A stretch of 56,340 nucleotides of DNA, from NCBI GenBank assembly GCA_905182785.1, contig CAJJDF010000004.1, positions 1-56,340 of the forward strand, in the 5' to 3' direction. Shown in pieces: positions 1 through 56,340 of this stretch. The first letter of the stretch is position 1; each line of letters opens with the position of its first letter. The DNA is from an uncultured Flavobacteriales bacterium (GTDB taxonomy: Bacteria > Bacteroidota > Bacteroidia > Flavobacteriales_D > CAJJDF01). The position numbers and the translations under genes were made by a program. The notes under the pieces are model-generated. The model ran no database searches. It had not been told where the DNA came from and was given only the letters and a program-made list of their open reading frames with translations.

Positions 1-18
1 TTATCCTAATAATAGTTT

Positions 19-26
19 TACATTTG
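19..26 (+). promoter_or_regulatory. Bacteroidota-type -7 element
   Basis: TACATTTG matches the TAnnTTTG -7 consensus exactly and lies 19 bases before the TTG start of the acyltransferase gene. The -33 region falls outside the window. Confidence 0.5.
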
Positions 27-45
27 AATAACTAAAAAATAAAAT

Positions 46-1221
46 TTGTCTAAAATTGAATCTATAGTAAAATCAAGAGAAATAGTTACTTCTATTAAAT
101 CCATTGACCAAACTAACTGGGGAAATGTGATGGGAGAAACAAATATCTATTTATCATACGGTTACCTTAAGGCTTTAGAGGAGTCTATGAAAGATGAAAT
201 GGATTTTTACTATTCAATTTCGTACAATCAAAATGACGAACCAGTATTAGTCAGTGCTTTTCAAATTGTAACGTTTACAGACAAAAGAAAGCACAAGCCC
301 AATCAATTAATCTCCTGTGTAAGCAGAGCAAAATCAAAGCTTTTTACTTTCAATGTTTTAGTCTGTGGAAATGTATTTTCTGATGGAGAAAATGGATTTA
401 TTAATTCTGACTCTCTTTCCAAAAAGAGTGCTATTAATGAAATGGTAATTTTATCAAAACAGATTAAAAAACACAGTAATAAAGCGAATAAAAAAGCTAG
501 TTTGTTTCTTTTTAAAGAATTTTGGGCGAAAGAAAATACGTACGGGAAACTTTTCAAAAATCACAGTTTCAGAGAATTTATGATAGATGTGAATATGATT
601 CTTCCTATTCATGATACTTGGAATAATTTGGATGAATATTTATTTAGCTTAAAAACAAAATACAGGACTAGAGCAAAAAGTGTTTATAAAAAATCGGAAG
701 ACTTAGTATTTAAAGATTTATCGAGCCAAGAGATATCAAGTAGTGGCGTTAGAATTGAAGAATTATTTAATAACGTAGCCGAAAAATCAAACTTTAGTTT
801 CGGTAAAATAAAGCCACTTGCATTTGTAAAGCTGAAAGAAGAATTAGGTGCTAAATTCATTCTTAAAGGAGCATTTTACAGAGGAGAATTAATAGGATTT
901 AGTACAGCACTTCTCAACAATAATATTTTGGAAGCCAATTATGTAGGGATAGATTATGGCAAGAATAACACCTATTCAATTTACCAAAGATTACTCTATG
1001 ACTATATTGAACAAGCAATTTTGCTAAAGGTAAAAGAACTTCATCTTGGTAGGACTAGTGAATTGATAAAAAGTGCGCTTGGAGCAGTTCCTGAGAATAT
1101 GAACTTGTATGCAAAGCATAACAGCACTTTACATAATATGATTTTAAAACCGATTTTTCATTTTATTTCGCCCAGTAAATTTGAATTACGTAAACCTTTT
1201 AAACAAGAATTTTCTAACTAA
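46..1221 (+). CDS. GNAT/FemAB-like acyltransferase
   Basis: A 391-residue soluble protein. The C-terminal half (about residues 195-360) has the look of the BioF2/FemAB-like branch of GNAT acyltransferases: a basic LKTKYRTRAKSVYKK stretch, then a strand-helix pattern ending in a GRTSELIKSALGA-type segment. Members of this branch transfer acyl or aminoacyl groups; the substrate here is unknown. It starts with TTG, supported by the -7 element 19 bases upstream and the absence of an ATG before residue 29. Its stop overlaps the ATG of the YdjM-like gene by one base (TAATG), so the two are probably co-translated. The fold assignment is by pattern only. Confidence 0.6.
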   Translation: MSKIESIVKSREIVTSIKSIDQTNWGNVMGETNIYLSYGYLKALEESMKDEMDFYYSISYNQNDEPVLVSAFQIVTFTDKRKHKPNQLISCVSRAKSKLFTFNVLVCGNVFSDGENGFINSDSLSKKSAINEMVILSKQIKKHSNKANKKASLFLFKEFWAKENTYGKLFKNHSFREFMIDVNMILPIHDTWNNLDEYLFSLKTKYRTRAKSVYKKSEDLVFKDLSSQEISSSGVRIEELFNNVAEKSNFSFGKIKPLAFVKLKEELGAKFILKGAFYRGELIGFSTALLNNNILEANYVGIDYGKNNTYSIYQRLLYDYIEQAILLKVKELHLGRTSELIKSALGAVPENMNLYAKHNSTLHNMILKPIFHFISPSKFELRKPFKQEFSN

Positions 1222-2360
1222 TGGATTCATTAACACAAATAGTATTAGGAGCTGCAGTAGGTGAAGCTGTCTTAGGTAAAAAAGTTGGAAACAAAGCTAT
1301 GCTTTGGGGAGCAATTGCTGGTACAATTCCAGATTTAGATGTATTTATCAAATTATTTACTGACCCTATAACTTCCACAGAATTGCACAGAGGAATATCT
1401 CATTCCTTATTTTTCTCAATCGTAATGGCTCCAGTTTTGGCTTGGTTAGTTACCAAATATCAAAAATTTACTTTAGCAGCAATTACAATTGTTGTTTTTG
1501 GATTGATGGCAGTTTCTGCTAAATTTCTTATCGCACAAATTACAATACCAATTGTAATTTTATTAATACTCGGGTTAATCTATAAAGTAAAAATTAAAAC
1601 AGAAGCTACCTGGAAAAGTTGGTCTTGGTTATTTTTCTGGGCTTTGGTTACCCATCCATTACTAGATGCTCATACAACTTGGGGAACGCAGTTCTTTTGG
1701 CCCTTTGATTATAGATTAGCTTACAAAAATATTTTTGTAGCAGATCCTCTTTATACTGTCCCATTTCTGATTTTTGTAATAATTGCATTGTGTTACAAAA
1801 GAACAAATCCTAAAAGAACTAGATTTAATAACATAGGTCTTATTGTAAGTACTGCTTACATGGCTTTGAGCTTTGTATTGAAAGGAATAGGTTTTGGGAA
1901 GTTTGAGAAAGCGTTAGAAAAAGAAAACATTAGTTATTTAGAATTGGAAACACGTCCTACTCCACTAAATACCATTTTGTGGAATGCACAAATAGAAACC
2001 GAAACAGGTTATAGAATGGGCTATTATTCCTTTTTTGATTCTAAAGAAATTACTTTTTCTCCAGAATTTAAAAAAAATCATCATTTACTAGAACCTTACA
2101 AGCAACAAAAAGTAGTAAAACAACTCAAACACATTGCTGCGGGATGGTATCTAATAGAACAAAGAGAGAGAGATACGCTAGTATTTACTGACATTCGTTT
2201 TGGTCAATTTGGTTTTGAGGAAGACTCTCCTTTTTTCTGGAAATATATATTGTGGATGAACGAAGAAGGAGTTATGGAAGCCAAACAAATTCAAATGCCT
2301 GATGACATAGATTTTGGTAAAGCTTTTGGTGATTTAGGAGATAGAATAGCTGGAAACTAA
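1221..2360 (+). CDS. YdjM-like membrane protein (putative metal-dependent hydrolase)
   Basis: This 379-residue protein begins MDSLTQIVLGAAVGEAVLG, followed by GTIPDLDVF, HRGISHS and THPLLDAHTTWG, the conserved Asp/His pattern of the YdjM/DUF457 family of inner-membrane putative metal-dependent hydrolases. About five membrane segments fill residues 20-235, and a soluble tail of about 140 residues follows. It is much longer than E. coli YdjM; the tail is an extra that I do not recognise. The physiological substrate of the family is not known. It is translationally coupled to the upstream acyltransferase. Confidence 0.8.
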   Translation: MDSLTQIVLGAAVGEAVLGKKVGNKAMLWGAIAGTIPDLDVFIKLFTDPITSTELHRGISHSLFFSIVMAPVLAWLVTKYQKFTLAAITIVVFGLMAVSAKFLIAQITIPIVILLILGLIYKVKIKTEATWKSWSWLFFWALVTHPLLDAHTTWGTQFFWPFDYRLAYKNIFVADPLYTVPFLIFVIIALCYKRTNPKRTRFNNIGLIVSTAYMALSFVLKGIGFGKFEKALEKENISYLELETRPTPLNTILWNAQIETETGYRMGYYSFFDSKEITFSPEFKKNHHLLEPYKQQKVVKQLKHIAAGWYLIEQRERDTLVFTDIRFGQFGFEEDSPFFWKYILWMNEEGVMEAKQIQMPDDIDFGKAFGDLGDRIAGN

Positions 2361-2877
2361 AAAAATCTACCTTTCAATTAAGAAAGATTGCCTTTGAAAA
2401 TTAGTTTCTATATAATTTACATTGCTTTAAACTGTTGGAATACAGGTTTACATAGACCTCTAATTAGAGATAAAGTAACATTTAAATAAAAAAGCCCCCC
2501 CTTGTCTCAAATCTACTTTCTATTGAACTCTTTAATAAATAAACACAGAACCAATTAATAATAATGTGGCTAATCCTAAAATATTTTTGTGAGTATTGGC
2601 ATTTACACTTTTTTTTATCAAAAATCGACTCTATAAAGACATAATCAAAAAAAAAACTAATTGGAGAAGTTTTCTTTAAAAAAGTAAAATAATTACTAGA
2701 TGTCTGCTTATCATTGTAAATCAATTATTTAGTGAATAGTAAATTGATAAATCAATCGAGTAATTAATAAATAAAAAACTTATTCATATAACTAATTGAA
2801 AATAAGTTAGTATTTGTTGGTTTATTAAATAATTAAAAAGTACATTTGTGCTTATTAAAATATATAAAATAAACAAT
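2361..2877. other. Long intergenic region before cspA-like gene
   Basis: About 480 bases upstream of the cold-shock promoter hold no convincing gene. A 12-bp perfect palindrome, CTCTAATTAGAG, lies at 2458-2469. A run AAAAAAGCCCCCCC at about 2490-2503 looks like half of a lost terminator stem. An 80-codon leftward frame (2482-2724) has no recognisable features and is not called. Confidence 0.5.
2841..2848 (+). promoter_or_regulatory. Promoter of the cold-shock gene (-7 element)
   Basis: TACATTTG is an exact TAnnTTTG match. A TTG at 2817-2819 sits 21 bases upstream in the -33 position. The predicted leader is only about 25 nt, shorter than the long structured leader of E. coli cspA. Confidence 0.7.
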
Positions 2878-3069
2878 ATGAGTAACGGAACAGTAAAATT
2901 TTTCAATGAGACAAAAGGATTTGGATTCATTACACCAGACGAAGGTGGAAAAGATGTATTTGTACATGCAAATGGATTAGTTGACGAAATAAGAGAAGGA
3001 GACAAAGTAAACTACGAAGTAGAAGAAACTCCAAAAGGATTGAATGCATTAAACGTAACTGTTGACTAA
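2878..3069 (+). CDS. Cold-shock domain protein
   Basis: A single cold-shock domain of 63 residues starting MSNGTVKFFNETKGFGFI. RNP1 (KGFGFI) and RNP2 (VFVHA) are both present, so it should bind single-stranded RNA or DNA as an RNA chaperone. The length is typical of CspA-family proteins. I chose the ATG at 2878 because the reading frame upstream of it overlaps the promoter and does not resemble the family. The gene is monocistronic: it has its own promoter 30 bases upstream and a strong hairpin terminator 33 bases downstream. Confidence 0.95.
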   Translation: MSNGTVKFFNETKGFGFITPDEGGKDVFVHANGLVDEIREGDKVNYEVEETPKGLNALNVTVD

Positions 3070-3101
3070 TTTTAGTTAACTTACGATATTTATATGATAT
3101 C

Positions 3102-3132
3102 AAAAAAAGCTCCGAAATTCGGAGCTTTTTTT
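3102..3132 (+). terminator. Intrinsic terminator after cold-shock gene
   Basis: A perfect 9-bp inverted repeat (AGCTCCGAA / TTCGGAGCT, 3108-3116 and 3118-3126) is flanked by A7 on the left and T7 on the right. It terminates the rightward cold-shock transcript and could also act leftward. Confidence 0.9.
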
Positions 3133-3273
3133 ATGCCCTATAGTTTCGTAATTGATTGTTGTAACAATGTTATTCCAAATAATACAGTTAGAATTTAGGC
3201 GAATATATCTTCAGATACTCTATAACTAAAAACCGAAGTAACTAATTAATGGAATTCGTTGGAGTTATTGATA

Positions 3274-3612
3274 TTATGAAGAATATTTCATTCTCAATTT
3301 AATTTTAAGAAACTCTCTTCTTAAAATTAAATTAACTAACTGTTGTTCAACCGTAGTTTCATCACTAAAATTGATTGCCGATTCTGGAATATCCATTCGG
3401 TACAATAAATTAAGCAAAGTTGGGTATTCTTTTGAAAGTAATTCTTCTAACACTTCATACAAGGAATTAACCAATTGCTCTGGCAATAAATCACTAAAAT
3501 CATAAGTAATTCCTGACATCACAAAGTCTTTTTCTAATTGAGAAACAAGTTTTTGATATAAATTTTCGTTTAGTTCTGTCTCTAATGCAGTATTTAATAC
3601 TTGTAAATCCAT
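3274..3612 (-). CDS. Conserved hypothetical protein, partner of DUF4159 gene
   Basis: A 112-residue acidic, helical protein without signal peptide or membrane segment. No domain is recognised. Its ATG overlaps the stop of the DUF4159 gene by one base, so the two are translationally coupled, which implies linked function. The pattern of alternating hydrophobic and acidic residues suggests a small cytoplasmic all-alpha fold. Confidence 0.75.
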   Translation of the reverse strand: MDLQVLNTALETELNENLYQKLVSQLEKDFVMSGITYDFSDLLPEQLVNSLYEVLEELLSKEYPTLLNLLYRMDIPESAINFSDETTVEQQLVNLILRREFLKIKLRMKYSS

Positions 3613-4280
3613 TAGTTATTCATTAAAGAAAACTGAACAATATTTGCTCCCATTTTAAACGCCTTTTCTCTAGCTTCTTTGGTGTCATTGTGTACCAACT
3701 TATCTTCCCAGCCATCTCCCAAATCACACTCTACTGAGTAAAAAACCAATACTCTTCCATTTTTTATGATCGCAAATCCTTGAGGCGCTTTGTTGTCGTG
3801 CTCATGAATTTTTGGCAATCCTTTATTGAATTTATAAGTTTGATTATATATTGGATGATTAAAAGGCAATTCTACCAATTCTGTGTTTGGAAATACTTTT
3901 TTTAATTCGGTACGGATAAATTTATCCATCCCATAATTATCATCAATATGAAGAAAACCACCTGCTGTAAGGTATTTTCTCAAATTGGTAACGTCATTCT
4001 CATTGAATACCACATTTCCGTGACCAGTCATGTGAATGAATGGATAATTAAATAATTCTGCATCACCCACATTTACTTCATCCACAGTTTGGTTGATATT
4101 CATATTGAGATTATCATTACAAAAACTAACCAAATTGGGAACCGAAGTTGGATTTGCATACCAATCTCCTCCTCCACTATATTTCAAAATCGCAAATTTA
4201 TACGAAGGTTTTGTTGAGCTCACAAATGAAACTGTGAGCACAACAATTATTAACCCTAATATAAATTTTAATTTATTCAT
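3612..4280 (-). CDS. DUF4159 domain protein, exported
   Basis: A 222-residue protein with an N-terminal signal peptide (about residues 1-22, ending VSFVSST) followed by a DUF4159 domain over most of the rest. The FAILKYSGGGDWY opening, HMTGHG, GGFLHIDDNYG and LPFNHPIY blocks are typical of that family, which has a glutamine-amidotransferase-like fold of unknown function. The mature protein would be periplasmic. It is the first gene of a two-gene leftward unit with the 112-residue hypothetical. Confidence 0.85.
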   Translation of the reverse strand: MNKLKFILGLIIVVLTVSFVSSTKPSYKFAILKYSGGGDWYANPTSVPNLVSFCNDNLNMNINQTVDEVNVGDAELFNYPFIHMTGHGNVVFNENDVTNLRKYLTAGGFLHIDDNYGMDKFIRTELKKVFPNTELVELPFNHPIYNQTYKFNKGLPKIHEHDNKAPQGFAIIKNGRVLVFYSVECDLGDGWEDKLVHNDTKEAREKAFKMGANIVQFSLMNN

Positions 4281-4361
4281 TTATGTAAAAAAAAATATCC
4301 ATAAACCACAAATAATTAGTGGCGATTTAGATTCTCAAAAAAATAAAAAACCATCATGAGT

Positions 4362-4886
4362 TTATTTCAATTCATTAAAAATTGCAGCTGCATCAAATGC
4401 TTCTGCATCAGCTCCATTTCTAATAATCTCTACCGATTCCATTAAATCTCCTCCTCTAATTTCATCCACTATAGCTTGCCCTTCAATTACGTGACCAAAA
4501 ACTGTATGATTTCCATCCAACCATGGTGTTGCAACATGAGTAATAAAAAACTGACTCCCGTTTGTTCCAGGACCTGCATTTGCCATAGAAAATATTCCTG
4601 GAGCATCATGGGTTAAAGCCGGGTGAAATTCATCTTTAAAATCATATCCTGGACCTCCTGCTCCCGTTCCATTTGGACAACCACCTTGTACCATGAAATC
4701 CGGAATTACTCTGTGGAAATTCAATCCATTGTAATAAGGCTCTCCTGGGGCTTTTGAATCATTTTCTATTTTACCTTCTGCCAAACCTATAAAGTTAGCC
4801 ACTGTCATTGGGCACTTTTCTACTTCCAATTGTATTGTTATACTTCCTTTAGAAGTATTAAATTTTGCGAATATTCCGTTTTCCAT
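4362..4886 (-). CDS. Peptidyl-prolyl cis-trans isomerase, cyclophilin type
   Basis: A 174-residue cyclophilin catalysing cis-trans isomerisation of prolyl bonds. The core motifs are present: FHRVIPDFMVQGG (catalytic Arg and the hydrophobic pocket), GTNGSQFFIT and LDGNHTVFG. There is no signal peptide, so it is predicted cytoplasmic. The C-terminal 25 residues (RNGADAEAFDAAAIFNELK) extend slightly past the core, as is common in Bacteroidota members. It is preceded by an 80-base gap and is probably a single-gene unit. Confidence 0.93.
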   Translation of the reverse strand: MENGIFAKFNTSKGSITIQLEVEKCPMTVANFIGLAEGKIENDSKAPGEPYYNGLNFHRVIPDFMVQGGCPNGTGAGGPGYDFKDEFHPALTHDAPGIFSMANAGPGTNGSQFFITHVATPWLDGNHTVFGHVIEGQAIVDEIRGGDLMESVEIIRNGADAEAFDAAAIFNELK

Positions 4887-4982
4887 TTTTAAAAATTTGT
4901 TTATACAAAGATACTTATTTTATAAAGATTAAATCTATCATTTTGTTTACTTTTACAAAATCTATAAAAAGAGGAAATCCAA

Positions 4983-6251
4983 TTGAAAAACTTTAAAATA
5001 CTACCTGCTTATCTACTTACTTTAGTAAATGTTCTCGGGTTTAGTATTATGATACCTGTCCTCCCTTTTATTGTAAGAGAAGCAAATGCCCCCGATTATA
5101 TTTATGGTTTACTACTTTCTACTTATTCATTTTTTCAATTTATTGGCTCTCCTTATCTAGGTAAATTATCTGATAGTAAAGGAAGAAAACCAATCTTACT
5201 CATCTCACAATTAGGAACATTCTTGAGTTGGGGGATTTTTGCAGTTGCCTATTTCATTCCTTACAATGCATTAGATGAATCTACTTTTACTTTTATGGGA
5301 AAATTATTTTATCTCTGTTTACCTCTTCTAATTATTGCTTTTGCAAGAATTGCCGACGGACTTACAGGAGGAAATATTTCTGTTGCAAATGCTTATGTAT
5401 CTGATATCACAACTCCTGAACAGAAAAAAACAATTTTTGGAGCTCTAGGAGGAATTGCAGGAATTGGTTTTGTGATTGGACCTGCTATTGGTGGATTTAC
5501 AGCAAGCTTTTCTATCGGGTACTTAGGAACAATTATTACTGCAGCCTCTATTTCCTTTATAACTTTAATCGCTTTGATGTTTTTCTTGAAGGAATCTCTC
5601 AAAAAAGAAGAAAGAAGACCTTATGTAAAACATAACTTTATAAAATCATTCAACCTGGTAAAAAGAGTGAATGAATTAAATCCAAAAATGATTATAAAAC
5701 AAGTACTTATGCTCAAAATAATCATGAGTGTTACTATGGCTTGTTATATTTCTACCATTGTTCTTTTTATCATTGAATTATTTCAATTTGATGAAATTGG
5801 GGTTGGGTTATTTATGCTTGTTGCTGGATTTTTCCTAGGATTTAATCAAGCTTTTATTTATCGTAAAATAGTAGTTAAAATTGGCGAATTGAAAACATTA
5901 GGATTAGGATTTGGATTAATGTCTCTAGGTTTCATTGCCATTACAGTCACTGATGTTCTTTGGATTTACATGGTTTTATATTACGTTCTTAATCTTGGAT
6001 TATCATTAAGTATTCCTGTATTTAATTCTTTAATCTCGCAACACGCAGACAAGGATAAACTAGGCGAATTAATGGGGATAAGTGAATCCATTCAATCTTT
6101 ATCTAATGCTATATTTCCTGTAATTGCAGCAGCAATTTTTGGAGCGATAAACTATAATATATATCTTGGACTGTCATTACTTCCACTTACTGGTGCAATC
6201 ATAACCTATACTCTTATCAAAAAATTGAATAACAATGAAGCAAACGATTGA
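4983..6251 (+). CDS. MFS transporter, TetA-like
   Basis: A 422-residue protein with twelve predicted membrane segments. GKLSDSKGRKP (about residues 61-71) is the cytoplasmic loop 2-3 motif A of the major facilitator superfamily, and GGIAGIGFVIGPAIGG resembles motif C of drug:H+ antiporters. It resembles tetracycline-resistance-type exporters, but the substrate cannot be read from sequence. Translation starts at TTG; there is no earlier ATG in frame. Its last 17 bases overlap the methyltransferase gene, so the two are coupled. Confidence 0.85.
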   Translation: MKNFKILPAYLLTLVNVLGFSIMIPVLPFIVREANAPDYIYGLLLSTYSFFQFIGSPYLGKLSDSKGRKPILLISQLGTFLSWGIFAVAYFIPYNALDESTFTFMGKLFYLCLPLLIIAFARIADGLTGGNISVANAYVSDITTPEQKKTIFGALGGIAGIGFVIGPAIGGFTASFSIGYLGTIITAASISFITLIALMFFLKESLKKEERRPYVKHNFIKSFNLVKRVNELNPKMIIKQVLMLKIIMSVTMACYISTIVLFIIELFQFDEIGVGLFMLVAGFFLGFNQAFIYRKIVVKIGELKTLGLGFGLMSLGFIAITVTDVLWIYMVLYYVLNLGLSLSIPVFNSLISQHADKDKLGELMGISESIQSLSNAIFPVIAAAIFGAINYNIYLGLSLLPLTGAIITYTLIKKLNNNEAND

Positions 6252-6822
6252 TAAAGAGTTTTGGGATAATAAATACGAAGCCAATAAAACTGGTTGGGAT
6301 ATTGGATATGTTTCTACTCCAATAAAAGAATACATTGACCAAGTTGATAACAAAGAATTAAGAATTCTTATTCCTGGAGCAGGAAATAGTTATGAAGCTG
6401 AATACTTTCACAATCAAGGCTTTAATAATGTTACTGTCGTTGATATCTCTGAACAACCACTAAAAAATATCAAGATTCGAATACCGAGCTTTCCTTCTTT
6501 AAACTTATTGTATCAAGATTTTTTTGATCTTAAAGGTGAGTTTGACATTATTATAGAACAAACCTTTTTCTGCGCCTTGGATCCTACCCTTAGGCAAGAT
6601 TATGTAAATAAAATACATGACTTATTAAGTGAACAAGGAAAATTAGTTGGACTAATGTTTGATGCTCCACTAAATACAGAACATCCTCCATTTGGTGGAA
6701 AAAAGAAAGACTACAAAACTTTATTTGAACCAAAGTTTAACTTAAAAACCATTGAGTTGGCCTATAATTCTATAAAATCTAGAGCTGGCAAAGAAGTTTT
6801 TGTTAATTTTATAAAAAAATAA
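6235..6822 (+). CDS. SAM-dependent methyltransferase, TPMT family
   Basis: A 195-residue class I methyltransferase. The opening FWDNKYEANKTGWDIG and the SAM-binding loop LIPGAGNSYEAEYF (about residues 45-58) are typical of the thiopurine S-methyltransferase-like family, as is the FEQTFFCALDP-type block (here IEQTFFCALDP) near residues 108-118. In bacteria this family detoxifies chalcogen or thiol compounds or small molecules. The start overlaps the end of the MFS transporter, suggesting a shared detoxification role; this is inference. Confidence 0.85.
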   Translation: MKQTIDKEFWDNKYEANKTGWDIGYVSTPIKEYIDQVDNKELRILIPGAGNSYEAEYFHNQGFNNVTVVDISEQPLKNIKIRIPSFPSLNLLYQDFFDLKGEFDIIIEQTFFCALDPTLRQDYVNKIHDLLSEQGKLVGLMFDAPLNTEHPPFGGKKKDYKTLFEPKFNLKTIELAYNSIKSRAGKEVFVNFIKK

Positions 6823-6824
6823 CC

Positions 6825-7325
6825 ATGGCAGATCCAACTGAATTACTCTCTCATTCTCAAATTTTACAAAAAATTGATAGAATTGCTTTTCAAATTATTG
6901 AAGACAATTTGAATGAAAAAGAGGTTTATATCATTGGAATTGCCAATACAGGTTTTGTTTTTGCTCAATATTTGATTCAATACCTAGAAAAAAATAGCAC
7001 CAATTCATTTCATCTTATTGAATTAAAAATTAATAAAAGAAATTCTGTAGAATGTTTATCTTCCAAAACAAAATTAGAAATCCCAAAAGGGAAAGTTGCA
7101 ATTTTAGTCGATGACGTATTAAACACAGGGGAAACGTTAATGCACGCCAGTCATATAATTTTGAGACACGAAGTAAGCAAAATGCGAACTGTAGTTCTTA
7201 TTGACAGGCGACATAGGTTGTTCCCTATAAAAGCCGATTACGCAGGACTTACACTTTCTACTACGCTAGAAAATCACATTGAAGTGGTTTATGAAAACAA
7301 TGAATTTTCTGCTTTTTTGGATTAA
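6825..7325 (+). CDS. Phosphoribosyltransferase, PyrR-like
   Basis: A 166-residue type I PRTase. The 13-residue PRPP-binding motif VAILVDDVLNTGETL lies at residues 91-105. The IGIANTGFVFAQYL segment and an RRHRLFP loop resemble PyrR/uracil phosphoribosyltransferase-type proteins. It lacks a clear PyrR RNA-binding signature that I can verify, so a regulatory or a salvage role are both possible. It starts 2 bases after the methyltransferase stop, and its own stop codon abuts the stop of the convergent apbE gene with no gap. Confidence 0.8.
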   Translation: MADPTELLSHSQILQKIDRIAFQIIEDNLNEKEVYIIGIANTGFVFAQYLIQYLEKNSTNSFHLIELKINKRNSVECLSSKTKLEIPKGKVAILVDDVLNTGETLMHASHIILRHEVSKMRTVVLIDRRHRLFPIKADYAGLTLSTTLENHIEVVYENNEFSAFLD

Positions 7326-8333
7326 TTATTTAACCAAATAATCCTCAAATCCTCCATAATAAGAAGTCGTATAATTATCTATACTATCGCTTTCAATAAA
7401 TAGTAGTTTAGCTTTATACTTATTATCCTTTTCAAGAAAAGCTATTGTTTTTTCTTTTCCCATAACTAAAAATGAAGTAGCCAATCCATCTGCAATGGCA
7501 CAATTATCAGTAATTACAGACACACTCAATAAATTGTGAGTGACTCCCAATCCTGTTTTCGGATTTATTGCATGAGAATATTTTACCCCATCAATTATTT
7601 TAAACTTACGGTAACTGCCAGAAGTCACAACCGATTCGTTATTTAATGAAATTGTCTCTTGTACTTTTCTGTTTTTTACTGTCGAAGATGGCGACTCCAA
7701 AGCGATTTTCCATAGTTTTCCATACGAACTATTCCCCTTCACTTTCACCTCTCCTCCTATCTCTACCATGTAGTTCTCTACTTCTTTTGAATTGAAAAAA
7801 TCACAGATAACATCCACAGACAATCCCTGTGCAATCGCATCAAAATTGAATTGTGATAACGTGTCTTTCTTTATAATAAATTCATCTGTCAGGATTACTT
7901 CTGAAGTAATGCTCAATATTGAATCCATTATTTCTTTATTAAAAACACCTTCCGAATAACTACTTAACCGATTCGTCATTATTAAATTTTGCAAGCCATG
8001 ATTAAAATTACCTTGAGAATAGTCTTGAATAGAAATAGATTTATTAAAACAATCGAATAACTGAGTAGTTTTATCCGAATTAAAAACTGTATCTATCTTA
8101 TTAAGATTAAATTGAGAAATTACTGAGGTTGGTAAATAAACAGATAATTGATTGTCAAAGTCAATCAATATTTGTTCTATCTCACTAGAATAATCAGTTT
8201 TTAAACTGTCGTAATAAGAAATGAAGAAAGTGGTGCCTTGCGCCTCTCCTTCTAGTTGAATGTAGTTATTTGGGGTATTGTTGCAAGAAAAAAAAAATCC
8301 AAAACCTATTAAAACAAGAATAATTCTATTCAT
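7326..8333 (-). CDS. apbE: FAD:protein FMN transferase (ApbE family), lipoprotein
   Basis: A 335-residue ApbE-like protein that covalently attaches FMN to Thr or Ser of target flavoproteins (e.g. Na+-NQR or Rnf subunits) outside the membrane. The signal peptide ends in a lipobox, FFFSC, with Cys17 as the lipidated residue. GEAQGTTFFISYY, FDAIAQGLSVD, EIGGEVKVKG and the C-terminal ADGLATSFLVMG match the family's flavin and Mg2+ binding blocks. It is 17 bases upstream-adjacent to cmk in the same direction, though the roles are unrelated. Confidence 0.9.
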   Translation of the reverse strand: MNRIILVLIGFGFFFSCNNTPNNYIQLEGEAQGTTFFISYYDSLKTDYSSEIEQILIDFDNQLSVYLPTSVISQFNLNKIDTVFNSDKTTQLFDCFNKSISIQDYSQGNFNHGLQNLIMTNRLSSYSEGVFNKEIMDSILSITSEVILTDEFIIKKDTLSQFNFDAIAQGLSVDVICDFFNSKEVENYMVEIGGEVKVKGNSSYGKLWKIALESPSSTVKNRKVQETISLNNESVVTSGSYRKFKIIDGVKYSHAINPKTGLGVTHNLLSVSVITDNCAIADGLATSFLVMGKEKTIAFLEKDNKYKAKLLFIESDSIDNYTTSYYGGFEDYLVK

Positions 8334-8350
8334 ATTTAGTTTGATTAAAA

Positions 8351-9037
8351 TTAATGATTTTGCTTTTTCATAACAATATCATAGGCCATATTTACTAGCT
8401 CGTCAATTGTTAACTCTGTATTATCCAATAAAATAGCATCTTCCGCCTGTCTTAACGGATTTTCCTCTCTGTGAGTGTCGTTATGATCTCTCTCCAGTAA
8501 ATTATTTTTCACTTTCTCAAAAGAATAAGAATATCCTTTGGCTTTCATTTCATTAAAACGCCTTTGAGTTCTAACTTCCAAATCGGCTGTAACAAAGAGT
8601 TTGACTTCGGCATTGGGTAAAACTGCTGTTCCAATATCTCTGCCGTCCATTACGATTCCTTTTCCCTCACCCATTTTCTTTTGTAGCGCAATGAGTTTTT
8701 GTCTTACTTCTTTCAAAGTGCTAATACCACTCACTAGACCAGTAATATCAGGAGAGCGAATTTCATCTTCTACATTTTCTCCATTCAAATAAGTATCCGA
8801 TTGGTTTTTGGAAGCATTGTATTTAAATGTAACATCGATATTGGGTAAGGCTGAAATTATTAGGTTTCTATCTACTTTCCCGTCTTTTATCAATCCTCTA
8901 TTTACCAAATAAAGAGTAACAGAGCGATACATTGCTCCTGTGTCAATATAACTGTACTCAATTTTTTGAGACAAAAGCTTAGCTAATGTGCTTTTTCCAC
9001 AAGAAGAATACCCGTCTATTGCAATGTTTATTTTCAT
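8351..9037 (-). CDS. cmk: (d)CMP kinase
   Basis: A 228-residue cytidylate kinase (CMP/dCMP + ATP to CDP/dCDP + ADP). The P-loop GYSSCGKST is at residues 9-17, followed by YIDTGAMYRSVTL; MDGRDIGTAVLPNA and the basic RTQRRFNEMKAKG lid match the family. I chose the ATG at 9037: the frame stays open for 26 more codons upstream, but that extension crosses an exact TAnnTTTG promoter element and does not resemble the family. It is divergently transcribed from the 3-hydroxybutyryl-CoA dehydrogenase gene. Confidence 0.95.
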   Translation of the reverse strand: MKINIAIDGYSSCGKSTLAKLLSQKIEYSYIDTGAMYRSVTLYLVNRGLIKDGKVDRNLIISALPNIDVTFKYNASKNQSDTYLNGENVEDEIRSPDITGLVSGISTLKEVRQKLIALQKKMGEGKGIVMDGRDIGTAVLPNAEVKLFVTADLEVRTQRRFNEMKAKGYSYSFEKVKNNLLERDHNDTHREENPLRQAEDAILLDNTELTIDELVNMAYDIVMKKQNH

Positions 9038-9043
9038 ACTGTA

Positions 9044-9051
9044 CAAATGTA
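9044..9051 (-). promoter_or_regulatory. -7 element of cmk promoter
   Basis: On the minus strand this reads TACATTTG, an exact match to TAnnTTTG. It is only 7 bases from the cmk ATG, so the transcript would be nearly leaderless. Confidence 0.6.
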
Positions 9052-9104
9052 AAGTTTTATAATCAGAATTTAAATGATTGGGAAAGGATAATTTATAATT
9101 ATGG

Positions 9105-9112
9105 TATATTTG
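9105..9112 (+). promoter_or_regulatory. -7 element of 3-hydroxybutyryl-CoA dehydrogenase promoter
   Basis: TATATTTG, an exact TAnnTTTG match, ends 29 bases before the ATG at 9142. It faces away from the cmk promoter about 55 bases to the left. Confidence 0.65.
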
Positions 9113-9141
9113 CACATCAAAAAAAAATTAAAACAAAAACT

Positions 9142-10032
9142 ATGAAGAATATTGCAGTAATTGGAGCAGGAACAATGGGAAATGGAATCGCTCATGTCTA
9201 TGCACAATCTGGATTCAAAGTGTCATTAATTGACATTTCGCAACAATCACTTGACAAAGCAATTGCTACAATCACAAAAAACCTTGATAGATTAATTGCC
9301 AAAGAAAGAATTACTGAAGAAAATAAGAATAATACGCTTTCTAACATCACTACTTTTACTGACATGGCAAAGGGAGTTGAAGGAATTGATTTGGTAGTAG
9401 AGGCTGCAACAGAAAACGTAGATTTGAAACTTAAAATTTTCAAACAATTGGATGAATTAACTGCCGATAACGTAATTCTTGCTTCTAATACTTCCTCGAT
9501 CTCTATTACAAAAATTGCATCTGTAACTTCTCGTCCTGAGAAAGTTATTGGAATGCACTTTATGAATCCAGTTCCAATTATGAAATTGGTAGAGATCATT
9601 AGAGGGTATGCAACTACGGATGAAGTAACAAACTCTATCATGGAAATGAGCAAAAAACTTGGTAAAGTTCCTGTAGAAGTGAATGATTACCCAGGGTTTG
9701 TAGCAAACAGAATTTTGATGCCAATGATAAACGAAGCAATTATTACTTTACACGAAGGAGTTGCTGGTGTTGAAGAAATTGATACAGTTATGAAACTTGG
9801 TATGGCTCACCCAATGGGACCTTTGCAATTGGCCGATTTTATTGGATTAGACACTTGTCTTTCTATTATGGAAGTATTGCATGATGGATTTGGAAATCCA
9901 AAATATGCTCCTGCTCCATTATTGGTAAATATGGTAATGGCAGGGAAAATGGGAAGAAAATCTGGAGAAGGATTTTACAGCTGGTCTCACGGGACTAAAG
10001 AATTGATTGTAGCTGATAATTTTAAGAAGTAA
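9142..10032 (+). CDS. 3-hydroxybutyryl-CoA dehydrogenase
   Basis: A 296-residue enzyme of the 3-hydroxyacyl-CoA dehydrogenase family that interconverts 3-hydroxybutyryl-CoA and acetoacetyl-CoA with NAD(P). The Rossmann loop VIGAGTMGNGIAH is at residues 6-18; ASNTSSISIT, the catalytic-His block GMHFMNPVP and NDYPGFVANRIL (start of the C-terminal domain) follow in order. The length is that of the short, single-function form. I chose the ATG at 9142, since the 52 upstream open codons run through the promoter region. It is monocistronic with its own promoter and terminator. Confidence 0.95.
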   Translation: MKNIAVIGAGTMGNGIAHVYAQSGFKVSLIDISQQSLDKAIATITKNLDRLIAKERITEENKNNTLSNITTFTDMAKGVEGIDLVVEAATENVDLKLKIFKQLDELTADNVILASNTSSISITKIASVTSRPEKVIGMHFMNPVPIMKLVEIIRGYATTDEVTNSIMEMSKKLGKVPVEVNDYPGFVANRILMPMINEAIITLHEGVAGVEEIDTVMKLGMAHPMGPLQLADFIGLDTCLSIMEVLHDGFGNPKYAPAPLLVNMVMAGKMGRKSGEGFYSWSHGTKELIVADNFKK

Positions 10033-10054
10033 AAATAGCTTAATATATATTTTA

Positions 10055-10089
10055 AATCCTCAAGTCTTTATTGCCTTGGGGATTTTTTT
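10055..10089 (+). terminator. Intrinsic terminator after 3-hydroxybutyryl-CoA dehydrogenase
   Basis: AATCCTCAAG pairs with CTTGGGGATT (10-bp stem, one G:U) around a 10-nt loop and is followed by seven Ts. The T-run touches the first possible ATG of the next gene (10090), an argument for that gene starting at 10108 instead. Confidence 0.85.
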
Positions 10090-10107
10090 ATGTATTTTTA
10101 TCAGGAA

Positions 10108-12099
10108 ATGATTTTAAGAACTATAAATATCATAGTGTTTATATTCCTATTTATCTCATCTTCTTTGTCGCAAGAAATATGCAACAATGGGATTGATGAT
10201 GATTTGGATGGATTAATAGATTTAAATGATACCACAGATTGTGATTGTAAAATTGGGGTGCTTCCTCCTATTATTCCAAACCCTTCGTTCGAGTCATACT
10301 CCATTTGTCCTACTGCGGTTTCTCAAATGGCTAGAGTCAACTTTTGGAGAGATGCTCTAAACTACAATTCTCCAGACTATTATAACTGTTCTTTTTCTGT
10401 TCCAGCTACTACAACTCCATTCCCTCATGGAACTGGTGCTGTGGGCTTTGCTGTAGGAAACGGCCAAGGAAAAGAGTATTTTGGAACTTGCTTGCTTGAT
10501 ACATTTCATGCAGGAATTACTTACAAGCTTCAATTTCAGTATGCGCAAATTGCTAGCTTTTCTCCGAGACCAATTGCTATATTTGGAACTAATAACTGTG
10601 CGAATCTTCCCTACCCAAACACTCCAATTGGTGTAGGTGGAATAACATCAAATTGTCCTTCATTAGGTCCAAATTGGGTCACTCTAGATACTTTAATTCC
10701 GATTGTCAATACTAGTTCCTGGAACACTTATGTATTCACCTTTACGCCTACTTTTGATATCACTACTATAGTGTTTGGTCCAAGTTGTGCAATTCTAACT
10801 TCTCCAGCCCCACAAGCTTATTATGGTACAATTGATAACTTGACTGTGAGCTACGTATCTCCTACAGTTGTTATTACTGATACTGGTCACTATTGCAGAA
10901 ACAATCTGGTGTTGACAGCACATTATGACTCAATTCCCAATTCTTTTCAATGGTATAAAAATGGAATCGCATTAGTAAATGACACAACCAATAGCTACTC
11001 CGTACCAATTTCAGGTACAGGTAATTATCAAGTTCTTTTAAATTTCAATAGCGCCTGTCTTTTGTCTACTATTTATACTGTAGACTCCACAATCATAGAT
11101 TTTGATTATGATTCTTCAGGATCTTGCCTCTATAATTCTACAGGAAGAATTAATGTAAAAAATACGACTGGAGGAACCGTTCCTTATCAGTTTAATACTA
11201 ATTTTTTACCTTATAAAACAGATTCAAATTTCAACTTACTATCTCCAGGAGTTTATTCTATTTCGGTAAGAGACAGTAATTTTTGCATTAATACAAAAAA
11301 TGTAACTGTTGTAGCTTTTCCACAACCAACCGCCAATTTTATAGCAGATACAGTTTGTTTAGGGGAAATAACTAATTTTCAAGATAAATCGTTTATTAGT
11401 AAAGGTTTAATAGCAAATTGGGCATGGAATTCTCCAATTAATAACACAACCCAAAATACAAGCTATAGCTTTACAACTAGTGGAACAATCTCAGTTACAT
11501 TAACCGTTACATCCGATTCTGGTTGTGTGGATGACACAACTATAGGAGCAATTATTAATCCACTTCCTGTCCTAGATTTTGATTTCACTCCTAAATCTAT
11601 TTTCACCTACAATACGGCAGTTTGTTTTTCAAATTACACAACTGGAGCTATTTCATATTTATGGAATTTCGATTTCTCTGGAGTGAACGGAATTTCTACG
11701 CTTAACTCACCTTGCCCTGTTATTTTTCCAAATAATAAAGAGGCAATTTATAGTGTTAAACTTATAGCAATCAATCAATTTGGATGTATCGATTCTCTTA
11801 CGAAATCATTGAACGTGAAAGATGATTTTACTTTGTATATCCCAAATTCTTTTACCCCAAATCAAGACAATACCAATGATGAGTTAATAATTTACCACAA
11901 TGGTATTGTAAATTTGGAATGGACTATTTTCAATAGATGGGGAGAAGAAATTTTTTATTCTGATGATTTAAATTCGAGTTGGAATGGTATTCACAACAAT
12001 GAAATAGTACCAAACGGCAGCTATCCTTATAAAATAAGGATAAAATCTACCAATGGAAAAATCAAAGAAATTTTTGGACATATTAATGTGATAGATTAA
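10108..12099 (+). CDS. Secreted protein with PKD-like domain and T9SS type B sorting domain
   Basis: A cell-surface or secreted protein of about 663 residues. From the N-terminus: a signal peptide (MILRTINIIVFIFLF...LSQ), a CNNGIDDDLDGLIDLND acidic repeat of the MopE-like Ca2+-binding type, a jelly-roll-like region (NPSFESYSICP...), an Ig-like segment near FQWYKNGIAL, a PKD-like domain (NFQDKSF...WAWNSP...SVTLTVTSDSGC), and a C-terminal YIPNSFTPNQDNTNDE...IFNRWGEEIFYS domain, the type IX secretion type B (gliding-associated) sorting domain. An ATG at 10090 is in frame, but it abuts the terminator T-run; 10108 gives a cleaner signal peptide. The ligand is unknown. Confidence 0.88.
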   Translation: MILRTINIIVFIFLFISSSLSQEICNNGIDDDLDGLIDLNDTTDCDCKIGVLPPIIPNPSFESYSICPTAVSQMARVNFWRDALNYNSPDYYNCSFSVPATTTPFPHGTGAVGFAVGNGQGKEYFGTCLLDTFHAGITYKLQFQYAQIASFSPRPIAIFGTNNCANLPYPNTPIGVGGITSNCPSLGPNWVTLDTLIPIVNTSSWNTYVFTFTPTFDITTIVFGPSCAILTSPAPQAYYGTIDNLTVSYVSPTVVITDTGHYCRNNLVLTAHYDSIPNSFQWYKNGIALVNDTTNSYSVPISGTGNYQVLLNFNSACLLSTIYTVDSTIIDFDYDSSGSCLYNSTGRINVKNTTGGTVPYQFNTNFLPYKTDSNFNLLSPGVYSISVRDSNFCINTKNVTVVAFPQPTANFIADTVCLGEITNFQDKSFISKGLIANWAWNSPINNTTQNTSYSFTTSGTISVTLTVTSDSGCVDDTTIGAIINPLPVLDFDFTPKSIFTYNTAVCFSNYTTGAISYLWNFDFSGVNGISTLNSPCPVIFPNNKEAIYSVKLIAINQFGCIDSLTKSLNVKDDFTLYIPNSFTPNQDNTNDELIIYHNGIVNLEWTIFNRWGEEIFYSDDLNSSWNGIHNNEIVPNGSYPYKIRIKSTNGKIKEIFGHINVID

Positions 12100-12142
12100 A
12101 TATTCTTTTGAAAGATAATTAAGAAGAATAAAAAAATATTCC

Positions 12143-12150
12143 TAACTTTG
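12143..12150 (+). promoter_or_regulatory. -7 element upstream of dihydroorotase homologue
   Basis: TAACTTTG is an exact TAnnTTTG match. Its last three bases (TTG at 12148) open the reading frame, so the TTG is part of the promoter and not the translation start; the ATG at 12166 lies 15 bases downstream. Confidence 0.65.
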
Positions 12151-12165
12151 ACAAATCTTAAAGAT

Positions 12166-13416
12166 ATGAAGAACACAAAGCTCCTAAAATCGGCTAAAAT
12201 TATTCAACCCTCCTCTTCATTTCATTTACAATCCAAAGACATTCTTATAACTGATGGAATTATTACTCACATTGAGGATAACATTTCTGCCAAACCCGAA
12301 TATGAAGTCATAGAACACGAGAACCTTCATGTTTCTGGGGGATGGATTGATCTTAAAGCCAATTTAAGAGAACCGGGAGAAGAATGGAAGGAAACACTAG
12401 AATCGGGAAGTAAAGCTGCACAATTTGGAGGATTTACTCATGTTATCGTTTCACCAGCCACCCAACAACCAATTGACAGCAGCAACAGGGTAGAATTCAT
12501 TGTAAACAAAGCTGTAAAGCTTCCTATTACAATTTCGCCTCTGGGAACTTTGAGCGACAAACACGAAGGGAACGAGTTATCAGAAATGTATGAAATGAGC
12601 CTAGCTGGAGCCCTAGCTTTTACAGACGATAAATCGGATGTAAACACTGGATTAATGTCTAAAGCTTTACTTTACTCGAAAAACATTAATAAACTTATAA
12701 TCAGTTTTCCTGAAGATAAATTCTTGTCTAATAATGGGCAGATGAACGAAGGAGAGACGAGTACCAAAATGGGACTAAAAGGAATCCCTTCCTTGAGTGA
12801 AGAGTTACGAATTTCTAGGGATTTATCTCTAGCAAATTACAACAATTCTCCTATTCATTTCTCTTGTATTTCTTCAGCAAAATCGGTAGAACTGATAAAA
12901 CAAGCAAAACAAAACGGGATACAAGTAACGTGTGACATTGCAGCTCATCAGTTATTTTTTACGGATGAAGCAACCAAAGAATTTGATTCTAATTACAAAG
13001 TATTGCCTCCTTTCAGAGCACAGACTGACATAGAAGCTTTAATTACAGGATTGAAAGACGGAACGATTGATGCAATTTGCTCGGACCATACCCCACACGA
13101 CATTGAAAGTAAACAACTAGAGTTTGATTTAGCAGATTTTGGAATCATAGGATTAGAAACTGCTTTTGCAAGTGCTCACAGTATTTTAAAAGATAAATTA
13201 CCGTTAGAAACAATCATTGAGAAACTAACTAATGCACCAAGAACAATCTTAGGAGTAGATATTCCAAAAATTGAAATTGGAGAAAAGGCAGAACTTACTT
13301 ACTTTAATCCTAGCGATAAATGGACTTTTAAGAAAACAGACATCAAGTCAAAATCTAAAAACACGCCCTTTCTTGGGACAGAGTTTACAGGTAAAGCATT
13401 GGGTGTAATTTGCTAA
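12166..13416 (+). CDS. Dihydroorotase homologue lacking the metal-ligand histidines
   Basis: A 416-residue amidohydrolase-superfamily protein aligned along its length to type I dihydroorotases. The usual DLHVHLREPG is DLKANLREPG here (K64, N66 instead of two His), the His of the HxED block is F181 (SFPED), and the His of HxxHxS is C234 (HFSCIS). The Asp of FTDD (D154), H261 of AAHQLFFTDE and D307/H308 of CSDHTPH remain. Loss of four metal-binding His argues against a normal zinc hydrolase; by analogy with the inactive pDHO of Pseudomonas it may be a structural partner of aspartate transcarbamoylase. It is followed 22 bases later by an unrelated membrane protein gene. Confidence 0.85.
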   Translation: MKNTKLLKSAKIIQPSSSFHLQSKDILITDGIITHIEDNISAKPEYEVIEHENLHVSGGWIDLKANLREPGEEWKETLESGSKAAQFGGFTHVIVSPATQQPIDSSNRVEFIVNKAVKLPITISPLGTLSDKHEGNELSEMYEMSLAGALAFTDDKSDVNTGLMSKALLYSKNINKLIISFPEDKFLSNNGQMNEGETSTKMGLKGIPSLSEELRISRDLSLANYNNSPIHFSCISSAKSVELIKQAKQNGIQVTCDIAAHQLFFTDEATKEFDSNYKVLPPFRAQTDIEALITGLKDGTIDAICSDHTPHDIESKQLEFDLADFGIIGLETAFASAHSILKDKLPLETIIEKLTNAPRTILGVDIPKIEIGEKAELTYFNPSDKWTFKKTDIKSKSKNTPFLGTEFTGKALGVIC

Positions 13417-13438
13417 CTATTCGTTATAAATTGTAAGA

Positions 13439-15145
13439 ATGAAAAATAAGTATTCACTTATCGTTTGTGTCTTGGTAACTATTGTTTTAATTCAATTTCG
13501 AGTTAATTACAATTCAAATCCTAGCAGTAACGAGTTAAAAGTAACAACTTGGGATTCATTTGGTTATTACTCTTACCTCCCTTCGATTTTTATTTATGAC
13601 GATTGTAAACAACTCAATTGGATTCCTGCAATAGATAGTATTTATGAAGTAACTGGCGGTAAATTATACCAAGCCAATAAAGTAGAAAATGGCAATTATG
13701 TGTTCAAATATTTGGGAGGAGTTGCAATTATGGAAACGCCTTTATTTTTAATAGGACATTTAATAGCAAAAAACACTTCCTATCCAGCTGATGGATTTTC
13801 TGCTCCTTATCAATACTCCTTGGCTTATGGTGTGATTTTGTACTTTATTCTAGCCTTACTCCTATTACGCTCTATCTTGTTAAGGTATTTCAATGATTTC
13901 TCCGTTTCATTAAGTCTTTTGTTACTTGTGTTGGCTACAAATCTCATTCAATATATAGGAATTGACAATGCCCAAAGTCATTCTTATATTTTTCCTTTGT
14001 ACGTACTAATAGTTTATTTCACAATAAAATGGCATGAAAAACCTAGTATTTTATTTGCTTCAGTAATTGGACTTACGATTGGTATTGCTACCATTTGTAG
14101 ACCTACAGAAGCCATTATGTTATTTATTCCATTGTTGTGGAACTTACAAACCAAGGCATCTTCTAGAGAAAAGTGGCAATGGGTGAGAAAACATAAATCG
14201 CATTTAATTTATGTAGTTCTTTTTGGAATTCTTGGGATTTTGCCTCAACTTATTTATTGGAAACTCATTACGGGTTCGTTTGTATATGATGTAGGAAGTA
14301 AATGGGTGTTTGCTAATCCCTTTTTTCGAGTTCTTTTTGGATGGGAAACGGGTTGGTTTATTTATACACCAGTTACCATCTTATTTGTCCTCGGTTTCTT
14401 TTTTATAAAGAAGTTTCCTTTCAGAAAATCTGTTTTAGTTTTTTGTATATTAAATAGTTGGATTGTAATTTCCTGGTTCGACTGGAAATATGGCTCCACC
14501 TATTCTACTAGAGCAATGGTACAGAGTTACCCTGTTTTTGCTCTTTCATTAACTGCTATTATTCACTATTTTTCTACAAAAAAATGGAAGTATTTATTAT
14601 TCATCCCACTGTTTTACTTTATTGGAGTTAATCTATTTCAATTGCATCAATACAATACTACTATGTTACATTCTAGAGACATGAATAGATTGTATTATGC
14701 TAGTATTTATCTCAACCCTTCTCCTTCTCCGTTAGACATGAGTTTATTGGATACAGATGAAATATTGAGAAATGAATCGGATTTCAATCAGGAAACAATA
14801 TCGCTATCAAATTTTGAAAAAGAAGTTATTGCTTCAAATAGTTCAAAAGGAGAACTACTTACTTTGGAAATATTAAAGAATACAAGCTGGATTAAAGTTT
14901 CTTGCTCCTTACTTTCTAAAAAAGGATACAGCAGTAGTTATATTTCCTGTTCTTTGAATGATAAGAAAAAGAATATTCGATTATTTAATGCTATTTCAAT
15001 TGAAAACGAAGTGAATAAGTACGAGTTTTTCATAAAAAACACAGAAAAGAAACAAACTAACCAACTCGGTTTATCTCTTGTTTCTGAATATGAATTTGAA
15101 GGAGTTATTACTGATTTAAAAGTAATTGGATACACAAGTAAATAA
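13439..15145 (+). CDS. Polytopic membrane protein, glycosyltransferase-like
   Basis: A 568-residue protein with about ten membrane segments (residues 5-400) and a soluble C-terminal region of about 170 residues with beta-rich pattern. A large extracytoplasmic loop after the first segment contains TTWDSFGYYSYLPS, and the topology recalls GT-C type lipid-linked sugar transferases; no defining catalytic motif is certain. It follows the dihydroorotase homologue by 22 bases and may be in its transcript. The function remains open. Confidence 0.7.
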   Translation: MKNKYSLIVCVLVTIVLIQFRVNYNSNPSSNELKVTTWDSFGYYSYLPSIFIYDDCKQLNWIPAIDSIYEVTGGKLYQANKVENGNYVFKYLGGVAIMETPLFLIGHLIAKNTSYPADGFSAPYQYSLAYGVILYFILALLLLRSILLRYFNDFSVSLSLLLLVLATNLIQYIGIDNAQSHSYIFPLYVLIVYFTIKWHEKPSILFASVIGLTIGIATICRPTEAIMLFIPLLWNLQTKASSREKWQWVRKHKSHLIYVVLFGILGILPQLIYWKLITGSFVYDVGSKWVFANPFFRVLFGWETGWFIYTPVTILFVLGFFFIKKFPFRKSVLVFCILNSWIVISWFDWKYGSTYSTRAMVQSYPVFALSLTAIIHYFSTKKWKYLLFIPLFYFIGVNLFQLHQYNTTMLHSRDMNRLYYASIYLNPSPSPLDMSLLDTDEILRNESDFNQETISLSNFEKEVIASNSSKGELLTLEILKNTSWIKVSCSLLSKKGYSSSYISCSLNDKKKNIRLFNAISIENEVNKYEFFIKNTEKKQTNQLGLSLVSEYEFEGVITDLKVIGYTSK

Positions 15146-15222
15146 ACTTAGCATTAAGATTTGCTAAATCATAACTGGATAGCTAATTTAGAGGTGAACA
15201 AAACTATTATTTAACTAAACGC

Positions 15223-16506
15223 ATGGCATTAAACATAATTTGGATAGGGTTCTTTCTTGTTGCGTTTGTAGTTGGAATGATAAAACTTGTTTTTTTTCAA
15301 GATTTAGAGGTTTTCAAAGCTATTGTTGATACACTTTTTTCAAGAGCCAAGCTTGGTTTCGAAATTTCAATTGGATTAACAGGAATTCTTGCCTTGTGGA
15401 TGGGAATTATGAAAATAGGTGAAAAAGGGGGAGCTGTGAAACTTCTTTCTCGTGCTGTAAGTCCACTTTTTACTAAATTATTTCCTGAAATCCCTAAAAA
15501 TCATCCAGCAATTGGTTCTATGATGATGAATTTTTCTGCCAATATGCTTGGGTTAGATAATGCTGCGACACCACTAGGATTAAAAGCAATGGATCAATTG
15601 CAAGAATTAAATCCAGAAAAAGAAAAAGCTACTAATGCTCAGATTATGTTCTTAGTCTTGAACACTTCCGGATTAACAATTATTCCAGTAACCATAATGG
15701 CTTTGAGAGCTAGTAATGGCTCTGTAGATCCAACTATTGTATTTCTGCCAATTCTTATCACCACATTTGTTTCTAGTATAATAGGATTGATTGTAACCTC
15801 AATTTTTCAAAAGATAAATCTGTTTCACCCAACTATTCTAGCCTATTTAGGTTTTGCAATTACAGCTGTCGGAGTTTTTATTTGGTATCTAAATGGACTT
15901 GAAAAATCTGAATTAGCAGTAGTTTCGGGATTGATATCCAATCTTTTAATATTTGGAATAATTATTTTCTTTTTAATTCTGGCATTAATTAAAAAAGTTA
16001 ATGTTTATGAAAGTTTTATTGACGGAGCTAAAGAAGGATTTGGAGTTGCAATTAAAATTATCCCTTATTTAATTGCAATGTTGTGTGCAATTGGAGTTTT
16101 TACTGCTTCAGGAGCTATGGATTTATTAATGGATGGCTTTCGTTCTATATTTGAATTATTTGTTTCGGACACAAGGTTTGTTGAAGGAGTTCCTACAGCA
16201 ATTATGAAACCGCTATCTGGTGGAGGTGCAAGAGGATTAATGCTAGAATCTTGGCAAATTGCCGAAAACAACTTAATTGCTCAGGGAATTACTGATGTGA
16301 AAGGAGCCGACACTTTTGTAGGAAGATTAACTTCGGTCTTACAAGGTTCTACTGAAACTACCTTTTATGTATTAGCAGTTTATTTTGGTTCTGTAGGTAT
16401 TAAAAAAATAAGATATGCTGCCGTAGTTGGTCTTATTGCAGATCTAGCTGGTATCATTGCTGCTATTTTAATTACTTATTACTTCTTTGGAAATGGACAA
16501 TACTAA
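15223..16506 (+). CDS. SpmA-SpmB fusion, nucleoside-recognition membrane protein
   Basis: A 427-residue membrane protein in which two nucleoside-recognition (Gate) domains, separate as SpmA and SpmB in spore formers, are fused head to tail. The N-half carries ...ANMLGLDNAATPLGLKAM (SpmA-like) and the C-half carries MKPLSGGGARGLMLE and GSTETTFYVLAVYFGSVG (SpmB-like). Such fusions are usual in non-sporulating Bacteroidota, where the transported substrate is not known. The 3' end overlaps the isochorismate synthase gene by 14 bases. Confidence 0.88.
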   Translation: MALNIIWIGFFLVAFVVGMIKLVFFQDLEVFKAIVDTLFSRAKLGFEISIGLTGILALWMGIMKIGEKGGAVKLLSRAVSPLFTKLFPEIPKNHPAIGSMMMNFSANMLGLDNAATPLGLKAMDQLQELNPEKEKATNAQIMFLVLNTSGLTIIPVTIMALRASNGSVDPTIVFLPILITTFVSSIIGLIVTSIFQKINLFHPTILAYLGFAITAVGVFIWYLNGLEKSELAVVSGLISNLLIFGIIIFFLILALIKKVNVYESFIDGAKEGFGVAIKIIPYLIAMLCAIGVFTASGAMDLLMDGFRSIFELFVSDTRFVEGVPTAIMKPLSGGGARGLMLESWQIAENNLIAQGITDVKGADTFVGRLTSVLQGSTETTFYVLAVYFGSVGIKKIRYAAVVGLIADLAGIIAAILITYYFFGNGQY

Positions 16507-17470
16507 ATCAGTTATAATATACCGAATGCCAAACGAAAGTGACTCTTATTGCCTCACTTCTCAACTTCCTTTTTTAAAAAACAGTGACAACAAAGAAGGT
16601 TTTTTCTTTTCCGAATTTGAAAACGGAACTATCTACTCCATTCAAGACTATGAAACTAAAGTTAATTCTTGGCCTAACTTTGTTCCTTTTGGAAGCTCAA
16701 CTCCTATTGCAACTGAAAAGGAGGATTATTTAGAAAAAGCAACCGAAATTACAAGCCAAATAAAAACTGGAGGATTTAAAAAAGTAGTGTTTTCTAAAGT
16801 GAAACTGATAGAGAAAGGGAATGAATTTAATTTAGAAAAAACATTCAACTCTCTTTGCAATGCACACCCAAAAGCCTTTGTTTATTGTATTTCTTCTGAA
16901 GAAACGGGAACTTGGATGGGTGCTTCTCCTGAGTTATTGATACAAAAAGAAAGTGCTCAATTCAAAACTGTTTCACTGGCAGGAACCAGAATAGAAAATA
17001 CTCCTTGGACAAACAAGGAAATACAAGAACAACAAGTCGTTACCGATTATATTACTGAAATAATTAAACCACTTTCTAGTTCTTATGAAATTTCAAAACC
17101 ATACGATTTACAAGCTGGAAAGGTGATTCATTTAAAATCGGACATTTATTTTTCACTAAAGCAAGAATTTGATTTATGGAATTTATTAGAAAAAATAAAC
17201 CCGACTCCTGCTGTTTGCGGTATTCCAATGCAAAAAGCAAAGCAACTGATAGCTGCCTTAGAAAATCATAACAGAGAGCTTTATACAGGGTTTATTGGGC
17301 CAATGGGAATCAATAACCACCATAGTTTGTTTGTGAATTTAAGAAATATGAAAATCTGTAATTCCCACCTTGCACTTTTCTTGGGCGGAGGAATTATGAG
17401 AGATTCTATCCCAATAAACGAATGGGATGAAACTGAAAACAAAGCCTCTACTCTATTATCTATCTTATAA
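16493..17470 (+). CDS. menF: Isochorismate synthase
   Basis: A chorismate-binding enzyme of about 326 residues. KKVVFSKV, GASPELLIQ, the SLAGTR block, PTPAVCGIP and ENHNRELYTGFIG follow the order found in MenF/EntC/anthranilate-synthase-I proteins. Those convert chorismate to isochorismate; in Bacteroidota this normally feeds menaquinone synthesis. The short N-terminal region is typical of Bacteroidota versions. I chose the ATG at 16493 over an in-frame TTG two codons earlier. MenD is expected nearby in many relatives but is not in this window. Confidence 0.88.
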   Translation: MDNTKSVIIYRMPNESDSYCLTSQLPFLKNSDNKEGFFFSEFENGTIYSIQDYETKVNSWPNFVPFGSSTPIATEKEDYLEKATEITSQIKTGGFKKVVFSKVKLIEKGNEFNLEKTFNSLCNAHPKAFVYCISSEETGTWMGASPELLIQKESAQFKTVSLAGTRIENTPWTNKEIQEQQVVTDYITEIIKPLSSSYEISKPYDLQAGKVIHLKSDIYFSLKQEFDLWNLLEKINPTPAVCGIPMQKAKQLIAALENHNRELYTGFIGPMGINNHHSLFVNLRNMKICNSHLALFLGGGIMRDSIPINEWDETENKASTLLSIL

Positions 17471-17570
17471 GATTACCATTTAACCTTTTGGTACACCTTT
17501 TGTAAAGAATAAGTGACAACAGAAAACAATAACTCTTATATTTATCTATCAAATAAAACAAAAACAAATT

Positions 17571-18224
17571 ATGAAAAATTTATTCCTAACCTCAATCTTC
17601 TTACTTTCTGCTTTACTGTCATTAAATGCACAAACATTTGAAGGAGAAATCACTTACAAAATAACATACTCTGATTTACCTGCAGAAGCTGAAATGTACA
17701 AAGCTATGCTTCCTACAAAATCTGTAATTGTTATGAAAAATGAAAGAACCATGACAGAACAAAAGTCAATGGGTATAATAAATATAAAAGTTATTAGTAA
17801 CACCAAGACAAAAAAAACTGTGATGCTAATGGATATGATGGGGAAAAGAATCATGATGGAAGACGAAATGGATTCTGATGAGATTAAAAAAAGCGTATTT
17901 GAAGTAGTAAAGAAAAGCGAAACAAAAATAATTGCCGGTTATAAATGCAACAAAGCTATTTTGAAAGACAAGGATGGAAATGAGGTGACTTACTGGTACA
18001 CAAAAAGTCTTCCTGGATACAAAGGAAAGAGCATACCTAATGTTAATATTGAAGGATTTCCTATGGAATTTGAAACTAAACAAGAAACTATGGGCATGAA
18101 AATGACTGTTACAACAGTTGATAAAAAAGAAATTAGTAATTCTATTTTTGAAATCCCTTCTGATTACGAAATAATGACAAAAGAAGAAATGCAAAAAATG
18201 TTTAAAGGAATGGGTGGAATGTAA
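17571..18224 (+). CDS. DUF4412-like exported protein
   Basis: A 217-residue protein with a clear signal peptide (MKNLFLTSIFLLSALLSLNAQ) and a beta-rich, methionine-rich body. The order FEGEITYKITYS, an IAGYKCNKAIL block in mid-protein and EFETKQETMGMKM...FEIPSDY matches DUF4412/GLPGLI-like periplasmic beta proteins of Bacteroidota. Methionines are frequent in the second half (MLMDMMGKRIMMEDEMD; MFKGMGGM at the C-terminus), which could bind metal or merely reflect composition. It stops three bases before the convergent glycosyltransferase gene. Confidence 0.75.
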   Translation: MKNLFLTSIFLLSALLSLNAQTFEGEITYKITYSDLPAEAEMYKAMLPTKSVIVMKNERTMTEQKSMGIINIKVISNTKTKKTVMLMDMMGKRIMMEDEMDSDEIKKSVFEVVKKSETKIIAGYKCNKAILKDKDGNEVTYWYTKSLPGYKGKSIPNVNIEGFPMEFETKQETMGMKMTVTTVDKKEISNSIFEIPSDYEIMTKEEMQKMFKGMGGM

Positions 18225-18227
18225 TTT

Positions 18228-19232
18228 CTATAAGAAAAAATAATCAATGTTAGGCTTTAAATTCTTTGAATTTAAAGCCTTTTTTATTTCACGGTTATAA
18301 TCCATACTACCTACTGCTATTAGTATTTGTGGCGTTCCTATTTCAAGAGCCGAGATAGAATCTTTAAGGATTACTCCATACACTTCCTTCCCTATTTTCT
18401 TGTCATTGTTAGATAACCAATCAAATTCAATTCCTTTTTCAATTAAAAAACGAGCTACTTCTTTGCCTTTTTTTCCTGCTCCCCATAATTCAAGTTCACG
18501 AGAATTGTCGTAATCCAATTCTAGAAAATAATTCAGTTTCAACTGAATGAAATAATTATCGGCATAATTGGAATCTGTTCTAGAAGTTCGTGTAGCATAA
18601 TCTCGCCAATGATGAATTACTTCTTTTACTGCAACCACTTTTAATTCTTGTTTGTAGAACCTAAAAGTCAACTCATAGTCTTCTGGGTATAAATTGGAGT
18701 TAAATCCTCCAGAAGCTTCAAAATCTTCTCTAAAAACCATCCAGCAAGGAGATGGAATAACGCATTCTTTGTAAATGTCATCAAAATTAGATTCTGTTTG
18801 GGATAAGCCATTCAACCATTCTTGGTAATTAAAATAACCTTGTCCTAACTCAGTTTCAGAAAAATAGTTCACAAACCCAGTAGCTAAATATCCTTTCCCC
18901 TTTTCTATCAGTTTCTTTGTCAGCAATTCCAGTTTATTGGGAGTCATGATATCGTCTGCATCCATTCTAGTAATAAACTCTCCTGCACTTTTTTCATACC
19001 CTGTTATCAGAGCATCAATTATTCCTTTCCCTTTATTTTGAGATACAACAATGCGGTTGTCTTGTTGAGCATATTCCTCTAAAATTGATTGAGTTTCGTC
19101 TGTAGAACTATCATTTACAATCAGTAATTCCCAATTTTGGTGCGTTTGGTTAACGATAGAGTCTAAACATTCTACTAAGAATTGAGCTCCATTTTTTACT
19201 GGCGTTATAATTGAAACTCTTTGGTTATTCAT
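18228..19232 (-). CDS. Family 2 glycosyltransferase with C-terminal Rossmann-like domain
   Basis: A 334-residue protein. Residues 1-230 form a GT-A glycosyltransferase: VSIITPVKNGAQFLVECLDS, the DD motif in RMDADD and a YPEDYELTFR acceptor block. Residues about 248-334 add a second domain starting LELWGAGKKGKEVARFL, a glycine-rich Rossmann-like turn, ending in DYFFL. That combination is unusual for GT2 enzymes; the domain may sense a nucleotide or sugar nucleotide. It is the last gene of the phospholipid operon, 3 bases after plsC, and its 3' coding end contains the terminator of the opposite DUF4412 gene. Confidence 0.85.
   Translation of the reverse strand: MNNQRVSIITPVKNGAQFLVECLDSIVNQTHQNWELLIVNDSSTDETQSILEEYAQQDNRIVVSQNKGKGIIDALITGYEKSAGEFITRMDADDIMTPNKLELLTKKLIEKGKGYLATGFVNYFSETELGQGYFNYQEWLNGLSQTESNFDDIYKECVIPSPCWMVFREDFEASGGFNSNLYPEDYELTFRFYKQELKVVAVKEVIHHWRDYATRTSRTDSNYADNYFIQLKLNYFLELDYDNSRELELWGAGKKGKEVARFLIEKGIEFDWLSNNDKKIGKEVYGVILKDSISALEIGTPQILIAVGSMDYNREIKKALNSKNLKPNIDYFFL
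18252..18285 (+). terminator. Terminator of DUF4412 gene, inside the convergent CDS
   Basis: A 13-bp perfect inverted repeat (AGGCTTTAAATTC / GAATTTAAAGCCT) with a TTT loop, followed by Ts on the plus strand only. It lies within the last codons of the opposing glycosyltransferase gene. Confidence 0.85.
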
Positions 19233-19235
19233 CCG

Positions 19236-19967
19236 TTATACTCTTATTTTGGATTTTACTTTGTTCTGTGTCAATTCAAATAATTCATCAAAAGGCATTG
19301 AATTAATCTCAATCGGTTCGTGCGTATAAATAGTAATTGGTGAAAACAAACCCAAAGGAAACTTTCCATATTTAAATACTTTCCAAGAATTATTTATCGT
19401 TAAAGGAACAACCAATGCATTTGGGTTTTTCTTTATCAACATTTTGACTCCATTGGCTGAAAATGATTTTGGATTTCCATCTCTACTCCTAGTTCCCTCA
19501 GGGAAAATTGCGGACGACCAAATGTTTTTATTTAGTCTTTCTCCAAATTTCATTAATTCTATTATAGCTGCTTTTCCATCTTTACGATCAATCAAAGCTG
19601 CTCCTCCATGCCTCAAGTTATAAGATACACTTGGAATTCCTTTTCCTAATTCTTTCTTCGATACGAACTTGACATGGTGCTTTCTGAAATACCAAATAAT
19701 TGGTGGTATATCAAACAAACTCTGGTGATTAGAAACAAAAATTATAGTTCTTTTTCCGGAAATTTTAGTTTTATTTTCTCTTTTTACGTTAACACCTAAA
19801 ATTAACAAAGTACGAGTTAATAAACCGTTCATAATATCAACAACAGCTTTATGTGCTTTGTAACCAAAAGTATTGAAGGCAATCCATTGTATAGGATGAA
19901 AAATTACCAAAACCAAAAGAAAAACCAATGCAAAAATTGGAGACAGTATGTAACTTATTATTTTCAT
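19236..19967 (-). CDS. plsC: 1-acyl-sn-glycerol-3-phosphate acyltransferase
   Basis: A 243-residue PlsC-type enzyme that acylates lysophosphatidate to phosphatidate. The HX4D motif appears as NHQSLFD (about residues 80-86) and the glycerol-phosphate site as FPEGTRS. An N-terminal hydrophobic segment (residues 8-30) anchors it to the inner membrane. It sits in a leftward operon with gpsA and a PlsB-like acyltransferase, one base after the asparaginase stop, so the three lipid genes together cover glycerol-3-phosphate supply and both acylation steps. Confidence 0.93.
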   Translation of the reverse strand: MKIISYILSPIFALVFLLVLVIFHPIQWIAFNTFGYKAHKAVVDIMNGLLTRTLLILGVNVKRENKTKISGKRTIIFVSNHQSLFDIPPIIWYFRKHHVKFVSKKELGKGIPSVSYNLRHGGAALIDRKDGKAAIIELMKFGERLNKNIWSSAIFPEGTRSRDGNPKSFSANGVKMLIKKNPNALVVPLTINNSWKVFKYGKFPLGLFSPITIYTHEPIEINSMPFDELFELTQNKVKSKIRV

Positions 19968-19968
19968 A

Positions 19969-20994
19969 TTATTTGCTCATTTCTCCAGCTAAGCTAGTAG
20001 CTAATTTACTTTTTATTTGAGTTTTTGTTTTGTATTTAGCCAAAACATACATCATTTTTGTAATTGCTGCTTCAGTCGTAATGTCTTTTCCTGAGATTAT
20101 TCCTAACTCATTGAAAGCTGAACTCGTTTCATATTTTCCTTGAATCACACTTCCTGCAAGGCATTGAGTTACATTAAAAATTGTAATTTCTTTATCAATT
20201 GCTATCCTCAATTCATCTAAAAACCATTTCTTAGTAGTTGCATTTCCAGAACCGTAAGTTTCCATTACTACTCCTTTCAACCCTTCTATTCGAAAAATAG
20301 CTTGAACTACTTCTTTCGTTATTCCTGGAAACAATTTAAGAATTACTACATTTTCTTCCAACTCAGTAAAAACCTCAAACGCTTCTTTTTTACGTTTATG
20401 AATTTTATTTTTATTGTATTTAATATGAACTCCTGCCTCTGCTAATGGTAAATAATTAAAAGAATTAAATGCTTCAAAATCTTCGGCATTTACTTTAGAT
20501 GTTCTATTTCCTCGGTACAAATCATTTTCAAAATAGATACAAACTTCTTGTACTTTTGGCTCTCCATTCTCTTTAGCAGCTGCAATTTCTATAGCTGTAA
20601 TTAGGTTTTCTTTACCATCTGTTCTTATAGTTCCAATAGGCAATTGAGATCCTGTAAGAATAACAGGCTTATTTATTCCTTTCAGCATAAAACTTAAAGC
20701 AGATGCTGTATAACTCATAGTATCCGAACCATGTAGAATAACAAAACCATCATAATTTTCGTAATTATCCTTAACAATTGTTGCCATTTTTTTCCATGAA
20801 ATAATATCCATGTCTGATGAATCTATTGGCGTTTCAAATGAAATCGTTTCAATGTTAACCTCTATTTTTTTTAATTCTGGAACTAAGTTTTCTATGATTT
20901 CAAAATCAAAAGGTATCAATGTTTTGGATTCAAAATCCTCAATCATACCAATGGTTCCACCTGTATATATCAATAAAATAGAAGTTTTTTTCAT
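19969..20994 (-). CDS. ansA: Type I L-asparaginase
   Basis: A cytoplasmic asparaginase of about 341 residues (L-asparagine to aspartate and ammonia). IYTGGTIGMI contains the first catalytic Thr, HGSDTMSYTASAL the second Thr-Asp pair, and TGSQLPIG follows. There is no signal peptide, which fits the type I enzyme. I chose the ATG at 20994; a GTG two codons earlier sits directly on the gpsA stop. Why it lies between gpsA and plsC is unclear; such order is likely co-transcription without pathway logic. Confidence 0.92.
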   Translation of the reverse strand: MKKTSILLIYTGGTIGMIEDFESKTLIPFDFEIIENLVPELKKIEVNIETISFETPIDSSDMDIISWKKMATIVKDNYENYDGFVILHGSDTMSYTASALSFMLKGINKPVILTGSQLPIGTIRTDGKENLITAIEIAAAKENGEPKVQEVCIYFENDLYRGNRTSKVNAEDFEAFNSFNYLPLAEAGVHIKYNKNKIHKRKKEAFEVFTELEENVVILKLFPGITKEVVQAIFRIEGLKGVVMETYGSGNATTKKWFLDELRIAIDKEITIFNVTQCLAGSVIQGKYETSSAFNELGIISGKDITTEAAITKMMYVLAKYKTKTQIKSKLATSLAGEMSK

Positions 20995-21000
20995 TTTCAC

Positions 21001-22026
21001 TTATTTTATAAAATCTATGTCATCACTCACAGGCAAACTCATCAAGTACTCAAGCCCTTTAGTAATGTCCCAATCTTCGTATACAATTTTGTATAAAGCA
21101 TCTGCCAAAGGAGAGTTAAACCCATAACTCTTAAGTAACTTAACCACTTTTATAGTTTTAATTCCCTCTGCAACTTCTTTTATTTCATTTAAAGTTTCAT
21201 CTACTTTAATTCCTTTTGCTAAATTGTACCCAACTCTAAAATTTCTACTTAATTTACTGTTGCAAGTTGCCATCAAATCTCCAATCCCTGCCAATCCCAT
21301 AAATGCTTTTTCACTAGCTCCAAATGCTTTTCCAAAAAACACCATCTCGGCCATTCCTCTTGTGATTAGCAATGCTTTAGAATTATCTCCATATCCCATT
21401 CCTTCCAGCATTCCTGAGGCAATTGCAATGTAGTTTTTAAGAATACTTGCTATTTCTACTCCTTTTATTTCATTGGATCCATACACATTAAAAACAGGAC
21501 TATTCAATGCCTTTTTTCCTTCTTTTATTACATCATTGTATCTACTTGCAATTACAGTTCCAGCTATTTCTTCAGCTGCCAATTCTTTAGCAAGATTAGG
21601 TCCGGCAATACAACCTACTCTTTCTACACAAGTATTTTTCAAAATTAATTCGGACATGGTAAGAACTTGACTTTTATCCAAGTGTTTCACTTCATTAATG
21701 TCTGCTGTGATATGAAGTCCTTTTGTACCGTGAATAAGAATGTGTTCTGGAGTAAGAAATGGTGAAAGTTGATTCAATAAACTCTCAAAATTATTGGAAG
21801 GGACAATTGGAAATAATAATTTGCATTCTTTAGCAATAAACTCTAAATCATTACTAGCTGTAACTCTTTCATTTATTATCTGTCCTTTGTGTTCTCTTGT
21901 TTTATTTAATTTTTCAGCAATCTCCTCTCTCCTAGCAAAAATTAACACTTGTTTTTTGTTAATTGCTAATAAGTTAGCTAAAGCTAATCCGAAATTTCCT
22001 GTACCTATTACTCCAACTTTACTCAT
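21001..22026 (-). CDS. gpsA: Glycerol-3-phosphate dehydrogenase [NAD(P)+]
   Basis: A 341-residue enzyme reducing dihydroxyacetone phosphate to sn-glycerol 3-phosphate for phospholipid synthesis. The N-terminal Rossmann loop VGVIGTGNFGLALA, IHGTKGL, GPNLAKEL and the C-terminal ASGMLEGMGYGDNSKALLITRG with its catalytic Lys are all present. It lies six bases after the PlsB-like gene, which uses its product directly. Confidence 0.95.
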   Translation of the reverse strand: MSKVGVIGTGNFGLALANLLAINKKQVLIFARREEIAEKLNKTREHKGQIINERVTASNDLEFIAKECKLLFPIVPSNNFESLLNQLSPFLTPEHILIHGTKGLHITADINEVKHLDKSQVLTMSELILKNTCVERVGCIAGPNLAKELAAEEIAGTVIASRYNDVIKEGKKALNSPVFNVYGSNEIKGVEIASILKNYIAIASGMLEGMGYGDNSKALLITRGMAEMVFFGKAFGASEKAFMGLAGIGDLMATCNSKLSRNFRVGYNLAKGIKVDETLNEIKEVAEGIKTIKVVKLLKSYGFNSPLADALYKIVYEDWDITKGLEYLMSLPVSDDIDFIK

Positions 22027-22032
22027 TATTTT

Positions 22033-23709
22033 TTAAATGTATTCGTCTAAGCCGTAGCTGCTTAATTTATTGTGGTAATAATAAAGCAACTTCATACTTC
22101 GTGTAGATATCACTCCATTTTTATTCTTCCTTAAAACATAAGTTGGATGAGAAGATCCTACTTTTTTAATCCCAACATTCATAAGCTCTTCAGTTGGTAA
22201 ATTCAAATCTGAAGAAAGTATAATTTTTTTATCTTCTTCCAAAACTTTTAGCCTGTCTCTTATTCTATCCAGCACTATTTTAAACTCAATCCCAGAGACT
22301 ATTGTTTCGTCTTTTGGTAAACTAAGTGTTTCAAAAACAGTAAATTGATTGAACCTTTTTCTGATTATTTGAAAAGCAACATAGGCGACTAAATTACTAG
22401 AAAGCACAACCGTATTTTCTTTAAATTCCTTTAAAATTCTCTCTCCCAATATCTGAGTATACTGCTGATCCCTTTGAACATCTCTTATAATACTACCGTT
22501 AAGCTTAAAGTAATCTGCAATATCAACCTTATTCCCAATTTTACTAATACTTTCTCCCTCTTCATCTACTTTATTTCCAAAAACATCTAGAGCTGGAGCA
22601 AAGGAAACAGTCATTCCAGGATTCGAGGTAATTACTTTGTAGGTTCTTTTTATCAATCCAAATGGAGTTGCATTTTCATCTTCTAAATAATCTTCTTTCC
22701 CTTCGTTTTTTAGGTGGTTTTCTATCAGTTTTTTTGCTTCCAAAACATAGTGATAATTAAGAGTTACTGGTATAATAAAGATTTTCTTTTTGTTCCCGTC
22801 TTGTAGATTTATCCTTTGTGCATCCAAAGCCGTTCCAAGTAAGCCCAACTTTAGTTTTTCTTCCAACATACCTGATTGAGAACGAGAACCTCCAGGATAA
22901 AATAAGCTATTTACACCTTCGGTAAGTGCAACAGTAGAGTAACTTTTTAATGTTTCTAAATACAGTTTATGTTTTCTTCTTCTATCTACTTTATAAGCAC
23001 CAATATTGTGCATAAAATTAGACAATGACTTTATTGTAAATAAGTTAATTCCTGCTCCATATGTAAAGCCAGACAAGCCAATGTTATTCAAACTTAACCC
23101 AATTGTAGGAGAATCTAGATTACTATAATGTGTTGGAACTACAATTAAGGTTCCCATATTTTCAAGCTTTCGTAAATGATCTAAATCTCCGCTAATTTTC
23201 ATTCTATCGTATAGCATATCCGTAGAACTGAATATTTTGTATAGCGCTTGAGGAAAAGAATTGATAAGTCTTGAATAAATATAAGGCAATGCTTTTTGAG
23301 CAAACCTAAAGGTTGAAGGTTTAAAGTTTGCAACCATTTCTTTGCCATAAAAATCAAGAATTTTATTTAAAATCTCCAAGTCAAATTCTTCTGCATCTCC
23401 TTTGTTGTCAATATCTTTTACAGATTTGAATTGCCTTTTTATTTCATTCCAAAATATTTTTTCTTTTGGATCATCTGATTTCCAAGGTGTTTTGGATAGC
23501 CTAATTTTTTCTTGATAAACAATATTTTTCAGCTCTTTTCTAAACGTATTTTCTTCCCCTAAGTTTAACCAAGAAAGATGTTGAAGAACTTTATCTTTTA
23601 CTTTCTCAAGAAACTCTTCATTGTTATTATAAGATCTATATATAGGCCAATCCTCCATGTTTTCTATAACATGAGGCAAAGGTTTTTTTATGTTTTTTCT
23701 TAATGGCAC
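22033..23709 (-). CDS. PlsB-like glycerol-phosphate acyltransferase
   Basis: A 558-residue soluble or peripheral acyltransferase. HYSNLDS gives the HX4D catalytic motif (about residue 185), and FYPGGSRS is the variant of the usual FPEGTRS. Length and motif spacing resemble large GPAT-type enzymes, so it probably makes the first acyl transfer to glycerol 3-phosphate; the alternative is a second lysophosphatidate acyltransferase. It starts with GTG two bases after the stop of the small acidic gene, with no alternative ATG until residue 18. Confidence 0.82.
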   Translation of the reverse strand: MPLRKNIKKPLPHVIENMEDWPIYRSYNNNEEFLEKVKDKVLQHLSWLNLGEENTFRKELKNIVYQEKIRLSKTPWKSDDPKEKIFWNEIKRQFKSVKDIDNKGDAEEFDLEILNKILDFYGKEMVANFKPSTFRFAQKALPYIYSRLINSFPQALYKIFSSTDMLYDRMKISGDLDHLRKLENMGTLIVVPTHYSNLDSPTIGLSLNNIGLSGFTYGAGINLFTIKSLSNFMHNIGAYKVDRRRKHKLYLETLKSYSTVALTEGVNSLFYPGGSRSQSGMLEEKLKLGLLGTALDAQRINLQDGNKKKIFIIPVTLNYHYVLEAKKLIENHLKNEGKEDYLEDENATPFGLIKRTYKVITSNPGMTVSFAPALDVFGNKVDEEGESISKIGNKVDIADYFKLNGSIIRDVQRDQQYTQILGERILKEFKENTVVLSSNLVAYVAFQIIRKRFNQFTVFETLSLPKDETIVSGIEFKIVLDRIRDRLKVLEEDKKIILSSDLNLPTEELMNVGIKKVGSSHPTYVLRKNKNGVISTRSMKLLYYYHNKLSSYGLDEYI

Positions 23710-23711
23710 TA

Positions 23712-23951
23712 TTATAAATCTTCTTTTTCGTACTGTTCTAATTCATTTTCATAAAACTTATTCGCTTCAGCTACTAAATGGGCAACAAGATTTACAAGCT
23801 CCTCCTCTTCTTCCTCTTCATCCAAATCATCAAACCATTCTATTTCGTCATTTACAAGATTAATTAAAAATCTTGGATACTCCGTATGTAGAACAAACAT
23901 CTCATCAGGTAGTTGGGTAGAATCTGCAAGTAAAAATCTAGGTAATTCCAT
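23712..23951 (-). CDS. Small acidic conserved protein
   Basis: A 79-residue protein with a run of Asp/Glu in the middle (DDLDEEEEEEEL) and an aromatic-hydrophobic N-terminus (MELPRFLLADSTQLPDE; FVLHTEYPRFLINL). No enzymatic motif is seen. As first gene of the lipid operon, two bases before the PlsB-like start, it is probably a small accessory or regulator of the acyltransferase; this is inference from position alone. Confidence 0.8.
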   Translation of the reverse strand: MELPRFLLADSTQLPDEMFVLHTEYPRFLINLVNDEIEWFDDLDEEEEEEELVNLVAHLVAEANKFYENELEQYEKEDL

Positions 23952-24112
23952 TGTTTTAAACAGTTTTGGTTGTAAAATTAATTACCAATGTAGGAATATT
24001 TAGTGATATAAAATAATTTATTTTGACCCAAAAAAAAGGTTAAACTTCCAAGTGAAATCAAGGTTTTTATTCTATTAATTTTTAACTTTAAATCATAAAT
24101 TAGAAGAGAATA

Positions 24113-25003
24113 ATGAATTATCCAGACCGATATGCAGCCATAGACATTGGATCTAACGGAATGCGTTTACTTATTGCCAAAGTTGTTGAGACAAACGGAG
24201 TAACTTCCGTCCAAAAACTATCCTTAACCCGTGTTCCAATAAGATTGGGAGAAGATGTTTTTACGACTGGGAATATTTCTGACGAAAAGAAGGCTCTTTT
24301 TATAAAAACAATAAAAGCTTTTAAACTCTTGATAGAAATATATCAAGTAAAAGATTTTAGAGCAGTTGCTACCAGTGCAATGAGAGAAGCAAGAAATGGA
24401 AACGAAATTGTTGCGCTCATTAAAAAAGAAACAGATATTGACATTAAATTGATTGATGGTAAAATGGAAGCTGATTTAATTTTCTCTACCATCCATACTC
24501 AAAAAATTAGTAAGAATGACTCCTATTTGTTCATTGATGTAGGTGGAGGTAGTACGGAAATTACAATTTTTGATAAGGGAAAAAGAGCAGAATCTAAATC
24601 ATTTAAAATTGGAACGGTTCGTCTTCTAGAGGAAAAAGTAAAAGAAAAAGATTGGGAAGAATTAAACAAATGGCTTAATAATGTATCCAATTCTGATCAT
24701 GATTTTAAAGCCATTGGTACTGGAGGAAATATAAATAGATACTTTAAGTTATCTCTAAATAAACACTTAGAACCAGTTAAATACATTGTGATTAAAAATT
24801 TATATGATGATTTGAAATTACTTACTAAAGAACAGAGAGCAGAAAAATATAGGTTGCGTTATGACAGGGCAGATGTAATTGTACCTGCTGGTGAAATTTA
24901 CTTGAATGTCCTAAAAAAATGTGGGATTAACGAAATTATTGTTCCAAAAATTGGACTAAGTGATGGTATCGTATATTACTTATACAAAAAAGATAACTCA
25001 TGA
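24113..25003 (+). CDS. ppx: Exopolyphosphatase/guanosine pentaphosphate phosphatase family
   Basis: A 296-residue Ppx/GppA protein of the ASKHA fold. AAIDIGSNGMRLLIA is the phosphate-1 loop, VATSAMREARNG the middle helix, and LFIDVGGGSTEITIF the phosphate-2 loop; GTGGNINR is the adenosine-type loop. Length fits the short two-domain form, which hydrolyses polyphosphate or pppGpp. Two polyphosphate-using PPK2 genes lie about 13 kb away, so polyphosphate metabolism is plausible. Its last codons overlap the GNAT pseudogene start by 4 bases. Confidence 0.9.
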   Translation: MNYPDRYAAIDIGSNGMRLLIAKVVETNGVTSVQKLSLTRVPIRLGEDVFTTGNISDEKKALFIKTIKAFKLLIEIYQVKDFRAVATSAMREARNGNEIVALIKKETDIDIKLIDGKMEADLIFSTIHTQKISKNDSYLFIDVGGGSTEITIFDKGKRAESKSFKIGTVRLLEEKVKEKDWEELNKWLNNVSNSDHDFKAIGTGGNINRYFKLSLNKHLEPVKYIVIKNLYDDLKLLTKEQRAEKYRLRYDRADVIVPAGEIYLNVLKKCGINEIIVPKIGLSDGIVYYLYKKDNS

Positions 25004-25528
25004 ATTATTTATTGACGGGCGAAGAAACAGAAAGATTATCTTTTAGATTGTTAAAGAATGAGGATTATGATTCTTGGCTTTCTTTATTTGAAAGAAAAAA
25101 TGTTGCCAAATTTTTACTCCTTGATCCTAGCTTATCTCAAAAAGAGTTGTGCGATAAGTGGTTTGAAAAATCTATGATGCGGTATGAAAAAAAACTGGGC
25201 GGAATGAATGTTTTTTTTGATAAAGTCTCAGGAGAATTTATTGGCCAATGTGGATTATTAATCCAAAACATTGAGTGAGGACGTGGAATATTTGGAGGTA
25301 GGATATTCTATACTTCCAATACGCTGTAAAAGAGGACATACTAGTGAATCAGCTATAAAATGTAAGAATTTTACATTCGAAAATGATTTAACCGATTCAT
25401 TAATTTCAATTATCCACAAAGAGAATATTGGGTCTAGAAAAGTTGCTATTAATAATGGAATGAGCTTATTTAAAAATAACTTAAAAAATCCTAATACGGA
25501 TTTTGATATGTATCGCATTTCGAAATGA
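25000..25528 (+). pseudogene. GNAT N-acetyltransferase, frameshifted
   Basis: Two adjoining frames together form one GNAT protein of about 175 residues. The first (25000-25278) has ETERLSFRLLKNEDYDSW and GEFIGQCGLLIQNIE. The second, shifted by +1, continues DVEYLEVGYSILPIR...SAIKCKNFTFEN and ends near 25528. Removing the single T at 25276 restores GLLIQNIEEDVEYLEVGYS, in agreement with the family's order, so the break looks like a one-base insertion. It could be a recent mutation or a sequencing error. Confidence 0.85.
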
Positions 25529-25543
25529 TTAATAACTAATAAA

Positions 25544-26455
25544 CTAGCTTATTCCACCAGTATTAAGGTTTCCTAAAGAAATAACTGTATTGAATTTGTC
25601 TTCGCCCAAAGTTCCTTGGTATTGTAAGTGAAGGTTGTAAATTGATAATTTAGTCTTTTTTGATATAATATCTCCTATTTTTTGAATGTCACAACTCGTT
25701 ATTTTTCCAAAATTAAATCCTTCATGATTGATGTAAATATTATTGTTTCCATTTACTTCTTTGTAATCTACGAAAGACAATAAGCCTTTGAGTTGTTCCA
25801 TAGAAGCATGAGGAAGGTTTTCAATTCCATTTATTTTAAATAAAAACCAATTAAATGTATTCTCATCCAACAAAAATCTATTTAATGAATCTTTATTCAA
25901 AATACGAGAATTATTAATAATGGAGGGGCCGAAATAATTATTGTTGAATTTATAAATTTTATCATGAGTCATTGCGTACCTCAATCCTAGTGGTCCTATA
26001 ATTTTTCTTAGTTTTGGGAAATATCGAAAAGAATTATAATACCGCACAATCATCTGGAAATTAATTGCAAAAGCCATAGCGTGTATTGGAGTATCAAAAA
26101 TTTGAAATCCACCATCACCTGTATCTATAAACTGACCTATAAAAGTTTCTTGCTCATAATTTTGAAAAATAAAAGAGGAGTCTGACTTGCATAACACTGA
26201 TGCTTTGTCATAAATTAATTTGAAAAGTATTGGAATTAAAGACTGTTCTAGAGGTTTGTATTGACTGTAATTATAAATGTCTATTCCTAAAACCGTTTTA
26301 CTTGTAAAGTTATCTGTTTCTATCTTTGAATTTAATAATTGTAGTAAATCGCTTTCATCCACATCTTCGTGACAATAAGCTCCAAATTCATTAATATCCT
26401 TACTCGATATTAGTTTTGCAATTTCTTCTTTACTAAAAGTTTTAATTTTCTTCAT
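25544..26455 (-). CDS. Class III nucleotidyl cyclase-like protein (orphan)
   Basis: A 303-residue soluble protein. Residues about 52-215 resemble a class III adenylate/guanylate cyclase domain: GIDIYNYSQY (D59, metal-Asp position), TGDGGFQIF (D114, second metal Asp), and YFGPSIINNSRI with R184 at the transition-state Arg position. The Asn usually four residues before the Arg is Ile here, with Asn next to it. The first 50 and last 90 residues match nothing I know. There is no sensor domain, no membrane segment, and no effector gene adjacent. It could be an active cyclase with altered site or a non-catalytic relative. Confidence 0.6.
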   Translation of the reverse strand: MKKIKTFSKEEIAKLISSKDINEFGAYCHEDVDESDLLQLLNSKIETDNFTSKTVLGIDIYNYSQYKPLEQSLIPILFKLIYDKASVLCKSDSSFIFQNYEQETFIGQFIDTGDGGFQIFDTPIHAMAFAINFQMIVRYYNSFRYFPKLRKIIGPLGLRYAMTHDKIYKFNNNYFGPSIINNSRILNKDSLNRFLLDENTFNWFLFKINGIENLPHASMEQLKGLLSFVDYKEVNGNNNIYINHEGFNFGKITSCDIQKIGDIISKKTKLSIYNLHLQYQGTLGEDKFNTVISLGNLNTGGIS

Positions 26456-26752
26456 ATTTCAATTCAATATATAACTTCTTCAATATAGTAAGAATTTCAC
26501 ATGGTTTGAAAATTTTGTTAAAAAAATTTATTAAGCAAGGTTATTAAACGACATAGACGCTATTTATAAAAAGATTTGAATCTTATGATAGATTTAAATC
26601 ATATTTTGAGACAGGTGAAAAGATCGTGTAAAAACACTCATTTTTGTTAAATTATATAAATTAAACACTACAGAGACAGATTAATGAAATTATCGCAATT
26701 ATAGGACTTATGGAAAATTGAAAACATATAATTCCTTCACTTTAGAACAAAA
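26456..26752. other. Gap between cyclase-like gene and ahcY terminator
   Basis: About 300 AT-rich bases with no convincing ORF, RNA gene or exact TAnnTTTG element. It must contain the promoter of the leftward cyclase-like gene, but no element close enough to consensus is visible. Confidence 0.4.
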
Positions 26753-26782
26753 AAAATGCTTCGAGAAATCTCGAAGCATTTT
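26753..26782 (-). terminator. Terminator of ahcY
   Basis: A 14-bp perfect inverted repeat (AAAATGCTTCGAGA / TCTCGAAGCATTTT) lies 24 bases after the ahcY stop; on the minus strand it is followed by a T-rich run. Confidence 0.88.
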
Positions 26783-26806
26783 AAATTTCCATATTTTATA
26801 CTAAGA

Positions 26807-28120
26807 CTAGTATCTGTAATGTTCTGGCTTGAATGGCCCGTCAACCGTTACACCAATATAGTCAGCTTGTTCTTTAGTTAATTCTGTAAGCTCTACTCCT
26901 ATTTTTGCAAGGTGTAATTTAGCTACTTTTTCATCTAAATGTTTAGGCAACATATATACTTCGTTTTTGTCGTAAGCATCCAAGTTAGTCCATAATTCGA
27001 TTTGAGCTAAAGTTTGGTTAGCAAATGAGTTACTCATCACAAATGATGGGTGACCTGTAGCACAACCAAGATTTACCAATCTTCCTTCTGCAAGTAAGAT
27101 GATATCTTTACCGTCTAAATCGTAAATGTCAACTTGTGGTTTTATTTCAGTCTTTTTGAAATTATCATTCAAATAAGGTACATCAATTTCGTTATCAAAG
27201 TGACCAATGTTACAAACGATAGTTTTGTCTTTCATTGCTTGAAAGTGCTCAGCTCTTACGATATCTTTGTTACCAGTAGTAGTTACTACGATATCCGCTT
27301 CTTTTATTGCATTTTCCATCGTTTTTACTGCGAATCCATCCATTGCTGCTTGTAGTGCACAAATTGGGTCAATTTCAGTAACGATAACTCTTGCTCCAGC
27401 TCCTTGTAAAGAGGCAGCAGATCCTTTTCCAACATCTCCGTATCCTGCAACAACAGCAACTTTTCCAGCCATCATGGTGTCAGTAGCTCTTCTGATTGAA
27501 TCTACTAAAGATTCTTTACATCCGTATTTGTTATCAAATTTAGATTTAGTAACAGAATCATTTACGTTAATTGCTGGCATTACCAACGTTCCGTTTTTCA
27601 TTCTTTCGTATAATCTGTGAACTCCTGTAGTAGTTTCTTCAGATAAACCATTAATTCCTGCAGTTAACTCAGGATAATTATCAAATACCATGTTAGTTAA
27701 ATCTCCACCATCGTCCAAAATCATATTAAGAGGTTTTCCTCCTTCAAATCCTTTAATAGTTTGGTCGATACACCATTCAAATTCTTCCTCGTTCATTCCT
27801 TTCCAAGCAAATACTGGCACTCCAGTAACAGCTATTGCAGCAGCAGCTTGATCTTGTGTAGAAAATATATTACAAGATGACCAAGTTACTTCAGCTCCAA
27901 GTGCAGTTAAAGTTTCGATCAATACAGCAGTTTGAATTGTCATGTGAAGACATCCTGCAATTCTTGCTCCTTTAAGAGGTTGAGATGCACCAAATTCTTC
28001 TCTGATAGACATTAAACCTGGCATTTCAGATTCTGCTAATCTTATTTCTTTTCTTCCCCACTCTGCCAAAGTAATATCTTTGACTTTGTAAGTTTCAGTG
28101 TTGTTTTTTACTTCGCTCAT
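26807..28120 (-). CDS. ahcY: Adenosylhomocysteinase
   Basis: A 437-residue S-adenosylhomocysteine hydrolase (SAH to adenosine and homocysteine, NAD-dependent). [35 protein letters not shown], the NAD-binding [14 protein letters not shown], and the C-terminal [10 protein letters not shown] are all characteristic. It is full length and is the enzyme that relieves SAH inhibition of methyltransferases, two of which are in this window. It shares a divergent promoter with the phosphopantetheinyl transferase gene. Confidence 0.97.
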
Positions 28121-28140
28121 ATTTTATTTATAAATTTGAT

Positions 28141-28162
28141 ACAAAGATACTATTATCTTTGT
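28141..28162. promoter_or_regulatory. Divergent palindromic promoter of ahcY and phosphopantetheinyl transferase
   Basis: The 22-base segment has perfect 9-bp arms, ACAAAGATA and TATCTTTGT, separated by CTAT. Each arm contains an exact TATCTTTG -7 element (28142-28149 on the minus strand, 28154-28161 on the plus strand). For ahcY, a TTG in the -33 position lies at 28170-28172 (minus strand), with 20 bases between. For the rightward gene TTTG at 28135-28138 is only 15 bases from the -7, shorter than usual. Confidence 0.7.
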
Positions 28163-28183
28163 AAAAAATCAACTCTTTTAAAT

Positions 28184-28822
28184 ATGCCTAAATCTACCCT
28201 TACTTTTCACTCTAGCATTCACTTGTGGGACATTACCGAGAGCTTCGAAAACCTTTGCGAAATAACTAACCTAACCGAAGAAGAACGTGATATTGTGGAT
28301 TCATTTAGAAAAGTTTCGCGAAAGAAAGAAATACTTGCTTCTCGTGCTTTATTGCAATCTATAATTCCTGATGGACACATCCACTATATAAATAAAAACC
28401 CTCAGTTGACTGATTTGGATAAAGAGATTTCTATCAGTCATACGGACAATAAAGTAATGATTCAGATAAAAGAAGGAGGTGAATTGTGCGGAGTTGATGT
28501 TCAAGAATTATCGGAGAAAGCTACTCGAGTTAAAACTAAATTTCTTAGTCCTAAAGAAATGGAAATAGTAGATCTTCATCCTCTCAATAACTTAACGCTT
28601 TCTAACTTACTTTGGTCTGCTAAGGAAACTGCTTTTAAAGCTTTCGCTTCCGTTTGCCAACAAATAGAAGTGATAGAGTTTAAAACACAACTCTTAACGG
28701 ACGAGATAAATGAAGAAGAAAACCAGATTACAGGGCATTTTGTAGAGAGGAATAGTAGAACTTCTTTTACTTTAGGGTTTTCTATTCAAGAAGATTGTGT
28801 GGTTACTTGGTTTGAGAAGTGA
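28184..28822 (+). CDS. 4'-phosphopantetheinyl transferase superfamily protein
   Basis: A 212-residue protein of the Sfp/AcpT type that transfers the phosphopantetheine arm of CoA to carrier proteins. ISISHTDNKVM, CGVDVQ (Mg2+ Asp) and LLWSAKETAFKA (catalytic Glu-Lys) occur in order. I chose the ATG at 28184, because upstream in-frame codons lie on the shared promoter. It is opposite ahcY and shares no obvious pathway with it. The target carrier protein is not in the window. Confidence 0.88.
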   Translation: MPKSTLTFHSSIHLWDITESFENLCEITNLTEEERDIVDSFRKVSRKKEILASRALLQSIIPDGHIHYINKNPQLTDLDKEISISHTDNKVMIQIKEGGELCGVDVQELSEKATRVKTKFLSPKEMEIVDLHPLNNLTLSNLLWSAKETAFKAFASVCQQIEVIEFKTQLLTDEINEEENQITGHFVERNSRTSFTLGFSIQEDCVVTWFEK

Positions 28823-28823
28823 T

Positions 28824-28936
28824 TTATTTCTTCTCCCTAAATAATTTTAAAGAAAACTTACCAAAACAAAAGAAAAAGAACAAAATTATTGCTGATGAAA
28901 ATAGTATTATTATAAATCTAAAGGATCGGATTCTAA
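28824..28936 (-). pseudogene. Remnant 3' end of a small membrane-protein gene
   Basis: On the minus strand this reads a hydrophobic stretch followed by FGKFSLKLFREKK and a stop, nearly identical to the C-terminus of the gene at 29975-30256. Over the last 13 codons the copies differ by two synonymous changes and one extra Lys codon. There is no start codon; the 5' portion is missing and the LamG gene stands where it would be. Confidence 0.6.
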
Positions 28937-29884
28937 CTATTCTTTAATAATTTTTTTTGAAATTCTTAAATCTCCTGATTTATCTGAGATAACAGCATAA
29001 TAAATTCCGTTTGTAAATTTTGAAATATCAATTTCATTTTCTGATGTAGTAACAATCAATTCACCCAAACAAGAATAAATTTCAATTTTATTTATTATAA
29101 AATTTGATGAAAATATAAATCTACCATTGGACGGATTTGGAAAAATTGTTAAATCAAATTCTTTTTCAACATCTTTAATTCCTGCAGTTTGAACTTTTTT
29201 ACATAGTGCGGACATTTCTGATTGATTTAACAAACGGTTATATATTCTAACTTCATCAATTAAACCTGAAAAATAATGTTGCGAAGGACTATTTGTGTTA
29301 TTAAAACCGATAACCATTGGCTTACTATTAACTAAAGATGGAGATGTAGTAGCAGATGTATAGCTTAATGCCAATTCGCAATCTACCCAAACTTCCCATG
29401 TATTTCCTGCCACAAGCCCCATGACATGATGCCATTTATTATCATTTACTGGCTTAATAGTACTCATATTATTTATGTAATTTCCACTTCCATTCCTTCC
29501 AGAAAAACCAACAAACCCATTATTAAGATTCAAATGATATCCAGCATCAACAATAAAATCATATTTTGTTAAAATAAACATAATACCAGATAAATTAGTT
29601 TTTACCCAAGCACTAACTAAAACTGTATCTACAACATTTCTATTACTTGAACCTAAATTAACTTCAGAATTAATCCCGTTAAAACTAAATGAATTATTAC
29701 TATTGCCAAAAACCCCATTTGCTAGTGTTGTATTACTACTAACACCATTTATAGCTGTTACACTTGAATCATTCGCATTTCCTGAAAAGGGAAAAAAACC
29801 ATACAATCCATTAGTTAAATTAATTTGTCCAACTACACTTATAGTTAGAGTTGAAATTACGAAAGAAATAAAATACTTTTTCAT
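28937..29884 (-). CDS. LamG-domain secreted protein with T9SS type A sorting signal
   Basis: A 315-residue protein: signal peptide (MKKYFISFVISTLTISVVGQ), a LamG/concanavalin-like jelly roll (about residues 25-220: LYGFFPFSGNANDSS, DTVLVSAWVKT, KWHHVMGLVAGNTWEVWVD, GLIDEVRIYNRLL), and a C-terminal sorting domain (about residues 240-315: FDLTIFPNPSNGRF... KFTNGIYYAVISD ... KKIIKE). It is thus probably exported by the type IX system and surface-attached, binding a glycan or protein ligand not readable from sequence. It sits between two copies of the tail of a small membrane-protein gene. Confidence 0.88.
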   Translation of the reverse strand: MKKYFISFVISTLTISVVGQINLTNGLYGFFPFSGNANDSSVTAINGVSSNTTLANGVFGNSNNSFSFNGINSEVNLGSSNRNVVDTVLVSAWVKTNLSGIMFILTKYDFIVDAGYHLNLNNGFVGFSGRNGSGNYINNMSTIKPVNDNKWHHVMGLVAGNTWEVWVDCELALSYTSATTSPSLVNSKPMVIGFNNTNSPSQHYFSGLIDEVRIYNRLLNQSEMSALCKKVQTAGIKDVEKEFDLTIFPNPSNGRFIFSSNFIINKIEIYSCLGELIVTTSENEIDISKFTNGIYYAVISDKSGDLRISKKIIKE

Positions 29885-29974
29885 CTGAATTTTTAAATTA
29901 TACCGAACGAAAAATATACTATATATTTTTTATGATCAGCTGTTTATGCAAACCTAACCTTTTTGTAATCACAT

Positions 29975-30256
29975 TTATTTCTCCCTAAACAATTTCAAAG
30001 AAAACTTACCAAAAAACAAGAATAAAAACACTACAAGTAATCCACCCAATACAAATCCGTTTTGTAGAATAGCTTCAAAAGAGTAATTAACAAGCAACAA
30101 AATAATTGCAATTACAAATTGTAAAACTCCGTAAGCTATATTTCCTTTGTGACTGTAACCAAACAATCCTAAATAGCGAACTTTGGCAATTCCCAAGATA
30201 AAATGAGGCATTGCATTGGCTATTAGAGCTCCTATGATAAAATCAATTAAATTCAT
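29975..30256 (-). CDS. Small membrane protein
   Basis: A 93-residue protein with about three hydrophobic segments (MNLIDFIIGALIANAMPHF, a central LQFVIAIILLLV and a C-terminal GGLLVVFLFLFFG) and a basic tail FSLKLFREK. I do not recognise a family. The ATG at 30256 is one base past the NYN stop; an alternative ATG six codons upstream would overlap that gene by 17 bases. A diverged copy of its last codons lies at 28824-28865. Confidence 0.7.
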   Translation of the reverse strand: MNLIDFIIGALIANAMPHFILGIAKVRYLGLFGYSHKGNIAYGVLQFVIAIILLLVNYSFEAILQNGFVLGGLLVVFLFLFFGKFSLKLFREK

Positions 30257-30257
30257 A

Positions 30258-30986
30258 CTACTTATTTCTAACATAAATCAACTTAATATTCCTGTTCCCT
30301 TTGGAGGATTCTCTGTGGTCCAATTCAAAATTTGATATAGATTTTATAAGGGGTGTTAATTTCAAAAAACCATAATTTCTTGGATCAAAATTAGGCTGTT
30401 TCTTTTGTAATAAATTCCCTACATCTCCCAAAAATGCCCAACCATCATCATCCGACAAATCATTTATGGTGGTAGAAATTAACTGAATAACCTTTGGAGT
30501 TACTTTATCTATGTTTACTTTTTCTTTCGGTTTACCTTCCTCGTCTTCCTTAGATTGAGACTTTAATATTTCGATATAGATAAACTTATCGCAAGCCACC
30601 ACAAAAGGCAATGGAGTCTTCTTCTCTCCTATTCCGTAAACTTTCTTACCTGCTTCTCTTAATCTGGTAGCTAGTCTTGTAAAATCACTGTCACTGGATA
30701 CAATACAGAATCCATCTACTTTTCCTGAATACAATACATCCATAGCGTCAATAATCATTGCCGAATCGGTTGCGTTTTTTCCTTTAGTGTAAGCGTATTG
30801 TTGAATTGGAGTAATTGCATTCTCTAACAAAACGTTTTTCCATTTTGTTAATCCAGGATTAGTCCAATCGCCATAAATTCGCTTAATTGTAGGATTCCCA
30901 TATTTGGCAATTTCCTCCATCATTTCCTTTACGTATGCTGATGGAATGTTATCTCCATCAATTAATACCGCTAAATTATTTTCCAT
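30258..30986 (-). CDS. NYN-domain nuclease-like protein with LOTUS/OST-HTH domain
   Basis: A 242-residue protein. Residues 1-140 form a NYN (PIN-like) domain: LAVLIDGDNIPSAY, ATDSAMIIDAMDVLYSG, SSDSDFTRLATRLREAG, with the acidic residues expected for a metal-dependent RNase (LabA/DUF88 type). Residues about 165-240 resemble a LOTUS/OST-HTH winged helix (KVIQLISTTINDLSDDDGWAFLGDVG... NYGFLKLTPLI), an RNA-binding module. It therefore likely acts on RNA. It is at the tail of the bat operon with unknown relation. Confidence 0.85.
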   Translation of the reverse strand: MENNLAVLIDGDNIPSAYVKEMMEEIAKYGNPTIKRIYGDWTNPGLTKWKNVLLENAITPIQQYAYTKGKNATDSAMIIDAMDVLYSGKVDGFCIVSSDSDFTRLATRLREAGKKVYGIGEKKTPLPFVVACDKFIYIEILKSQSKEDEEGKPKEKVNIDKVTPKVIQLISTTINDLSDDDGWAFLGDVGNLLQKKQPNFDPRNYGFLKLTPLIKSISNFELDHRESSKGNRNIKLIYVRNK

Positions 30987-31019
30987 AGTTTTTTGTAATC
31001 TCTTTGCTTAAAGTTAACA

Positions 31020-31280
31020 TTAAAAACTTGGCTTATATTCACTTCTGTCTGTTTTCACAATCTTAAGCAAGAAAATACCTGCTTCCACTAATTCCAAAGA
31101 GTTTTTAATCTCTTTGTTTAGCAAAGTCATTACTTCGTCATATTCTCCATACACCTGAGTACTTAAAGGATTTTCAAGTACTACCAATCCTGATTCACGC
31201 ATTTTCTTAATGAATGCTTTTATTGGCGGTTCATAATCGTTTTGTAAAGGTGTACAGGTTAATTCTACTGATATTTTCAT
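31020..31280 (-). CDS. Thiamine-binding-type (MTH1187/YkoF-like) protein
   Basis: An 86-residue protein beginning MKISVELTCTPLQNDYEPPIKAFIKKMRES, with an alternating beta-alpha pattern of the MTH1187/YkoF thiamine-binding fold (ferredoxin-like). I chose the ATG at 31280; the frame runs 19 codons further upstream into repeat-like non-coding sequence that overlaps the batC 3' end. Members bind a thiamine-like ligand; the role is uncertain. It occupies the place where batD usually follows batC. Confidence 0.75.
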   Translation of the reverse strand: MKISVELTCTPLQNDYEPPIKAFIKKMRESGLVVLENPLSTQVYGEYDEVMTLLNKEIKNSLELVEAGIFLLKIVKTDRSEYKPSF

Positions 31281-31292
31281 GTTAACTTTTGT

Positions 31293-31324
31293 TTGGAATT
31301 TGTTATTTGGTACTTGGAATTTGT
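31293..31324. repeat. Short direct repeat between batC and the thiamine-binding gene
   Basis: TTGGAATTTGT occurs twice, at 31293-31303 and 31314-31324 (21-base period), in the 50-base gap. It looks like a dispersed low-complexity intergenic element. Confidence 0.5.
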
Positions 31325-31330
31325 ATTCCA

Positions 31331-32884
31331 TTACCAATCCTTATCTTTCTCTTTGTAATCGCCACTTCCTTTTCCGTTCAGCTTTCCATTTTTCTCTTTG
31401 GATTTGTTAATTTTTATCATTACTGCTTTCTCGTCATTTTTCAATGCATCTAAGTTTTGTTTGGCATTTCGCAAAGTAACAGTTTCCCTTTTTTGTGGCT
31501 TTCCTCCTTCCTTTTTTTCTTCTTCATCTTTAGGTTTGCCAGAATCATTCTTTTTATCAGATTCTTTTTTCTGATCTTCTTTTTCTTGATTCTCCTTATT
31601 TTCATCAGAATTATTCTTTTCGCCTTCCTCTTTCTTCTCTTCAGAAAGCTCCTTACTCATCTGATCCAGTTGCTCTTGCTTTTGTTTGAGATCTTCCTGT
31701 TTTTTGCTCAACTCGTCTTTCTTTTGCTCGTCTCCTTTTTCCTGAGCGTCTTCTTGTTCCTTATGAGTTTTCTCTTGTTCTTTTTGTATGTCTTGCTTCT
31801 GTTTATTTATAGCCTCTTTCTGCTGTTGTTCTTCTCCTTCCTTTCCTTCTTGTTTTTCTTTATCCAACTCTTGTTTCTCTTGTTCAATGTCTTTCTTTTG
31901 TTGATCTAGCTGTTCTTTCTGCCTATCAAGTTGTTGTTTTTCAATATCTTCTTTGCCTTTTTGAGCTTTTTTCTTTTCTTGCTCAGCCTCTTGTTTCTCT
32001 TGCTCGTTTTTCTGCTTTTCTTTGTTCAGTTCTTCTTGCTTTTTCTGTAATTCCTGCTGCTTTTTCTTTAGCTCTTCCTCCTTTTTTTGCTTTTCGGTTT
32101 TCGGTTTTTTCTCCTGCTCATTTTTCTGCTTCTCTTTCTCTACTTCTTCCTTTTTCTTGTTCAGTTCTTCTTGTTTTTTCTTCAGTTCCTCTTGTTTTTT
32201 TTCAATGTCAGATTTCTTTTTATCCGCTTCTTTTTCTTTCTTTTCCTGCTCCTCTTTTTGCTTCTCCTCTTTCTTTTTTTGTTCTTTTTCCTTCTTCTTT
32301 TCTAACTCCTTTTTCTTCTCTTTGTCTTTTTCTTTGTCAATTTTCTTTTGCAAGTCATCAATCTTTTTCTGAATATCTTCTATAGAACTTTCTTGAGCTT
32401 GTAACTTAAGCATAGCATATGATAAATTGTAACGCGCATCTTCATCTAGCGGATTATTCCTTAGCGCATCTTTATAAGACTCTATGCTCTCTTTCAGTTT
32501 GTCTTGTTTCAGGTGAGCATTACCTGAATTATAAAATGCATTGGCTTTTTCCAATTTTGTTTTGGCCTCCGAAATGGAGGAAGAATAAAACGTAACTGAT
32601 TTATCAAAATAGTTGCCTTTTAAGCTATCATTAGATTTTTGAGCAATTCTGTAAGTTGCATTTCCCGAATTGAAATAGGCAGAGTAATAATTAGATTCAA
32701 TACTCAAAGCCGAATCGTAATGAGACAAAGCATTGTTGTACTGTCCTTTTTCGTACAATGAGTTTCCTTTGTTTAATTCTATTTTGTGTGATTGAGAGTA
32801 ATTTGAATTCATAATTACAGACAATATCATTGTCAATACAATATTGATTTTCAATACACTTAATATGTTATAGTTCTTACTCAT
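31331..32884 (-). CDS. batC: BatC-like TPR protein with a very long charged coil
   Basis: A 517-residue protein of the Bacteroides aerotolerance operon. N-terminal signal/anchor (1-30), TPR repeats (about 34-80 and 112-161: NKGNSLYEKGQYNNALSHYDSAL; FYNSGNAHLKQDKLKESIESYKDAL), then about 300 residues (165-465) made almost only of Lys, Glu, Gln and Asp in helical register, and a basic tail ending DYKEKDKDW. The TPR part and position after batB identify it. Usual BatC proteins are about half this length; the coil is the expansion. The coil gives Phe/Ser-rich frames on the other strand that are not genes. Confidence 0.88.
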   Translation of the reverse strand: MSKNYNILSVLKINIVLTMILSVIMNSNYSQSHKIELNKGNSLYEKGQYNNALSHYDSALSIESNYYSAYFNSGNATYRIAQKSNDSLKGNYFDKSVTFYSSSISEAKTKLEKANAFYNSGNAHLKQDKLKESIESYKDALRNNPLDEDARYNLSYAMLKLQAQESSIEDIQKKIDDLQKKIDKEKDKEKKKELEKKKEKEQKKKEEKQKEEQEKKEKEADKKKSDIEKKQEELKKKQEELNKKKEEVEKEKQKNEQEKKPKTEKQKKEEELKKKQQELQKKQEELNKEKQKNEQEKQEAEQEKKKAQKGKEDIEKQQLDRQKEQLDQQKKDIEQEKQELDKEKQEGKEGEEQQQKEAINKQKQDIQKEQEKTHKEQEDAQEKGDEQKKDELSKKQEDLKQKQEQLDQMSKELSEEKKEEGEKNNSDENKENQEKEDQKKESDKKNDSGKPKDEEEKKEGGKPQKRETVTLRNAKQNLDALKNDEKAVMIKINKSKEKNGKLNGKGSGDYKEKDKDW

Positions 32885-32910
32885 TAATTTCTCGTTTTAT
32901 CCATCTAAAC

Positions 32911-32965
32911 TGTTCTCGATACTAAATAAATTCCTTTTCAGTCATTTATTTCACTCGAACTGACA
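32911..32965. repeat. Hairpin element in batB-batC gap
   Basis: On the minus strand it starts TGTCAGTTCGAGTGAAATAA and ends AGTATCGAGAAC. The two sides form an imperfect inverted repeat (ATTTATTT/AAATAAAT inside, TCGA-containing arms outside). It resembles a dispersed intergenic repeat family that I associate with Flavobacteriia genomes; confirmation needs a genome search. Confidence 0.6.
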
Positions 32966-33010
32966 CTTATTTTCTCTATTCACACAATTCTCATCTCTTG
33001 TTTCTTTTTT

Positions 33011-34105
33011 CTAAAAATATTTATACACAAACCCATTCAATAATAAAAACAGTAACCCAATTCCCAAAAACCATTGAAAACGATCTTCGTATTCCAAAAA
33101 TGTTTTCTCTTTGAATTTTGTCTTCTCCATTCCAGAAATATCTTTGATAATTCTTTCTGTATCTACTTTTGTTCTTTGCGCTCGCACATATTCGCCATTT
33201 CCTTTGCTTGCAATATCTTTCAGCATTTTTTCATTCAACTTTGTTAGCACAGTATTCCCATTTTTATCCTTATGAAATTGATTCCCATTTCCTTTTGGTA
33301 TGGGTACCGATTTATTGGTTCCCATCCCAATCGTGTAAATCTTTACTCCTTTCTTAGTTGCCAATTTTGTTGCTTTTATTGCATTGTCTTCGTGCGTTTC
33401 TCCATCTGTAAATACCAAAATAGCTTTATTGGTTTTGTTCTCCTCAAACGAAGTCATTGCTGTTTCAATAGCTGCACCAATAGCGGTTCCTTGGGTAGAC
33501 ATCATTCCAGGATTTATAGACATTAACTCTAGCTTTATATAATCATAATCATTAGTTATAGGAATGTAATTATATGCAGAACCAGCAAATACTACTACTC
33601 CAACTCTATCTCCTTTTAGTTGTCTCAATAGGTTTTTGATAGCCAATTTTGCCACTTCCAATCTATTCATATTTCCCGATAAATCCTTTGCCAACATACT
33701 GTTGGATACATCCAAACAAACCATCATATCTATCCCAGAGGTTTTCATTTTCTTTTCGTCTTTACCAAACTGTGGATTTGACCAAGCAATAATAAAAAAG
33801 GAAATGGCAAGCAATAAAAATGAAAACCTGAATCCTTGCTTTAACCAAGATTTGTTCTTTGTCATTTTGTCCAAAACACTGTCAGAAGCATATTTTTTTA
33901 GCCTTCTTTTTTTAATGAATAGAGAAAGCATAAATAATAGAATCAAAATTCTTGCTCCTAGCAAATAATAGACAAACTCACTGTTTTCAAATCTAAACTC
34001 TTCTACTTGAGTAGTGAAATGTTGATATACAAAATAGCCAATTCCCCAAAATAAAATTTCGAAAATCAAGATAACTAATACGCTATGTAGACAATTCTTT
34101 TTCAT
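33011..34105 (-). CDS. batB: BatB-like von Willebrand factor A membrane protein
   Basis: A 364-residue VWA protein. Two N-terminal membrane segments (10-70, 85-110), a MIDAS motif (MMVCLDVSNSML), TNDYDYIKLEL, VFTDGETHED and a C-terminal membrane segment. BatA and BatB form part of a periplasm-facing complex whose role (oxygen tolerance/stress) is described in Bacteroides. It follows batA by four bases. Confidence 0.92.
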   Translation of the reverse strand: MKKNCLHSVLVILIFEILFWGIGYFVYQHFTTQVEEFRFENSEFVYYLLGARILILLFMLSLFIKKRRLKKYASDSVLDKMTKNKSWLKQGFRFSFLLLAISFFIIAWSNPQFGKDEKKMKTSGIDMMVCLDVSNSMLAKDLSGNMNRLEVAKLAIKNLLRQLKGDRVGVVVFAGSAYNYIPITNDYDYIKLELMSINPGMMSTQGTAIGAAIETAMTSFEENKTNKAILVFTDGETHEDNAIKATKLATKKGVKIYTIGMGTNKSVPIPKGNGNQFHKDKNGNTVLTKLNEKMLKDIASKGNGEYVRAQRTKVDTERIIKDISGMEKTKFKEKTFLEYEDRFQWFLGIGLLFLLLNGFVYKYF

Positions 34106-34109
34106 TGTA

Positions 34110-35114
34110 TTAAGAGTTAACTCTTAGTATAAAATTGTTAAGTAAATATTCTAACATCAACAAAACCAAAGCCGCAACCACAAACCAATGAAATGCCTCA
34201 GGCAAATCTCTTTTGTATTGAATTGTATTAATTTTGGATTTTTCTAGTTTGTCGATCTCTCCATAAATAGATTCTAATTGTCTAATGTTTTTTGCTCTGT
34301 AATATTTCCCATCTGTATTACTTGCTATTTCTTTCAGCATTTTTTCATCAATCTTGCTGTCAATGTAATTATTGCCAAATGGAGTTCCTCCAGGCATCCT
34401 TACTTTACCTGTAGTTCCTATTCCTATGGTATACACTCTTATTCCCAGTTCCTTTGCGTATTGTGAAGCTGTAATTGGATGAATTTTTCCTGTGTTGTTT
34501 TCCCCATCAGTTAATAAAATAATGACTTTACTTTTAGCTTCACTGTTTCTCAATCTATTAATTGCTGTTGCAATTCCCATCCCAATTGCTGTTCCTTCTC
34601 CTATTTTTCCACTTTCTATGTTGTCAAATCGTTTCAACAGACTTTCGTGATCCGTGGTAAGTGCACAAGCTGTGTAACTTTCACCCTCATACACCACCAA
34701 TCCTATTCTATCATTTGGTCTCTTCTTTACAAAATTCTTAGCTACTTTTTTTGCTGCTCCCAATCTATCTGGTTTAAAATCTAAAGCTTCCATACTTTGT
34801 GAAATATCCATAGAAAGCACCAAATCTATTCCTTCAATAGATTGCTCTGTAATGGTATCGTCATCTAGTTTTTGTTGTGGACGAGCCATTGCAATTATTA
34901 AAAAAGAAAAAGCTAGCAGTCTTAATACAAATGGAATATTGAATACTAAGCCTGATAAGAAATTACTCTTAGAACTAAATAAACTAAACCCAGAATGACC
35001 AATAACGGTTTCTTTGTTCGCTTTTTTGAATACTCTTAAAATAATTAATAGAGGAAGGATTGCAAACAAGCAAAACCACCAAGGTGAATGATATGTGAAT
35101 TCCCAAAACTTCAT
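34110..35114 (-). CDS. batA: BatA-like von Willebrand factor A membrane protein
   Basis: A 334-residue VWA protein with N-terminal membrane segments (residues 10-80), MIDAS DLVLSMDISQSMEALD, GEGTAIGMGIATA, LLTDGENNTG and a C-terminal membrane anchor. The close paralogue batB follows. Its ATG overlaps the upstream gene's stop by one base, indicating translational coupling. Confidence 0.93.
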   Translation of the reverse strand: MKFWEFTYHSPWWFCLFAILPLLIILRVFKKANKETVIGHSGFSLFSSKSNFLSGLVFNIPFVLRLLAFSFLIIAMARPQQKLDDDTITEQSIEGIDLVLSMDISQSMEALDFKPDRLGAAKKVAKNFVKKRPNDRIGLVVYEGESYTACALTTDHESLLKRFDNIESGKIGEGTAIGMGIATAINRLRNSEAKSKVIILLTDGENNTGKIHPITASQYAKELGIRVYTIGIGTTGKVRMPGGTPFGNNYIDSKIDEKMLKEIASNTDGKYYRAKNIRQLESIYGEIDKLEKSKINTIQYKRDLPEAFHWFVVAALVLLMLEYLLNNFILRVNS

Positions 35115-36046
35115 TAATGAGTTATTTTTTGAGTGGTTTTTACAAATTCATAGCCATTTCTCAATACTTTTTCATTCTCATCTGGAGTAGGTAATTCTTT
35201 TGCAAATTTCACCAAATCCGACAACATCAATAATTCTCTTAAATTAGCTTTATTGTCCACTCCCATTTCCACAAATCGCAATGAATGAAGTATCTCTGCA
35301 CTGGTTCTTTCGGTTGTTGGAACTTTATATCTATTAGTAATGTATTCTTGAATTACCTCTGTCAATTGCACGTTATATTCCTTTTGTTTTCCTTTTTGCC
35401 AGAATTGCTGTTCTTCCAAATCCTTTAGTCTAGAATTAGCTAAAATATGAGCAGGAATAATTTCTTTCACGGGTATATTCTCTTGCTTCTCTGTTTTCTT
35501 TTTGATGAATAGAATCCAGATTAAAAACAACAATCCAAGTAAAATTGGAATCCAAATAAACCAATGTTTCTTCATCCAATTCCAAGCTATAGAAACTTTG
35601 TCACCTAAAGTTAATTCATCATAAATTATTGGCTTTATATCTCTAATGGGTTGTGATGTATCCACATTCATTAGTGAAATGTGAATAGGAATAGGTTTTG
35701 AAACCACTTTATTACTGTCATAATAAATAGAGAAGGAAGGAATAAATTGGTTTCCTAATTCAAATGAGGTAATTGAATATTTCTGAAATATTTCTGACTC
35801 ACCTCTGTGTATTCCTGAATCTAAAACAGCTAATATTTCAAAACCATTACCAAGACTATCACCTTCCTCAAAAATCAATTGTGAGGTTGCATTCAATAAA
35901 GAATATTGAATTGTCAATTCAATTGGTTCTCCAATCAAGATTGAATCTTTACTTGCTTTTACTTCAAAATATTGGGCAAAGGAAAGTGAGTTAGCAATTA
36001 GTAGGATTGCTAAGGTTGATACTATATATTTTAGTCTTTTTTTCAT
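35114..36046 (-). CDS. BatD/DUF4381-like exported membrane protein
   Basis: A 310-residue protein between the DUF58 and batA genes. Signal peptide (1-25), an extracytoplasmic beta-sandwich (26-145: VKASKDSILIGEPIELTIQY), a membrane segment (about 162-185) and a cytoplasmic helical tail of about 120 residues. In related operons this position holds a DUF4381-like or BatD-related protein. A classical long BatD is not seen elsewhere in the operon. Confidence 0.75.
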   Translation of the reverse strand: MKKRLKYIVSTLAILLIANSLSFAQYFEVKASKDSILIGEPIELTIQYSLLNATSQLIFEEGDSLGNGFEILAVLDSGIHRGESEIFQKYSITSFELGNQFIPSFSIYYDSNKVVSKPIPIHISLMNVDTSQPIRDIKPIIYDELTLGDKVSIAWNWMKKHWFIWIPILLGLLFLIWILFIKKKTEKQENIPVKEIIPAHILANSRLKDLEEQQFWQKGKQKEYNVQLTEVIQEYITNRYKVPTTERTSAEILHSLRFVEMGVDNKANLRELLMLSDLVKFAKELPTPDENEKVLRNGYEFVKTTQKITH

Positions 36047-36062
36047 TTATTACTTGTCAAAT

Positions 36063-36108
36063 AACACACCTCTTTAATTCTCCTATCAAGAGGAGATATT
36101 CCCGTGTT
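36063..36108. repeat. Hairpin element in DUF58 - BatD-like gap
   Basis: AACAC at one end and GTGTT at the other flank an inner inverted repeat, TCTCCT...AGGAGA with a short loop (CTCCTATCAAGAGGAG). The pattern resembles another widely dispersed flavobacterial intergenic hairpin. It is followed by AT-rich ATTAACTATTAATTA-like sequence to 36143. Confidence 0.6.
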
Positions 36109-36143
36109 AATTACTCATTATCAATTATTAACTATTAATTATT

Positions 36144-37016
36144 TTACCTGTGTTTAAACAAATCCATCAAAGGTTTGATGTAGGATTTATCCGTTTCTAC
36201 TGTGGTAAAATCTACTCCACTTTTTTTTAGTATTTCTTTTATTTCACTTTCTTCTTTCAAGGCATTTATTTTGTAATCCTTCCTCACTTTTCGACTTGAT
36301 GTGTTCACCCATTTTGTCGTTTTACTTTCTAAGTCCTCAAACTTCACAAAACCAATATTTGGTAATTCTTCTTCGTTCTTGTCTTTTACTTTTACAGCTA
36401 CTAAGTCGTGTCTTTTATTGGTTATTTTTAATGATTTTTCTAATTCTTGATTATTATTTGTTTTAAAATCAGACAATAAGAAGCCTATACTCCTTTTCTT
36501 TATTACATTGGTGTAATGCCTCAAGGCATCTGGAATATCTGTTTTTTCACTAGTTGGCTTTAACTCAATTAGCTCTCTTATTATTCTTAAAATATGTTTT
36601 TTTCCTTTTCCTGGAGGAATAAATAACTCTGTTTTATCTGTGAAAAATAGAGCTCCAATCTTATCGTTATTCTGAATAGCAGAAAACGAAATTACTGCAC
36701 AAATTTCTGCGATTAATTCTCTCTTCATTTGTGCTTCTGATCCAACATATTGTGACCCAGAAACATCTACCAACAACATAACCGTTAACTCTCTTTCCTC
36801 CTCAAAAACCTTTACGTGTGGTGTTCCAAAACGAGCCGTAACATTCCAGTCTATGGTTCTTATTTCATCTCCATGAGCATATTCACGAACTTCAGAAAAA
36901 GTCATACCTCTCCCCTTGAATGCCGAATGGTATTCTCCAGAAAAAATTTGATTGGAAAGACCTTTCGTCTTTATCTCAATCTTTCGTACTTTTTTTAATA
37001 ACTCTTTGGTTTCCAT
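36144..37016 (-). CDS. DUF58 domain protein
   Basis: A 290-residue cytoplasmic protein of the MoxR-associated DUF58 family. GRGMTFSEVREYAHGDEIRTIDWNVTARFG is the family's N-terminal signature (positions about 37-65), followed by a VWA-like domain with LLVDVSGSQYVG. It partners with MoxR and BatA/B. I chose the ATG at 37016 over a TTG two codons upstream. Confidence 0.92.
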   Translation of the reverse strand: METKELLKKVRKIEIKTKGLSNQIFSGEYHSAFKGRGMTFSEVREYAHGDEIRTIDWNVTARFGTPHVKVFEEERELTVMLLVDVSGSQYVGSEAQMKRELIAEICAVISFSAIQNNDKIGALFFTDKTELFIPPGKGKKHILRIIRELIELKPTSEKTDIPDALRHYTNVIKKRSIGFLLSDFKTNNNQELEKSLKITNKRHDLVAVKVKDKNEEELPNIGFVKFEDLESKTTKWVNTSSRKVRKDYKINALKEESEIKEILKKSGVDFTTVETDKSYIKPLMDLFKHR

Positions 37017-37026
37017 TTTCAAGATG

Positions 37027-37074
37027 TTAGATAATAGATTTTAGATAAAATAGACTCTAAAATCTATTATCTAA
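37027..37074. repeat. 19-bp perfect inverted repeat between moxR and DUF58
   Basis: TTAGATAATAGATTTTAGA (37027-37045) and its exact reverse complement (37056-37074) flank a 10-base loop. It sits in the 67-base gap between the two genes and has no T-run, so it is not a standard terminator. It may modulate the transcript or be a dispersed repeat. Confidence 0.8.
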
Positions 37075-37089
37075 GTTCTAAAACCTTAT

Positions 37090-38124
37090 TTACGGTACTT
37101 GTATTTTATTTAATATCGTATCTATAATTTGAGAGACCGAAATGTTTTCTGCTTCAGCTTCATAGCTTAATCCTATTCTATGTCTTAAAACATCCTTACA
37201 GATAGCCCTCACGTCTTCTGGAATAACATAACCTCTTCTTTTTATAAAGGCATAAGCTTTTGCAGCTAAAGCCAGATTTATACTAGCTCTTGGCGAACCT
37301 CCAAATTCAATTAAAGAGGCTAACTCTTCCATTCCATTTTCTGCAGGATGTCTTGTTGCTCCAACTAAATCGACAATATACTGCTCAATTTTTTCATCCA
37401 TGTATACTTCCCTCACAATTTTTCTTGCACTAAGAATTTGATCTGGAGTGATTACTGCATTTGGTTTTGGAAATGGAGTAGACGAAATATTTTGACGAAC
37501 AATTAATTTCTCATCTTTCTTATTTGGATAATCTAATACCACTTTAAGCATAAATCTATCAACTTGTGCTTCCGGTAAAGGATAAGTTCCCTCTTGTTCT
37601 ATTGGGTTTTGAGTAGCTAAGACTAAAAATGGTTCTGGTAATTTATACGTTTCATCTCCAATAGTGATTTGTCTCTCTTGCATAGCTTCAAGCAATGCAC
37701 TTTGTACTTTGGCAGGTGCTCTGTTTATCTCATCTGCCAAAATGAAATTGGAAAATATTGGCCCTTTTTTAATGGTAAAATCTTCTTTCTTTTGATTGTA
37801 AATCATAGTCCCAATTAAATCAGCAGGTAATAAATCTGGAGTAAACTGGATTCTACTAAAATCTACCGAAACAGCTTTCGCTAATGTATTTATTGCTAAT
37901 GTTTTTGCTAGTCCAGGGACACCTTCTAGTAATACGTGTCCATTGGACAACAAGCCGATTAATAACCTCTCTACCATGTGTTCTTGACCTATAATTACCT
38001 TTCCTATTTCTTGAGTTAATAAATCTACAAAAGCACTTTCTTTCTTTATTTTTTCATTTAAAAGTTGAATATCCGAAGCAGTAGATTGTATTGTTTCTTC
38101 GTTTGGCATTGTTTGATTTTCCAT
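37090..38124 (-). CDS. moxR: MoxR family AAA ATPase
   Basis: A 344-residue AAA+ ATPase. Walker A GVPGLAKT, Walker B FILADEINRAPAKVQSALLEAMQE, sensor-type LATQNPIEQEGTYPLPEAQVDRFML and the C-terminal GGSPRASINLALAAKAYAF are typical. MoxR proteins act as chaperones for VWA-type proteins; the linked DUF58 and BatA/B genes fit. It is the first gene of the operon. Confidence 0.95.
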   Translation of the reverse strand: MENQTMPNEETIQSTASDIQLLNEKIKKESAFVDLLTQEIGKVIIGQEHMVERLLIGLLSNGHVLLEGVPGLAKTLAINTLAKAVSVDFSRIQFTPDLLPADLIGTMIYNQKKEDFTIKKGPIFSNFILADEINRAPAKVQSALLEAMQERQITIGDETYKLPEPFLVLATQNPIEQEGTYPLPEAQVDRFMLKVVLDYPNKKDEKLIVRQNISSTPFPKPNAVITPDQILSARKIVREVYMDEKIEQYIVDLVGATRHPAENGMEELASLIEFGGSPRASINLALAAKAYAFIKRRGYVIPEDVRAICKDVLRHRIGLSYEAEAENISVSQIIDTILNKIQVP

Positions 38125-38505
38125 GTTTAATATTTTGTCTTACAAAAAAAACGATTTTACTACACATAATAAAGGATGTAGTTGTTAAATGTTGTTAATA
38201 CCATTTATAATTTGAGCATACTACAATAAAACATTCTTTTAAATTAAAAAAGTGAACCACAACTAAGGCTCTACATTTTTCTTTATAGCTTCTATAAAGA
38301 AAAAATATTTTTTTGCAGTATTTCCAATACCATTATTAATCTAATAATTAACATACAAAATTAACAATTGGAAGGAAAGAAATTTGAAATTCGTCTTATA
38401 CTTGTTAAGAAGTTATTTAACAATAAAAAATCCTATTTTTATGGCCTATATTATTAAAAAAACACGATATTTTTATTAATTTTAGATGTAATAAAAAGTA
38501 AAACT
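38125..38505. other. Divergent intergenic region, moxR operon and PPK2 operon
   Basis: About 380 bases without an ORF. It must contain promoters for both operons, but I find no exact TAnnTTTG. The direct repeat at 38183-38199 is described separately. Confidence 0.4.
38183..38199. promoter_or_regulatory. TGTTAA direct repeat upstream of moxR operon
   Basis: TGTTAAATGTTGTTAAT: two TGTTAA units exactly 10 bases apart, 59 bases upstream of the moxR start. A 16/17 match occurs upstream of the efflux operon at 45373-45389. Confidence 0.4.
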
Positions 38506-39351
38506 ATGTTTTTAACAAAAGAAGATTTAGAAAGTCTAAAAACTAGAGAAGACATTATAAAACTAGCTGAAGAAAAAAACTTTAAGTTGGAAAAATACTT
38601 ATGGGATTTAGATTACGAAAAACAGCTGAAGAAATTACAAGGGGAACTTGTAAATTTACAAAAATGGATTTCTGATAATAAGCTAAGAGTTGCTATTCTA
38701 TTTGAAGGAAGAGATTCTGCCGGAAAAGGAGGAGCAATAAAAAGATTTACTGAACATTTGAACCCTCGTTCTATGAGAGTTGTTGCTCTTTCAAAACCAA
38801 CTGAAGTTGAAAAAGGACAGTGGTATTTTAGACGTTATATTAAGGAATTACCCAACCCAGGGGAAATAGTTTTCTTTGACAGAAGTTGGTACAACCGTGC
38901 CGTAGTAGAACCTGCTATGAGTTTTTGTTCGGAGGAACAATACAAACAATTTGTACTGCAAGTACCCGAATTTGAACACATGCTTTACGAAGATGGAGTT
39001 ACGGTTATAAAATTTTGGTTTTCCATTACCAAAGAAGAACAAGCAAAAAGATTTGCTTCTAGATTAGAAAACCCACTTAAAAGATGGAAATTTAGTCCTG
39101 TTGATCAAGAAGGACAAAGACTTTGGAATGAATATACTCATTACAAAGAACAAATGTTTTCTAAAACTCACACTGATTTTAGTCCTTGGATAATTATTAA
39201 AACAAACGACAAAAGAACGGCAAGGCTAGAAGCAATGCGCTATGTTCTTTCGAAATTTGATTATGCTGAAAAAACCAATATAAAAGCAAATTTATTACCC
39301 GATCCAAATGTAGTTGCTCGGTATTACAGACATTTAAAACAATTTGATTAA
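38506..39351 (+). CDS. ppk2: Polyphosphate kinase 2
   Basis: A 281-residue PPK2 family protein. Walker A FEGRDSAGKGGAIKRF (about residues 66-81), lid GQWYFRRYIKELP, and Walker B FFDRSWYNRA (123-132) are present. PPK2 enzymes use polyphosphate to phosphorylate nucleotides (NDP to NTP or NMP to NDP depending on class). It is the first gene of a three-gene run with a second PPK2 and a MazG-like gene. Confidence 0.93.
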   Translation: MFLTKEDLESLKTREDIIKLAEEKNFKLEKYLWDLDYEKQLKKLQGELVNLQKWISDNKLRVAILFEGRDSAGKGGAIKRFTEHLNPRSMRVVALSKPTEVEKGQWYFRRYIKELPNPGEIVFFDRSWYNRAVVEPAMSFCSEEQYKQFVLQVPEFEHMLYEDGVTVIKFWFSITKEEQAKRFASRLENPLKRWKFSPVDQEGQRLWNEYTHYKEQMFSKTHTDFSPWIIIKTNDKRTARLEAMRYVLSKFDYAEKTNIKANLLPDPNVVARYYRHLKQFD

Positions 39352-39352
39352 T

Positions 39353-40120
39353 ATGGAATTAACAAACAAAGATGTAGAAATACTAAACACAAAGATTGGG
39401 CTTAAGAAATTGATTGCTAATAATGTAATTGATTTAGAAAAATCTCTAAATGCAACCAAGTACGAATTGGAATTGAGAGGTCTTCAAGAGCAATTAATTA
39501 ATTTACAAGAAAGGGTAATTAAAAACCACGAAAAAGTGGTTGTGATTTTTGAAGGAAGAGATTCTGCTGGAAAAGGGGGAGCAATTAGAAGAATTACTTC
39601 TCGTATAAATCCTAGGCATTTTAGAATTATTGCGCTACCAAAACCCTCATTTGAAGAAGAAGGTCAATGGTATTTTCAAAGGTATGTAAACCATTTACCA
39701 AATCCTGGAGAAATCATATTCTTTGACAGAAGTTGGTATAACCGAGCAATTGTTGAGCCTGCTATGGGATTTTGCACCCAAGACGAATACAAAAAATTCA
39801 TGACTCAGGTAAATTTATTTGAACAAATGTTTACCGATTCTGGAATTAAATTAATTAAATTGTACTTTTCAATTACAAAGGAAGAACAAGCAAGAAGATT
39901 TAAAGAACTGGAAAATGATTCATTAAAAAAATGGAAATTATCGCCTGTAGATATTAAAGCGCACGAACTTTGGGACGAATTTACAGAATACAAAGAAGCC
40001 ATGTTTAAAAAAACGGACACAGAGCAATGTCCATGGAAAATTATAGACGCCAACAAAAAAAGGCCTGCAAGAATAGAGGCTATTAAATATTTACTAGAAC
40101 AAACTAACATTACAGAATGA
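39353..40120 (+). CDS. ppk2: Polyphosphate kinase 2, second copy
   Basis: A 255-residue PPK2 paralogue with the same motifs (FEGRDSAGKGGAIRRI; FFDRSWYNRAIVEPAMGF). It starts one base after the stop of the first copy, an apparent tandem duplication, but has diverged considerably, mainly in the N-terminal 35 residues and the lid. Specialisation for different nucleotide substrates is possible. I chose the ATG at 39353 over an overlapping TTG. Confidence 0.92.
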   Translation: MELTNKDVEILNTKIGLKKLIANNVIDLEKSLNATKYELELRGLQEQLINLQERVIKNHEKVVVIFEGRDSAGKGGAIRRITSRINPRHFRIIALPKPSFEEEGQWYFQRYVNHLPNPGEIIFFDRSWYNRAIVEPAMGFCTQDEYKKFMTQVNLFEQMFTDSGIKLIKLYFSITKEEQARRFKELENDSLKKWKLSPVDIKAHELWDEFTEYKEAMFKKTDTEQCPWKIIDANKKRPARIEAIKYLLEQTNITE

Positions 40121-40521
40121 GTAAAGAAATTACATTTGACACCATCATAAATCACGTGAAAACTTTTCATGAATCTTTTGGAATTAACAATGAAGAATCT
40201 CCAAAAACTGAAGTCGGTAAGAAGGTAGTAGACCTTAGATTTGAACTCATGCGTGAGGAAAACGAAGAATATTTGGAAGCTGCAAAAAACAATAATTTAG
40301 TAGAAGTGGCGGATGCTCTTGGGGATATGCTCTACATATTATGCGGTACAATTTTGAGTCACGGTATGCAACATAAAATAACCGAAGTTTTTGAAGAAAT
40401 TCAAAAAAGTAACATGAGTAAATTGGGAGGAAATGGAAAACCAATTTATCGTGAAGATGGAAAAGTAATGAAAGGTCCCAATTATTTCAAACCAAATATT
40501 AAAGAGGTTTTTGATAAATAA
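40117..40521 (+). CDS. MazG-like NTP pyrophosphohydrolase
   Basis: A 134-residue all-alpha NTP-pyrophosphohydrolase-like protein. E47xxE50 in REENEE and E63xxD66 in EVADALGD give the ExxE...ExxD metal signature of the MazG/phosphoribosyl-ATP pyrophosphohydrolase fold. It overlaps the second PPK2 gene by 4 bases, suggesting co-translation and a nucleotide-pool role. Confidence 0.85.
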   Translation: MSKEITFDTIINHVKTFHESFGINNEESPKTEVGKKVVDLRFELMREENEEYLEAAKNNNLVEVADALGDMLYILCGTILSHGMQHKITEVFEEIQKSNMSKLGGNGKPIYREDGKVMKGPNYFKPNIKEVFDK

Positions 40522-40633
40522 ATTATTAGAAAAAAGAATGTTTTTTATCTTCAACTTGTGGATGAAATAAAAGAAATATTGGATAACGACAATGATTTAG
40601 AAACTTCTTCTCTTAGCCATAATTTTAGCGTAA

Positions 40634-42094
40634 TTACAATTCCTTCTCCGAAAACTCTAGTAATTTACCGTTTTCAAAATCGTAATGAGTTAGCTTTCTT
40701 AGTAAATAATAATTTGTCCAAAATTGTTGAAGTGTTTGGTTATAACTATTTACAGCACTATTTCTTTCGGTTAGCGAATTGTTGAAAGTAAGAATATCAC
40801 TCTTTCCTATTAAAAATCTTTGTTTAGAAACTATATACCTCTTCTCTGCCACAATCATAGATTTTTTAGCAATTTCTACCTGCTTATTCATCATATTGAA
40901 TTGAGTTGCCTGAATAAATACTTCTCGCTCAAAGTTTATTCTATTTTGTTCTACCTGTATGTTTATCAGTTCACTATTGGCAACTTGCTGTTTTACTCTT
41001 GCCTTGTTCATTCCCCAATTATAAATAGGAATTGAAATTCCCAAATTCACAGTTTCTTGGTCTTTTTTCTCGTTTAGTGAACCCTGAACTGTGGGTGCAG
41101 TTCCTGTAACTCCATAAGAAATAAACAAATCGGCATTTAGGCTGTTGTCTTTTTTTGCTTTATCTAAATCTCTTTGACTTTGAAGTAAAGCCTTTTCAAA
41201 ATTCACAATTTCTGATCTGTTTTCTTTTGCTAATTTGACTGCTTTCGTAATGTCTACTCTCACATCAGGCACATTCTCATCTACAGTTAATTCTATAGTT
41301 TCTGAGGGCGGAATCCCTAAAAAAGTTTTAAGCTTTTGTTTGCTCACAATTACATCCAATTCACTTTGTGCCAATGTTTTTTCGGCATTTAGCAATGTCA
41401 GTTCTATTTGCAGCAATTCACTTTCTGCAATTTTCCCTAGGTTGTAGCGCCCTTTCGATATTTTGAAAAGCGTATCACTATTTGCCACATTTATTTTTGC
41501 AATGTCATATCGAGAAGAATTATTTACCGCCTCAAAAAACAACCTAACTGCCTCAATAGAAACATCTTCATTTTGTTCTACACTTTTCTTTTTGGCTTCC
41601 TCAAATTCAAGTGGCTCTATTTTGGATTGCCATTTGTAGCCATTAAATTTCATAATAGGCTGGCGATAACCAATGTAAAAAGGAGAAGCTTTGTAAGATG
41701 TTCTGTTGTTTCCTCCCAAAATATCTAACCTTGCCAAATCTGTCGAAATAAAAATATCTCCACCAGTCCATCTTATGGGTTGGTTTATTTGAAAAGCTGC
41801 CGAATAATTAACGTTACTTGTTCTTACAAAATCTCTCGTTCCGTCTTCTTTTACTACTTCAGAAATTCCTACGTTTAAGTTGGGAAGAGTTCCATTAAAA
41901 GTTAAAGAAGGCAAAAAAGAACGCTTGTAACTAAAATATTGCCAATATTTATTTTCGAACGTATTTTGAACCTTTTTAGAAGAAATAGATTCTCCGTGAG
42001 CAATTGCTATCACATCATTCAAAGCAAATTTGGATTGGGACGAACCAATCATGCTTAAAGATATAAACGCTATTAAAACAAGTAATTTATTCAT
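40634..42094 (-). CDS. TolC-like outer-membrane efflux protein
   Basis: A 486-residue protein with a signal peptide (MNKLLVLIAFISLSMIGSSQ), then the two long helical repeats and beta strands of the outer-membrane efflux family. It is the last gene of an ABC-type tripartite pump. I chose the ATG at 42094, which overlaps the permease stop by 8 bases; an upstream in-frame start would be inside the permease gene and lacks a signal sequence. Confidence 0.88.
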   Translation of the reverse strand: MNKLLVLIAFISLSMIGSSQSKFALNDVIAIAHGESISSKKVQNTFENKYWQYFSYKRSFLPSLTFNGTLPNLNVGISEVVKEDGTRDFVRTSNVNYSAAFQINQPIRWTGGDIFISTDLARLDILGGNNRTSYKASPFYIGYRQPIMKFNGYKWQSKIEPLEFEEAKKKSVEQNEDVSIEAVRLFFEAVNNSSRYDIAKINVANSDTLFKISKGRYNLGKIAESELLQIELTLLNAEKTLAQSELDVIVSKQKLKTFLGIPPSETIELTVDENVPDVRVDITKAVKLAKENRSEIVNFEKALLQSQRDLDKAKKDNSLNADLFISYGVTGTAPTVQGSLNEKKDQETVNLGISIPIYNWGMNKARVKQQVANSELINIQVEQNRINFEREVFIQATQFNMMNKQVEIAKKSMIVAEKRYIVSKQRFLIGKSDILTFNNSLTERNSAVNSYNQTLQQFWTNYYLLRKLTHYDFENGKLLEFSEKEL

Positions 42095-43379
42095 ATTTAA
42101 GAGAATTAACTGGGTTTTGCTCGGCTGCTTTATTGGCGGGTAAATAACCAAAAATAATCCCTGTAAGCACAGAAATTATAAACGAAAGAAAAATAGAGAA
42201 TAACGAAATCTTGGTAGGCATTTCAAGAAAAATCTCAACCGCATAACTCAATGAAATTCCTAAAATAATTCCGAGTATTCCTCCAAATAAACTGATGAAT
42301 GATGCCTCTAGAATAAATTGTAATTTTATGTCGCTTTTCTTAGCACCTACTGCTCTTCTTAGTCCTATTTCTTTTATCCTTTCTTGTACCGAAGCCAACA
42401 TAATATTCATAATTCCTATTCCTCCCACAACCAAAGAAATACTTGCAATGGCACCCAATAACCAATTGAATAAATCGTCCGTTTCCTTTTGTTGTTTAAG
42501 CGTTTGTTCAGGGATATTTATCGAATAATCTTTTACTCCATTATGCCTTCTTTCCATCACTTTATTAAGTAAAGTTCCCGTAGAAAGCATGTCGCCTTTA
42601 TCAGTTAATTGAATTACTATTTTATCCAATTGATTTGGGTTTTCTGGATCTCCATCATTACTCCAATCGTCCGATACTTTTGCTCTTCCTCTGTCTTTGA
42701 ACCTTGATAATAGAGTTTTTATTGGAACATAAACTTCATTGTTGTAGTCGTTTATTCCCATATCCTGAAGGTTTTCTGTTACACCGCTCAGTTTCTTTAT
42801 CACCCCTATTACCGTCAAATTCAAATTGCCAACTCTTATCGTTTTTCCTATTGGGTTTGACTTTGGAAAAAGCAGTTTACTAATTTTACTTCCTAATAAA
42901 CAAACCTTTTTTCGTGCGTCATTATGCGACTCATAAAAATAGTTTCCATTTTCTAAATCAATGTTGAAAATCTTAAAATAAGAGGATGAAACTCCTATTA
43001 CTTTCGACTTTTTACGAATAGTAGAACTTACTGCAAATGTTTCATACCCAACTTCTGGTGAAATATGTTCTATTTCTGGAGTTACTTTTTCAATGTTTGT
43101 AAAATCTTTAAGAGTTAATCCTGGTGAGAATTTCTTTGCTTGTCCTGGCTCTCCTTCCTCCTCAGATTTTCCTTTCTTTGCTTCATAAACCGATTTCACA
43201 ATTACATTATTCACTCCTACAATTTTCAATTGTTCCAATATTTGTTGTTGTGCCCCATTTCCAATGGCAAGCATTGAAATTACAGCTCCTACCCCAAAAA
43301 CTATCCCAAGCGTAGTCAATATCGCCCTGAATTTATTGGCAAGTATTGAATCAAAAGCTATTTGAGCGTTTTTTAGCAT
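42087..43379 (-). CDS. ABC transporter permease, MacB/FtsX type
   Basis: A 430-residue protein with one N-terminal membrane segment (TTLGIVFGVGAVISMLAIGNG), a periplasmic MacB-type core (about 45-290) and three C-terminal segments with KEIGLRRAVGAKKSDI between them, the FtsX signature. It works with the adjacent ATPase, adaptor and TolC-like protein; such pumps export antimicrobials, lipids or toxins. The exported molecule is unknown. Confidence 0.92.
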   Translation of the reverse strand: MLKNAQIAFDSILANKFRAILTTLGIVFGVGAVISMLAIGNGAQQQILEQLKIVGVNNVIVKSVYEAKKGKSEEEGEPGQAKKFSPGLTLKDFTNIEKVTPEIEHISPEVGYETFAVSSTIRKKSKVIGVSSSYFKIFNIDLENGNYFYESHNDARKKVCLLGSKISKLLFPKSNPIGKTIRVGNLNLTVIGVIKKLSGVTENLQDMGINDYNNEVYVPIKTLLSRFKDRGRAKVSDDWSNDGDPENPNQLDKIVIQLTDKGDMLSTGTLLNKVMERRHNGVKDYSINIPEQTLKQQKETDDLFNWLLGAIASISLVVGGIGIMNIMLASVQERIKEIGLRRAVGAKKSDIKLQFILEASFISLFGGILGIILGISLSYAVEIFLEMPTKISLFSIFLSFIISVLTGIIFGYLPANKAAEQNPVNSLKYE

Positions 43380-43380
43380 T

Positions 43381-44631
43381 TTATTTAATTAAAATAACTT
43401 CTAATTTATCAGAGTTCTCTGGAGCAAGCAATGAAATCTCTTCACCCTCTGCCAATCCTTTCATAATTTCTATATATTCTTCGCTACTTTCTCCGGTTTT
43501 CACTTGCCTTTTATCAAAACTACTTCTTGTTTTTACATAGACATATTGAGTAGAATCGTTACTAAATACAGCTTCAATAGGTATATATAAAATGTTCTTC
43601 AACTCTTTAATTAATATTCTATTAGATGTTGTCATTGAAGGTCTTAATACACTATCGCTATCCTTTACTTTAATTTCTACTTCAAATACTTTGGCATCCG
43701 AACCCGATAATTGTTGACCAATATTTGCCAAAGAAATAATTTCTCCAGTAATTTTTTTATCTGCAAAAGCATCAATAGAAATACCAACAGATTGACCTTT
43801 TTTCACCTTACTAATATCAATTTCATTCACGTAAGTTTTCGATATCATTTCAGTTAAATCAGGAATGCTAGCAATAATTGGGTTCCAGGTATTAATTGTA
43901 GATCCTGGTTTTACTTTCCCATTCCAATTGCTGTAATAAACCAACATACCATTCTGTGGAGCAATAACTTGTAAACTTTGTAGCCCAGTCATCATTTTTT
44001 GAATCTTTGCTTCCAATTGCCTCAGTTCTGTTTGTACTTTAAACACTTTAGAAACGGCTTGTTGCTTTTTTAGTTTTACATTTATAATCGCTTGATTATA
44101 ACTTCTCGTAGCTTTTTCCAAATTTATTTCTGCCTTTCTCTGCACAGCAGGTGGCTCAAACTTAGATTGTTTCACCTCCAAATTATTCTCTTCCATAGAG
44201 TATTTAAGATTAAGAATTGTTTCTCTTTCTGCCCTCATACTCAATGCTGTATCCAGTTTAGAAGATTTTAAATCTGATAATTTTTGCTCCTTATCTATTT
44301 CCAATTGACTCAGTTTAGAACCAATTTCTGATGGATCAAGCGAAGCAACAAAATCACCTTCTTTTAAGATGGTTCCTTCAGCAGCCATGTTGGATATTTT
44401 AATCTGGCTCACTCCCAAACTTCTCAATAAAGAGGGTGCGTAAATATTCTGAGAATTACGTGCTTTTAATTCTCCAGTGGCAATAACTTCTATTGGCAAA
44501 TCACCTTTTATAACTTTGGTAATCATTGTTTTATTTACCTCTTCGCTTCCACTTCCTCCAAAAATCCAATAACCAACCAAAATGGCAGCTAAAGCCATTA
44601 ATCCGATTTTTATATATTTATTTCTACCCAT
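43381..44631 (-). CDS. Efflux periplasmic adaptor, HlyD/MacA type
   Basis: A 416-residue membrane fusion protein: N-terminal anchor (about 7-27), lipoyl-like and coiled-coil parts (residues 100-215, with the QLEIDKEQKLSDLKSS helix), barrel domain (GQSVGISIDAFADKKITGEI) and a membrane-proximal C-terminal domain (VKTGESSEEYIEIMKGLAEGEEI). It bridges the permease and TolC. It follows the ATPase by nine bases. Confidence 0.9.
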   Translation of the reverse strand: MGRNKYIKIGLMALAAILVGYWIFGGSGSEEVNKTMITKVIKGDLPIEVIATGELKARNSQNIYAPSLLRSLGVSQIKISNMAAEGTILKEGDFVASLDPSEIGSKLSQLEIDKEQKLSDLKSSKLDTALSMRAERETILNLKYSMEENNLEVKQSKFEPPAVQRKAEINLEKATRSYNQAIINVKLKKQQAVSKVFKVQTELRQLEAKIQKMMTGLQSLQVIAPQNGMLVYYSNWNGKVKPGSTINTWNPIIASIPDLTEMISKTYVNEIDISKVKKGQSVGISIDAFADKKITGEIISLANIGQQLSGSDAKVFEVEIKVKDSDSVLRPSMTTSNRILIKELKNILYIPIEAVFSNDSTQYVYVKTRSSFDKRQVKTGESSEEYIEIMKGLAEGEEISLLAPENSDKLEVILIK

Positions 44632-44640
44632 AGTTTCTTT

Positions 44641-45306
44641 TTATTCTATGATAATTCCGTCTTTTAATACAATTGTTTTCTTTGCATATTCCGAGATCTC
44701 TTTCTCGTGAGTAACCAAGATAATAGTTTGCCCATTGTTGTGCAAATTCGCAAATAACTCCATGATAGATGCAGATGTTTTAGAATCTAAATTTCCTGTG
44801 GGTTCATCTGCCAAAATTAACGAAGGCTTATTTACCAAAGCCCTTGCAATTGCAACTCTTTGCCTTTGCCCACCACTTAGTTCATTGGGTTTGTTAGTCA
44901 ATTTATCTCCCAAACCCACTAACTCCATCATTTCTTTTGCTTGTTTAGTCCTTTGTTCTTTCTCTATGTTATTGGCATACAACAAAGGTAAAGCTACATT
45001 ATCCAATGCCGATAATTTGGGTAGCAGATTAAAAGTTTGAAACACAAATCCTATTTCTTCATTTCTAAATTCAGAAATTTGGTTGTCATCCAATTCGTGA
45101 ATGGGTTTACTTCTCAATAAGTACTCCCCAGAAGTAGGAACATCCAAAGCCCCAATAATATTCATCAGAGTAGATTTTCCTGAACCTGAAGAACCCATCA
45201 AAGCAATATAATCATTCGGTTTTATAGACAGATTTATCCCATTAAGAGCTTGAAATTCAAATTCTCCAGTTATGTAAGTTTTTTTAATGTCTCTTAACTC
45301 AATCAC
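44641..45306 (-). CDS. ABC transporter ATP-binding protein
   Basis: A 221-residue MacB/LolD-class ATPase. Walker A GSSGSGKST, Q-loop FQTFNLLP, signature LSGGQRQR, Walker B LILADEPTGNLD and the H-loop in VTHEKEI are all present. Translation begins with GTG. First gene of the efflux operon. Confidence 0.94.
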   Translation of the reverse strand: MIELRDIKKTYITGEFEFQALNGINLSIKPNDYIALMGSSGSGKSTLMNIIGALDVPTSGEYLLRSKPIHELDDNQISEFRNEEIGFVFQTFNLLPKLSALDNVALPLLYANNIEKEQRTKQAKEMMELVGLGDKLTNKPNELSGGQRQRVAIARALVNKPSLILADEPTGNLDSKTSASIMELFANLHNNGQTIILVTHEKEISEYAKKTIVLKDGIIIE

Positions 45307-45361
45307 AAATAGGTCTAGTTTTATTGGTGTTGTAAATGTAACTCTTATAATGTAAAACGTT

Positions 45362-45375
45362 ACACAATATTGTGT
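45362..45375. promoter_or_regulatory. 14-bp palindrome in efflux/mutase intergenic region
   Basis: ACACAATATTGTGT is a perfect 14-bp palindrome between the efflux operon and the rightward mutase gene. Its symmetry and position suggest an operator, perhaps for a TetR- or MarR-type regulator; no regulator gene lies in the window. Confidence 0.5.
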
Positions 45376-45389
45376 TAAATGGTGTTAAT
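45373..45389. promoter_or_regulatory. TGTTAA direct repeat upstream of efflux operon
   Basis: TGTTAAATGGTGTTAAT: two TGTTAA units 10 bases apart, 67 bases upstream of the ATPase start, overlapping the end of the palindrome. It matches the moxR upstream element at 16 of 17 positions. Confidence 0.4.
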
Positions 45390-45471
45390 GAAATGTAAAA
45401 GGAATTGTTTTTAATAAATTTCAAAAAAGAGACTATTCAGTGCCAATTAATTTCTGTATTTTTACCTCACT

Positions 45472-47601
45472 ATGAAACCAGACTTTACAACACTAGATTA
45501 TAATTCGATTTCTAACAAAGAAAAAGAAGTAAAACGAACTAAGAATTGGGATACAAACGAGGGGATTGAACTTAAATCTCATTATACCAAAGAAGATTCG
45601 AAGGATTTAACTCACTTAGATTTTGCAGCAGGTATTGCTCCAAATTTAAGAGGGCCTTATTCTACAATGTACGCAATAAGACCTTGGACAATAAGACAAT
45701 ATGCAGGTTTTAGTACTGCCGAAGAATCTAATGCATTTTACAGAAGAAACCTTGCCGCAGGGCAAAAAGGATTGTCTGTAGCCTTTGATTTGGCTACTCA
45801 CAGAGGTTACGACAGTGATCACGAACGTGTAATTGGTGATGTTGGAAAAGCTGGAGTTGCAATCGATTCTGTATTGGATATGAAAACCTTATTTGACCAA
45901 ATTCCTTTGGATAAAATGTCGGTTTCAATGACAATGAATGGAGCCGTAATTCCAATTATGGCATTTTATATTGTAGCTGCCGAAGAACAAGGAGTAAAAC
46001 CCGAATTACTATCTGGAACGATACAAAATGATATTTTGAAGGAGTTTATGGTGCGAAATACGTACATCTACCCTCCTGCTCCCAGTATGAGAATTATCTC
46101 CGATATTTTTGAATATACTGCGGAGAAGATGCCTAAATTTAATTCTATTAGTATTTCTGGATACCATATTCAAGAAGCTGGAGGAACTGCTGAAATTGAG
46201 TTGGCTTATACTTTGGCAGATGGATTGGAATACATTAGAACAGGATTGAAAGCGGGATTAAAAATAGATGAATTTGCTCCCAGACTTTCTTTCTTTTGGG
46301 GAATTGGAATGAATCATTTTATGGAAATTGCTAAAATGAGAGCTGCAAGAATGTTGTGGGCAAAATTGATAAAACAGTTCAACCCTGGGAATCCAAAGTC
46401 TATGGCTTTGAGAACACATTCCCAAACTTCGGGGTGGAGTTTGACGGAGCAAGATCCTTACAATAATGTAGCTCGAACTTATGTAGAAGCTATGGCGGCT
46501 GTATTTGGCGGAACACAATCTCTGCACACCAATGCACTGGATGAAGCGATTGCTTTACCCACAGATGCTTCGGCACAGATTGCGAGAAATACACAATTGG
46601 TAATCCAAGAAGAAACAGAAATTACAAAAGCTGTAGACCCTTGGGGAGGATCACATTATGTAGAAAAACTAACCAAAGAAATTGCTGACAAAGCTTGGAC
46701 TTTGATTCAAGAAGTAGAAGAATTGGGTGGAATGGCAAAAGCCATTGAAACTGGAGTTCCTAAGATGAGAATTGAAGAATCGGCTGCACGTAAACAAGCA
46801 AAAATTGACAGTGGGACAGATGTTATTGTGGGAGTAAATGCTTACCAAACAGACGAAGAAAGTGACATTGACACTTTGGATATAGATAATACAAAAGTAA
46901 GAACCGAACAATTAGAAAGACTGCATAAACTGAAAGCTGAAAGAGATAATACAAAAGTAAAACAGTATTTAACGGAGCTTACTGAATCTGCAAAAAATGG
47001 AAAAAGAAACTTACTAGAAATTGCAGTGAATGCAGCTAGGGAAAGAGCTACTTTAGGAGAAATATCGGATGCAATGGAAGAAGTATTTGGACGATATAAA
47101 GCAACAATAAGAACAATTTCAGGAGTATATTCCTCAGAATCTATGAAAGACAATGATTTTAAAAAAGCACTAGAGTTCGCAGATAAATTTGCTGAACTAG
47201 AAGGGAGAAGACCGAGAATAATGATTGCCAAAATGGGCCAAGATGGCCACGACAGAGGTGCAAAAGTAATTTCTACTTCCTTTGCCGATATTGGTTTTGA
47301 TGTGGATATTGGCCCTTTGTTTCAAACACCAAAAGAAGCTGCAAAACAAGCCATAGAAAATGATGTGCATGTTTTAGGAGTTTCTTCTTTGGCTGCGGGT
47401 CACAAAACATTGGTTCCTCAAGTGATTCAAGAATTAAAAGAACTGGGGAGAGAAGATATTATGGTAATTGCTGGAGGAGTAATTCCTAAAAAAGATTACG
47501 ATTACTTGTTTGATGCTGGAGTTTCAGGAATTTTTGGCCCAGGAACAAAAATTGCAACTGCCGCTATTGATATTTTGGAAAAACTGATGAAAAATGTTTA
47601 G
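45472..47601 (+). CDS. mutB: Methylmalonyl-CoA mutase, large/catalytic subunit
   Basis: A 709-residue adenosylcobalamin enzyme converting methylmalonyl-CoA and succinyl-CoA. The TIM-barrel part ([54 protein letters not shown]) is followed by the cobalamin domain with [11 protein letters not shown] (His593, the cobalt ligand) and [14 protein letters not shown]. No gene for a small subunit is adjacent, so the partner is elsewhere or the enzyme is a homodimer like E. coli Sbm. Confidence 0.96.
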
Positions 47602-47619
47602 TTAAAAGCTGTTTGTCTA

Positions 47620-48657
47620 TTGAAAAAAAAAATAACATATGTAGCTTTTATTATTCTATTGATTTTTATCAGTTGTAAGCAAATTATCACATCCGAAAAT
47701 AAAACGAATTATTCTAAACCAACTACCTCAAAAATAAATGGAGTAAGTATGGTTTCAATTAGTTCTCCTATAGACTCTTGTGCATTTATTCCGGTTACAA
47801 AAATCAATGCAACTTGGGTAGCAAATATTCCCTTTGGATTTATCCCTAAAAACTCCGCAACAGTTCGCTATAACGAAGAGTGGCAATGGTACGGAGAGAA
47901 AACAGGAGGAATTATTGAATCCATTAATTTAGCCAAAGAACAAGGATTAAAAGTATTGTTAAAACCCCATCTTTGGATTCACGATATTTGGGTGGGCGAT
48001 TTGGATTTTGATAATACAAAAGACTGGAAGAGTTTTGAATCCTCCTACTCTAATTTTATTTTACATTATGCTCAAATTGCTGATTCTATGAAAGTAGAAG
48101 CGTATTGTGTAGGTGTAGAACTAAGAAAAATAGCCACACAAAGACCTATATTTTGGAATGAGTTAATTGATTCTGTCCGTACTATTTATTCTGGAAAACT
48201 AACTTATGCTGCCAACTGGGATAATTACGAAACTATTCCTTTTTGGGGTAAATTAGATTACATAGGAATTGATGCGTACTTTCCTATTTCTAAAGAGAAA
48301 ACACCCAGTATAAAATCTTGTTATGAGGGATGGGAATCTAATTTTAAAAAGATTAAAGCATTGAGTAAAAAGGTAAATAAAAAAGTGATATTTACCGAGT
48401 TTGGCTACAGGAATGTAGATTACACAGGAAAAAAACCATGGGAAGACAGTCCTTTATCTAAGTTCAATAACGAAGGTCAAAACAATAGTTACCAAGCTAT
48501 TTTTGATAGATTTTGGAGCGAACCTTGGTTTGAAGGCGGTTTTTTATGGAAATGGTATCCCAATCACGCTCAAGCTGGAGGAAAAGAAAATAATCGGTTT
48601 ACTCCTCAGAACAAACCCGTAGAAGAAATTATTAAAAAACAGTATTCCCAACCCTAG
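47620..48657 (+). CDS. Glycoside hydrolase-like lipoprotein (GH113-like TIM barrel)
   Basis: A 345-residue lipoprotein: signal peptide with lipobox LIFISC (Cys about residue 19) and a TIM-barrel glycosidase fold. GVELRKIATQ and VIFTEFGYRN provide the two Glu expected for the acid/base and nucleophile of clan-A glycosidases; WDNYETIPFWGKLDYIGIDAYFPI precedes. Overall it resembles GH113-type proteins (beta-mannanase-like). It starts with TTG 19 bases after the mutase stop. The substrate is not known. Confidence 0.72.
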   Translation: MKKKITYVAFIILLIFISCKQIITSENKTNYSKPTTSKINGVSMVSISSPIDSCAFIPVTKINATWVANIPFGFIPKNSATVRYNEEWQWYGEKTGGIIESINLAKEQGLKVLLKPHLWIHDIWVGDLDFDNTKDWKSFESSYSNFILHYAQIADSMKVEAYCVGVELRKIATQRPIFWNELIDSVRTIYSGKLTYAANWDNYETIPFWGKLDYIGIDAYFPISKEKTPSIKSCYEGWESNFKKIKALSKKVNKKVIFTEFGYRNVDYTGKKPWEDSPLSKFNNEGQNNSYQAIFDRFWSEPWFEGGFLWKWYPNHAQAGGKENNRFTPQNKPVEEIIKKQYSQP

Positions 48658-48703
48658 TCTTTTCAAGGAAAAAGTTGGAAATGGGATAAAACGAACCAAT
48701 ACA

Positions 48704-50155
48704 ATGACATTAAACGAAAAAGGAATCTCAAAAAGAGAAATCTTTACTCAACTAAAGCAGAAACAAACACAAGATTTTGATTGGCGAACAGGACGCATAT
48801 TTTGTTCTGTTTATCCTGCAGGAAAAGAAATAGAAGAAATAGCCAAGGAGGCTTATACTATGTTCTTAACAGAAAATCCCGTAGATCCAACTCTATTTCC
48901 TAGTTTGAGAGATATGGAAACAGAAGTTGTAGCCATGTGCAGTGACGTTTTACAAGGCGGAAAAGAAGCCGTGGGTTCTTTAACAACTGGAGGGACAGAA
49001 AGTATTTTATTGGCAATTAAAACAGCAAAAAACAGAGCAAAAGCTCTAAATCCAACTCAAACAGAATTTGAAATCATTATTCCTTACTCTATTCACTCAG
49101 CCTTTTTCAAAGCTTGTGATTATTTTGAAGTGAAACCAGTTGTAATTCCTTTGACAGAAGATTTTAAAGCAGATGCCAAAGCAGTGGAGAATGCAATTAC
49201 CAACAATACCATTTTGATTGCAGCCTCCGCCCCATCCTATGTGTTTGGTGTGGTAGATCCTATTCGTGAAATTGGCGAAATTGCTATCAAAAATAATTTA
49301 TTGTTTCACATTGATGCTTGCATTGGTGGAGTTGTCCTAGGGTTTAATAGATTGGCAGGAATGAAAAACGTGCCAGAATTTGACTTTTCGATTCCTGGAG
49401 TAACTTCTATTTCTATGGATTTACACAAATATGGCTATACAGCCAAGGGTTGTTCTGTACTTATGCACAAAGACAAAACCTACCGAAAACACCAATATTA
49501 CGCTTGCTCCGAGTGGACAGGCTATACTTTGGTAAACCCAACTATCTTGAGTACAAAAACAGGCGGACCAATTGCTGCAGCTTGGGCTGTAATGAAGTTT
49601 TTGGGACAAGATGGGTATTGTGATATTTCACGAATTACAATGGATACAACAGCTCGTTTTATTTCTGGAATTAATGCAATTGATGGATTAAAAGTAGTGG
49701 GAAACCCTGAAGTATCTTTGTTTTCATTCACCACTACCAAAGGAAATCCTTACGATTTGTTTGATGAATTAAATGACAAAGGTTGGTTTGTGCAGTTTCA
49801 ATTGTCTAATGACTATTGCCCTGCCAATTTACACCTTACAGTTTCTAAAATTCATGAAGGATTGGTAGATGAATTTTTGCTAGACTTGAAAACCTGTGTA
49901 GAAAAAGTACAGAAAAAAGGATTGGTAAAAAAAACTACTGAGAAAGTTACGATTGAAGCCGTAAAGAAATTAGCTCAAAACCTTTCTCCAGAGAATTTTG
50001 AAAAAATAGGGAAAATATTAGGTTTCTCTAATGGAAAAGTACCAGAAAAACTAGCTTTAATAAATCGAATTATGGATGTACTCCCTCCCGATACAGTGAG
50101 AAATACTTTGATTGATTACATGAATGATTTTTATACTTTGAATGAAGAGAGGTAG
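48704..50155 (+). CDS. PLP-dependent lyase, sphingosine-1-phosphate-lyase-like
   Basis: A 483-residue fold type I PLP enzyme of the aromatic/group II decarboxylase family. GSLTTGGTESILLAIKTA, the HIDACIGGVVLGF Asp (ring N contact) and SMDLHKYGYTAKGCSV with the Schiff-base Lys242 are present. The order of blocks and the DFDWRTGRIFCSVY opening resemble sphingosine-1-phosphate lyases, which split sphingoid-base phosphates. About 70 extra C-terminal residues are unfamiliar. Sphingolipids are known in Bacteroidota. Confidence 0.85.
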   Translation: MTLNEKGISKREIFTQLKQKQTQDFDWRTGRIFCSVYPAGKEIEEIAKEAYTMFLTENPVDPTLFPSLRDMETEVVAMCSDVLQGGKEAVGSLTTGGTESILLAIKTAKNRAKALNPTQTEFEIIIPYSIHSAFFKACDYFEVKPVVIPLTEDFKADAKAVENAITNNTILIAASAPSYVFGVVDPIREIGEIAIKNNLLFHIDACIGGVVLGFNRLAGMKNVPEFDFSIPGVTSISMDLHKYGYTAKGCSVLMHKDKTYRKHQYYACSEWTGYTLVNPTILSTKTGGPIAAAWAVMKFLGQDGYCDISRITMDTTARFISGINAIDGLKVVGNPEVSLFSFTTTKGNPYDLFDELNDKGWFVQFQLSNDYCPANLHLTVSKIHEGLVDEFLLDLKTCVEKVQKKGLVKKTTEKVTIEAVKKLAQNLSPENFEKIGKILGFSNGKVPEKLALINRIMDVLPPDTVRNTLIDYMNDFYTLNEER

Positions 50156-50308
50156 TTTTAACTAACTAGATTTATAGGGTAATAACTATGCTCTAGCAGT
50201 TCTTTTGTTAAAAATATATTAACTTTTTTAATAAATGAATACTAATAACTTATGTAAATAATTTTGTAACTTTCGCTCACAAACAAGATGTATTAAGACT
50301 AAACAATT

Positions 50309-51586
50309 ATGAACGAAATTATTTGCCCCAATTGTAAGAAAGCTTTTAAAGTAGATGAAGCAGGATTTGCTGACATACTGAAACAAGTTCGTGATCATCA
50401 GTTTGAGGAAGAGCTTACAAACAGACTAGCCCTTGCCGAAAAAGACAAACAAAGTGCTATTGAGCTTGCAGAATCTAAGGTGAAAAATCTGTTTCAAGAG
50501 CAACTTGCTAAAAAAGATACTCAGTTATTTACCCTAAAAGTAAAAAGTGATAATGAATTGGCAGAAAAACTGGCTAAGAAAGAAATGGAAATCTCTGAGA
50601 TGAAATCCAAAATTCAGAATTCAGAAATAGTTAAACAATTAGAAGTCTCAGAAGCGATAAAGAAAGTAGAAAAAGAACGAGACGACCTTATTAACAACTT
50701 AAAAAATAAGGAAATAGAAAAACAATTATTTGAAAAATCTTTAAACGAGAAGTTCTTAATTGAATTGAAAACTAAAGATGACATCATAAAATTGAAAGAT
50801 GAAGAGATTGTTTTGCGTAAAGATATGAAGCTGAAACTTTCTACAAAAATGATAGGAGAAACACTGGAAAACCATTGTGAAGCAGAGTTCAATAAATTGA
50901 GAGCAACAGCTTTTCAGAATGCTTATTTTGAAAAAGATAACGACTCAAGAGGAGGAAACAAAGGAGACTTTATTTACAGAGAAACTGACGAAGCCGGGAA
51001 TGAAATCATTTCGATTATGTTTGAGATGAAAAATGAGAATGACGAGACTGCCACCAAAAAAAAGAATGAAGATTTCTTTGCAAAACTAGACAAAGACCGA
51101 ATAGAAAAGAAATGTGAATATGCAGTAATTGTTTCTTTATTGGAGTCTGACAATGAATTATATAATACTGGTATAGTAGATGTGTCCTACCGATTCAAAA
51201 AAATGTATGTAGTTCGTCCTCAATTTTTTATTCCAATTATCACCTTGTTAAGAAATGCAGCAATGAATTCCATGGAATACAAAGCAGAATTAAATTTGAT
51301 GAGAAACCAGAATGTAGACATTACTAATTTTGAAGAAAAGATAAACACATTTAAAGAAGGGTTTGCAAAGAATTATGATTTGGCAAGTCGTAAATTTAAA
51401 ACTGCAATTGATGAAATAGACAAAACTATTTCTCACCTACAAAAAACAAAAGATGCCTTGTTATCTTCTGAAAATAATCTGCGATTAGCCAATAACAAAG
51501 CAGACGATTTAACGATTAAAAAATTAACATACGGAAACCCAACAATGAAAGCCAGTTTTGATGGGCTTATGGATAAAAATGAGTAA
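50309..51586 (+). CDS. DUF2130 domain protein
   Basis: A 425-residue protein with an N-terminal CPNCKKAF zinc-ribbon-like turn, a long coiled coil (about 35-175) and a DUF2130 domain (about 180-390: [28 protein letters not shown]...[15 protein letters not shown]). The central block has the look of a restriction-endonuclease-like fold core (acidic, E-x-K-like FEMKNE), as noted for the family. Function unknown; it is a single-gene unit. Confidence 0.85.
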
Positions 51587-51884
51587 TCAAATATTAAATA
51601 AAGCAATTTTATTTAATACATAAAAAACTATATAACTTGAAAAAAATAATATACTTCTTATTCCAATAAGCTGTTTTACTTTTTATAGTAAAATAAGATA
51701 GGATGTAAAGCTAAACAAATACTTTAGAGACTTAATTTGTTTAATACATCCAAAAAATGTTTTTAGATAATGAAAAAAAAGCTGGACTTCCTGTCCCATT
51801 CATGGAGTTAAATTAAATAACTAAGATTTGAATAAAACGATTAAATAAAGAATCAGTGTAATTGAAATGTAATCTATTATTAAA
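51587..51884. other. Intergenic region
   Basis: AT-rich sequence without a standard gene. A 13-codon micro-ORF (51770-51811, MKKKLDFLSHSWS) stands out because its codons are locally richer in G+C; see findings. Confidence 0.4.
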
Positions 51885-52262
51885 TTAGATAACTGGTAGC
51901 TCGTAATTCCTTAATAGCTCTAAAGTTGTATAGTCTAAGGCTTTTATATTTGTTGCTTCAAGAACTACAAAAGGAGCTTTACCAGCACTTTCCGCGTCTA
52001 ACCATCTATCTATGCATAAACACCATTTTGAACCTGATTTAAGACCTGGGAAATTCCATTGAGGCATTGGAGTGGAAAGGTCATTTCCTTGAGATTTGGT
52101 ATAATCTAAAAACTCTTGAGTTACTACAGCACATAAAATATGAGTACCAGAATCCTCTTGAGTCGTTCTACAAAAACCATCTCTGAAATAGCCAGTCTTT
52201 GGATCTTCACAACAAAGTTCTAATGCTGTACCAAGTATATTTAATTCATTATTTTTTATCAT
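51885..52262 (-). CDS. DUF2237 family protein
   Basis: A 125-residue protein beginning MIKNNELNILGTALELCCEDPKTGYFRDGFC. The repeated Cys (CC, FC, LC), GTHILCAVVTQEFL and GSKWCLCIDRWLDA match the DUF2237 family of unknown function. I chose the ATG at 52262; 14 upstream codons are open but do not resemble the family. It is alone in its neighbourhood. Confidence 0.88.
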   Translation of the reverse strand: MIKNNELNILGTALELCCEDPKTGYFRDGFCRTTQEDSGTHILCAVVTQEFLDYTKSQGNDLSTPMPQWNFPGLKSGSKWCLCIDRWLDAESAGKAPFVVLEATNIKALDYTTLELLRNYELPVI

Positions 52263-52933
52263 ACTTTTATCTAATGTTAAGAAATAAAACGAATGGTTAC
52301 ACAATTCTTTTATCTCCTGTTTTTACAATTTGTAGTTATTGTAACTCTATTATCTATTAATGAGTAGTAGAGCATTAAAGAATAAACTACATTGTGGATA
52401 ACCGAAGAATCTAAAATAGCTATATTTCAATCCAATAATTATCTTTTATAGTAACTTGACGGAGCAACTCTTATAAACGGTACCTAGATTAATTTATATA
52501 ATTGAATAATAGTAACTTTTATTTAATACTAATTTATAGTTAAATCTATTAAAGCGCAAGTTAAAAGTTAACATAAGTTTAGTGGTTTAAAAGTGATTAC
52601 TAACCTGTTTTTAAAAATTAAGAATAATAAAATGGTCGCATCTAGAAAAAACTTCTTTAAGTTCTCTATATCAATAAATAACTCTTGCTTATGAGTTGTC
52701 TGTTTGTGTGTTTTTAAAAATTATTCTATCGATTATATAACTGCATAAAAATTAATTGCTCAAAACATTCATAAAAAAAATCCTATCCTTTTTGTTTCCT
52801 GATTTATTATTTATTTTTGAATGTTTAATTTAGCATTAACTCAAGAATTAGGCATGGTTTTTAAAATAATAAATAAACTAATTCCAATTAAAGCCTAAAC
52901 GTTTAAAATTATCACTTCTAAAAAATAGTATAA
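52263..52933. other. Gene-free region of about 670 bases
   Basis: No convincing ORF, tRNA or exact TAnnTTTG element is visible on either strand between the DUF2237 start and the fasciclin terminator. It is among the longest gene-free stretches here and could hold a small RNA or a decayed gene. Confidence 0.4.
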
Positions 52934-52967
52934 AATAAAGGCCTTCAATTTCTTGAAGGCCTTTATT
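52934..52967 (-). terminator. Terminator of fasciclin gene
   Basis: A 15-bp perfect inverted repeat (AATAAAGGCCTTCAA / TTGAAGGCCTTTATT) with a TTTC loop lies 21 bases after the fasciclin stop; the minus strand continues T-rich. Confidence 0.88.
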
Positions 52968-52988
52968 AACTTTATGAATTTTTAAAAT

Positions 52989-53570
52989 TTACTTAGGCAT
53001 TACTACTGTATTAATTGCATGTATTACTCCGTTAGAAGCTGCTACATCTGCAATTACTACTTGAGATACGTTTCCTTTCTCATCTTTTAGCATTACGTTT
53101 GCTCCATCCAAAGATAGAGTTAATGTTCCTCCTTGAACTGTAGCTACTTCAAAAGAACCTTCATTTACTTTTATTGCTTCTACAACTGCAGTTGCATCAA
53201 ATTTTCCAGCTACAACATGGTAAGTTAAAATACTTGTTAAAGCTGCTTTGTTTTCTGGCAATAATAAACTTGTAATTGTACCTTCTGGTAACTTTGAAAA
53301 AGCATCATTAGTTGGCGCAAATACCGTAAAAGGTCCTTCACTACTTAAAGTTTCTACCAATCCTGCGGCTTTTACTGCTGCTACCAAAGTAGAGAAATTT
53401 TCATTTCCTACTGCAACTCCTACAATGTTAGGTTTTGCTACTGTTACTAAAACTTCTTCAACCACTTCTGGCATTTCTACTTTTGTATCTTCTACTTGTG
53501 GTGTTTCACATGACGTCATTGCAAAAATTCCTATTGTTGCAAAAGCTATAAATACTTTTTTTGTTTTCAT
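52989..53570 (-). CDS. Fasciclin-domain lipoprotein
   Basis: A 193-residue exported protein: signal peptide with lipobox (FAMTSC, Cys20), an acidic linker, and one fasciclin (FAS1) domain (about 48-190) with GPFTVFAPTNDAFSKLP (H1) and SNGVIHAINTVVMP (H2) motifs. FAS1 domains mediate adhesion. It has its own promoter and terminator and is a single-gene unit. Confidence 0.93.
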   Translation of the reverse strand: MKTKKVFIAFATIGIFAMTSCETPQVEDTKVEMPEVVEEVLVTVAKPNIVGVAVGNENFSTLVAAVKAAGLVETLSSEGPFTVFAPTNDAFSKLPEGTITSLLLPENKAALTSILTYHVVAGKFDATAVVEAIKVNEGSFEVATVQGGTLTLSLDGANVMLKDEKGNVSQVVIADVAASNGVIHAINTVVMPK

Positions 53571-53598
53571 AATATTAGTTTTGTTTGTTAATTTTAAT

Positions 53599-53606
53599 CA
53601 AATATA
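53599..53606 (-). promoter_or_regulatory. -7 element of fasciclin gene promoter
   Basis: On the minus strand this reads TATATTTG, an exact TAnnTTTG match, 28 bases before the ATG. A TTTTG further upstream is only 15 bases away, shorter than the usual spacing. Confidence 0.6.
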
Positions 53607-54000
53607 AAGGATAAATAATTTCAAAACCCTGAAATTATTGTTTATTTTTTAATAAAAATAATTAAACAAAATGAATACTAAAAAAATAGTATAAAACACC
53701 AATTTTCAATTAATAGTTGGGTTTCATTTATGGGTAAATAATTTTACAGTCACAAACTTTTAATCGAGTAACTTGTATAAGCAACATCAGCTTATATATG
53801 TTAATCTATATTTAGGACCGTTTAGTAAAAACCAAAGTAAAATCGTTAAATAAATCTTTTAGAAAATCAGCTAAGTAAGATTTTAATCCTATTTAGCTGA
53901 AGAAAAATCAACACAAAAAACTATTGTTCTCTCTATTTTCTTCAATCATACTCTATATTTAAGTACTTTTAGATTCTAAAAAAGATAAACAAAAAAAAAC
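53607..54000. other. Gene-free region upstream of the 107-residue unknown
   Basis: About 390 bases of AT-rich DNA with no ORF. A TATATTTA near 53952-53959 differs from the -7 consensus in its last base and may drive the downstream gene. Confidence 0.4.
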
Positions 54001-54324
54001 ATGGAAAAAAACATAGAAAAACCATCTGCAGAAGCGAAAGCACTTTCACTTTTTTTTATGGCTTATAAAACGATAACACCTACTTACAAAGACAAATCTA
54101 AACGCATTAACAGGTTGTGGGATCTTGTGAAAAAGAATGAATTGAGTAAAGAAGAGTACCATGCAGAGATAGAAAAAATGATAAATACTTATGGTGGTTA
54201 TGATGCTGTAGTAGAAAAAACAGTTCAATATTACATAGATAAAACTGGAGAATGGAAATCAAGAGGTGATGACCAATATTCTAAAGATGCTCAGCAATTT
54301 GCTAATAAAATATTACAAAAATAG
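54001..54324 (+). CDS. Hypothetical protein
   Basis: A 107-residue hydrophilic, helical, basic-acidic protein (KTITPTYKDKSKRINRLWDLVKK; EEYHAEIEKMINTYGGYDA). No signal peptide, membrane segment or known motif. It is probably real because the frame is clean, starts MEKN with normal codon use, and lies just before a cytochrome gene; no function is suggested. Confidence 0.65.
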   Translation: MEKNIEKPSAEAKALSLFFMAYKTITPTYKDKSKRINRLWDLVKKNELSKEEYHAEIEKMINTYGGYDAVVEKTVQYYIDKTGEWKSRGDDQYSKDAQQFANKILQK

Positions 54325-54416
54325 TGAATCTGATTACTCTTATTAAATAGGATGCAGAACAAATCTCTCTTTGATTTGTAATTTTAGTTCATTAGTTATT
54401 TTTTAAATCTTAAAAA

Positions 54417-54998
54417 ATGGAAAAGAAAAATTACTCTAAAATTTACCGAATAATGCATTGGTTAATGGCCATTTCATTTACCTTATTACTGTTCACGATT
54501 TTCTTGCGATTAACTTGGCTCAACAAATACAATGTAGCTGATATCATGAAAGATTTCTTGGTCGATACTGACCAAACTTTATCGCAAGATCAACTTATAA
54601 AGTTGGCTAAAAAAATAAGACAACCCATGTGGGATTGGCATATTTACCTAGGTTACTTTATTACGGGGTTATTTGTAATGCGATTTGCTTTGCCATTTTT
54701 TGGTAAAATGAAAGTCCAAAACCCCTTGAAAATGGAATTATCTTGGAAAGACAAATTAAAAAAATGGACTTACCTTATTTTTTATGTTTGTGTGTTCATT
54801 TCATTAGTAACAGGACTTATTATTGAATTTGGACCTAGAGAATATAAAAAACCAATGGAGTCTATTCATATTCTTTCTATTTATTATTTAATTCCATTTA
54901 TTCTCATCCATCTTTCGGGAGTACTTAGGGCTGAGTTTACTTGGGACAAAGGAATAATTTCACGAATTGTAAGTGGAAATAATAAAGAAGAAAATTAG
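54417..54998 (+). CDS. Cytochrome b561/Ni-hydrogenase-type membrane protein
   Basis: A 193-residue protein with four membrane segments and candidate haem His: H14 (RIMHWLM), WDWHIYLGY, ESIHILSIYY and FILIHLSG. It resembles the di-haem cytochrome b family (PF01292 type). It lies one base before a methyltransferase start. Its electron partner is not in the window. Confidence 0.85.
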   Translation: MEKKNYSKIYRIMHWLMAISFTLLLFTIFLRLTWLNKYNVADIMKDFLVDTDQTLSQDQLIKLAKKIRQPMWDWHIYLGYFITGLFVMRFALPFFGKMKVQNPLKMELSWKDKLKKWTYLIFYVCVFISLVTGLIIEFGPREYKKPMESIHILSIYYLIPFILIHLSGVLRAEFTWDKGIISRIVSGNNKEEN

Positions 54999-55607
54999 AT
55001 GGGAGAAAACAAACAACATTGGGAAACCGTATACGAAACCAAAACTCCTGAGCAAGTAAGCTGGACACAAGAAACTCCGCAAACTTCTTTGGATTTTATT
55101 CAGTCGTTTGGTTTATCCAAATCAGCTAAGATAATAGACGTTGGAGGGGGCGATAGTAACTTGGTAGATTGTCTAATTGAGAAAGGTTACGACAACATAA
55201 CTGTGTTGGATATCTCTGGTAAAGCAATAGAAAGAGCTAAAAAAAGATTAGGAGATAAATCGAATAAGATAACTTGGATAGAGAGTGATATAACTCAGTT
55301 TGTTCCTGAAACTAGTTACGACATTTGGCACGACAGAGCTACTTTTCATTTTCTTATTGATAATAAGCAAATTAACACTTACAAAACTCTGGTTAATAAC
55401 CATGTTTCAGGTTTTATGTGTATTGGTACTTTCTCTAAAAATGGCCCTCTTAAGTGTAGTGGATTAGAAATTAAACAATATACTTCAGATTCATTGTTAG
55501 ATACTTTTAACGAGTCGTTTGAGTTAACAAAAAGCATTATAGAAGATCATAAAACACCTTTTGATACTTTTCAAAACTTTGTGTTTTGTGGATTTAAGAG
55601 AAAATAA
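54999..55607 (+). CDS. Class I SAM-dependent methyltransferase
   Basis: A 202-residue methyltransferase. IIDVGGGDSNLVDCL (about 44-58) is the SAM-binding loop, TVLDISGKAIERAKKRL follows, and YDIWHDRATFHFL is post-motif II. The overall order HWETVYETKTPEQVSWTQ at the N-terminus is of a TPMT/small-molecule methyltransferase type. It is directly adjacent to the cytochrome gene. Substrate unknown. Confidence 0.88.
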   Translation: MGENKQHWETVYETKTPEQVSWTQETPQTSLDFIQSFGLSKSAKIIDVGGGDSNLVDCLIEKGYDNITVLDISGKAIERAKKRLGDKSNKITWIESDITQFVPETSYDIWHDRATFHFLIDNKQINTYKTLVNNHVSGFMCIGTFSKNGPLKCSGLEIKQYTSDSLLDTFNESFELTKSIIEDHKTPFDTFQNFVFCGFKRK

Positions 55608-55611
55608 TTCA

Positions 55612-55830
55612 ATGACTCCAATTTTAAAACAAAAAATAATACAAGTTTGTAACACCAAAATTGAGCAAAAAGGAACAAATGTAGGTTTGTCTTTTTATGC
55701 GTTTTTTGCCAACAAAAACGACAATCCCATTTTACTAATGGAAGCTGCAACCTGGTGGATAAAAACTCACAAACTAGATCATTTTGAGAAAGCCGTGAAA
55801 ATTAAAGAAATGGTTGAGAAAGAGAAGTAA
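55612..55830 (+). CDS. DUF6500-like small protein
   Basis: A 72-residue protein starting MTPILKQKIIQVCNTKIE, with GLSFYAFFANKNDNPILLMEAATWWI and THKLDHFEKAVKI, which I associate with the DUF6500 family. Start chosen at the ATG 55612, four bases after the methyltransferase stop; the frame continues upstream inside that gene. Its stop abuts the stop of the convergent MATE gene with no gap. Confidence 0.75.
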   Translation: MTPILKQKIIQVCNTKIEQKGTNVGLSFYAFFANKNDNPILLMEAATWWIKTHKLDHFEKAVKIKEMVEKEK

Positions 55831-56340
55831 TTAAATTTTATTAATTTCTCTTTTCGTAACAATCTGAAATCTCCAGAGCAGCATGACTGCTGAAGCTCCT
55901 AGCCCAAACAAGAATCCAAACCAAATCCCTTCGGAGCCATACCCAAAAGTAATTCCAGCAAAGTAACAAATTGGGAATGAAATAATCCAATACGCTACAA
56001 AGGTTATGAATGTTGGAATTTTTACATCTTGCATTCCTTTTAATGCTCCCAACACCACCGCTTGTATTCCATCAAAGAGTTGAAAAAATGCAGCAATTAT
56101 AAGTAGTTTAGCTGTTATTACAATTACTTCTGTATTATCTTGTTGGTTTGCTACATCATTTATATCCAAATAAAAAGTAGGAAGTAATTCATTGAAAATC
56201 AAAAATAAAATAGCAAAAATAACATCCATAATTAAGATGAGAAGAAAGATAGAAAACGCTATTCTACGTAGCTCTTTAAAATTATTTAATCCGTATTGGT
56301 TTCCCACTCTAATTGTTGCAACCACAGCCATTCCCATTGC
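55831..56340 (-). CDS. MATE family efflux transporter, C-terminal part (runs off window)
   Basis: The last about 169 residues of a multidrug and toxin extrusion transporter; the 5' part is outside the window. VVATIRVGNQYG, FQLFDGIQAVVLGALKGMQDVKIPTFITFVAYW and the following membrane segments match the C-terminal half of NorM-type proteins, which export cations using a Na+ or H+ gradient. Confidence 0.88.
   Translation of the reverse strand, partial: AMGMAVVATIRVGNQYGLNNFKELRRIAFSIFLLILIMDVIFAILFLIFNELLPTFYLDINDVANQQDNTEVIVITAKLLIIAAFFQLFDGIQAVVLGALKGMQDVKIPTFITFVAYWIISFPICYFAGITFGYGSEGIWFGFLFGLGASAVMLLWRFQIVTKREINKI

Follow-up and report, generated by a model that had tools for sequence, protein, structure and literature searches.

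In the window, by which we mean the whole stretch of 56,340 nucleotides analysed here, the end of a small membrane-protein gene is present twice in the same orientation, and an intact gene coding for a predicted secreted surface protein lies between the two copies. The locus appears to be the readable scar of a gene acquisition, an event of a generally known kind. We consider it probable, at roughly 60%, that one recombination event inserted the surface-protein gene at the 3' end of the membrane gene and left a second tail behind. What is seen directly is the two tails, the intact gene between them, the lack of such a gene at this spot in relatives, and the larger number of changes in one tail, copy 1.

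The repeated tail of the membrane gene

All genes of the locus proper are on the minus strand. They are, in the direction of transcription, a Thiamine_BP-like gene (hereafter ThiBP; 31020-31280; PF01910 at 22.7 bits, below the cut-off of 24.9), an NYN-OST-HTH gene (30258-30986), the adjoining gene for the small membrane protein (29975-30256, 93 aa), the LamG gene (28937-29884, 315 aa, identified by domain matches), and finally a lone tail. The membrane protein matches no Pfam or NCBIfam family over cut-off. Its in-place 3' end, with 2 further nt, is hereafter called copy 2 (29973-30030, minus strand), and the lone tail, an orphan remnant of such an end, copy 1 (28822-28882, minus strand); both were delimited by the repeat alignment. 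Copy 1 is convergent with a 4'-phosphopantetheinyl transferase-type (PPTase) gene (PF01648, 28184-28822, plus strand): its TAA (28824-28826) is 1 nt away from the PPTase stop TGA (28820-28822). The next gene beyond PPTase is SAHH (26807-28120). From the list of open reading frames, the LamG gene is the only plausible gene between the tails. A sequence-only reading of this DNA had placed a LamG/T9SS gene between two tails of the same orientation, and this is borne out.

The same reading had reported that the last codons of the membrane gene recur, which alignment confirmed. Without gaps, the direct repeat is 52 nt long (28831-28882 and 29979-30030) and 88% identical; allowing for one in-frame 3-nt gap, it extends over 61 columns with 85% identity (28822-28882 and 29973-30030). 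It covers about 18 final codons of the membrane gene, stop included, that is the last 56 nt and 2 nt more. Over the final codons, GKFSLKLFREK(K)*, the copies differ as had been described, by two synonymous changes (TTG/TTA twice) and one added Lys codon. Just upstream, four amino-acid differences and one further synonymous difference are found.

This repeat is far beyond chance. Its local score is 74, about twice the maximum of 38 reached in 2000 first-order Markov resamplings of the downstream DNA. We also took a census of 752 gene ends, which came from the window and from 76 stretches of this genome; ends close to a stretch border and ORFs lacking a start were excluded (hence two loci discussed below, L221 and L187, are absent from it). 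There, the end of the membrane gene ties with a locus called L188 for the top score, 77, the 99th percentile being 36. Chance similarity of the tails is ruled out by both results. That the tail might be a common motif of unrelated proteins, a possibility left by the sequence-only reading, is ruled out as well: a 26-base tail pattern, searched with up to 3 mismatches, matches only two places in the genome, which are the two copies, and no third one. In the sister genome G001, its one match is the single membrane gene. Genome G002 has one 3-mismatch match, at another place in the genome. The other 17 of the 20 genomes searched, this genome aside, have none. Among these relatives (20 genomes), none was found with a second tail. 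Neither an Rfam family nor a terminator-like site was found at the tails.

The likeness stops sharply. It ends 2 nt beyond the stop codon, where unrelated downstream sequences begin, and on the other side nothing of a second membrane-gene body is detectable beyond the ~60 nt of tail. The frame upstream of copy 1 had been described as open and hydrophobic. It is indeed open for 36 codons, but the likeness of its residues to the membrane protein is not significant, the same level being reached by 10% of shuffles. This "hydrophobic frame" is therefore no evidence of a longer duplicate, and its reading as the remnant of a whole gene is unsupported. Given also the end at 2 nt past the stop, what is repeated is a tail, with no recognisable duplicate gene.

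We then asked which of the two copies had changed, by comparing both with G001 at the 7 sites that differ over 17 codons. Five of the seven sites were resolvable and two were not; at all five, copy 2 agrees with G001. Copy 2 thus looks like the conserved end and copy 1 like the drifting one, as expected for a remnant, five sites being few for this comparison. Copy 1 keeps its reading frame, so that its decay is not proven. The codons AGG GAG are common to both copies and different in G001; the copying was therefore later than the split from G001, or from a nearer donor.

The LamG gene and its spot in relatives

In the 315-aa protein, the start resembles a signal peptide (by eye). The protein also contains a lectin-like LamG/ConA-like domain (Laminin_G_3, PF13385, E 6.6e-19), and its C-terminus matches both Por_Secre_tail (PF18962, 40.6 bits for a cut-off of 27) and the T9SS type A sorting domain (TIGR04183, 36.6 for a cut-off of 23). 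These domains mark it as putative T9SS type A cargo, and a predicted secreted surface protein. Its matches to phage families come through the LamG part only. The gene has a GC content of 28%, compared to 34-36% for the NYN, PPTase and SAHH genes. This is weak evidence, because GC is also low in the membrane gene (30%), in the window (32%) and in the DNA beside 30 other T9SS tails (32%, s.d. 3%).

Five other genomes of the family, G001 to G005, were compared. None of the five family genomes has a LamG orthologue, the strongest match (G004) having an E value of 1.5e-20 and 33% identity over residues 63-224. More broadly, LamG/T9SS-like matches occur in 74 of 79 other genomes, the strongest being 31% identical and from another family.

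In G001, which belongs to the same genus, ThiBP, the NYN gene and the membrane gene follow each other, with one tail and no LamG gene beside it; the next gene is one we take to be SelO. The membrane protein of G001 is 75% identical to that of the window. A different T9SS-type ORF (by eye) lies more than 8 kb away on the same contig. The PPTase gene was not found in G001, whose genome is 90% complete. Since only 3 other genomes of the genus were available for comparison, and G001 is without a findable PPTase gene, the exact empty site was not seen.

The other side of the spot is informative in G002 and G003, where ThiBP and PPTase are neighbours, separated by gaps of 320 bp and 25 bp, respectively, and where the NYN and membrane genes were not found. 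ThiBP is then the other edge of a variable spot in these two genomes. The G002 gap (L097 1112-1360, G002:C22) contains an 82-codon stretch, open from stop to stop. It matches, at 59%, the C-terminus of a long surface protein encoded in G002 itself, and at 52-60% sequences of G004 and G005; the C-terminal position of the match was read in one G005 locus. The stretch is probably the 3' remnant of a surface protein, and the ThiBP-PPTase spot may well be a place of repeated gene gain and loss. The NYN and PPTase genes of G004 and G005 are on separate contigs. Beyond ThiBP, the window has TPR and VWA ORFs, presumably Bat-type genes, and G001-G003 have a lipoprotein-type ORF (by eye).

The NYN gene is too widespread to inform on the locus. 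The membrane gene is patchy: a search of 399 genomes of the order found it in 9, counting this one, which fall into two genera. Within the genus, it adjoins the NYN-OST-HTH gene in two genomes (29975-30986 in the window; G001 has the same pair). In the other genus of the order it is beside other genes, presumably AlkB-like and NmrA-like ORFs, and no NYN gene was seen in the loci read. In none of the 8 other genomes with a strong match does a LamG gene come after the membrane gene (flanking ORFs within ~1.5 kb, by eye), and a search for a donor in 7 genomes of another family revealed, by eye, no LamG-type gene beside it.

The gain of a foreign gene is thus indicated by the lack of an orthologue in the family, and by the lack of the LamG gene both on the membrane-gene side in G001 and at the ThiBP-PPTase spot of G002 and G003. 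Comparison with relatives, which the sequence-only reading had proposed as a check, favours insertion, and the arrangements found would fit it, as far as few relatives allow.

A probable single insertion and its alternatives

We propose that incoming DNA paired with the conserved tail of the membrane gene. Homology ending at the stop codon would be expected if the paired DNA had the gene in common with the recipient and not what lies downstream. A circular molecule could have entered by one crossover, or a molecule with homology on one side could have been joined illegitimately on the other; both routes yield the order gene, insert, tail in one step and leave the gene whole. The membrane gene would emerge complete, ending in copy 2, with the new gene coming next, and copy 1 would be left beside PPTase, outside any gene and drifting. 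The single event, the donor and natural transformation as the route are what we infer here. ComEC and DprA domains, present in this genome (and in 10 and 11 of 14 control genomes, respectively), permit transformation and do not demonstrate it. Some 60 nt at 85% identity are short for ordinary homologous recombination. A product of homology-facilitated illegitimate recombination would be expected to show homology to the recipient at one junction only; here the tail homology was found, and the genomes compared include neither the donor nor the empty site of this species.

This process has been proposed for T6SS effector-immunity arrays of V. cholerae (PMC5361080) and for vgrG loci of P. aeruginosa (PMC11751169); its frequency in the species tested is given as orders of magnitude below that of ordinary homologous recombination (PMC5361080). 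Incoming genes in T6SS loci would be, as we propose here, anchored by homology at one gene end (PMC5361080, PMC11751169) and joined without homology at the other, an old piece remaining downstream in V. cholerae (PMC5361080). The present locus differs in its leftover, which is the orphaned end of an unrelated membrane gene, in its cargo, a surface protein with a T9SS tail, and in its homology of ~60 nt. Circular intermediates have been proposed for the recombination of rhs tips, where laterally acquired DNA also displaces a gene 3' end and dissociated tips remain (PMC2935791). In rhs, however, the new C-terminus is an alternative one (PMC2935791), whereas the two tails described here encode nearly the same residues and the product is restored. 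The merodiploids of S. pneumoniae likewise have partial duplications, there resulting from transformation, but these are tandem duplications of ~100 to ~900 kb formed by repeat pairing (PMC3784515), compared to a tail of less than 100 nt here. A narrow literature search found nothing on tail scars beside T9SS genes.

Two repeated tails may also be explained if the membrane gene, or its end alone, was first duplicated in tandem, the LamG gene was then inserted separately, and nearly all of the second copy was lost. Tandem paralogues do exist elsewhere in the genome, where a duplicated YifB/protease junction with a gene between is also found (L188, below), and the AGG GAG codons shared by both copies and not by G001 suit a duplication made after the split as much as copying from a nearer donor. 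We nevertheless find this unlikely: two or three events are needed, the duplicate has to end just past the stop codon, and a second copy recognisable beyond the tail was not found. For the same reasons (nothing beyond ~60 nt, no duplicated flank), the suggestion of the sequence-only reading that the T9SS gene had replaced the 5' part of a tandem duplicate is not supported. Recombination at the gene end, the other possibility it offered, best explains the data.

The order of events may have been different, with LamG already following the membrane gene and a later join bringing in PPTase together with an old tail. Gene order is unstable beyond ThiBP when the window is compared with G001-G003, but for such a rearrangement PPTase must once have had a second membrane gene next to it, since lost. 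In G002 and G003 no membrane gene accompanies the adjacent ThiBP and PPTase genes, and we regard this order of events as very unlikely. More improbable still is a site-specific or transposon-like integration at the gene end, in which the tails would be attachment-site or target-site copies of a small non-autonomous element. Direct repeats flanking a single gene, at the end of a target gene left whole, are what it would produce. Yet the interval between the tails shows no integrase or transposase ORF, inverted repeats there are short and imperfect, the 1.5-kb stretch occurs once in the genome (with one 26-base match elsewhere), and the tails differ by 15%, when attachment or target repeats should be near-identical. 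Moreover, the repeats at the other scars of the genome, to which we now turn, look unrelated in sequence (by eye).

Similar scars in the genome and their meaning

The genome has 69 matches to PF18962, 68 of them over cut-off. Gene pieces repeated apart from their gene were sought in 49 stretches around PF18962 matches (512,959 bp) and in 27 PF18962-free controls (492,293 bp). They were found in 3 of the 49 T9SS stretches (L168, L187 and L188) and in one of the 27 controls (L221). The two sets are of similar total length, and no enrichment near T9SS genes is shown. At the protein level, the census gives no fragment match in the window and so misses its own tail, which the DNA-level census finds; it is therefore insensitive to short tails.

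The control stretch L221 (168-3355; G000:C27, from 18800) contains a TonB receptor gene, a secreted-type ORF (called by eye, with no Pfam match), a partial ORF related to the latter, and a copy of the receptor tail. This copy corresponds to the last ~30 codons of the receptor; it is decayed, holds an in-frame stop, and ends exactly at the stop codon. Its anatomy seems like that of the window. In L187 (1-8553; G000:C26, from 7700), the end of an outer-membrane efflux gene and a decayed copy of ~320 nt bracket a five-gene block; the copy adjoins a LamG/N-glycanase-type T9SS gene and ends short of the stop. In L188 (3422-8860; G000:C65, from 21600), partial second copies of YifB-type (Mg_chelatase) and subtilase-T9SS genes are placed around an unrelated ORF. 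As L188 repeats the YifB-protease junction and L168 the 5' region of a gene, only L187 and L221 resemble the window.

Other candidates were set aside. In the protein census these were adjacent diverged ORFs, tandem families or split frames (L149, L150, L159, L186 and one row of L187; among controls, three rows of L215, and L217). L160, with a score of 63 in the gene-end census, is an adjacent pair of related ORFs, L180 a repeated tRNA-like sequence (by eye), and L159 and L172 have terminator-like repeats (by eye). L196 and L211 have an intergenic repeat each. In the window itself, two adjacent genes (38506-40120), which we take to be PPK2-type, share 70% DNA identity over 544 columns. Around the NYN gene in other genomes (80 loci, 763,818 bp), 16 repeat pairs were found, in 2 of which one copy lies within an ORF and its partner outside any ORF: L017, which looks like a dispersed repeat, and L088.

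One clear case and a few less clear ones make no rule yet. It would be a larger claim, and to us a distinctly unlikely one, that surface and secreted genes arrive repeatedly in this flavobacterial-type lineage by tail-anchored insertion, using short homology at the conserved 3' end of a gene, sparing the host gene, and leaving each time a datable orphan tail. If this were true, orphan tails would be a genome-wide record of surface-gene turnover; unless they prove to be such a general mark, the interest of the locus is modest. For the window, the scar suggests how an accessory surface gene came in while its neighbour stayed intact, and orphan tails of this kind could reveal gains of T9SS genes directly, whereas comparing presence and absence is otherwise the only approach.
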